Assembly: GCA_021200475.1 (NCBI GenBank)
Contig: JAJQGP010000012.1
Location: 1 to 35,667, forward strand
Source of the DNA: Lachnospiraceae bacterium
Lineage (GTDB): Bacteria > Bacillota > Clostridia > Lachnospirales > Lachnospiraceae
Length of the DNA: 35,667 bases
Reading direction: 5' to 3'
Part shown: one piece after another, positions 1 through 35,667 of the stretch
Layout of the letters: the number at the start of each line of letters is the position of its first letter
Numbering within the stretch: the stretch's first letter is position 1
Position numbers and translations under genes: made by a program
Notes under the pieces: model-generated
The model's input: the letters and a program-made list of their open reading frames with translations, nothing else
Told to the model about the DNA's origin: nothing
Database searches by the model: none

Positions 1-1
1 T

Positions 2-64
2 GTTTCGCTGGCAACTATTGCAATTATCGCCCGCATGTGGCATAATAAGCGAAAGGAGAGCTGA
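2..64 (+). CDS. C-terminal tail of a possible membrane protein (partial)
   Basis: The frame starting at base 2 is open from the window edge and stops at 62-64, two bases before the next ATG. The visible residues are a hydrophobic run (SLATIAIIARMW) followed by a basic end (HNKRKES), which looks like the last membrane segment and cytoplasmic tail of an integral membrane protein. Small HTH genes like the next one are often coupled to a membrane-protein gene. The first frame is also open, to a stop at 43-45, so the choice rests on the hydrophobic pattern and the near-contact with the next start. Only 20 codons are visible. Confidence 0.35.
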   Translation, partial: VSLATIAIIARMWHNKRKES

Positions 65-66
65 CC

Positions 67-291
67 ATGATTTCATATAAACCACTCTGGAAAACTCTCA
101 TAGACAGAGATATGAGGAAGATGGACCTGCTGGAGGTGGCCGACATCAGCCGGGGAACGCTGGCGAGCATGGGGAAGAATATCCCGGTTCATCTGAAGTA
201 TATTGATCGGATCTGCGAGGAACTTCACTGCCAGATCACGGATGTGATAGAGTATGTGGACGCCCCTGCAGAGGGCGATGAAGAAGAATGA
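67..291 (+). CDS. Small Cro/C1-type helix-turn-helix regulator (YozG/HTH_26-like)
   Basis: A 74-residue protein that is almost entirely one DNA-binding domain. The N-terminus (MISYKPLWKTLIDRDMRK), a recognition region around ISRGTLASMGKN (residues 29-40) and the tail LDxICEELxCQITDVIEYV pattern are typical of the short Cro/C1-type HTH_26 proteins of Firmicutes. The acidic end (APAEGDEEE) follows the domain. A good ribosome binding site (GAAAGGAGAG, 51-60) sets the start at 67. It probably regulates the operon it closes, since the preceding frame ends two bases upstream. The target is not known. Confidence 0.85.
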   Translation: MISYKPLWKTLIDRDMRKMDLLEVADISRGTLASMGKNIPVHLKYIDRICEELHCQITDVIEYVDAPAEGDEEE

Positions 292-437
292 CGGTGATGT
301 TAATTTGATGTTAAAAGTTTCTCCAACTGAAAATACGAGACAGTATTTAGCCGTAAAATTCAGTAAAAAATCGAGAAAGCCACAGAAACTCAGGATTAAA
401 ACGACACCGATCATCATGGAAATAGAGTAGATGCAAA

Positions 438-515
438 GTAATTGTTCAGGACAGTACTTCGCACTTGCTGCGAAGTACATATGAAAACGTAACTGTGAAG
501 GTACTAGCAGTTACG
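438..515 (+). repeat. Intergenic inverted repeats, probable dispersed element
   Basis: Two perfect inverted repeats lie together in the gap before the ylbF-like gene. Arms GTACTTCGCA (454-463) and TGCGAAGTAC (469-478) enclose five bases; arms CGTAACTG (488-495) and CAGTTACG (508-515) enclose twelve. They are preceded by GTAATTGTTCAGGA (438-451). Related words (GTAACTGTGAA, GTAACTGTTCAG) recur at 12439, 15962 (reverse strand) and 31053, so this looks like a copy of a dispersed palindromic repeat. No T-run follows either hairpin, which argues against a terminator. Confidence 0.5.
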
Positions 516-544
516 AGGCAAAAAGAAACAATGGAAATCGGAAA

Positions 545-889
545 ATGAGAACAGTTGAGGAAAGTACGCGGGAACTGATTCAAAGCATTCAGAATACAGA
601 GGAATATCAGCGCTATCAGAAGCTGTGGGTCATCGTAGAGGCAGATGCCGAGCTGCGCGGAAAGCTGAATGCGTTTCGCAGACGCGTGTATCAGGCGCAG
701 ACTTCGGATGAGACACTGGACTATTACAGTGAGCAGACCCGCCTGGGGATGGACGCGGCCGAGCTTCGGAAAAATGAACTGATAGATGAGTATCTGAAGG
801 TGGAACTGCATATCTGCCGGATGATTCAGAAGACTGCGTTTGAACTGGCGGACGCGATTGACCTGGATCTGGATGCGGTTCTGGAGTAG
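545..889 (+). CDS. YlbF/YmcA-family protein
   Basis: A 114-residue, mostly helical, charged protein of the Com_YlbF family. Family-like features are the N-terminal pattern TRELIQSIQNTEEYQRYQ, the middle AFRRRVYQAQ and the closing helix with acidic DLDLDAVLE. In Bacillus subtilis YlbF, YmcA and YaaT form the Ric complex, which affects RNase Y processing, competence and sporulation; whether this single clostridial member does the same is inference. The start at 545 has only a weak purine-rich site upstream (GGAAATCGGAAA). It leads the trmR-trhP-fumarase run, with 25 bases to trmR. Confidence 0.8.
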   Translation: MRTVEESTRELIQSIQNTEEYQRYQKLWVIVEADAELRGKLNAFRRRVYQAQTSDETLDYYSEQTRLGMDAAELRKNELIDEYLKVELHICRMIQKTAFELADAIDLDLDAVLE

Positions 890-914
890 TATATAAAGGC
901 ATAAGGCGAAGATT

Positions 915-1616
915 ATGATCATACCAGAGCGGATGTCCGCTTATATCAACTCACTGGATACCGGAAACGGAGCGTTTCTGGATGACTTGGAGCGCTCTGC
1001 GATCGAAAATCACGTGCCGGTCATCCGGCCGGATATGCAGAGCTTTCTGAAGGTACTGCTGGCCATTTATCATCCGCGCCGGATCCTGGAGGTTGGCACG
1101 GCGGTCGGATTTTCGGCACTTTTAATGGCCGCAAATACGGCTCCGGCATGCCGGATTACCACCATTGAAAACTATGAGAAGCGGATTCCGCTTGCGCGGG
1201 AGAATTTCAGACGGGCCGGGATGGAGGAGCGAATTACGCTTTTACCCGGGGATGCAAAGGAAATTCTGCCGTCTTTGAGGGAATCCTTTGATTTTATTTT
1301 TATGGATGCGGCAAAGGGGCAGTATATCCACTTTCTGCCGGAGGTATTGCGGCTGCTGCGTGTGGACGGCGTACTGGTCTCTGATAATGTGCTGCAGGAC
1401 GGCGATATCATCGAATCACATTATGCGATTGAGCAGCGCGATCGCACGATCTACAAACGAATGCGGGAATATCTGTATGTGCTGAAGCACACGGAGGGTC
1501 TTCTGACCTCAATCGTTGCGGTCGGGGATGGCGCGGCAGTCACGGTAAAACAGGCGGAAACGCCTTTGATGCGGGAAGAACGGTCCGATTTTTATGAGAA
1601 GAGAGAGGGAGCCTGA
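915..1616 (+). CDS. trmR: tRNA 5-hydroxyuridine methyltransferase (O-methyltransferase, TrmR/YrrM-like)
   Basis: A 233-residue class I SAM methyltransferase of the small metal-dependent COMT-like family. Motif I is EVGTAVGFSAL (59-69); the acidic metal site is seen in FMDAAKGQY (129-137, D131) and SDNVL (156-160, D157, N158). In B. subtilis TrmR (YrrM) methylates 5-hydroxyuridine at tRNA position 34 to methoxyuridine. The next gene, four bases downstream, is a U32-family protein of the type (TrhP) that makes the hydroxyuridine, and this order matches the yrrM-yrrN-yrrO cluster. That context is the main reason to prefer tRNA modification over a generic O-methyltransferase. Confidence 0.8.
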   Translation: MIIPERMSAYINSLDTGNGAFLDDLERSAIENHVPVIRPDMQSFLKVLLAIYHPRRILEVGTAVGFSALLMAANTAPACRITTIENYEKRIPLARENFRRAGMEERITLLPGDAKEILPSLRESFDFIFMDAAKGQYIHFLPEVLRLLRVDGVLVSDNVLQDGDIIESHYAIEQRDRTIYKRMREYLYVLKHTEGLLTSIVAVGDGAAVTVKQAETPLMREERSDFYEKREGA

Positions 1617-1619
1617 GTC

Positions 1620-2915
1620 GTGAGACATCCAGAGTTATTGATTCCGGCGAGCTGCCTGGAGGTTTTGAAGACAGCAGTGATGTTTGGCGCTGATGCGGTG
1701 TATATCGGCGGAGAAGTCTACGGCCTGCGGGCAAAGGCGAAGAATTTTACGATGCCGCAGATGGCGGAGGGAATCGCGTTTGCGCACGCGCACGGGGTGA
1801 AGGTCTATGTGACGGCTAATATTCTGGCGCATAACCGCGATCTGGAAGGTATAGAACGCTATTTTCAGGAATTAAAAGAACTGCACCCGGACGCGCTGAT
1901 TATTGCGGATCCAGGCGTCTTTCAGATCGCGAAACGCGTTTGTCCGGAGATTGAGCGGCACATCAGTACGCAGGCGAACAATACGAATTATGAGACCTGC
2001 CGTTTCTGGTGGGAGCTGGGGGCGAAACGCATTGTCACTGCGCGCGAGCTTTCCCTTGCGGAAATCAGGGAACTGCGCGCGAAGCTTCCTTCGGCGATGG
2101 AGATTGAGACGTTTGTGCACGGAGCCATGTGTATTTCTTATTCCGGGCGTTGTCTGCTCAGCAATTATTTTACCGGCCGGGACGCGAACCAGGGAGCCTG
2201 TACCCACCCATGCCGCTGGAAATACGCAGTGGCAGAAGAAACGCGGCCGGGAGAATATCTTCCGATTGAGGAAAATGAGCGCGGCACTTATATTTTTAAT
2301 TCGAAGGATCTGTGCATGATCGAGCACATTCCGGATTTGCTGGAGGCGGGGATTGACAGCTTCAAGATTGAGGGAAGAATGAAAACCGCGCTCTATGTCG
2401 CGACGGTAGCGCGCACTTACCGCAAGGCGATTGATGACTGTTTGCGGGATCCGGCCCTGTATGAGGAAAACCTGCCCTGGTATCGGGAACAGATATCCCA
2501 TTGCACGTACCGGCAGTTCACTACCGGCTTTTTCTATGGAAAACCGAACCAGGAATCCCAGATCTATGACAGCAATACCTATATAAAAGAATACACCTAT
2601 CTGGGAACGATCGGAGATACCCGGACAGAAGGGGAAATGCCGGGCGGAGACCTCCGCGAAAAAGAGGAAACCCATCATGCGGGGGACTGGTATTCCATTG
2701 AGCAGCGCAATAAATTTTCTGTCGGAGAGCGCATCGAAGTGATGAAGCCGGACGGCAGAAACCTGCAGACGCTGGTGCTGGGTATCTGTGACCAGGATGG
2801 AGTACCGATGGAAAGTGCGCCGCATCCACAGCAGAAGCTGTGGGTCAGGCTGGAGTGCGAAGCCGGGAGATATGATATTCTGCGCAGAGCAGAGGACGCG
2901 CCGCGTGGCGTATGA
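1620..2915 (+). CDS. trhP: U32-family tRNA uridine-34 hydroxylation protein (TrhP-like)
   Basis: A 431-residue peptidase U32 family member. The U32 signature is ETFVHGAMCISYSGRCLLS (163-181). Cysteines C171, C178, C194 (or C198) and C232 have the spacing expected for the [4Fe-4S] ligands of U32 proteins. Members once called collagenase-like peptidases act in tRNA 5-hydroxyuridine synthesis (TrhP) using prephenate. The start is a GTG at 1620, four bases after trmR, with GAGAGAGGGAG upstream; it gives the expected MRHPELLIPA N-terminus. B. subtilis has two such genes (yrrN, yrrO), whereas here one full-length gene is present. Confidence 0.82.
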   Translation: MRHPELLIPASCLEVLKTAVMFGADAVYIGGEVYGLRAKAKNFTMPQMAEGIAFAHAHGVKVYVTANILAHNRDLEGIERYFQELKELHPDALIIADPGVFQIAKRVCPEIERHISTQANNTNYETCRFWWELGAKRIVTARELSLAEIRELRAKLPSAMEIETFVHGAMCISYSGRCLLSNYFTGRDANQGACTHPCRWKYAVAEETRPGEYLPIEENERGTYIFNSKDLCMIEHIPDLLEAGIDSFKIEGRMKTALYVATVARTYRKAIDDCLRDPALYEENLPWYREQISHCTYRQFTTGFFYGKPNQESQIYDSNTYIKEYTYLGTIGDTRTEGEMPGGDLREKEETHHAGDWYSIEQRNKFSVGERIEVMKPDGRNLQTLVLGICDQDGVPMESAPHPQQKLWVRLECEAGRYDILRRAEDAPRGV

Positions 2916-2930
2916 AGGAGGCGATAACAG

Positions 2931-3773
2931 ATGCGTGAGATTTCGGTCAGAAAGCTTACCGAGGTGATCGAACGGCTTTGTGTGGAGGCGAATGAACATT
3001 TGCCGGAGGATGTGCAGGGTGCGCTGAGAAGCTGCCATGCCTGTGAGGATGGGGAACTCGCAAAAAGCGTTCTGGATGATATCATTGAAAATTTTGAGAT
3101 TGCGGATGCCAGGCAGGTGCCGATCTGCCAGGATACGGGAATGGCCTGCGTGTTTCTGGAAATCGGACAGGATGTGCATCTGACGGGAGACGACCTGACG
3201 GAAGCAGTAAACGAAGGGGTTCGCCGCGGGTACGTGAATGGATATCTGAGAAAATCTGTGGTAAAAGACCCGGTTCGCCGTCAGAATACGGGGGACAATA
3301 CGCCTGCGATGCTTTATACGGAAATCGTCCCGGGCGAAACTGTCCGGATTACCGTGGGACCGAAGGGCTTTGGCAGTGAGAATATGAGTATGATCCGCAT
3401 GTTTAAGCCTTCTGCGGGCCTGCAGGGGATCAAAGATTTTATTCTGGAGGTGGTCGAGACGGCCGGGCCGAATCCCTGCCCGCCGATGGTCGTTGGTGTC
3501 GGTATCGGAGGCACCTTCGATAAATGTGCGCTGCTGGCGAAGAAAGCGCTGATGCGGCCGCTGGATGAGAGAAATCCGGATCCATTTTACGCGGACCTGG
3601 AAACAGAGATGCTGGAAAAGATTAACGCTCTGGGCATCGGCCCGCAGGGCTTTGGCGGCAGGATGACGGCGATCGGACTGAATATTGAGACAATGCCGAC
3701 ACACATTGCGGGAATGCCGTGTGCGGTAAACATCAGCTGCCATGTGACCCGGCATAAGACGGAGGTTATCTGA
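2931..3773 (+). CDS. Class I Fe-S fumarate hydratase, alpha subunit
   Basis: A 280-residue protein equivalent to the N-terminal half of class I fumarases, which interconvert fumarate and malate with an oxygen-sensitive [4Fe-4S] cluster. Candidate cluster ligands are C66 (PICQDTG), C183 (GPNPCPP) and C270 (NISCH), close to the family spacing. KGFGSENMS (145-153) is another family motif. The beta subunit follows 98 bases downstream. The same fold serves L-tartrate dehydratase, so substrate cannot be settled by reading alone; fumarase is the commoner role in Clostridia. RBS: AGGAGG at 2916-2921. Confidence 0.9.
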   Translation: MREISVRKLTEVIERLCVEANEHLPEDVQGALRSCHACEDGELAKSVLDDIIENFEIADARQVPICQDTGMACVFLEIGQDVHLTGDDLTEAVNEGVRRGYVNGYLRKSVVKDPVRRQNTGDNTPAMLYTEIVPGETVRITVGPKGFGSENMSMIRMFKPSAGLQGIKDFILEVVETAGPNPCPPMVVGVGIGGTFDKCALLAKKALMRPLDERNPDPFYADLETEMLEKINALGIGPQGFGGRMTAIGLNIETMPTHIAGMPCAVNISCHVTRHKTEVI

Positions 3774-3871
3774 GCATGCAGCTATGTCGTTATCGGTCAC
3801 ACCTTAGAGGCAAATCTGGTCAGGGTGTGCACGGGTACGTGATTGTGGAAGGCTGACAGGAGGATTTTATT

Positions 3872-4432
3872 ATGGAAAGAAGACGCGTGGAACTGCCGCT
3901 TACGGAGGAGCTTGCGCGTACCCTTCACGCAGGGGATCAGGTGCTTCTGACAGGCACGGTCTACACCTCTCGCGATGCGGGGCATAAGAGAATGTGCGAG
4001 ACGCTTGCGAAGGGCGAGCCGCTGCCATTTGATCCGACAGACGCGACTATTTATTATGTCGGACCGACACCGGCGAAGCCCGGACAGGTGATCGGTTCCG
4101 CCGGGCCGACCACGAGCGGGCGTATGGATGCATATGCGCCGATCCTGATGCGTGCCGGCGCACGCGGGATGATTGGCAAGGGCGCGCGCCTGCCGGAGGT
4201 TGTGGAGGCCATGAAACAATACAGCGGTGTGTATTTTGGCGCCATTGGAGGCGCGGGCGCTCTGCTCGCGAGGTGTATCAAAAAAGCGGAATTGATCGCA
4301 TATGAGGATCTGGGAGCAGAGGCGCTGCGGAAATTGTATGTGGAGGATATGCCTCTGGTTGTGATCATTGACAGGGAAGGGAATAATCTGTACGAAGCGG
4401 GGCGTGCGGAATATCTCAGAAGAAAATTGTAA
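3872..4432 (+). CDS. Class I Fe-S fumarate hydratase, beta subunit
   Basis: A 186-residue protein matching the C-terminal domain of class I fumarases and tartrate dehydratases. Diagnostic stretches are GPTPAKPGQVIGSAGPTTS and SGRMDAYAPILMRAG, then the GMIGKG loop, with the catalytic pocket completed by GAIGGAGALLA. It works only with the alpha subunit encoded just upstream. An AGGAGG site ends about seven bases before the ATG. The 98-base gap from the alpha gene holds no recognisable promoter, so the pair is probably co-transcribed. Confidence 0.9.
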   Translation: MERRRVELPLTEELARTLHAGDQVLLTGTVYTSRDAGHKRMCETLAKGEPLPFDPTDATIYYVGPTPAKPGQVIGSAGPTTSGRMDAYAPILMRAGARGMIGKGARLPEVVEAMKQYSGVYFGAIGGAGALLARCIKKAELIAYEDLGAEALRKLYVEDMPLVVIIDREGNNLYEAGRAEYLRRKL

Positions 4433-4530
4433 TATTTCAGCCTGCCGTTTTTTGGAAGCAGATAAGGAAAGACCGTTGCGGGCAGAGAATTTCACACCAG
4501 GAGGCAGTCAGGAGCTTGCGGAAAAATACC

Positions 4531-4567
4531 ATGCCACGGTCCGATTCCATAGAATATAGTGTGGCAT
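4531..4567 (+). promoter_or_regulatory. Inverted repeat before the hydrogenase gene
   Basis: Perfect 7-base arms ATGCCAC (4531-4537) and GTGGCAT (4561-4567) flank a 23-base centre, just ahead of the ribosome binding site of the hydrogenase gene. It could be a leader hairpin or an operator. No convincing promoter elements were found in the gap 4433-4589. Confidence 0.3.
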
Positions 4568-4589
4568 ACACAATGGAAGGAGAAAAATT

Positions 4590-6194
4590 ATGGCAATGAG
4601 AGGAATTTACACATCAGTCAATGATATCCGCAAGCGCGTATTTGCGGAGGTCGCCAGACTTTCCTATGATTACCAGGACGGGGACCTCTCTCAGATGGAA
4701 TTGATTCCCTACCGTGTGATTCCGGGGGAAGTGTCTACCTATCGGGAAAGTGTTTTTCTGGAGCGCGCGATTGTAAAGGAGCGGATGCGCCTTGCGATGG
4801 GACTGAATCTGCGGTCTGCATCGGAGCACGCACCGGTGTCTACCGGGGCGGAGGAATGCGTCAAGCCGGAAAAATACTATCAGCCGCCGTTGATCAATAT
4901 TATCAAATTTGCCTGTCACAAATGTCCGGATAATGAGATGAAGGTAACAGACGCCTGCCAGGGATGTCTGGCTCATCCGTGCCGGGAGGTCTGCCCGAAG
5001 GGGGCGATTTCTTTTGTGAATGGGCGCTCTGTGATTGATCAGGAAAAATGTGTGAAATGCGGAAAATGTCTGAGTGCCTGCCCCTATGGAGCAATCTTAA
5101 AGCTGGAACGCCCCTGCGCAAAGGCCTGTGGGATGAAAACGATTGGCTCTGACGAATATGGGCGCGCGGAAATTGATCAGGAGAAATGTGTCTCCTGCGG
5201 GATGTGTCTGGCGAACTGCCCATTTGGGGCAATTGCGGACAAAGCGCAGATCTTTCAGACGATTCAGGCCATAAAGAGTGATACTCCCGTGTACGCGGCA
5301 ATCGCCCCTGCGATAGCGGGACAGTTTGGCCCTGCGCTTACACCGGGAAAGATGCGTTCGGCGCTGCAGGCTCTGGGCTTTGAGGATGTGGTAGAGGTAG
5401 CGATCGGTGCCGACCTCTGTACGATCGAGGAGGCAAAGGATTTCGCACAGGAAGTGATGGGCGTCTCTCCCGAGGGAACTGCGGCGGCCGACGGCAGGGA
5501 GCAGGAAACAGCGAAAAAGCTTCCGTTTATGGCGACTTCCTGCTGCCCGGCGTGGTCGATGATGGCGAAGAAGCTTTTTCCGCAGTATTCCGATTGTATT
5601 TCGATGGCGCTGACGCCGATGGTGCTGACCGGGCGTCTGATCAAAAAACAGCATCCGGGCTGTAAGGTAGCGTTTATTGGTCCATGTGCAGCGAAAAAGC
5701 TGGAAGCCGGACGGCGTACAATTCGCAGCGATGTGGATTTTGTCCTGACATTTGAGGAACTGATGGGCATGTTTGAGGCCAAAGAGGTTGATTTTTCCGC
5801 ATTGGAGGAGCAGCCGCTTCCGCAGGAGGCGAGCGCGGATGGACGCGGCTTTGCCGTGAGCGGCGGCGTAGCGGGCGCGGTGGTGAACTGCATCAAAGAG
5901 CTTTACCCGGATCTGGAGGTAAAAACAGAGAGCGCGGAGGGACTGGAAAACTGCCGGAAGCTGCTCTCCCTCGCCAAAGCCGGAAAATACAATGGCTATC
6001 TGCTGGAAGGGATGGCCTGCCCGGGCGGCTGTGTGGCCGGAGCCGGGACGCGCCAGCCAATCGCGAAATCGGCTGCGTCCGTCGGACAGATCAAAAAGCA
6101 GACCACAGCGAAGGTGGCGCTGCAAAGTACCTACAAAGAGCTGCTGGAAGATCTTGAAGAGCGGGAGAAGCTGGTAGCTCCGCCGAAAGACTGA
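4590..6194 (+). CDS. [FeFe] hydrogenase, group B-like, with N-terminal ferredoxin-type clusters
   Basis: A 534-residue monomeric [FeFe] hydrogenase. A cysteine-rich region holds CQGCLAHPCREVCP (123-136), CVKCGKCLSACP (154-165) and CVSCGMCLANCP (200-211), enough for several [4Fe-4S] clusters, preceded by C109 and C112. H-cluster motifs: L1 TSCCPAW (316-322), L2 GPCAAKK (364-370), L3 MACPGGC (475-481). Expected H-cluster ligands are C319, C366, C477 and C481, with C318 the proton-transfer cysteine. GPCAAKK in place of MPCxxKxxE points to the group B type rather than the CpI type. It would evolve or oxidise H2 with ferredoxin; the partner is unknown. No maturation genes lie nearby. Confidence 0.9.
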   Translation: MAMRGIYTSVNDIRKRVFAEVARLSYDYQDGDLSQMELIPYRVIPGEVSTYRESVFLERAIVKERMRLAMGLNLRSASEHAPVSTGAEECVKPEKYYQPPLINIIKFACHKCPDNEMKVTDACQGCLAHPCREVCPKGAISFVNGRSVIDQEKCVKCGKCLSACPYGAILKLERPCAKACGMKTIGSDEYGRAEIDQEKCVSCGMCLANCPFGAIADKAQIFQTIQAIKSDTPVYAAIAPAIAGQFGPALTPGKMRSALQALGFEDVVEVAIGADLCTIEEAKDFAQEVMGVSPEGTAAADGREQETAKKLPFMATSCCPAWSMMAKKLFPQYSDCISMALTPMVLTGRLIKKQHPGCKVAFIGPCAAKKLEAGRRTIRSDVDFVLTFEELMGMFEAKEVDFSALEEQPLPQEASADGRGFAVSGGVAGAVVNCIKELYPDLEVKTESAEGLENCRKLLSLAKAGKYNGYLLEGMACPGGCVAGAGTRQPIAKSAASVGQIKKQTTAKVALQSTYKELLEDLEEREKLVAPPKD

Positions 6195-6222
6195 ATTCAA
6201 GACAGAAAGGAAGACAGAGACG

Positions 6223-7110
6223 ATGACGAGAGAAGAATTTCGAATGCTTGCCCAAAATCTTCTGCTGGTAGACGGAGCGACCGGTTCGAATCTGATGGCG
6301 ATGGGAATGCCGCGCGGCGTCTGCACGGAAGCCTGGGTTCTGGAGCATAAGGAAGTGCTTCAGCGTCTTCAGAGGGCATTTATCGAAGCCGGAAGCCGCG
6401 TGATCTACGCGCCAACGTTCGGAGCAAACCGCTGTAATCTCGCAAAGCATGGCCTGGAGGATCAGATTCGTGAGATGAATCTGACACTTGCCGGTTTTTC
6501 CAGAGAGATCGCGACGGATGGCGTGCTGGTGGCGGGGGACATCAGTCCGACCGGAAGGATGATGCAGCCCATGGGCGATATGACCTATGAGAAAGCGTTT
6601 GAAATCTATCAGGAACAGGTGCGCTATCTGGCGGAGGCCGGGGTGGATCTGCTCGCGGTGGAGACCATGTACCAGATTGAAGAGACAATGGCGGCGATTG
6701 ATGCGGCACACAGTGTCTGCGATCTGCCGATTCTCTGTACGGTGACGGTAGAGGCGGATGGCAGTATTTTTACCGGCGGTAATGCAACGGAAGCAGCGAT
6801 GTCCTTTGAAGCCGCAGGCGCGGATGCGGTCGGTGTGAACTGTTCGGTAGGGCCGGATCAGCTGGTTTCTGTGATCCGCAATATCCGGGAACATGTAACG
6901 GTTCCGGTGATTGCCAAGCCAAATGCGGGCATGCCTCAGATCGATGATTCCGGGAAAGCGGTTTACAGCATGGGGGCAGAGGAATTTGCACGGTATATGA
7001 GGGACCTGGTGGAAGCCGGAGCTTCGATTATCGGCGGCTGCTGCGGCACGACGCCGGAATACATCCGGGCGGTGGCAGAGATGCTGAAAAAAGTCGGCCT
7101 TGATAACTAA
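6223..7110 (+). CDS. Homocysteine S-methyltransferase family protein
   Basis: A 295-residue TIM-barrel methyltransferase like the N-terminal module of cobalamin-dependent methionine synthase. It begins with the family pattern LLVDGATGSNLMAMGMPRG and carries the zinc-binding cysteines C207 (GVNCSVGP) and C273/C274 (GGCCGTTPEYI). It lacks folate, B12 and activation domains, so it is either a split methionine synthase subunit or uses another methyl donor such as S-methylmethionine. It lies 28 bases after the hydrogenase gene and may share its transcript. RBS: GAAAGGAAG. Confidence 0.85.
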   Translation: MTREEFRMLAQNLLLVDGATGSNLMAMGMPRGVCTEAWVLEHKEVLQRLQRAFIEAGSRVIYAPTFGANRCNLAKHGLEDQIREMNLTLAGFSREIATDGVLVAGDISPTGRMMQPMGDMTYEKAFEIYQEQVRYLAEAGVDLLAVETMYQIEETMAAIDAAHSVCDLPILCTVTVEADGSIFTGGNATEAAMSFEAAGADAVGVNCSVGPDQLVSVIRNIREHVTVPVIAKPNAGMPQIDDSGKAVYSMGAEEFARYMRDLVEAGASIIGGCCGTTPEYIRAVAEMLKKVGLDN

Positions 7111-7128
7111 GGTTTCTTGTGCTATTCT
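7100..7128 (+). promoter_or_regulatory. Candidate promoter for glnS
   Basis: TTGATA (7100-7105), a 17-base spacer and TATTCT (7123-7128) precede glnS by about 55 bases. The -35 overlaps the end of the upstream gene. The -10 is a poor match, so this is a weak call. Confidence 0.35.
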
Positions 7129-7183
7129 TGCGTATATGTCATGCCGGAAAAGGGAGAAAACCAGGTGACAGGAGGAGAACATT

Positions 7184-8935
7184 ATGGAAGAAAAATCGGC
7201 AGTTTCGAGGAATTTTATTGAGCAGATCATTGATACGGATCTTGCGGAAGGCAAATATGAGACCATCTGCACCCGGTTTCCGCCGGAGCCGAATGGCTAC
7301 CTGCACATTGGCCACGCGAAATCCATTCTTTTGAATTATGGCCTGGCAAAGAAATATGGTGGGAAATTCAACCTCCGCTTTGACGATACCAACCCGACAA
7401 AGGAAAAGACGGAGTTTGTTGATTCGATTATCGCAGATGTAAAATGGCTGGGGGCAGATTTTGAGGACCGGCTGTTTTTTGCATCGAATTATTTTGATCA
7501 GATGTATGAGGCGGCGGTGAAGCTGATCAAAAAGGGAAAGGCCTTTGTCTGTGACCTTTCCGCCGAGGAGATCCGCGCCTACCGCGGTACATTGACGGAG
7601 CCGGGGAAGGAGAGCCCTTATCGGAACCGCAGCATAGAGGAAAACCTGGAATTGTTTGAGAACATGAAGAATGGGATGTACGAAGACGGCGCAAAGGTAC
7701 TCCGCGCAAAAATTGACATGGCCTCTCCAAACATCAATATGCGGGATCCGGTCATTTACCGTGTGGCGCATATGTCGCATCACAATACCGGAGATAAATG
7801 GTGCATTTATCCGATGTATGATTTTGCGCATCCGATCGAGGACGCGATTGAGGGTGTGACGCATTCGATCTGTACGCTGGAATTTGAGGACCACCGGCCG
7901 CTTTATGACTGGGTAGTGCGGGAGGTCGGGTATGAGCATCCGCCGAAACAGATCGAATTTGCGAAGCTGTACCTGACGAATGTCGTGACCGGCAAGCGCT
8001 ATATCAAAAAGCTTGTGGAAGATGGAATTGTGGATGGCTGGGACGATCCGCGGCTGGTCTCCATTGCGGCGCTGCGGCGGCGGGGCTTTACTCCGGAGTC
8101 AATTCAGATGTTTGTCGATCTGTGCGGGATCAGCAAGAGTCAGAGCTCCGTGGACTATGCGATGCTGGAATACTGCATCCGTGAGGACCTGAAGATGAAG
8201 CGGCCGCGTATGATGGCTGTACTGGATCCGGTAAAGCTGGTGATTGACAATTATCCGGAAGACCAGATCGAGTATCTGGATGTAGAGCTGAATCTGGAAA
8301 ACCCGGAGCTCGGTACGCGTAAGGTTCCATTCGGCCGGGAGCTCTATATTGATCGTGAGGACTTTATGGAGAATCCGCCGAAAAAATATTTCCGCCTGTT
8401 TCCTGGCAATGAAGTACGTCTGATGGGTGCATACTTTGTGAAATGCGCAGGCATGGAAAAGGATGAGGACGGAAATGTGACGGTGATTCACTGCACCTAC
8501 GATCCGGAGACAAAGAGCGGCAGCGGGTTTACCGGGCGCAAGGTCAAAGGGACGATTCACTGGGTAGCGGCAAAGACTGCGCTTCGCGCGACGGTGCGCC
8601 TGTATGAAAATATCATCGATGAGTCTAAAGGGGTATACAATGAGGATGGCTCTCTGAACCTGAATCCGAATTCCCTGACAGTCCTGAATGACTGTCCGAT
8701 TGAGCCGGCCTTTGGAGATGCGAAGCTGGTGACGATGCCTTCCCGGCCTGACCTGACGGCAGAGACCGCCGGGGGCTGCGAAAGCGCGGTGTGCTTTGCC
8801 AGACCGTATGACAGCTTTCAGTTTGTGCGCCAGGGGTATTTCTGCGTAGACGCAAAGGACTCCAAAGAGGGGGCGCTTGTATTCAACCGGATTGTTTCCT
8901 TAAAGAGTTCCTTCCGTTTGCCAAAAGCGGAGTAA
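7184..8935 (+). CDS. glnS: Glutamine--tRNA ligase
   Basis: A 583-residue class Ic aminoacyl-tRNA synthetase. The HIGH motif is at 41-44 ([12 protein letters not shown]). [20 protein letters not shown] and the YCIREDLK region are the GlnRS-type pattern rather than bacterial GluRS. The KMSKS-equivalent loop reads VTGKR (268-272), where Escherichia coli GlnRS has VMSKR. The C-terminal anticodon-binding barrels are complete and there is no YqeY extension. The start follows GGAGGAG by about seven bases. The MocR gene starts 17 bases after the stop. Confidence 0.9.
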
Positions 8936-8951
8936 GGGGAGAACATGCCTC

Positions 8952-10376
8952 ATGAATGACCTGACCATCAGCCTGGATGTCCATGCATCGACTCCTTTGT
9001 ATGAGCAGATTTACAATTATATCAAAAATGAAATTCAGAGCGGAGGGCTGCCTTTTAAAGAAAGGCTGCCCTCTTCGAGAAAACTGGCAGATTATCTGCA
9101 GGTAAGCAGAACGACAGTGAATATGGCATATGATCAGCTGGTCGCGGAAGGCTTTATCGAGGCAGTGCCAAACAGGGGATATTTTGTGTGTGACCTGGAA
9201 GGGATTGTCCGCATAAAGCCGGTAATTGCGCAGACCACAGAAAGACGGACGCCGGGAGAAAAAGCCTGTCTGTTTGACTTTTCTCCTCATGGTGTCGACC
9301 TGAACAGCTTTCCGCATCATGCATGGAGAAAACTCTCGAAAGAGCTGCTGCTGGAGGAAGACAAATATCTCTTTCGTCTGGGAGATCCGCAGGGCGAATG
9401 GGAGCTGCGGGAAACGATTGCAGCTTATCTGCATCAGGCGCGTGGGGGAAACGCGCGCCCGGAGCAGATTGTAGTCGGCGCGGGGAACGATTTCCTTCTA
9501 TTGCTGCTTTGCAGCATGTTCGGGGGCGGCATGAAGATCGCGATGGAAAGTCCGACATATCGCAAAGCGTATGATCTGTTCTGCAATCTCTCCAATGATG
9601 TGCGCATCGTGGAAATGGATGAATCCGGAATGCGGGTCGATCAGCTCGAACAGACGGGATCCTGGCTGGCTTATGTGATGCCGTCCCACCAGTATCCGCT
9701 GGGAACGGTCATGCCGGTGAAGCGCCGGATGCAGCTGCTTCGCTGGGCCAAATCCGGAAAAGACGGGCAAGAGCGCTATATTATAGAGGACGATTACGAC
9801 AGTGAATTCCGCTATAAAGGCAAACCAATTCCGGCGCTTCAGGGTTATGATGAGGACGACCGTGTGATTTATATCGGAACCTTTTCAAAATCCATCGCGC
9901 CTTCGATCCGTGTCAGCTATCTGGTGCTTCCGGAGCGGCTGATGGGTTTGTACAATGCCAGGGCGAGAAACATCTCCAGCACGGTTTCCCGTGTTGATCA
10001 GATGCTGATTGCCGGTTTTCTGAACAAGGGCTATTACGAGCGCCACCTGAATCGCATGCGCGCGGTATACCGCAGCCGCCATGATGTGTTGCTGGAAGAG
10101 CTGAAATCCTTCCGGGAAATCTGTCAGGTGAGCGGGGAAAACGCAGGAGTGCACCTGCTGCTGACCTTTACGAATGGCATGACAGAAGAGGAAGCCATCC
10201 GCCGTGCGGCTGCGCAGGGTGTTCGTGTTTATGGCTTGTCCGGTTATTACGTCGGGAACGCCAGAAATACAGCGGGCAATACGGTTATCCTCGGCTATGC
10301 CAACCTTTCGGAGCAGGAGATCCGGGCTGCGTGCGGCCGGCTGCGGACGGCATGGCTGGAGATGGGAGGAGACTGA
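8952..10376 (+). CDS. MocR/GabR-type regulator: GntR winged helix fused to PLP aminotransferase domain
   Basis: A 474-residue fusion. Residues 1-75 are a GntR winged helix (TPLYEQIYNYIKNEIQSG, then LPSSRKLADYLQVSRTTV). Residues 108-474 have the fold-type I aminotransferase pattern: GAGNDFLLLLL near 177-187, the cofactor Asp in EDDYDSEFRY (279-288) and the PLP lysine K313 in GTFSKSIAPS. MocR proteins use PLP and an amino-acid-like ligand to control genes for vitamin B6, GABA or other amine metabolism; the target here is unknown. The stop overlaps the start of the next gene by one base, so the two are translationally coupled. Confidence 0.9.
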   Translation: MNDLTISLDVHASTPLYEQIYNYIKNEIQSGGLPFKERLPSSRKLADYLQVSRTTVNMAYDQLVAEGFIEAVPNRGYFVCDLEGIVRIKPVIAQTTERRTPGEKACLFDFSPHGVDLNSFPHHAWRKLSKELLLEEDKYLFRLGDPQGEWELRETIAAYLHQARGGNARPEQIVVGAGNDFLLLLLCSMFGGGMKIAMESPTYRKAYDLFCNLSNDVRIVEMDESGMRVDQLEQTGSWLAYVMPSHQYPLGTVMPVKRRMQLLRWAKSGKDGQERYIIEDDYDSEFRYKGKPIPALQGYDEDDRVIYIGTFSKSIAPSIRVSYLVLPERLMGLYNARARNISSTVSRVDQMLIAGFLNKGYYERHLNRMRAVYRSRHDVLLEELKSFREICQVSGENAGVHLLLTFTNGMTEEEAIRRAAAQGVRVYGLSGYYVGNARNTAGNTVILGYANLSEQEIRAACGRLRTAWLEMGGD

Positions 10377-10939
10377 TGTTCTACGATGCGATCACGGAGT
10401 TTATTTTTGTGGAGGATGAGCCACGCAAAGCGGACATTATTTTTATACCCGGAAGCTTTCGACCGGAGCTGGCGAGGCGGGCGGCCGGCCTTTATCATGA
10501 GGGCTATGCCCCTTATATTCTGCCTTCCGGAAAACACAGCATAAAGGGGAATGCTTCCATCTATGACAGGGAAACGGAATCCGATTTTCTCGGCGGAATT
10601 CTGCGTGCGGAAGGTGTTCCGCAGCAGGCCATTCTCCGGGAGCCGGAGGCGACCTTTACCTGGGAGAACGCCATTTATTCCAGACGGGTGACGGAGGCGG
10701 CGCAGCTGCCCGTTCGGCGGGCGATCCTCTGCTGCAAGGCCTTTCACGCCAGACACAGCCTTATGTATTACCAGCAGCAGTTTCCGGATACGGACTTTCT
10801 TGTCTGCCCGGTGGTGGTTGATGGGATCAGCCGCCAGAACTGGCATCAGACCCGGTCCGGAATCGACACGGTCCTTGGTGAAGTTGAGCGCTGTGGCGGA
10901 CAGTTTCACGAGATTATGGCAGAACGGATTACCGTTTAA
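10376..10939 (+). CDS. YdcF/DUF218 family protein, cytoplasmic form
   Basis: About 187 residues with the ElyC/SanA/YdcF domain: ADIIFIPGS at the N-terminus, LPSGKHS, the conserved acidic-aromatic PEATFTWENA and CKAFHARHS. There is no signal or membrane segment, unlike the second YdcF protein at 25645. An in-frame ATG exists upstream at 10331, but the ATG at 10376 is preferred: it overlaps the mocR stop (TGATG), has GGGAGGAG just upstream and starts the conserved domain. Family function is poorly defined (envelope or nucleotide-related). Coupling to mocR suggests a shared regulon. Confidence 0.8.
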   Translation: MFYDAITEFIFVEDEPRKADIIFIPGSFRPELARRAAGLYHEGYAPYILPSGKHSIKGNASIYDRETESDFLGGILRAEGVPQQAILREPEATFTWENAIYSRRVTEAAQLPVRRAILCCKAFHARHSLMYYQQQFPDTDFLVCPVVVDGISRQNWHQTRSGIDTVLGEVERCGGQFHEIMAERITV

Positions 10940-10964
10940 CTGAAAAAACGACCGTTCAACTGAA
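10931..10964 (+). repeat. Tandem 14-base direct repeats, 20-base period, upstream of a promoter
   Basis: ACCGTTTAACTGAA (10931-10944) and ACCGTTCAACTGAA (10951-10964) differ at one base and are offset by 20 bases, close to two helical turns. The second copy ends six bases before a -35-like TTGAAA. The first overlaps the end of the YdcF-like gene. This is the layout expected for a two-site activator or repressor operator. Confidence 0.45.
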
Positions 10965-10969
10965 TTCTA

Positions 10970-10997
10970 TTGAAAAAAACCTCCTGGCGTATATTAT
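10970..10997 (+). promoter_or_regulatory. Candidate sigma-A promoter
   Basis: TTGAAA (10970-10975), a 16-base spacer and TATTAT (10992-10997) lie about 85 bases before the gene at 11082, right after the direct repeats at 10931-10964. Confidence 0.5.
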
Positions 10998-11081
10998 GAA
11001 AAAAACAGTACCGGAAGAAAAAGCCGGGGTAATGTTTGGTGTATGGAACATCATAAATCAGAGAGAACAGGAGGTGAGGCG

Positions 11082-11450
11082 ATGGTCCGGTTCGTCATGT
11101 ACGCGGATAAAGAAGAAGATGTCAATGAGTATGCCAGCCTGCTTCGTGAGGCGGTGCGGGAGCGGGGGGAGTGGCCCCTGATCCATATGTATATTGGCGA
11201 AAACGAACTGCTTCCATTCCTGCATTTTGTACGCCGGAATCCATGTTTGATTATGGTGGTTGTGACCTATGGCCAGCAGGGAAGAAAAAAAGCGATGCAG
11301 ATTCGGGAGAACAACTGGGAGGCGAGAATGCTCTGGTTTTCTGAACCGGAAAACGAGGCATACTCGGATTCTATGAAGCTTACCTGTTTTGGTCATCTTC
11401 CGGTCGGAAAGAAAGGGATTGGAGAGGCGCTTGACGCCTGTGAGCTCTGA
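11082..11450 (+). CDS. Small orphan protein resembling a degenerate receiver domain
   Basis: 122 residues. The start at 11082 is chosen over an in-frame ATG at 11043 because AGGAGGTGAG lies just before it. It opens FVMYADKEEDVNEYASLLREA, as receiver domains open (beta-1, acidic pair, helix-1), and later shows AMQIREN, LWFSEPENEAYSDSMKL and FGHLPV, which parallel receiver helix-3 to beta-5. The strand that should carry the phospho-acceptor Asp reads LIMVVVTYGQ, with no Asp. No output domain follows. The reading as a pseudo-receiver comes from pattern alone; it could be an unrelated alpha/beta protein. Confidence 0.4.
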   Translation: MVRFVMYADKEEDVNEYASLLREAVRERGEWPLIHMYIGENELLPFLHFVRRNPCLIMVVVTYGQQGRKKAMQIRENNWEARMLWFSEPENEAYSDSMKLTCFGHLPVGKKGIGEALDACEL

Positions 11451-11567
11451 TTGTGACTGTTTCCAACAGTTCCAGACCGGAAGCGATCGTTTCTATTTTG
11501 ACAGAATCCTGACCCGCCGGCAGAGCATAGCGGTTCAGGAGACTGCGGACAGGAAAAAGGAGATTGT

Positions 11568-11828
11568 ATGACATATAAAAAAGAATATCTGGAGGTTTTC
11601 TTAAAAAATCAGGGGCAGCTTTTTGATGAATCCGTCGCGGAAACACTGGAAGATGCAGATGAGTTCCTGGAAGAGTGTATGGCGGTTGTCCTCGATAATT
11701 ATAAAGAACTGAAAAAATACTTTAAAGAGAACGGCGGAGACATTTCCGGCATGACAAAAGAGGAAATACTGGAGCAGGCAGAAGTGTTTGCTCTGCCCGA
11801 TGGCAAATATTTAGTAGTGGAAGGATAA
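11568..11828 (+). CDS. Small acidic protein of unknown function
   Basis: An 86-residue acidic, helical protein (LEDADEFLEECMAVVLDNYKE, then MTKEEILEQAEVFALPDG, ending KYLVVEG). It looks like a conserved small clostridial hypothetical rather than a chance frame: codon use is like the neighbours and AAAAAGGAG precedes the ATG. No catalytic motif, signal or membrane segment is visible. I do not recognise a named family. The gap to the gene before it holds a short hairpin, ACTGTT-TCC-AACAGT near 11455-11469. Confidence 0.65.
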   Translation: MTYKKEYLEVFLKNQGQLFDESVAETLEDADEFLEECMAVVLDNYKELKKYFKENGGDISGMTKEEILEQAEVFALPDGKYLVVEG

Positions 11829-11865
11829 AACTTATAGAATTGCTTAAGAAATATTAAGAAAAGCT

Positions 11866-11896
11866 TTGCATTTTTTGATTCCCCCTGTTGTATAAT
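11866..11896 (+). promoter_or_regulatory. Candidate promoter for the gene at 11942
   Basis: A consensus TATAAT (11891-11896) is preceded by TTGCAT (11866-11871) with a long 19-base spacer. It marks the end of the small-gene group upstream and rules out the in-frame ATG at 11888 as the next start. Confidence 0.6.
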
Positions 11897-11941
11897 GCAC
11901 CTATCACGACATTTTTTCAACAGGAAGGGGAGGTGCAATGC

Positions 11942-12385
11942 ATGCGAATGTTGAAGCCTGAGGGGAGAAGGGCAGCAGTTTTGCTGGCCGTTTTGGCAGG
12001 CATTCTGGTGCTGACGGGTCTGGTCCTGTATTCGAGGGATGATTCACTGGTGTCAGAGGAACTTGTCGCGGACAGTGTGAAGGTTACATGGACAAACGAT
12101 GAGATGGAGCAGATTGATCTGACGGATCAGGCAAGGAAGGAAAAAATCGTCCGCTTGCTTGATGAATACAGCCGTGAGAGCGCTCCGGCTGAATCAGGAG
12201 AAGAGGAATTTCGGCCGCATAAGGGGGATCTGGAAATCCAGGTGAGTGATAAGAAGGGTGGTTCTCATCAGATTTATCTGTCGAAGGAAGGCGATGACTA
12301 CTTTTGCTATTCCGAGGAGGAAGGAAAGGTTTATAAAATTCCGGAGGGCGACGAGCTCTATCAGGAGGTAGCGGCCGCGCTTTGA
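11942..12385 (+). CDS. Membrane-anchored small protein (DUF5301-like)
   Basis: 147 residues from the ATG at 11942, seven bases after GGAAGGGGAGGTG; an alternative ATG lies two codons later. A basic start (MRMLKPEGRR) and a hydrophobic helix (AAVLLAVLAGILVLTGLVLYS, split by no charge) give a single N-terminal anchor with the rest outside. The outer part (VKVTWTNDEMEQIDLTDQ, then LEIQVSDKKGGSHQIYLSK) resembles DUF5301-type domains of Firmicutes. Function is unknown. It has its own promoter upstream and a hairpin 100 bases downstream. Confidence 0.65.
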   Translation: MRMLKPEGRRAAVLLAVLAGILVLTGLVLYSRDDSLVSEELVADSVKVTWTNDEMEQIDLTDQARKEKIVRLLDEYSRESAPAESGEEEFRPHKGDLEIQVSDKKGGSHQIYLSKEGDDYFCYSEEEGKVYKIPEGDELYQEVAAAL

Positions 12386-12438
12386 CAGAAGCGATTCCGG
12401 TTCTAAAGAAGGAAAATAACGCATAGAGTAAATAAGGG

Positions 12439-12465
12439 GTAACTGTGAAAAATTGGAACGGTTAC
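12439..12465 (+). repeat. GTAACTGTGAA inverted repeat, second copy
   Basis: GTAACTG (12439-12445) can pair with CGGTTAC (12459-12465) with one G-U. It starts with the same GTAACTGTGAA as the inverted repeat at 488-515 and has almost the same length, 27 against 26 bases. This suggests a dispersed intergenic element. Confidence 0.4.
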
Positions 12466-12481
12466 AATAGGGAAAAAGGAG

Positions 12482-12514
12482 AACCCCATACCTGCCTGTC
12501 AGGTGTGGGGTTTC
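12482..12514 (+). terminator. Hairpin, probable terminator
   Basis: AACCCCATACCTG (12482-12494) pairs with CAGGTGTGGGGTT (12500-12512) through 13 bp with one G-U and a five-base loop. The T-run after it is short (TTT then CG), so termination on the + strand is likely but not strong. It separates the DUF5301-like gene from spoIIP. Confidence 0.5.
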
Positions 12515-12527
12515 GTAATGATGCGCA

Positions 12528-12610
12528 GGGGCGCATAGGGAAGTTTTCCAGCTGGCGCTGGATGCGCCCCGCGCGGCGAGCAGGATTCGGCAAGCCGCTT
12601 CCTGCTCGAT
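12528..12610 (+). promoter_or_regulatory. Structured leader element, copy 1 (foot CCTGCTCGAT)
   Basis: Hairpin A: GGGGCGCA (12528-12535) with TGCGCCCC (12563-12570), containing TCCAGC/GCTGGA with a TGGC loop. Hairpin B: CGAGCAGGA (12577-12585) with TCCTGCTCG (12600-12608), a perfect 9 bp. It ends in CCTGCTCGAT (12601-12610), four bases before the spoIIP ribosome binding site. The same ten-base foot after a hairpin occurs at 29031-29040 and 31267-31276. Confidence 0.55.
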
Positions 12611-12625
12611 GTCCCGGGAGGATCT

Positions 12626-13876
12626 ATGCGGAAAAACAGCTGGCTGCAAAAATTGCTCTATGGCGTGATGGCTGTACTGGGAGCTTATATTATGTATAAA
12701 AGCGGCGCTCTCCTGGCGGCGTGTAATCAGATGCAGAAAAAGACGGAGGCAGGGAATGTGCAGCAGTCTGCTGAGGATACTGCGATGCGCACCTGGTCTC
12801 TTGCATATACGGCGGCAGTGGAAGGAAAGAAGCTCAGCGGATGGCTGAGTACATGGTTTGGACAGGTGGTGCCGGTATTAAGCTACGTAGCAGAAGAAGA
12901 GGGCGGACAAGCTCTGGCGCAGAGTGAGACGGAAGCAGAGAAGGAATCTGAGACAGCAACAGAGACACAGACCGGGACAGTTGCACAGATGCAGACGGAA
13001 ACAGCGGCAGAGACACAAAGCGGGACAGCTGCAAAGATGCAGACGGAGACAGAGACGCAGACAGCCGCAGAGGATGATGCGATTCAGGAGGTATCTGTGG
13101 GAAGTATTTTCTCACAGGCCTTGCCACTTCTGACGGACTTTTCTTATCTTGTGACGAATTATTATACGGTAGATGAGGATACGGCGGCGGATGCCGAGCT
13201 CATTGATGCGGAAAAACTGCTTGGGATGGATCTGTCTCTGGAGCAGGATTCGTCTGTTCCGCAGATTTTGATTTATCACACGCATTCCCAAGAGGCTTTT
13301 GCAGACTCAGCCGAGGGTGAGGTGGGCGATACGGTGGTAGGGATGGGCGAGATTCTGGCGGACGAGCTACGCGGCTACGGCTACAATGTAATTCACGATA
13401 CGGGGGTATATGATCTGGTCGATGGAGTCCTTGACCGGAGTGCGGCCTATGATTATGCCCGGGAGGCAATTGAGGCGATTCTGGAGGAAAATCCGACCAT
13501 AGAGGTGCTGATTGACCTGCACCGGGATGGAGTGGAAGGCGACCGGGAGGATTTTGTGACGGAGATCGACGGGGAGGCTGTCTCGAGAATTATGTTTTTT
13601 AACGGACTGTCCCGCAATGCGGGCGGCGAAGCCCTCACCTGGCTGCCGAATGAATACCTGACAGAGAATCTTGCTTTTTCCCTGCAGCTGCAGGTGCTTG
13701 CCAACGTGGAGTACCCCGGCTTTACCCGCAAAATCTATCTGCAGGCGGAGCGCTACAATCTGCATCTGCGCGCGCGGTCCCTGCTGATTGAAGCCGGGAC
13801 ACAGCTGAACACGGTGGAGGAAGAGAAAAACGCGATGGCGCCTGTCGCGAATCTGATCCGGCAGATTCTGGAATGA
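12626..13876 (+). CDS. spoIIP: Stage II sporulation protein P (septal peptidoglycan hydrolase)
   Basis: A 416-residue membrane-anchored SpoIIP, which with SpoIID and SpoIIM thins septal peptidoglycan during engulfment. A hydrophobic N-terminus (about residues 10-33) is followed by a low-complexity Thr/Glu/Gln linker (100-150). The catalytic domain runs from ILIYHTHSQEAF (214-225; H218, H220, E223) through LIDLHRDG (295-302; H299) to the typical AGTQLNTVEEEKNA near the end. The linker contains a 48-base tandem duplication (12962-13057). RBS CGGGAGG at five bases. Gene order spoIIP-lepA is conserved in Firmicutes, but gpr, usually just upstream, is not here. Confidence 0.92.
   Translation: MRKNSWLQKLLYGVMAVLGAYIMYKSGALLAACNQMQKKTEAGNVQQSAEDTAMRTWSLAYTAAVEGKKLSGWLSTWFGQVVPVLSYVAEEEGGQALAQSETEAEKESETATETQTGTVAQMQTETAAETQSGTAAKMQTETETQTAAEDDAIQEVSVGSIFSQALPLLTDFSYLVTNYYTVDEDTAADAELIDAEKLLGMDLSLEQDSSVPQILIYHTHSQEAFADSAEGEVGDTVVGMGEILADELRGYGYNVIHDTGVYDLVDGVLDRSAAYDYAREAIEAILEENPTIEVLIDLHRDGVEGDREDFVTEIDGEAVSRIMFFNGLSRNAGGEALTWLPNEYLTENLAFSLQLQVLANVEYPGFTRKIYLQAERYNLHLRARSLLIEAGTQLNTVEEEKNAMAPVANLIRQILE
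12962..13057 (+). repeat. 48-base tandem repeat inside spoIIP
   Basis: Two adjacent 16-codon units encode ETQTGTVAQMQTETAA and ETQSGTAAKMQTETET. They differ at a few positions and lie in the linker between membrane anchor and catalytic domain, where length change is likely tolerated. Flanking sequence repeats the same Thr-Glu-Gln words more loosely. Confidence 0.7.
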
Positions 13877-13946
13877 GTGTTGGAATAGTTCGGAATGATT
13901 TCGGGTTTTTCCGGCGAAATTTTCCAATTTTCTTTCAATTTCTGTT

Positions 13947-13974
13947 TTGCCTGACTGCCGGTTTGTGTTATACT
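13947..13974 (+). promoter_or_regulatory. Candidate promoter for lepA
   Basis: TTGCCT (13947-13952), a 16-base spacer and TATACT (13969-13974) with a TG one base upstream of the -10 (extended -10). The transcript would have a leader of about 125 bases with a small hairpin TGCCTG-CAG-CAGGCA near 13989-14003. Confidence 0.6.
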
Positions 13975-14108
13975 AACTTGAAACATTGTGCCTGCAGCAG
14001 GCATCCGCCTCCATCGCGGCGCTGCTCGTCCGGTTATGGAAGGCGTGCAGTCAGGTGCATAGAGAAAAGAAATACGGGAAGACCGGGGAACCGGGGAGGA
14101 AGAAAAGA

Positions 14109-15920
14109 GTGACGGTAGATCAGAGCAAAATCAGGAATTTTTGTATTATCGCGCACATCGATCATGGAAAATCAACGCTGGCGGATCGGATCATTGAGAT
14201 GACCGGTCTTCTGACCAGCCGCGAGATGCAGGATCAGGTGCTGGACAATATGGATCTGGAGCGGGAGCGCGGCATTACGATTAAGTCGCAGGCGGTCCGG
14301 ATTATTTACCAGGCGGATGATGGGGAAGAATATATTTTCAACCTCATTGATACGCCCGGGCATGTCGATTTTAACTATGAGGTGTCGCGTTCACTGGCGG
14401 CCTGCGACGGAGCGATTCTTGTTGTGGACGCAGCGCAGGGGATTGAGGCACAGACACTGGCGAACGTGTATCTGGCACTTGACCATGACCTGGATGTCAT
14501 GCCGGTTATTAATAAAATTGATCTTCCGAGCGCGGAGCCGGAGCGCGTGATCCATGAGATTGAGGATGTGATTGGCATCGAGGCAGAGGATGCGCCGCAG
14601 ATCTCAGCGAAGACCGGGCAGAATGTGCATGAGGTGCTGGAGCAGGTGGTGACAAAGATTCCTGCGCCGACCGGCGATCCGGATGCACCGCTGCAGGCGT
14701 TGATTTTTGATTCCGTGTATGATTCTTATAAAGGCGTGATCATTTTTATCCGCCTGATGAATGGCTCCGTGAAAAAGGGTACAAAGATCCGTATGATGGC
14801 GACCGGGGCGGAAGCCGAGGTCGTGGAGGCGGGGTATTTCGGGCCGGGGCAGTTTATTCCCTGTGAGGAGCTGAGCGCCGGCATGGTTGGCTATCTGACC
14901 GCCAGCCTGAAAAATGTGAAGGACACACGGGTGGGCGATACGGTGACGGACGCGGAGCGCCCCTGCAAAGAACCGCTTCCGGGATATAAAAAAGTGAATC
15001 CGATGGTATACTGCGGCATGTATCCGGTGGACGGGGCCAAGTATCCGGATCTGCGGGACGCGCTGGAAAAGCTGCAGCTGAATGACGCGTCGCTTCAGTT
15101 TGAACCGGAGACCTCTGTAGCGCTGGGGTTCGGATTCCGCTGTGGTTTCCTTGGCCTGCTGCATCTGGAGATCATACAGGAGCGGCTGGAGCGCGAATAT
15201 AACCTGGACCTGATTACGACTGCCCCGAGCGTGATTTATAAAGTCTATAAGACAGATGGGACGATGATAGAGCTGACCAATCCGACCAATCTGCCTGATC
15301 CATCGGAGATTGATTATATGGAAGAGCCGGTTGTCGAGGCGGAGATTATGGTGACAACCGAATATCTGGGGGCAATCATGGAGCTGTGTCAGCAGCGGCG
15401 CGGCATTTACGAAGGTATGGAATACATGGAAGAGACGCGTGCGCGACTGAAATACACGCTGCCGCTGAATGAGATTATTTATGATTTCTTTGATGCGCTT
15501 AAGTCCCGTTCCCGCGGGTACGCGTCCTTCGATTACGAGATGAAAGGCTATCTGCGTTCCGAGCTGGTGAAGCTGGATATTCTTGTAAATAAAGAAGAAG
15601 TCGATGCGCTGTCCTTTATCGTTCATGCGGATACGGCTTATGAGCGTGGGCGCAGGATGTGTGAAAAGCTGAAGCAGGAGATTCCGCGCCAGCTGTTTGA
15701 GATTCCGATCCAGGCGGCGATTGGCAGCAAGATTATTGCGCGTGAGACAGTGAAGGCGATGCGCAAGGACGTGCTTGCAAAATGCTATGGCGGTGATATT
15801 TCCAGAAAAAAGAAGCTGCTGGAAAAGCAGAAGGAAGGCAAGAAACGCATGCGCCAGTTTGGCAGCGTAGAGATTCCGCAGAAAGCGTTTATGAGTGTGC
15901 TGAAGCTGGATGATGACTGA
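14109..15920 (+). CDS. lepA: Elongation factor 4 (LepA), ribosome-associated GTPase
   Basis: 603 residues, the usual LepA length. A GTG start at 14109 is preferred: GGGGAGGAAG precedes it and the protein then begins [11 protein letters not shown]. The frame is open upstream to 13986, but that part would overlap the promoter leader and adds no domain. GTPase motifs are AHIDHGKST (15-23), DTPGHVDF and NKIDL. The LepA-specific C-terminal domain is intact ([20 protein letters not shown], then [12 protein letters not shown]). EF4 acts on stalled or mis-translocated ribosomes. It follows spoIIP as in B. subtilis. Confidence 0.95.
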
Positions 15921-15961
15921 ATCCAGGCAATCGTTCAGACCGAAGCGCAGACTGGCAGCCA

Positions 15962-15980
15962 GTTGTTCTGAATGGTTACG
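15962..15980 (-). repeat. GTAAC-TTCAGAACAAC repeat, reverse orientation
   Basis: On the - strand this reads CGTAACCATTCAGAACAAC; 18 bases match the + strand word at 31053-31070 with two differences. TTCAG near 15933 can pair with CTGAA at 15968-15972, so it is part of a larger imperfect palindrome between lepA and nrdR. Confidence 0.4.
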
Positions 15981-15992
15981 AATCTGGCTGGC

Positions 15993-16013
15993 CTGCCGGA
16001 GATTTTCCGGCAG
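15993..16013 (+). terminator. Hairpin after lepA
   Basis: CTGCCGGA (15993-16000) pairs perfectly with TCCGGCAG (16006-16013) around a five-base loop. No T-run follows, so it may be a processing or pausing hairpin rather than a true terminator. Confidence 0.3.
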
Positions 16014-16052
16014 GGAAACTCTCATACAGGAAAAGAAAGAAGAGGAGATACC

Positions 16053-16502
16053 ATGAAATGCCCATTTTGTAATATGGATAATACCCGTGTCGTAGATTCG
16101 AGACCCGCGGACGATGGCGCCTCCATTCGCCGGCGCAGGATGTGCGATGCCTGCGGCAAGCGTTTTACGACTTATGAGAAGGTGGAGTCGATTCCGCTTA
16201 TCGTGATTAAGAAAGACCAGAGCAGAGAGCAGTACAACCGGAATAAGCTGGAGGCAGGCATCATGCGTGCCTGCTACAAGCGCCCGATCCCGATCCGGGA
16301 GATTCGGGAGACCGTCGACGCGATCGAGATGGATCTTTTTAATATGGAAGAAAAAGAGATCGCCAGCAAGCTGGTCGGTGAGATTGTGATGGAAAAGCTG
16401 AAGGAACTGGACGCGGTAGCGTACGTGCGCTTCGCGTCCGTGTATCGGGAATTCAAGGATGTCAATACGTTCATGGATGAATTAAAGAAGTTCCTGGAGT
16501 AA
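16053..16502 (+). CDS. nrdR: Transcriptional repressor NrdR of ribonucleotide reductase genes
   Basis: 149 residues, the standard length. The N-terminal zinc ribbon has CPFC (3-6) and CDAC (31-34), with [17 protein letters not shown] between. The ATP-cone follows ([19 protein letters not shown] through [10 protein letters not shown]-like end). NrdR senses ATP/dATP and binds paired NrdR boxes before nrd operons; no nrd gene is in this window. An in-frame ATG at 15972 would add a meaningless extension across the intergenic hairpin, and AGAGGAG sits six bases before the ATG at 16053. Confidence 0.95.
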
Positions 16503-16553
16503 AACGGAAAACGGCGGGCATCATGCGGCACGAGCGGACCTCTGGCGGCCTCT

Positions 16554-17831
16554 TCAGGCGCCCTCCGCGATCCGTGTCACTGCGACGTAGATGTCCGATA
16601 TCTTATACCAGGTGCGGCTGCCGACGATGCCGTCCTGTGTCAGACCGAAGACGGACTGGAAAACTTTCACGGCCTCCTGCGTCGCTTCGCCGAAGATGCC
16701 GTCCGGCACGAGCCTGGGAATCAGCGGGTAATTGCCGGAGATGGCGTTGAGCTGTTCCTGGATTTTCAGCACATCTGCGCCGACCGAACCGACGGAGAGC
16801 GGGTAACCCGGATAGGAGGACGGAACGCCGGAGACCTGTTCGGCGAAATTGATGTACATATCGTCTCCATAATAGTAGCGGATGATTTCCGGGGCCGTGT
16901 AGCCCTGCTCACCGAGCACTGCACTGCCCCATTGCGAGAGCCACTGCGGGCAGGTTACCCGGGAACCGTCGCAGTATTGGGTCAGGATCGGCTGCTTTAC
17001 ATTTGGCCGGGAAAGGTAATTCTGAAACACATCATCGACCACTTCGGAAATACTTTCAAAAATGGTTCTCCCATAGACCCATTTCTGGTCATAGGCGGTG
17101 GAAGAAGTAATCGTGAAATCATACCGTTTATTTCGGTACCATTCCGTATAGACCCGATTCAGGGTAAAGGATTGAATGGCCAGAATGTTCGCAACCAGCG
17201 TTGCATAAGGCCAGGTGGAATAGATTTCACTGCTTGCGACGTTTTTGATATAGTCTTTGTATTGCACATAGTAGTCACGTGCGGTAGAATCCTGCGGCGT
17301 TCCATCGTGTACAACAATGTATTCCGGTACGACGACCCGGTTGAGCACGATTTCGCCGTTTTCGCGGACCGGTTTCACTTCCGCTTCCGCAATTTTGGGT
17401 GGATAATAGCCGTAAAGGGTGTGCTCCGGAATGACAATGGTATCCGGCTGTTCCCCGGGTGCCGACTGCCGCAGAGTGACACTCTGCAGGGAAAGCTGGC
17501 CGCCAAAAAGCTCTGCTCCGCTGACTGTGACCGGTTCGTATCCCGGAGCGGATACCCGGATCGTGTATTCCGCGTAAGGCTGTTCTTCCGATGGTTCAAG
17601 AGAATATTCCACCGGCGGGGCGGCGAGCGTCACCGGTTCTGTCTGGCCGTTCTGGTCCGTGCGTACTTCCTCAATCCGGCTGTCCGGATCTCCGGTAAAA
17701 GAAAACGCTACCACTGCATCCGAAAGTGGAAGGTTCTGCTCGGAAAGGACCGTAACCTTCAGTGTTCCGGTATCCGGCAGGTCGCCTGTCTGTGCGGCCC
17801 GGAGTTTTCCGTTGAAAGAGCGGTTGTTCAT
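16554..17831 (-). CDS. sleC: SleC-type spore cortex-lytic enzyme
   Basis: 425 residues, very close to clostridial SleC length. Layout: a beta-sandwich-like N-terminal region (GTLKVTVLSEQNLPLSDAVV, 22-41), a SpoIID-like lytic transglycosylase domain starting at PEYIVVHDGTP (169-179) with YIKNVASSEIYSTWP (194-208; E202 the likely catalytic acid) and TQYCDGSRVTCP (284-295), and a C-terminal peptidoglycan-binding domain (about 343-410). SleC degrades spore cortex at germination after Csp protease removes a pro-region. No Csp gene is in the window. There is no classic signal peptide, as in SleC. Convergent with nrdR. Confidence 0.85.
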   Translation of the reverse strand: MNNRSFNGKLRAAQTGDLPDTGTLKVTVLSEQNLPLSDAVVAFSFTGDPDSRIEEVRTDQNGQTEPVTLAAPPVEYSLEPSEEQPYAEYTIRVSAPGYEPVTVSGAELFGGQLSLQSVTLRQSAPGEQPDTIVIPEHTLYGYYPPKIAEAEVKPVRENGEIVLNRVVVPEYIVVHDGTPQDSTARDYYVQYKDYIKNVASSEIYSTWPYATLVANILAIQSFTLNRVYTEWYRNKRYDFTITSSTAYDQKWVYGRTIFESISEVVDDVFQNYLSRPNVKQPILTQYCDGSRVTCPQWLSQWGSAVLGEQGYTAPEIIRYYYGDDMYINFAEQVSGVPSSYPGYPLSVGSVGADVLKIQEQLNAISGNYPLIPRLVPDGIFGEATQEAVKVFQSVFGLTQDGIVGSRTWYKISDIYVAVTRIAEGA

Positions 17832-17930
17832 ATCTGTAAAACCTCATGTGTCGCCTTATTTTAGGATATTCCTCTGATCAGGAATGGGTGTTTTCTTCTT
17901 TTGCTTTTTTTCGATTCCATTTAAAACAAG

Positions 17931-17959
17931 TTGAAATATAAAAAAAGATATGGTAAAAT
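17931..17959 (+). promoter_or_regulatory. Promoter for carAB
   Basis: TTGAAA (17931-17936), exactly 17 bases, then TAAAAT (17954-17959), in an AT-rich tract about 140 bases before carA. The long hairpin at 17973-18046 begins within a few bases of the expected transcription start. Confidence 0.7.
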
Positions 17960-17972
17960 TGAGCGATTTACG

Positions 17973-18046
17973 GTAAAAGCGTTCTCAATGGCAAGTCTCG
18001 TGCCATGCTTGCATGGCTAAGAGACTGGACATTAGAGAGCTTTTAC
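17973..18046 (+). promoter_or_regulatory. Long hairpin leader of carAB
   Basis: Base helix GTAAAAGC (17973-17980) with GCTTTTAC (18039-18046); TCTC (17983-17986) with GAGA (18035-18038); AATG (17987-17990) with CATT (18030-18033); then an internal loop; GTCTC (17995-17999) with GAGAC (18021-18025); and GCCATGC (18002-18008) with GCATGGC (18011-18017) around a TT turn. It spans the first part of the carAB transcript. No T-run follows and it does not show the PyrR-binding consensus I know, so its class is unassigned. Confidence 0.6.
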
Positions 18047-18100
18047 AAGTAGTGGTATACAGACAGATAATTCGACAGCAGAAAGGAGTGCGGCATTCAT

Positions 18101-19249
18101 ATGAAAGCGTTTCTGATACTCGAAGATGGCACAGTATTTGCGGGTACCAGTATTGGCTCACCGCGTGAGGTGGTGAGTGAGATTGTATTTAACACATCGA
18201 TGACTGGTTATCTGGAAGTGTTGACGGATCCGTCCTATGCCGGACAGGCAGTGGTGATGACGTATCCGCTGATTGGTAATTATGGGATTTGTTATGAGGA
18301 CATGGAGTCCGAACGACCCTGGCTTGACGCATTTATTGTCCGGGAGCTTTCCCGTATCCCGAGTAATTTCCGTTCCGAAGATACGATTCAGAATTTTCTG
18401 TTAAAATATGATATTCCAGGAATCGCCGGTATTGATACCCGCGCACTTACAAAAATTCTTCGTGAAAAAGGCACTATGAATGGCTGCATCACCACGAATG
18501 AGAATTATCAGTTAGAAGAAATCCTTCCCAGACTCGCCGCTTATACAACCGGAAAAGTAGTTGAAAAAGTTACCTGCCGGGAGAAGTATGTGCTTAAGGG
18601 GGATGGCCCCAGGGTCGCGCTGCTTGACCTTGGAACAAAGCGGAACATCGCGCGCTGCCTGAATCAGCGGGGATGCGAGGTAACGGTCTATCCGGCACTG
18701 ACAAAAGCGGAGGAGATCCTTGCGGCCAGCCCGGATGGCATCATGCTTTCCAATGGCCCCGGAGACCCGAAGGAATGCACAGCGATGATTGAGGAGATCA
18801 AAAAGCTGTACGCGTCGGATGTTCCGATTTTTGCGATCTGTCTGGGACACCAGCTGATGGCGCTCGCGAATGGCGCCGATACGTATAAGATGAAGTACGG
18901 TCATCGCGGAGGCAACCATCCGGTACGTGATCTGGCGACCGGACGCGTCTATATTTCCTCACAGAACCACGGATATGTGGTGGACGCAGAGCATATGGAC
19001 CCGGCGATTGCAGTGCCGGCATTTGAAAACGTCAATGACGGGACAAATGAGGGTCTTGCTTACACCGGAAAGAATATTTTTACAATTCAGTTTCACCCGG
19101 AGGCGTCGCCCGGTCCGCTGGACTCGGGATATCTGTTTGACCGTTTTATGGGGATGATGCGCCCGGAAGCTGCGGCAGAAAAAATCGCGGCGGATGAGGG
19201 CGGAAAAGAAATGCCAGAACCAGATCATGAGAGGGAGGTGCGTTTGTAA
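18101..19249 (+). CDS. carA: Carbamoyl-phosphate synthase small subunit (glutamine amidotransferase)
   Basis: A 382-residue CarA. The N-terminal domain (MTGYLEVLTDPSYAGQ near 34-49) is followed by a class I glutaminase with nucleophile C247 in ICLGHQL (246-252) and H332/E334 in FHPEASPGP. It releases ammonia from glutamine for CarB, feeding pyrimidine and arginine synthesis. The stop codon shares a base with the carB start (TAATG), so the two are coupled. RBS GAAAGGAG. The leader hairpin upstream is the visible candidate for regulation. Confidence 0.95.
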   Translation: MKAFLILEDGTVFAGTSIGSPREVVSEIVFNTSMTGYLEVLTDPSYAGQAVVMTYPLIGNYGICYEDMESERPWLDAFIVRELSRIPSNFRSEDTIQNFLLKYDIPGIAGIDTRALTKILREKGTMNGCITTNENYQLEEILPRLAAYTTGKVVEKVTCREKYVLKGDGPRVALLDLGTKRNIARCLNQRGCEVTVYPALTKAEEILAASPDGIMLSNGPGDPKECTAMIEEIKKLYASDVPIFAICLGHQLMALANGADTYKMKYGHRGGNHPVRDLATGRVYISSQNHGYVVDAEHMDPAIAVPAFENVNDGTNEGLAYTGKNIFTIQFHPEASPGPLDSGYLFDRFMGMMRPEAAAEKIAADEGGKEMPEPDHEREVRL

Positions 19250-22200
19250 TGCCAAAGAATCCGGATATTAAGAAGGTATTGGTCATCGGTTCCGGCCCGA
19301 TCGTGATCGGACAGGCCACAGAGTTTGACTATGCAGGTACGCAGGCCTGCCGTGCCCTTCATGAGGAGGGGATTGAGGTTGTGTTGCTGAATTCGAATCC
19401 GGCGACCATCATGACGGATAAAGACATCGCAGATCACGTGTATATTGAGCCGCTGACCGTGGAAGTGGTTGAGCAGCTGATTTTAAAAGAGCGCCCGGAC
19501 AGCGTGCTCCCGACCCTGGGCGGTCAGGCGGGACTGAATCTGGCGATGGAGCTGGCAGAGCGGGGATTTCTGGAGAAAAACGGTGTCCGCCTGATCGGAA
19601 CGACTGCTCAGACCATCAAAAAGGCAGAGGATCGCCAGGAATTCAAAAATACAATGGAAAAAATCGGCGAGCCGGTGGCTCCGTCGAAGGTCGTAGAGTC
19701 CGTAGAAGAAGGCGTAGCTTTTACCCGGACGATCGGCTATCCGGTCGTTCTGCGCCCTGCCTATACGCTGGGCGGCAGCGGCGGCGGCATTGCGCACAAC
19801 TATGAGGAGCTGGTGGAGATCCTGGAAAATGGTCTCCGGCTGAGCCGTGTCGGACAAGTGCTTGTGGAGCGCTGCATCGCCGGGTGGAAGGAGATTGAAT
19901 ACGAGGTGATGCGCGATGGCGCAGGCAATGTGATTACGGTCTGCAACATGGAAAACATCGATCCGGTCGGCGTACACACCGGCGACAGCATTGTCGTGGC
20001 TCCGTCTCAGACGCTGGGAGATAAGGAATACCAGATGCTGCGCACCTCTGCGCTGAATATCATCAGCGAGCTGAAAATTACCGGAGGCTGTAATGTCCAG
20101 TTTGCGCTGCATCCGGACAGCTTTGAATACTGTGTGATAGAGGTGAATCCGCGTGTGAGCCGTTCCTCCGCGCTGGCTTCCAAGGCAACCGGTTATCCGA
20201 TTGCAAAGGTGGCGGCGAAGATTGCGCTGGGCTATACGCTGGACGAGATCAAAAACGCGATCACAGGAAAGACCTATGCGAGCTTTGAGCCCATGCTGGA
20301 CTATTGCGTGGTTAAGATGCCGCGTCTGCCATTCGATAAATTTATCAGTGCAAGCCGCCGCCTGACCACGCAGATGAAGGCGACCGGTGAGGTTATGAGC
20401 ATCTGTACCAATTTTGAAGGTGCCCTCATGAAAGCGATCCGTTCGCTGGAGCAGCATGTAGACTGCCTGCTGTCCTATGATTTTTCCGGCCTGGATGACG
20501 ATGCACTGCTGCGGCAGCTCGCGGTCGTAGACGACCGGCGGATCTGGGTGATCGCGGAGGCGCTGCGCCGGAAGTTTTCCTATGAAAAAATACATGAGCT
20601 GACGAAGATCGATATCTGGTTTATCGATAAGATTGCCATTCTGACAGAGATGGAGGAGCGCCTGCGCAAAGAGGAGCTTACGGTCGAGCTGTTAAAGGAA
20701 GCGAAACGGGTGGAATTCCCGGATAACGTGATTGCCCGCCTGACCGGAAAGAGCGAGGAAGAGATTAAGCAGATGCGCTATTCCAATGGGATCATTGCCG
20801 CATACAAGATGGTAGACACCTGTGCGGCAGAGTTTGCCGCGACGACGCCTTATTACTACTCGGTGTTTGGCAGTGAAAACGAGGCATCGGGGGAGCTTGC
20901 CGGAAACGCTGCGGCCGAAACGGAATCGGGCTGTACCAGGGGAACCACTTCGCGCAGAAAAAAGGTGCTTGTTCTTGGGTCCGGCCCGATCCGGATCGGG
21001 CAGGGCATCGAGTTTGACTTCTGCTCTGTGCATTGTACCTGGGCCTTTGAGAAGGAAGGCTATGAAACGATTATCATAAATAACAACCCGGAGACAGTCA
21101 GCACGGACTTTGACATCGCGGATAAGCTCTATTTTGAGCCGTTGACCCCGGAGGATGTAGAAAATGTCGTGCGTCTGGAGAATCCAGACGGTGCGGTGGT
21201 ACAGTTTGGCGGACAGACGGCGATTAAGCTGACGGAATCACTGATGAAGATGGGCGTGCCGATTCTTGGCACCTCCGCCGAAAATGTGGACGCGGCGGAA
21301 GATCGGGAGCTCTTTGATGAGATTCTGGAGAAATGCAATATTCCGCGGCCGGCGGGACATACCGTCTTTACGGCCGAAGAGGCGAAAAAGGCGGCCAATG
21401 AGCTGGGGTATCCGGTGCTGGTGCGCCCCTCCTATGTACTTGGCGGACAGGGGATGCAGATTGCGATCAGTGATGAGGATGTGGAGCAGTATATCGGTGT
21501 GATCAATCAGATCGCCCAGGAACACCCGATTCTGGTAGATAAATACATGATGGGCAAGGAGATTGAGGTCGATGCCGTCTGCGATGGCACCGATGTCCTG
21601 ATTCCGGGCATCATGGAGCACATCGAGCGCGCGGGGATTCACTCCGGAGACAGCATCTCGGTGTATCCGGCACAGAGTATCTCGAAGAAGATCAAGCGCG
21701 TCATTGAGGATTATACGCGCAAGCTCGCCCGCTCTTTGCATGTCATCGGACTGATTAATATTCAGTTTATTGTCAGCAATGATGAGGTGTATGTGATCGA
21801 GGTAAACCCGCGCTCCAGCCGTACCGTGCCGTACATCAGTAAGGTGACGGGGATCCCGATCGTGCCGCTTGCGACGAAGGTAATTCTTGGCGCCACCATC
21901 CGTGAACTGGGCTTTGAGCCGGGACTGCAGCCGGAAGCGGACTATTTCGCGATCAAGATGCCGGTATTTTCCTTTGAGAAAATCCAGGGCGCAGACATCA
22001 GCCTGGGGCCGGAGATGAAGTCGACCGGAGAGTGCCTCGGCATTGCAGCGGCCTTCGATGAGGCGCTGTATAAGGCGTTTCTTGGTGCGGGCATTAATCT
22101 GCCCAAATACAAAAATATGATCATCACGGTGCGTGACTCGGACAAGCTTGATGTGATCGATATCGCGAAGCGGTTTGAGGCGCTGGGGTACAATATTTTC

Positions 22201-22512
22201 GCGACCAAGGGAACGGCGCGCGCCTTGATGGAAGAGGATGTACAGGTGCGTATGACCCGCAAAGTGGAGCAGGAGTCACCGAACATACTGGACCTGATCC
22301 TCGGCCATGAGATTGATCTGGTCATCGATACGCCTTCGCAGGGCGTGGGCCATGCAAAAGATGGTTTCATTATCCGGCGGAATGCGATTGAGACTGGCGT
22401 AAACGTTCTCACTTCGCTGGATACGGCGAATGCGCTGATCACCAGCCTGGAAAACAATAATATCCATGGCCTGACGCTGGTGGATATTGCAGCAATCGAC
22501 AGACGGATGTAA
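19249..22512 (+). CDS. carB: Carbamoyl-phosphate synthase large subunit
   Basis: A 1087-residue CarB. Two homologous halves each begin with the same pattern (VLVIGSGPIVIGQ near residue 10; VLVLGSGPIRIGQ near 574) and hold an ATP-grasp domain; the first makes carboxy-phosphate and carbamate, the second phosphorylates carbamate. The C-terminal MGS-like domain (about 945-1087) is the allosteric site. A hydrophilic linker of about 30 residues (541-572, rich in Gly, Ala, Glu and Thr) joins the halves and looks longer than usual. No terminator is obvious after the stop. Confidence 0.95.
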   Translation: MPKNPDIKKVLVIGSGPIVIGQATEFDYAGTQACRALHEEGIEVVLLNSNPATIMTDKDIADHVYIEPLTVEVVEQLILKERPDSVLPTLGGQAGLNLAMELAERGFLEKNGVRLIGTTAQTIKKAEDRQEFKNTMEKIGEPVAPSKVVESVEEGVAFTRTIGYPVVLRPAYTLGGSGGGIAHNYEELVEILENGLRLSRVGQVLVERCIAGWKEIEYEVMRDGAGNVITVCNMENIDPVGVHTGDSIVVAPSQTLGDKEYQMLRTSALNIISELKITGGCNVQFALHPDSFEYCVIEVNPRVSRSSALASKATGYPIAKVAAKIALGYTLDEIKNAITGKTYASFEPMLDYCVVKMPRLPFDKFISASRRLTTQMKATGEVMSICTNFEGALMKAIRSLEQHVDCLLSYDFSGLDDDALLRQLAVVDDRRIWVIAEALRRKFSYEKIHELTKIDIWFIDKIAILTEMEERLRKEELTVELLKEAKRVEFPDNVIARLTGKSEEEIKQMRYSNGIIAAYKMVDTCAAEFAATTPYYYSVFGSENEASGELAGNAAAETESGCTRGTTSRRKKVLVLGSGPIRIGQGIEFDFCSVHCTWAFEKEGYETIIINNNPETVSTDFDIADKLYFEPLTPEDVENVVRLENPDGAVVQFGGQTAIKLTESLMKMGVPILGTSAENVDAAEDRELFDEILEKCNIPRPAGHTVFTAEEAKKAANELGYPVLVRPSYVLGGQGMQIAISDEDVEQYIGVINQIAQEHPILVDKYMMGKEIEVDAVCDGTDVLIPGIMEHIERAGIHSGDSISVYPAQSISKKIKRVIEDYTRKLARSLHVIGLINIQFIVSNDEVYVIEVNPRSSRTVPYISKVTGIPIVPLATKVILGATIRELGFEPGLQPEADYFAIKMPVFSFEKIQGADISLGPEMKSTGECLGIAAAFDEALYKAFLGAGINLPKYKNMIITVRDSDKLDVIDIAKRFEALGYNIFATKGTARALMEEDVQVRMTRKVEQESPNILDLILGHEIDLVIDTPSQGVGHAKDGFIIRRNAIETGVNVLTSLDTANALITSLENNNIHGLTLVDIAAIDRRM

Positions 22513-22827
22513 TCATGTGTGATTACGGACGATCGGAGGAATGGCAGAATTTACCGGGGTGTTTCACCTCGATTTTACACTATTTTTCTTGCATAATGCC
22601 CTGGAAAGCGGTACAATGCACGTGGATAGAAATTCTGGGATGCAGCGGCTTCGCTGCACAATGATAGAAAAAGCCGGGCAGGATCTGCAGCAGGATTATG
22701 GTTCGCACTCCGGCCACACACTGGCAGTGTGGCCGGGGAACATGCGGCAGGCTTTATTACGGGGATGGCAGACCTGTCATGATGGAAAAGATAGAGAATC
22801 ACTCCACGGCAGAAAAGGGAGAATTTT
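22513..22827 (+). other. Gap between carB and the phospholipase-like gene: promoter and structured leader
   Basis: This 315-base gap holds no convincing gene. It contains the promoter at 22589-22617 and then about 200 bases of probable leader with a 7-bp hairpin TGCAGCG-GCTT-CGCTGCA (22641-22658), a 10-bp hairpin CCGGCCACAC/GTGTGGCCGG (22710-22736) and a smaller one near 22767-22782. Neither main hairpin is followed by a T-run. I do not recognise a riboswitch class here. Confidence 0.5.
22589..22617 (+). promoter_or_regulatory. Promoter upstream of the phospholipase-like gene
   Basis: TTGCAT (22589-22594), 17 bases, TACAAT (22612-22617). The predicted start near 22624 leaves a 200-base untranslated leader before the ATG at 22828. 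Confidence 0.6.
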
Positions 22828-23439
22828 ATGCGAAAAAAATCACATATAGCATTGTCTGTTTTTTTGGTGGCTGAGCTGCGGCTTGCGGAACTGGATCTGT
22901 ACAGGAAAGCCTTTTATTTTGGCTCGATTCAGCCGGATCTGAATCCAAAAATGTTTTCAGAACCGCACCAGTTTGATGACAGCTGGGAAAAGGTTCGGGA
23001 ACTGATCTTACAGATTGAGACTGATACGAGCGACGAGGATCACAGCAGGCGCGCTATCTGGACACAGACCGGCGTTGTGCTGCATTATCTGGCGGATTAT
23101 TTTACATTCCCACATAATACCTGTTACAACGGAAGCCTGCGCGGCCACTGCATGCATGAGAGTGAGCTGAAATATCTGCTGCGCGCGTATCTGTGCACCT
23201 CTGAGTCGAAGGCGTCATTGGAGACACAGCGGCTTGCGGCAGAGCAGATCCGCACGTCGGAACAGCTGTTTACATATATCGAGAACGCGCATGAGGCTTA
23301 TATGAAAGAACCATACCATTCCGTACTTGGCGACTGCCGGTGGATCACGGAGGTTTGCTTCTGTGCGGGGGTTGTCCTTGGTCGGATGGTATGCGGAGAG
23401 GAAAGCCAGGCAGCATGGGTGCACGGCTGTGTAGCGTAA
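22828..23439 (+). CDS. Zinc-dependent phospholipase C family protein
   Basis: 203 residues matching the alpha-helical zinc phospholipase C / S1-P1 nuclease-like fold. Candidate zinc ligands: H6, D37 (IQPDLNP), H47, H86 and D90 (LHYLAD), H96 (FTFPHN) and H110; the H86-D90-H96 spacing fits the family. There is no signal peptide (MRKKSHIALS runs straight into the domain), so unlike the secreted toxins it appears cytoplasmic, as do many clostridial relatives of unknown substrate. RBS AAAGGGAG. The transpeptidase gene follows 38 bases later. Confidence 0.8.
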   Translation: MRKKSHIALSVFLVAELRLAELDLYRKAFYFGSIQPDLNPKMFSEPHQFDDSWEKVRELILQIETDTSDEDHSRRAIWTQTGVVLHYLADYFTFPHNTCYNGSLRGHCMHESELKYLLRAYLCTSESKASLETQRLAAEQIRTSEQLFTYIENAHEAYMKEPYHSVLGDCRWITEVCFCAGVVLGRMVCGEESQAAWVHGCVA

Positions 23440-23477
23440 AAGTAATTGTGCAAACGCACAGCACCGAGGTATCACGG

Positions 23478-24983
23478 ATGAATCAGGACAGACATTCTTA
23501 TTACAGGAGAGAACGGGAATATCAGAGAAGACAATCCGAGATTGAGGCAAAACGCAAAAAGACCCTTACGAAGCAGGCGGCAGTGCTGGTTCTGGTTCTT
23601 TTTGTGATTTGCGTTTTTTTGGGCGATTTTCTGCCTGACCAGACACATATGGCGCACTGGCTTTCGATTTATGGAGTCAGTGTATCAGGCATGACGACGG
23701 AAAAAGCGGCGCAGAAGCTCGAAAAGAAATTTGAAGAGACCGAGCTGATTTTTACGGAGAATGGGGAGGAGCTTTACCGGACGACTTTGGGTGAGGCCGG
23801 CTATTATCTGGATGGAGATGCCCTGCGGGATGAGCTCTCCAGGGTACAGGCAGAAACCTTAAGCGAACGAGGCCTGATTGAGACAGGAAAAAATATCGAA
23901 ATCGAATATACTGTGCTTGCAGATGAGGAAAAGCTGGCACAGGCTTTTTCTGCGGAAAATTTCGAGGTGGAGCTGGAGCGGACGGAATCAACGGATGCTT
24001 ATCTGGAATATGACAGTGAGGAAGGCGAGTTTGTGATTGTGCCGAGCTGGCAGGGGGATGTCATAGACGCGGATAATCTTCGTGAAGTTGTGGAACAGAC
24101 GATGAACGAAAGCTTCGAAGACGGACTGTTCCGCAAATCCATTACGGTGAAGATTGATGTGAATTCGTACCAGACAGTGGAGGTAACGGAGAATTCCGAA
24201 GAACTGAATGAACGTCTGGAGCAGCTGAATCAGAGCCTTGCGAATTATCAGACCACCTCGATCGTATATACCTTCGGCTCTGTGACAGAGGTCCTGGACT
24301 CCGATACGATCTGCTCCTGGCTGGAGATTACGGATGACGGGGTGGAGCTGAATGAGTCTCTGATCTGGACTTATATTGACGAACTTTCTTCCACCTATAA
24401 TACGAAGTACAATACCCGCTACTTTAAAACCACAGCGGGCGATACGGTCACGGTCAGCAACAATGAATACGGATACCGGATTGACAAGGACGCGGAGTTT
24501 GAACAGCTCTGCGAGGACCTGGAAAGCGGCACGACCATTGAGCGGGAACCGATATACAGTGAGTCCGGCCTGACGAGGGATGGGACGGACGACCTGGCTG
24601 GCAGCTACATTGAGGTCAGCCTGGACAAGCAGCATCTGTGGCTTTATAAGGATTATACGCTGGTCGTCGAGACGGACATCGTCAGCGGGAAATCGACGGA
24701 GGAAGAGCGGGAGACGCTGCAGGGAGCCTTTGCCATTGCCTATAAGGCCAGTCCGTATACGCTGAGCAGCGAATATTACGGCTATGAGACGGAAGTCACC
24801 TATTGGATGCCATTCGCGAACGGACAGGGACTTCACGACGCAACCTGGCGCAGCTCCTTTGGGGGCAATGTGTATCTGACCAACGGCAGCCATGGCTGCA
24901 TCAACCTTCCGCTTGCGGCGGCGGCGACGATCTACAATACCATTACTGCCGGATATCCGATTATTATTTATATGCGAGAGTGA
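23478..24983 (+). CDS. L,D-transpeptidase (YkuD) with N-terminal anchor and PG-binding-4-like region
   Basis: 501 residues from the ATG at 23478 (GAGGT upstream); an in-frame ATG at 23340 lies inside the previous gene and is rejected. Basic N-terminus, one membrane helix (about 37-53, AAVLVLVLFVICVFLG), an outer region with two repeats of the putative peptidoglycan-binding type (VSVSGMTTEKAAQKL and later), and the C-terminal YkuD domain with SHGCINLP (471-478; H472, nucleophile C474). It should form 3-3 cross-links in peptidoglycan or attach proteins to it, outside the membrane. Confidence 0.88.
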   Translation: MNQDRHSYYRREREYQRRQSEIEAKRKKTLTKQAAVLVLVLFVICVFLGDFLPDQTHMAHWLSIYGVSVSGMTTEKAAQKLEKKFEETELIFTENGEELYRTTLGEAGYYLDGDALRDELSRVQAETLSERGLIETGKNIEIEYTVLADEEKLAQAFSAENFEVELERTESTDAYLEYDSEEGEFVIVPSWQGDVIDADNLREVVEQTMNESFEDGLFRKSITVKIDVNSYQTVEVTENSEELNERLEQLNQSLANYQTTSIVYTFGSVTEVLDSDTICSWLEITDDGVELNESLIWTYIDELSSTYNTKYNTRYFKTTAGDTVTVSNNEYGYRIDKDAEFEQLCEDLESGTTIEREPIYSESGLTRDGTDDLAGSYIEVSLDKQHLWLYKDYTLVVETDIVSGKSTEEERETLQGAFAIAYKASPYTLSSEYYGYETEVTYWMPFANGQGLHDATWRSSFGGNVYLTNGSHGCINLPLAAAATIYNTITAGYPIIIYMRE

Positions 24984-24987
24984 ACAC

Positions 24988-25016
24988 TTGCCATATTTTG
25001 AAAAGTGGTATATAAT
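24988..25016 (+). promoter_or_regulatory. Promoter for the SEC-C gene
   Basis: TTGCCA (24988-24993), 17 bases, TATAAT (25011-25016). A small hairpin GCCAGG-GGTT-CCTGGC (25042-25057) lies in the leader. The promoter starts just after the transpeptidase stop. Confidence 0.7.
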
Positions 25017-25089
25017 GCGCAGAGAAAATATGAAAGCTGACGCCAGGGGTTCCTGGCTTCAATGGGAAGGAAAAGGATGGTAAACAGTT

Positions 25090-25590
25090 ATGGGATTATT
25101 GGAAACCTGGAGAAACACAGCCTATTCACAGGAGACGGACAAGAAGACGCTTCAGAGATTCTGGTCGGATTATTTTCGAAAGGAAAAAGCGATTTATGAG
25201 CAGCTCCTCGAAAATCCGGAGGAAGCAGTCACCGGTACGGTGAAGGAGCTGGCGGAAAAGTATCATGTGACCGTGATGGAGATGACAGGTTTTCTGGATG
25301 GCATAAATGAGAGCCTGAAGCAGCCGAATCCCATCGAGGAGATGGATGAGGACACCGCTGTCAGTCTGGATTTTGATAATGAGATGCTCTATAAAAATAT
25401 GGTAGACGCGAGAGCAGACTGGCTGTACAACATCCCGGCGTGGGAGAATATTTTTGACACGGACAAACGGCATGCGCTGTATATTGAGGCCAAGAAGATG
25501 AACACCGTTGTGAAAGGGAAAAAGGTCGGTCGGAACGATCCGTGTCCCTGCGGAAGCGGCAAAAAATACAAATACTGCTGTGGCAGGTAG
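25090..25590 (+). CDS. SEC-C motif protein
   Basis: 166 residues. The last 20 are a textbook SEC-C zinc motif, [19 protein letters not shown] (147-165), with C152, C154, C163 and C164 as ligands. This motif is best known from the C-terminus of SecA, where it binds SecB and ribosomes. The rest is helical and acidic, without a recognised enzyme domain. It may be a small ribosome- or protein-binding adaptor; that is inference. It has its own promoter. Confidence 0.8.
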
Positions 25591-25644
25591 CCTATGATGC
25601 CGGAATTGCATTTGCGCAGAACGGTATCTGACAGGTGAAAAGAC

Positions 25645-26526
25645 ATGCGCCTGGCAGGACGGGGGTACTGTATGAGACATGCTTTGGAGATAGGATGCTT
25701 AGGTTTAGGCATCCTTTGTCTTTTTTATTATGCCGGAATCGTATCCTATGCCGGGATCTCGACAAGCTTTGCCTGGATCTGGGTTCTGGGCGGTGCGATT
25801 CTGCTCTCGCTGTGCGGGGGAGAGCATTACCTGGAAAAACATCCGGGGAGCTTTCTGCGCTTTGCGGCAGGGGCGGTGTCTGCCTTGCTGCTGCTGGCGC
25901 TTGTGGTTGTTCTGGTAATCGGCAGCCGCGTGTTTTCTGCCATGCGCACGGATGGCAGCTACTCGTTCGCAGCTGCGGGTTCTGACGAGGGAAAACAAAA
26001 TCCTCTGCCGCCGCTGGTTTACTCTGCTTCCGAAGAGGAGCTGGAGTATCTGGTGGTACTCGGGGCGCAGGTCCGCGGAACCGTCCCTTCCCGCGCTTTG
26101 AAAAATCGGCTGGAACGCGCGGACGCCTATGCCAGAGAGCACCCGGATACGCTTCTGATTCTCTCCGGGGGACAGGGAGCGGACGAAGATATTTCGGAAG
26201 CGGAGTGTATGTACCGTTATCTGACGGAAGCCGGGATTGCGGAGAACCGGCTGATCCTGGAGGAGGAATCGACCAGCACACAGGAAAATCTGAAGTACTC
26301 TGCCGCTGTCATTCGACGGTTATCCGAAAGTGACGCAGAAGAGGAAGTAAGCAGTTCGGTTGGCGTGATCACGAACAATTTTCATATTTACCGGGCGCTC
26401 TGGTATGCCAGAGAGCAGGGCTATACGGATGTATGTGGCCTTTCGGCCACGTCCGATATCGGTATGCTGCCCCACAACGCTCTGCGGGAGATCTGTGCAA
26501 TTCTGGTGAATTGCCTGCTTCGTTAG
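25645..26526 (+). CDS. YdcF/ElyC family membrane protein
   Basis: 293 residues from the ATG at 25645 (AGGTGAAAAG upstream); an ATG at 25672 is possible too. Three membrane helices occupy about residues 12-100. The outer C-terminal DUF218 domain has YLVVLGAQVRG, SRALKNRLERA, LILSGGQGADE, EAECMYRYL, EEESTSTQENL and ITNNFHIYRA, the full family pattern. ElyC and SanA relatives are linked to envelope integrity and vancomycin sensitivity. It is a second, membrane-bound paralogue of the protein at 10376. Confidence 0.87.
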   Translation: MRLAGRGYCMRHALEIGCLGLGILCLFYYAGIVSYAGISTSFAWIWVLGGAILLSLCGGEHYLEKHPGSFLRFAAGAVSALLLLALVVVLVIGSRVFSAMRTDGSYSFAAAGSDEGKQNPLPPLVYSASEEELEYLVVLGAQVRGTVPSRALKNRLERADAYAREHPDTLLILSGGQGADEDISEAECMYRYLTEAGIAENRLILEEESTSTQENLKYSAAVIRRLSESDAEEEVSSSVGVITNNFHIYRALWYAREQGYTDVCGLSATSDIGMLPHNALREICAILVNCLLR

Positions 26527-26577
26527 AATGTATTGAAAAAAATCCAAAAAACAGCCGGAAAAACATTTGATATTTTC

Positions 26578-26605
26578 TTGACAAATGTTTTTGGTTTGGT
26601 ATAAT
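26578..26605 (+). promoter_or_regulatory. Strong promoter of the fhs control region
   Basis: Consensus TTGACA (26578-26583), 16 bases, consensus TATAAT (26600-26605). It drives the riboswitch leader and fhs, with a predicted leader of about 505 bases before the ATG at 27118. Confidence 0.85.
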
Positions 26606-26618
26606 GAGTGGCAAGTGA

Positions 26619-26695
26619 GAGGTTTTGATTGCTGACGGACCAGTGGAGCACCACAAGGTAATCAAAATAATAATTTTGTCGACCGTCTGGACAGC
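26619..26695 (+). promoter_or_regulatory. ZTP (pfl) riboswitch aptamer
   Basis: P1: TTTTGATT (26623-26630) with AATCAAAA (26660-26667). Inside, CTGACGGA on the left and AAGG on the right flank P2 GTGG-AGCA-CCAC (26643-26654), the pfl arrangement. After an AT-rich linker comes the 3' subdomain GTCGACCGTCTGGACAG (26678-26694), very close to the family's CCGCCUGGGC-type hairpin. ZTP riboswitches sense ZMP/ZTP, which builds up when 10-formyl-folate is short, and commonly precede folate and purine genes, usually switching them on. The 3' subdomain runs into the terminator at 26690, the usual design. No covariance search was possible. Confidence 0.82.
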
Positions 26696-26725
26696 ATGAT
26701 TCATTTCCATTATGCTGTCTTTTTT
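26690..26725 (+). terminator. Intrinsic terminator of the ZTP riboswitch
   Basis: GACAGCAT (26690-26697) pairs perfectly with ATGCTGTC (26712-26719), followed by TTTTTT (26720-26725). The left arm uses bases of the aptamer's 3' subdomain, so aptamer and terminator should be mutually exclusive. Confidence 0.85.
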
Positions 26726-26810
26726 CTTTTCAGAACCTCCGCGAATAATTTTATATTGTTACGGGTAATGCTCTCAGGACCGGCTGAAAAGAGAGGTCAT
26801 GGGAGATTAC

Positions 26811-26908
26811 AGGTAGAGTAGATACGGTACGTTAAGTGTCACATGATGGGAAGGTCTTTGTTGTGAACGAAGGAGTTATTCCGCGTTACGGTATCGCTTC
26901 CGCTACTG
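26811..26908 (+). promoter_or_regulatory. THF riboswitch aptamer
   Basis: The stretch holds the hallmarks of the tetrahydrofolate (folT) class in order: GAGTAGAT (26817-26823 region), GTTAAGTG (26831-26838), TGGGA (26847-26851), AACGAAGGAG (26866-26875) and CCGC near the end. P1 pairs GTAG (26813-26816) with CTAC (26903-26906); P2 pairs GATAC (26821-26825) with GTATC (26891-26895); P3 pairs TCACA (26839-26843) with TGTGA (26862-26866). THF riboswitches bind reduced folates and precede folate transport or synthesis genes. It sits downstream of the complete ZTP unit and upstream of fhs. Confidence 0.87.
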
Positions 26909-26976
26909 CGTTCAGAAGGATGGCGTGCTGGATATCATCTGATATCATGGCAAATGATTCCCTGCGCAGTTTTTTT
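26905..26976 (+). terminator. Terminator downstream of the THF aptamer
   Basis: ACTGCG (26905-26910) can pair with CGCAGT (26965-26970), directly followed by seven T (26970-26976). Inside lies GATATC-ATCT-GATATC (26931-26946) with flanking pairs. The left arm shares bases with the 3' strand of the aptamer's P1, so the two structures compete. The long inner region makes the exact fold uncertain. Confidence 0.6.
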
Positions 26977-27039
26977 GTGCCTTTTTAAGCTTCTTTCCGG
27001 CTTCTCGGATAAGAGCTACTTCACAGACATGTCGCGGGA

Positions 27040-27091
27040 ATACCAGGGCAGAGCTCTGGCTGACGTCTTTCTTCATTTTCACCACTGGTAT
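27040..27091 (+). promoter_or_regulatory. Hairpin before the fhs ribosome binding site
   Basis: ATACCAG (27040-27046) pairs with CTGGTAT (27085-27091). The helix ends a few bases before the fhs ribosome binding site (AAGGAGAGGAG). It could affect translation or simply stabilise the message. Confidence 0.35.
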
Positions 27092-27117
27092 TTATAAGGA
27101 GAGGAGATTTTTTAGCT

Positions 27118-28803
27118 ATGGGATTCAAATCTGACATTGAAATCGCACAGGAAACACCGATGTCCCCGATTACGGAGATCGCGGCAAAGGCAGGGATTGA
27201 CGAGAAGTATCTGGAGCAGTATGGCAAGTATAAGGCAAAGATCGACTACAACCTGCTTCGTGAGACAGATAAGAAGGATGGCAAGCTCGTTCTCGTGACA
27301 GCAATCAACCCGACGCCGGCTGGCGAAGGCAAGACGACGACGACCGTTGGTCTGGCAGATGGCCTTCAGAAGCTTGGCAAGAATGTTATGGTAGCGCTGC
27401 GTGAGCCGTCTCTTGGACCGGTCTTTGGTGTAAAGGGCGGAGCGGCCGGCGGCGGATATGCACAGGTTGTTCCGATGGAGGATATCAACCTTCACTTCAC
27501 AGGCGACTTCCATGCGATTGGCGCAGCGAATAACCTGCTGGCGGCTATGCTGGATAATCATATTTATCAGGGTAACGCGCTGAACATTGACCCGCGCAAG
27601 ATCACTTGGAGACGCTGCGTGGATATGAACGATCGTCAGCTTCGTTTTGTGGTAGATGGCCTTGGCGGAAAGACCAATGGTGTACCGAGAGAGGATGGCT
27701 ATGACATCACGGTAGCTTCCGAGATCATGGCAGTGCTTTGCCTGGCAAGCGATATCACAGACCTGAAAGAGCGTCTTTCCAGAATCATTGTTGGCTATAC
27801 TTATGGCAAGGTTTCGGAGCAGAAACCGGTGACCGCCGGCGACCTGCATGCACAGGGCGCGATGGCAGCTCTTCTGAAGGATGCCCTCAAGCCGAACCTG
27901 GTACAGACGCTGGAGCATGTACCGGCCATCGTTCACGGCGGACCATTCGCAAACATCGCGCATGGCTGCAACTCCGTAACGGCGACGAAGATCGCTCTCA
28001 AGCTCGCGGATTACACGATCACAGAGGCTGGTTTCGGTGCAGACCTGGGCGCTGAGAAGTTCCTGAACATCAAGTGCCGTATGGCTGGCCTGCATCCGAA
28101 CGCGGTCGTTATCGTAGCGACGGTTCGTGCGCTGAAGTACAATGGCGGTGTTCCGAAGGCGGATCTGAACCAGGAGAACCTGGAAGCGCTGGAGAAGGGT
28201 CTTCCGAACCTGCTGAAGCATGTCAGCAACATTAAGAACGTATACAAGCTTCCGTGTGTAGTTGCGATCAACGCATTCCCGACCGATACAAAGGCGGAGC
28301 TGGATCTCGTTGAGAACAAGTGCCGTGAGCTGGGCGTAAACGTGGCTCTGTCCGAGGTATGGGCAAAGGGCGGCGAAGGCGGCATCAAGCTGGCAGAGGA
28401 AGTAATCCGTCTGGTAGAAGAGCCGAACGATTTCTCCTTCAGCTATGAGCTGGAAGGCAGCATCGAAGACAAGCTGAACACCATCGTTCAGAGAATTTAC
28501 GGCGGCAAGGGCGTAGTCCTGACGGCGGAAGCGAAGAAGCAGGCGAAGCAGCTCGAGGATATGGGCTATGGCAACTGCCCGATCTGCGTAGCGAAGACCC
28601 AGTACTCCCTGACTGACGACCCGACCAAGCTCGGTGCGCCGACCGACTTCGAAGTGACTGTTCGGAACCTCAAAATCTCCGCGGGTGCCGGCTTCATCGT
28701 AGCTCTGACCGGCGACATCATGACCATGCCTGGTCTGCCGAAGGTACCGGCTGCAGAGCGTATCGATGTAGATGAGACAGGAAAGATTTCCGGACTGTTC
28801 TGA
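27118..28803 (+). CDS. fhs: Formate--tetrahydrofolate ligase
   Basis: 561 residues, the usual length. It makes 10-formyl-THF from formate, THF and ATP for purine synthesis and, in acetogens, the methyl branch of the Wood-Ljungdahl pathway. The ATP site is [15 protein letters not shown] (64-78); [20 protein letters not shown] and [14 protein letters not shown] are further family blocks. Codon use is strongly biased, suggesting high expression. Control appears to be at the RNA level through the ZTP and THF riboswitches upstream. A terminator follows at 28912. No other one-carbon gene is adjacent. Confidence 0.97.
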
Positions 28804-28911
28804 TTTTAGTTGACTGTAACCCTGTGGGGGACGGGAATATCCTGTCTGTCGGACGAGGATGCCGTCGGGCGGGGCTTGCTCTTCTTGGAAGTTAATAATT
28901 GAAAAAGACGG

Positions 28912-28949
28912 GCCGCGCTGTGGCAGATGTGCGACAGCGTGGCTCTTTT
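28912..28949 (+). terminator. Terminator after fhs
   Basis: GCCGCGCTGT (28912-28921) pairs with ACAGCGTGGC (28934-28943) with one G-U, followed by TCTTTT. A weaker hairpin GACGGGA-ATA-TCCTGTC lies upstream near 28829-28845. Confidence 0.65.
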
Positions 28950-28974
28950 ATGCACACAGGCGGGTGTAGAAATT

Positions 28975-29040
28975 TGCGGCTTGCGCCGCATCCGCCTGGC
29001 GCAGGCGGACAGGAGGCAAAAGGCGCGCCTCCTGCTCGAT
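28975..29040 (+). promoter_or_regulatory. Structured leader element, copy 2 (foot CCTGCTCGAT)
   Basis: Three hairpins in a row: TGCGGC-TTGC-GCCGCA (28975-28990), TCCGCCTG-GCG-CAGGCGGA (28991-29009) and CAGGAGGC/GCCTCCTG (29010-29034). It ends in CCTGCTCGAT (29031-29040), 26 bases before the DUF1576 start. All arms are perfect. The first two hairpins abut, and the third follows without a gap. Confidence 0.6.
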
Positions 29041-29066
29041 TTCTTTAAAAAGGTGAGTGATAAGAA

Positions 29067-30443
29067 ATGAAGATTAAAGAGGAAGATAACAGCAGCCTGA
29101 TTTTTAAGATCCTGCTTGGCTTTTCTGTGGCGTTTATCATCGGATCTCTTTTTGCCGGGGACATCGGAAATCTGATTCCCGGATTTATCACGATCAATAC
29201 CAGACCGTCCCAGTTTACGATGGATTATTTCGTGCTTGGCGGACTGGGAAGCTCGTTTTTGAATACCGGCATGGTGGGGCTGGGATGCTGCGCGCTCCTT
29301 TATTTTACAAAAGCGAAGTGTACTGGTCTGACGGTGGCTGCTTACTGGCTGAATGTGGGGTTCGCTACCTTCGGTATGACGTTCGTCAGTATCTGGCCGT
29401 TTTTCTTCGGCGTGTGGGTGTATTCCAGAATCAAGAAGGTTTCTTTTGGCAGCGTGGCCAACATGGCCATGTTTTCCACCGCTTTGGCGCCGTTCGCGAT
29501 GGAGCTGATGTTCCGCTACCCCAATCAGGAGACCAGCGGCTTCAGCTTTGTGGGACTGCTCCTGGCGATTGTGCTTGGCGTTGTGGTCGGCTGCGTGATG
29601 CCGTCTCTGTGTGCGCACGCACCGGCGTTCCACAAAGGATATGATCTTTATAACGCGGGACCGGCGGCCGGATTTTTAGCGTTTCTGGTGTATTGTATAT
29701 TATATCGTTCCCCGGGAGTGGAGGCACCTTCTAATACCAATCTCGGAGATGGTCATCGGCTGTTTGTCAACGTATTTTTTATTATCGTATTTTTGCTGTG
29801 TTTCGTGACTGCCTGGATGCTGGATCACGACTGTCTGAAGGACTACAAAAAGCTCTGGGCCAGCGATGGCTATAAGACAGACTATACCGCCACGTTCGGT
29901 ATGCCGGCGACGCTGGTCAATATGGCCGTTTACGGTCTGTTTATTCTGCTTTACTACAATGTGGTACAGGGAATGACCATGACCGATGGGCAGCTCGTCT
30001 TCACCGGTGCAAAGTTTACCGGCGCAACCATGGGCGCGATTATGTGTATGTACGCGTTCTGCGCGCAGGGCGCCCAGCCGCGGACGGTATTTCCAATCAT
30101 GGTCGGCTATGCGATTGCCTCGCTGCTCCCATTTTTCATGTATGTGGGCGGCGTGACCGACACCCAGAACTGGACCCTGACGACACAGGGCATCCTGGTG
30201 GGTATGTGCTTCGCAAGCGGCCTTGCGCCGGTATCCGGAAAATACGGCTTCTGGGGCGGCGTCATTGCCGGAGCGCTGCACGCGACGCTCGTTTTGAGTG
30301 TTCCTCTGCTGCACGGCGGGTTCTGCCTGTACAATGGCGGCTTCACCTGCGGCATCGTCGCCTTCCTGCTCATCCCGGTCTTCGAGTGCTACTGGAAGCC
30401 AAAGGAAGAGCGGCTTGCAGCGCGGAAAGCAACGGGAAAGTAG
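29067..30443 (+). CDS. DUF1576 polytopic membrane protein
   Basis: 458 residues with about ten to twelve membrane helices and a basic, charged end (WKPKEERLAARKATGK). The pattern, with FSVAFIIGSLFAGD at the start, the Gly-rich LHGGFCLYNGGFTCGIVAF near the end and PVSGKYGFWGGVIAGALHA before it, is the DUF1576 family of Firmicutes. It is likely a transporter, but no substrate is known. Ribosome binding site AGGTGAG. The gene stands alone after the hairpin element and meets the FMN-binding-like gene tail to tail with a ten-base gap. Confidence 0.85.
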   Translation: MKIKEEDNSSLIFKILLGFSVAFIIGSLFAGDIGNLIPGFITINTRPSQFTMDYFVLGGLGSSFLNTGMVGLGCCALLYFTKAKCTGLTVAAYWLNVGFATFGMTFVSIWPFFFGVWVYSRIKKVSFGSVANMAMFSTALAPFAMELMFRYPNQETSGFSFVGLLLAIVLGVVVGCVMPSLCAHAPAFHKGYDLYNAGPAAGFLAFLVYCILYRSPGVEAPSNTNLGDGHRLFVNVFFIIVFLLCFVTAWMLDHDCLKDYKKLWASDGYKTDYTATFGMPATLVNMAVYGLFILLYYNVVQGMTMTDGQLVFTGAKFTGATMGAIMCMYAFCAQGAQPRTVFPIMVGYAIASLLPFFMYVGGVTDTQNWTLTTQGILVGMCFASGLAPVSGKYGFWGGVIAGALHATLVLSVPLLHGGFCLYNGGFTCGIVAFLLIPVFECYWKPKEERLAARKATGK

Positions 30444-30453
30444 TGCAACCGTT

Positions 30454-30981
30454 TTATGAGCTTTCCGCCGCTTTGGCGATGGAGAGCGCTTTTGAGACAG
30501 CATTGAATAAAAGCTGGGAGGTATACCTGGTCTGTGCAGAGCAGGTGATGCCGTCCAGCTTTTGTTTTTCCAGAATCTGGGACGCGAGATTTTCCAGAGC
30601 GGAGGGCACCAGCGGATAGGCGGCTTCCGTCGCCTCGCTTAAGTTGACCAGCTCAATCGCCAGAATCCGGTCAGAGCTCACCGTGACCTGTACATCCGCT
30701 TCCGCGTCGCCCAGCCTGACAGAGGAGGTGTAGACCCCGGCGATATAGGGACTGTTGCCGGCTGCAGACGTGGGATTCGCTTCCACCGAGGCGGTTTCTG
30801 TGATGTCCGAACCGCTCTGCGTGACATTCGTATTTGTCTGTGCTTCTCCGGCATCGCTGGAACTCTTCTTTGTAAACATCAGGACCAGACAAAGGAGCAG
30901 TGTTATCACAAAAAACGCCAGAATCAGTGTGTATACAATTTCTCTCAGCTTAAAAACCATGATTTTCGGACCGGAACTCAT
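30454..30981 (-). CDS. Membrane-anchored FMN-binding-domain-like protein
   Basis: 175 residues. One membrane helix (about 17-37, TLILAFFVITLLLCLVLMF), a Ser/Thr/Asn-rich spacer (39-78), then a domain with the FMN_bind pattern: IAGVYTSSVRLGDAEADVQV, ILAIELVNLSE and a C-terminal DGITCSAQTRYTSQLLFNAV. In true flavin-carrying members the end reads SGATxTS, with FMN attached to the last Thr. Here it reads SAQTRYTS, so flavin attachment is doubtful. The domain faces outside. No partner redox genes are adjacent. Confidence 0.65.
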   Translation of the reverse strand: MSSGPKIMVFKLREIVYTLILAFFVITLLLCLVLMFTKKSSSDAGEAQTNTNVTQSGSDITETASVEANPTSAAGNSPYIAGVYTSSVRLGDAEADVQVTVSSDRILAIELVNLSEATEAAYPLVPSALENLASQILEKQKLDGITCSAQTRYTSQLLFNAVSKALSIAKAAESS

Positions 30982-31052
30982 AAGCTTTCCCCACGTACAA
31001 GACTTGTTGGTACAGTATATTTCAGGAAGGACTTATTTTATGCGCCAAATTG

Positions 31053-31070
31053 GTAACTGTTCAGAACAAC
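31053..31070 (+). repeat. GTAACTGTTCAGAACAAC repeat word
   Basis: Matches the reverse-strand word at 15962-15980 over 18 bases with two differences and is related to 438-451 (GTAATTGTTCAGGA). All copies are intergenic. Confidence 0.4.
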
Positions 31071-31198
31071 ATCGAAAAGAAAAGCCAGGCGCTGCGAAAA
31101 AAAGGAGCAATGCTTCTTTCTGGAATCAGAATAAAAATTCTTTCAAACGTACATATTATAGTAAACAACATTCGTTCGTTTGCGGTTATAATGCGCAC

Positions 31199-31276
31199 GG
31201 CCGCGCAGGGAATATTTCTGGCTAACGCCGGACGCGGCCAGCGCGGGCGAACAGGGAGAAAATCTCCCTGCTCGAT
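31199..31276 (+). promoter_or_regulatory. Structured leader element, copy 3 (foot CCTGCTCGAT)
   Basis: Hairpin A: GGCCGCG (31199-31205) with CGCGGCC (31233-31239), containing CTGGC-TAAC-GCCGG. Hairpin B: CAGGGAGA (31252-31259) with TCTCCCTG (31263-31270) around AAA, extended by CGA/TCG. It ends in CCTGCTCGAT (31267-31276), 29 bases before the lipoprotein start. Confidence 0.6.
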
Positions 31277-31305
31277 TTGATAAAAGTGTAAAGGAGAAAG
31301 AAAAA

Positions 31306-31770
31306 ATGAAACTCTGGAAAAAGTACGTATTGTGTATTGCCTGTGTGTGCTGTATGGCCATGCTGGCCGGGTGTGGCGCGGATGATGCTGTCGACGATAA
31401 CACAACGCAGGAGTCAGCCAACACGGACGAGAGTGACACGGAGGATGTCCGGGAGGATGCGGATACGGACAGCGGGTTCGATGATGATGCAGCGGATGGG
31501 ACGGCTGACGAAGGAACCGATGAGAACGGCCTCGTAAATGACGCGACGGGAGATGAAAACGGAACCGGCGGGACCGATGCAGACACAGGTACCAACGGTA
31601 CGGATGGAACGAATGAAAACAACACGACCAACGAGGACGGAACCATTGCGGATGATCTGGGCGATGCGGGAGACGATATCGCGGATGGCGTCGGCGACGC
31701 AGGCAAAGATGTCATAGATGGCGTGGAAGATGTCGGTGACGCGCTCACCGGGAATGAGACGAATGACTGA
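31306..31770 (+). CDS. Acidic low-complexity lipoprotein
   Basis: 154 residues with a clear lipoprotein signal peptide: MKLWKKYVLCIACVCCMAML, then the lipobox LAGC with C23 as the lipidated residue. The mature part is nearly all Asp, Glu, Gly, Asn and Thr, disordered in the middle, ending in a quasi-repeated stretch (DDLGDAGDDIADGVGDAG, then KDVIDGVEDVGDALTG) that could form amphipathic helices with an acidic face. It may bind cations or act as a surface spacer; function is unknown. RBS AAAGGAG. Confidence 0.75.
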   Translation: MKLWKKYVLCIACVCCMAMLAGCGADDAVDDNTTQESANTDESDTEDVREDADTDSGFDDDAADGTADEGTDENGLVNDATGDENGTGGTDADTGTNGTDGTNENNTTNEDGTIADDLGDAGDDIADGVGDAGKDVIDGVEDVGDALTGNETND

Positions 31771-31796
31771 GGCGGGCAGCCTGATTTACTGAATTT

Positions 31797-31850
31797 ATGC
31801 GTTGCGTATTTGTCTGGCGTATGCTATGATAGATACGCAACGCATTTTTT
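31797..31850 (+). terminator. Terminator after the lipoprotein gene, overlapping a promoter-like sequence
   Basis: ATGCGTTGCGTAT (31797-31809) pairs perfectly over 13 bp with ATACGCAACGCAT (31833-31845), followed by TTTTTT (31845-31850). The 23-base loop and the left arm also hold a promoter-like TTGCGT, 17 bases, TATGAT. Confidence 0.7.
31802..31830 (+). promoter_or_regulatory. Candidate promoter for the XRE/RhuM pair
   Basis: TTGCGT (31802-31807), 17 bases, TATGAT (31825-31830). The -35 lies inside the left arm of the 13-bp inverted repeat and the expected start point falls in the right arm, so the repeat could be both terminator and operator. Confidence 0.4.
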
Positions 31851-31974
31851 ATCCAATAGAAAAGTCCTCCGAACTTCCCTGTTGGACAAAACCCTCCGGG
31901 GGATGCACATGCCGCGCTTAAGAAAATTGTCTGCCGGCGGCAGGTTTTGCGGCGGAGATTAACGGAGAAACGAC

Positions 31975-32175
31975 ATGGAAAATAAAAACAGAATCAGAGA
32001 GTTGCGAGAAAGTACGGGTATGAACCGAAAGGATTTTTGTGAGTTCTTTCAAATTCCTTATAGGACGGTCACAGATTGGGAGCTGGGCAACAGACACGCA
32101 CCGGAGTATGTGATTCGTTTGCTGGCCTATTACATTCAAACGGAAAACATTCACAAGGAGGCAAACGAACAATGA
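31975..32175 (+). CDS. Small XRE-type helix-turn-helix protein
   Basis: 66 residues: MENKNRIRELRESTGMNR, then DFCEFFQIPYRTVTDWELGN as the helix-turn-helix and a final helix (YVIRLLAYYIQ). It is most likely a DNA-binding autoregulator. Its stop overlaps the RhuM start by four bases (ATGA), so the two are translationally coupled. Composition is more AT-rich than the upstream genes. RBS ACGGAGAA. Confidence 0.8.
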   Translation: MENKNRIRELRESTGMNRKDFCEFFQIPYRTVTDWELGNRHAPEYVIRLLAYYIQTENIHKEANEQ

Positions 32176-33176
32176 GCCAATCCAATATAATTATGTATAC
32201 AACGGAAGATGGGCTGACAAAGATAGAGGCTACCTTTGATGAGGATACAGTCTGGCTGTCTATTGATCAGATGGCAAAACTGTTTCAGCGAGACAAATCG
32301 ACCATATCCCGGCATATTAAAAACATTTTTACTGAGGGCGAGCTGAGGCCAGAGGCAACTGTTGCAAAATTTGCAACAGTTCAAATGGAAGGTGGTCGGC
32401 AGGTGTCCAGGGATATTGAGTACTATAACCTCGATGTTATCATCTCTGTCGGTTATCGGGTGAAATCCCTGCGAGGGACGCAGTTCCGCATGTGGGCGAG
32501 TGGCATCCTGAAAGAGTACATGAAAAAAGGATTTGTGCTGGACGATGATCGTTTGAAGCGATTGGGCGGGGGCAATTACTTTGATGAGCTGCTGGCCCGC
32601 ATACGGGACATTCGTTCTTCTGAAAAGGTGTTTTGGCGCAAAGTTCTGGAGATTTATGCTACCAGTATTGATTATGACCCAAAGGCCGAGTCCTCTATCT
32701 TATTTTTTAAACAGGTGCAGAATAAAATGCACTGGGCAGCGCATAAGCATACGGCGGCAGAGATTGTGTATGAACGAGCGGATGCAGATAAGGAAAATAT
32801 GGGGCTGACATCCTGGTCGGGGAAGCAGATCAGACGAGCGGATACGGAGATCGCCAAGAATTATCTGACCCAGCCGGAACTGGATGCACTAAACAAAATC
32901 GTGTCCGCGTATCTGGATATTGCAGAGGTCCGCGCTCTTGAACATGAACCTATGTATATGAAAGACTGGCTGGAAACGATTGATGATTACCTGAAAATGA
33001 CAAGGCGGGATATATTGACTACTAAGGGACGTGTCACTCATCAGCAGGCAATCCGGAAAGCTCATGAAGAGTATGCAAAGTATCAGAAGAAGCAGGATGA
33101 ACTGTTCTCCCCTGTCGAACAGCACTTTATAGAGAGTATAAAAGAATTGGAGACAAAAAGCCAACCTGATTCGTAA
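32172..33176 (+). CDS. RhuM family protein
   Basis: 334 residues from the ATG at 32172 (AAGGAGG upstream). The N-terminus reads as a KilA-N/Bro-like or HTH module (WLSIDQMAKLFQRDKSTISRHI, split at 28-49) followed by YYNLDVIISVGYRVKS and FRMWASGILKEYMKKG, which are diagnostic of Virulence_RhuM (first seen in a Salmonella pathogenicity island). The C-terminal half has helical segments including HKHTAAEIVYERADADKENMG and TRRDILTTKGRVTHQQA. Members are scattered in mobile and defence-type loci; the biochemical role is unsettled. A 25-base palindrome lies in the coding sequence (32357-32381). Confidence 0.88.
   Translation: MSQSNIIMYTTEDGLTKIEATFDEDTVWLSIDQMAKLFQRDKSTISRHIKNIFTEGELRPEATVAKFATVQMEGGRQVSRDIEYYNLDVIISVGYRVKSLRGTQFRMWASGILKEYMKKGFVLDDDRLKRLGGGNYFDELLARIRDIRSSEKVFWRKVLEIYATSIDYDPKAESSILFFKQVQNKMHWAAHKHTAAEIVYERADADKENMGLTSWSGKQIRRADTEIAKNYLTQPELDALNKIVSAYLDIAEVRALEHEPMYMKDWLETIDDYLKMTRRDILTTKGRVTHQQAIRKAHEEYAKYQKKQDELFSPVEQHFIESIKELETKSQPDS
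32357..32381. repeat. 25-base palindrome inside the RhuM gene
   Basis: AACTGTTGCAAA (32357-32368) and TTTGCAACAGTT (32370-32381) are perfect reverse complements around one A. The loop is too short for a hairpin of full length, so it is more likely a double-stranded binding site, or a chance effect of the repeated coding words AT-V-AKFATV. Confidence 0.5.
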
Positions 33177-33222
33177 TGGAATGTAGAACAGAGCAGGACA
33201 ATGGAAAGGACAACAGGACATC

Positions 33223-33999
33223 ATGAAATTTCGACCATGCATAGATATACATAATGGAAAAGTAAAACAGATCGTAGGCGGCAGCCTGCGGGATCAGGGA
33301 GATCAGGCCAGTGAAAACTTTGTCTCCGGGCAGGATGCGGACTATTATGCGAACCTTTATCAAAAAGATGGATTGAAGGGCGGTCATGTGATTCTCCTCA
33401 ATCCGGTTTCCTCTCCTTATTATGAGGCTACGCGAAAACAGGCGCTGCGGGCCCTGGCGGCCTATCCGGGCGGACTGCAGCTTGGCGGCGGTGTCACTGC
33501 TGAAAATGCGGCCTTTTTTCTCGATGCCGGAGCGTCGCACGTGATTGTAACCTCCTATGTCTTTCGGGACGGCCGCATCCAATATGACAATCTGGAGCGC
33601 CTTGTCTGCGAGATCGGAAAAGAGCATCTGGTACTGGACCTGAGCTGCAGCAAAAAAGAGGGAGACTATGTTATCGTGACTGACCGCTGGCAGAACTTCA
33701 CGGATGTTCCGCTGAATCGGCAGACGCTCGATGATCTGTCGGGGTATTGTGATGAGTTTCTGGTGCATGCGGCCGACGTAGAAGGGAAATCCACCGGAAT
33801 CGAGCTTCCGGTGGCGGAACTGCTTGGAAACTGGGGAAAACGGCCTGTCACCTATGCGGGCGGCGTCGGCAGCTACGAGGACCTGCGCCTGCTGCGTGAA
33901 GCGGGCAAAGACCGCGTGGATGTGACGGTCGGAAGCGCCCTCGACCTGTTCGGCGGAGCGCTTTCCTATCAGAAAATTCTGGAAATCTGTACAGCGTGA
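33223..33999 (+). CDS. hisA: Eukaryotic-type phosphoribosylformimino-AICAR-ribotide isomerase
   Basis: 258-residue TIM barrel. The sequence FRPCIDIHNGKVKQIVGG, then GLQLGGGVTAENA, SHVIVTSYVFRDG, LVLDLSCSKKEG and VTDRWQNFTDV follow the fungal/plant HIS6-type HisA rather than the usual bacterial one. Catalytic Asp residues are D8 and D139. It performs the fourth step of histidine synthesis (ProFAR to PRFAR). It stands alone, away from any his gene, in an accessory-looking block. RBS GGACAACAGGA is weak. Confidence 0.85.
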   Translation: MKFRPCIDIHNGKVKQIVGGSLRDQGDQASENFVSGQDADYYANLYQKDGLKGGHVILLNPVSSPYYEATRKQALRALAAYPGGLQLGGGVTAENAAFFLDAGASHVIVTSYVFRDGRIQYDNLERLVCEIGKEHLVLDLSCSKKEGDYVIVTDRWQNFTDVPLNRQTLDDLSGYCDEFLVHAADVEGKSTGIELPVAELLGNWGKRPVTYAGGVGSYEDLRLLREAGKDRVDVTVGSALDLFGGALSYQKILEICTA

Positions 34000-34082
34000 A
34001 TTTCTGCAAAAAAGTGCAGGGTGCTTTCATGTAGAATTTGAAAGGCATTGTACTATAGTTTGAAAAGGGGGAGAGGTAGGAA

Positions 34083-35667
34083 ATGGGATATTATCTGAAC
34101 AGCATACAGGCGTATTCTCTTTATGAAAGTGAAACAAAAAAACCATATTTTATAGATAAAACAGCCATGCTGAAGGAGCTAATTCCGTTAGTGGAAGAAG
34201 GAAATAACCACATCTGTATCACCCGGCCGAGACGTTTTGGCAAGTCCGTGATGGCGGCGATGGTTGGGGCTTTCTTTAGTAAGGGCATCGACAGCAGCTG
34301 CATTTTTGATTCTTTGCAAATAGCGCAGGTTTCTCAGAAAAATTTGGCTGAGGCATCAATAGCGCATGAACGGGTTGACTATCGGAAGTATATGAATCAG
34401 TATCATGTGATTTATATTAATTTCATTAAGTCGGTTAATAACAGTAAAAGCTATGATGAATTTATAAGGAACGTAGAAATGTTTATCATTCGGGATTTGA
34501 GAATCAGTTTTCCAGATGTGGATTATTGGAAAGGACTTTCTCTTGTTGATTTTCTGGGAATGATTTATGCAGATACACAGGAAAGGTTTATCCTCATATT
34601 TGACGAATGGGACTGCATCTTCCACAAGTCTTATATTTCGAATGAAGACAGAAAAAGCTTTATTAACTGGCTTGCAGCTATGACAAAGGATACAGGCTAT
34701 GTCGCGTTAAGCTATATGACGGGTGTGCTTCCGATTGCAAAGTACTCGAGTGGTTCAACGATTAATAACTTCCAGGAATACACAATGGCTACCGATGATC
34801 TCTTTAGTGAATATTTTGGATTCACGGAGACAGAGGTTGATGATCTTTATGCCAGATATCAAAAAAGAACTTCAAGCTGCCAGATATCAAGACAGGATTT
34901 AAAATACTGGTATGGTGGTTATCATACACCGTCCTCGGAGCGAATGTATAATCCGCGATCCGTGGTAGAGGCATTGACGCGCAACCGCATCCGAAGCTAC
35001 TGGACAGCGACAGGCACCTATGGTGAGATTTCCGCCTATATCATGAATGACCGTGCCGATGTGAAAAAGGATGTGGCGCTTATGGTGGCCGGGGAAGCGG
35101 TGCCGGCAAGAGTCGAGGAATTTGCAGCCACATCAATGAATCTGACCACGCGCAACGAAATTCTTTCTGCGATGGTGGTCTATGGGTTTCTGAATTATGA
35201 GGACGGAATGGTTCATATTCCAAACCGGGAGCTGATGGATGAATTTGCAAAAACCATTCGGGAACGGGAGAACCTTGGCTATATCAACCGTCTTGCGGTG
35301 GAATCCGACCGAATGCTGAATGCCACACGGAAAGGCGATACAAAAACGATGGAGGAGATCCTGCAGTTTGCCCATGAATTGTCCTTAGTCCCGCAAGGGA
35401 CTGAGGATGTAGGCCGCACCATCGCGCAAAGCGCGATTCTGCATGGTGCGGCTCTCCCATATACGGAAACTCCATTGTTGGACTACAACGATGAGACCGA
35501 GCTGACCGCGATTGTGAATCTTGTTTATCTGGCGGCGCGTGATACCTATTATGTAGAAAGAGAGAACAAGGCGGGAGAAGGTTATACGGATTTCATTTTC
35601 TATCCGGAAAAAGCTGGTGACGACGGAATCATTCTTGAATTAAAAGTGGATGATACTCCGGAGGCTG
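34083..35667 (+). CDS. AAA-ATPase-like / PD-(D/E)XK nuclease family protein (partial, runs off the window)
   Basis: Open from the ATG at 34083 (GGGGGAGAGG upstream) to the window edge, 528 codons visible. N-terminal AAA-ATPase_like domain: PYFIDKT (21-27), Walker A-like RPRRFGKS (48-55), Walker B-like LIFDEWD (171-177; D174, E175). C-terminal PD-(D/E)XK_9 domain: TETPLLDYNDETELTAIV, then YTDFIFYP and ILELKV (517-522; E519, K521). Residues 433-460 interrupt the usual AHxxETPL region and are encoded by two hairpins (see 35382-35452). Early codons are AT-rich and late ones GC-rich. Such proteins are abundant, often multi-copy, in Clostridia; function unknown. Confidence 0.85.
   Translation, partial: MGYYLNSIQAYSLYESETKKPYFIDKTAMLKELIPLVEEGNNHICITRPRRFGKSVMAAMVGAFFSKGIDSSCIFDSLQIAQVSQKNLAEASIAHERVDYRKYMNQYHVIYINFIKSVNNSKSYDEFIRNVEMFIIRDLRISFPDVDYWKGLSLVDFLGMIYADTQERFILIFDEWDCIFHKSYISNEDRKSFINWLAAMTKDTGYVALSYMTGVLPIAKYSSGSTINNFQEYTMATDDLFSEYFGFTETEVDDLYARYQKRTSSCQISRQDLKYWYGGYHTPSSERMYNPRSVVEALTRNRIRSYWTATGTYGEISAYIMNDRADVKKDVALMVAGEAVPARVEEFAATSMNLTTRNEILSAMVVYGFLNYEDGMVHIPNRELMDEFAKTIRERENLGYINRLAVESDRMLNATRKGDTKTMEEILQFAHELSLVPQGTEDVGRTIAQSAILHGAALPYTETPLLDYNDETELTAIVNLVYLAARDTYYVERENKAGEGYTDFIFYPEKAGDDGIILELKVDDTPEA
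35382..35452 (+). repeat. Two adjacent palindromes inserted in frame in the AAA-ATPase gene
   Basis: Hairpin 1: TCCTTAGTCCC (35382-35392) with GGGACTGAGGA (35397-35407), 11 bp with one G-U around GCAA. Hairpin 2: GCCGCACCAT (35413-35422) with ATGGTGCGGC (35443-35452), enclosing CGCGC-AAA-GCGCG (35423-35435). Together with flanking bases they encode about 28 residues absent from the usual family pattern. Confidence 0.65.

Follow-up and report, generated by a model that had tools for sequence, protein, structure and literature searches.

The DNA that we analysed, referred to here as the window, is a stretch of 35,667 nucleotides from a gut bacterium of the Lachnospiraceae (assembly GCA_021200475.1, contig JAJQGP010000012.1) whose genome of 3.2 Mb is assembled in 180 contigs. 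On its plus strand, a sigma-70-type promoter (TTGACA-16-TATAAT, 26578-26605) agrees with the consensus at 12/12 positions and carries TG before the -10 element. After a gap of 12 bases it is followed by a ZMP/ZTP (pfl) riboswitch aptamer (26618-26699), then by a THF-I riboswitch aptamer (26812-26907) of an fhs-linked subtype and, 210 bases further on, by fhs (27118-28803), which encodes a formate–tetrahydrofolate ligase (formate-THF ligase) of 561 amino acids; a Shine-Dalgarno-like sequence, AAGGAGAGGAG, precedes the gene at 27096-27106. When all 35,667 bases were searched by cmscan with Rfam 15 at gathering thresholds, exactly two families were found, ZMP-ZTP (RF01750; 53.6 bits, threshold 39, E 3.6e-6) and THF (RF01831; 58.1 bits, threshold 36, E 9.6e-11). 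Fhs was identified by the equivalog model PRK13505 (NCBIfam NF010030) with 939.7 bits against a cut-off of 652.

A preliminary description of this DNA had placed a ZTP-type aptamer at 26619-26695 and a THF-type aptamer at 26811-26908 between a single consensus promoter and fhs, and had named Infernal with the Rfam models as the check. Both aptamers are borne out by that search, the promoter and the gene were correctly recognized, and the coordinates proved right to within a few bases. An internal promoter before the THF aptamer was considered and rejected, the best plus-strand matches from the ZTP to the THF aptamer in the window reaching 9/12. We likewise discarded a third element between the second terminator and fhs, where the fold of 26970-27135 resembles those of its shuffles (z -0.20), and a CyaR/RyeE match (21.2 bits, E 0.29) that lies far under its cut-off of 47; a permissive Rfam scan of 26500-27150 gave nothing beyond this sub-threshold match and the two aptamers.

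Several other genes on the plus strand of the window are worth recording. Upstream of the leader lie carAB (18101-22512), encoding the small and large subunits of carbamoyl-phosphate synthase. Downstream, a gene for a RhuM-family protein (32076-33176; PF13310, 373.8 bits) adjoins one for HisA (33223-33999), a protein of the pathway that yields ZMP. This HisA is of the eukaryote type (TIGR02129 hisA_euk, 321.8 bits, cut-off 229.3), and the bacterial-type HisA models score far under their own cut-offs. Elsewhere in the genome, a second ZTP aptamer (contig C180, 2509-2587) precedes a gene whose start, we assume, resembles a PurO-type IMP cyclohydrolase, the next open reading frame (ORF) being presumably AICAR-formyltransferase-like, and a similar protein start follows ZTP aptamers in several genomes of the genus. 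The second THF aptamer of the genome precedes what we take to be a FolT-like membrane protein. Thus, both kinds of sensor occur elsewhere in this genome before sensible targets.

Two terminators overlap the two aptamers

Between the promoter and fhs, the ZTP and then the THF-I aptamer are each furnished with a terminator of their own. Terminator 1 (26689-26725, plus strand) consists of a 12-pair stem (26689-26720) and a T-tract (T26720-26725), has a folding energy of -15.2 kcal/mol and has similar stems in relatives. It overlaps the 3' part of the aptamer, which ends at 26699, as expected of an ON-type ZTP switch, and the 5' half of its stem includes the 3' strand of the ZTP P3 helix (26690-26694 in the Rfam alignment). 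In the ZTP class, ligand binding turns expression on.

Terminator 2 (26905-26976, plus strand) pairs 26905-26910 with 26965-26970 (A26905-U26970, C26906-G26969, U26907-A26968, G26908-C26967, C26909-G26966 and G26910-C26965), ends in a tract of seven T (T26970-26976) and folds at -22.8 kcal/mol in the window. The P1 helix of the THF aptamer is formed by 26812-26816 with 26903-26907, and the bases ACU at 26905-26907 are therefore both the 3' end of P1 and the first three bases of the terminator stem, which makes P1 and the complete terminator 2 mutually exclusive. A simple stem scan missed this terminator because its loop is long, and the segment 26908-26985, from which three bases at the start of the stem are absent, has an unremarkable fold (z -0.77); the case for terminator 2 thus lies in its conservation in relatives and not in its energy in the window alone. 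The preliminary description had seen the ZTP 3' end merging into a terminator (26690-26725) as well as a second hairpin with seven T (26905-26976), and both hold, the latter through this conservation.

Conservation of the P1-embedded terminator

To the platform set, 43 loci were put forward and 40 could be parsed (L081 could not, and L092 and L102 were without THF). A complete ACUGCG/CGCAGU stem, with G-U allowed, followed by 5 to 9 T within ten bases counted from the last stem base, was present in 35/40 fhs-type platforms, although 35 of the 40 come from one genus and are not independent. The same ruler passed 2/56 leaders of the folT/folE type, and with the 5' six-mer shuffled it passed a mean of 1.8/40 (maximum 6) fhs-type and 1.4/56 (maximum 5) folT/folE-type leaders. 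As to individual departures, L088 has a single mismatch inside the stem, L184 and L189 retain C-G and U.G pairs with P1, and L188, which the ruler mis-set, reads by eye as CUGCGU/ACGCAG and then AUUUUU. In other genera the pairing is kept with changed letters, namely GCAC/GUGC plus CU/GG in L189 and L213, and GCGU/ACGU plus ACU/GGU in L225; the letters differ on both sides of the stem, and pairing with the C and U of P1 is maintained. A separate reading of L220 gave no P1-embedded terminator stem. Overall, the terminator begins inside P1 in nearly all fhs-linked THF aptamers examined. Two fhs-type THF leaders, L192 (in the platform set) and L215 (from G145 and G441, respectively), have a CTGCG/CGCAG stem and no U-tract, and these are possibly decayed or working by another mechanism; the second leader of G145 (L186) has an intact terminator.

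In the window, the outer three terminator pairs amount to -5.9 kcal/mol against -4.8 kcal/mol for the P1 pairs that they replace, and the outer terminator pairs are the stronger in 35/38 platforms (L188 and L192 left out), the others being L088 (-2.6 versus -4.4 kcal/mol), L184 and L189 (both -4.6 versus -4.8 kcal/mol). Folded by ViennaRNA, which has no pseudoknot or ligand terms, the full terminator 2 has a ligand-free probability of at least 0.8 in 35/40 platforms and of 0.95 in the window, so that the default would be off. A conserved upstream antiterminator was sought and rejected, since the average extent to which the terminator 5' strand pairs with the aptamer varied from 0.05 to 0.71 over the 38 platforms; one partner of that strand, a J2/1 hairpin, recurred. 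The preliminary description had left the sign of the THF response undecided. In its simplest reading, the anatomy of P1 and terminator 2 points to THF opening the terminator (ON), although in the window the terminator, when deprived of the three pairs with P1, keeps -16.9 of its -22.8 kcal/mol, and THF might therefore only weaken termination, with read-through rising in part.

The THF-I aptamers that precede folT and folE in the same family of bacteria share the fold and the Rfam family of the fhs leaders, and in many of them, too, a hairpin captures the end of P1. In 18/56 folT/folE-type leaders this hairpin directly follows the aptamer, claims the final two bases of P1 and has seven pairs without a mismatch (mean 1.8, maximum 7, in shuffles). 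Unlike its fhs counterpart it has no U-tract, as the ruler above indicates, and it often contains CCTCC, CCTCT or CTCC. An exact CCTCC occurs within 80 bases in 8/56 folT/folE-type against 0/40 fhs-type leaders, and any of four Shine-Dalgarno-complementary five-mers in 29/56 against 3/40. The folT/folE hairpin would withhold an anti-Shine-Dalgarno strand, which the ligand, by closing P1, would release to shut translation, giving the usual OFF response. Thus, competition for P1 can give OFF where the competitor is no terminator, and would give ON in the fhs leaders, where it is one.

The recurring J2/1 hairpin offers a way to the opposite sign. In the window this candidate antiterminator (26897-26918, plus strand; CUUC-CGC-UACU-GCG-UUCA-GAAG, with predicted CGC/GCG pairs) reaches from J2/1 into terminator 2, whose 5' strand it occupies. 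If it lasted, THF binding, by engaging J2/1 and P1 in the aptamer, could destroy it and free terminator 2 to turn the gene off, while ZTP would still open terminator 1; the leader would then compute ZTP AND NOT THF. It is the prediction of this hairpin in the window that keeps an OFF response in consideration, and its probability there is 0.97 before the terminator 3' strand is made. The probability is at least 0.5 in 21/40 platforms, and in L069 and L072, whose leaders are similar to that of the window, the values before synthesis of the 3' strand are 0.99 and 0.97, and the full terminator is left with no more than 0.07 and 0.03 even once the transcript is complete. Furthermore, folate represses the classic folate genes, and an OFF response to THF agrees with the prediction in print for ZTP/THF-I tandems (PMC9481103). 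However, this is a weak structure (-1.4 to -6.9 kcal/mol, against -13.5 to -33.9 kcal/mol for the terminators). L082 disrupts it (CCAC in place of CCGC; probability 0.0) and L189 reduces it to two pairs, while the overlap of P1 and terminator persists in both. The dominance of the terminator without ligand in 35/40 platforms would also leave little for a ligand to turn off, and an OFF response suits a THF-consuming enzyme less well. For these reasons, we consider the AND NOT arrangement rather unlikely and prefer THF as an activator.

A subtype of THF-I aptamer linked to fhs

Judged by their sequences, the fhs-linked THF aptamers form a subtype, seen in seven genera of one family (that of the window and those of G068/G391, G179/G713, G145/G441, G161, G249 and G295). 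In a set weighted toward one genus, and biased at P1 because CGCTACT was part of the parsing patterns, J2/1 (after GC) is U in 43/43 fhs-type aptamers, as against A in 52, G in 3 and U in 1 of 56 folT/folE-type aptamers, and the bulge (after CG) is U in 43/43 as against G in 43, A in 10, C in 1 and two unread. Eight further folT/folE-type aptamers have A (7) or U (1) at J2/1. The window carries both marks (U26898 in J2/1 and U26886 in the bulge) and so differs from the folT/folE members at these two positions. The U of GAGUA, which we take to be the ligand-contacting U7 of the THF riboswitch crystal structures, is U in 56/56 folT/folE-type aptamers, whereas in the 43 fhs-type aptamers it is replaced in 21 (by A in 20 and C in 1).

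Since the subtype departs from folT/folE aptamers in two marks close to the binding site, its binding of THF is not assured, and the downstream aptamer might be THF-unresponsive or sense another folate (10-formyl-THF or 5,10-methenyl-THF), the marks then reflecting a changed ligand. We think this improbable. The P1-P4 fold is conserved with covariation: in 15 aligned sequences and 28 pairs, 97.1% of cells are paired, and ten pairs are changed on both sides against 4.2 in shuffles, a number reached by 0/500 shuffles, although P1 itself hardly varies. The J1/2 U is retained in the window (U at 26819). In addition, J2/1 U is also found in folT-type leaders of other families of the order, so that it marks no ligand by itself, and the bulge and the platform are better marks of the subtype. 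THF-I aptamers are, moreover, described as already accepting N5-modified folates (PMC6800512). We infer that the subtype binds THF, and we infer the sign and size of its response likewise.

When 392 genomes of the order were searched with a covariance model built from the subtype, 48 matches in 46 genomes were obtained, and the five matches of at least 84.8 bits (G000, the genome of the window, with G005, G068, G179 and G713) all belong to the window's family. Among 26 loci that were tried, the G713 match (L284) and 25 lower-scoring ones, 22 could be read; L284 is fhs-type, and the other 21 had no fhs start by eye, which led us to reject a spread of the subtype outside the family. Most of these lower matches precede FolT-like ORFs, two are without a called ORF and four precede larger unnamed ORFs. 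A second fhs-pattern match lies on contig 31 of G441.

Distribution of the ZTP and THF halves

Defining a tandem as a THF match no more than 300 bases after a ZTP match on the same strand, we found one before fhs in 21/47 genomes of the window's genus, with an Fhs motif encoded downstream in 20/20 of the tandem genomes other than that of the window. A further 14/47 genomes have the THF part only (G007, G008, G010, G011, G014, G015, G016, G022, G032, G034, G038, G039, G041 and G042), with fhs downstream in 13 of the 14; G034 has two such loci, and no Fhs motif was found at one of these (L097) or at L094 in G039. No ZTP aptamer above cut-off lies within about 490 to 570 bases upstream of the THF-only leaders (159 in G041). 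At least 2/47 genomes (G036 and G043) have ZTP before fhs without THF, and the remaining ten of the 47 were left out of this tally.

In tandem leaders the distance from the start of the strong promoter to that of the ZTP aptamer is 35-47 bases, and in the THF-only leaders (13 loci) a promoter of this kind has its start 42 to 91 bases upstream of the THF aptamer; from its position relative to each type of leader, it appears that the ZTP unit is present or absent as a block. Promoter matches of 10/12 occur also inside L078 and inside L069, the contig of which starts some 20 bases upstream of ZTP; L066 and L213 have a second one farther upstream.

In a sample of 150 genomes of the family, tandems were found in five (the window's genome, G005, G065, G145 and G179). 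The G065 tandem (L185) pairs ZTP with a folT-type THF aptamer, and so both kinds of pairing exist. Outside the genus, fhs-type aptamers have ZTP upstream in L184/G179, L186/G145, L213/G391, L220/G249, L225/G295 and L284/G713, and are without it in L189/G068, L192 (the second copy of G145) and L215/G441; for G161 (L188/L222), the contig extends no more than 63 bases upstream of THF, too few to show whether ZTP is there. G068 and G391 belong to one genus and share an upstream tRNA and a similar promoter, with ZTP in G391 alone.

Discussion

The pairing of the two aptamers, the novelty of which the preliminary description had left undecided, has already been published: Sherlock et al. (2022) list ten ZTP/THF-I tandems, ZTP then THF-I, under the logic 'A AND NOT B' (PMC9481103, Table 2), and mention, with reference to Kim 2015 and Ames 2010, that the tandem was noted at the time when both classes were validated. 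The leader in the window agrees with those tandems in its classes, their order in one leader, the separate expression platforms and a gene for the supply of 10-formyl-THF. The sign given there for THF is a prediction, OFF, whereas the P1-embedded terminator of the window predicts ON, and fhs is not named in the main text of that paper. Proposed serial ON/ON logic of the kind considered here is also found there in the AND gates of ppGpp with T box-Leu and of glycine with c-di-GMP-I, but these have other ligands, and the AND entries of its account of tandems do not include ZTP/THF-I. Single ZTP (pfl motif) riboswitches are described before fhs, a named target gene, likewise with a terminator overlapping the 3' part of the aptamer but without a second sensor (PMC2864571), and the main text of a 2025 survey of contiguous riboswitches (PMC12452182) does not mention ZTP or ZMP. 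Our literature search found no THF-I switch called ON, which is no proof of absence. The contribution of this work is comparative, and consists in the distribution, the subtype and the conserved P1-embedded platform; the pairing itself is not new.

On balance, we lean towards the view that the fhs leader would act as a ZMP AND THF transcriptional gate, in which two complete riboswitches follow one another. Such a serial gate had been suggested in the preliminary description, and the idea is supported here. The polymerase would first reach the ZTP switch, where binding of ZMP/ZTP would open terminator 1, which shares sequence with the aptamer. It would then meet the THF-I switch of the fhs-linked subtype, whose terminator stem begins within P1. 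Without THF, terminator 2 would capture three P1 bases and form; with THF bound, P1 would be held shut, terminator 2 would be shortened at its base and the polymerase would pass. Binding of THF at the three-way junction is described as regulating P1 stability (PMC11477058). The predicted outcome is production of Fhs when 10-formyl-THF runs short (high ZMP) while the substrate THF is present, and no production when total folate is low. To the wider proposal we give even chances: that the fhs-specific subtype is sign-inverted, its P1-competing hairpin having been turned into a terminator that makes it a THF-activated ON switch, and that the ZTP/THF tandems before fhs are AND gates.

If the AND reading is true, then one aptamer class would work with opposite signs in one cell, turning off folate uptake and synthesis and turning on an enzyme that consumes THF. 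The fhs leader would distinguish blocked formylation from folate shortage, the tandem reporting 'formyl-folate low, THF available', and related cells would run fhs with either half alone. The published logic assignment of the ZTP/THF-I tandem would then be corrected. For comparison, the genus provides natural leaders with both sensors, with THF only and with ZTP only.

Other folate-related leaders came to light in the same material. Another fhs leader, that of L113, has neither a ZTP nor a THF aptamer above cut-off and carries at 1072-1189 the Rfam FTHFS RNA motif (RF02981, 99.6 bits, cut-off 72.6). Finally, in L187 (494-586, 55.4 bits) and in L230/L231 (G071 and G393), the THF aptamer ends in CGCTACT and has a T-run downstream, and the ORF of the L187 type, which begins 'GFTYRGLKAELARHIITDEEI...', is by eye neither fhs nor folT, an odd target for a folate switch.
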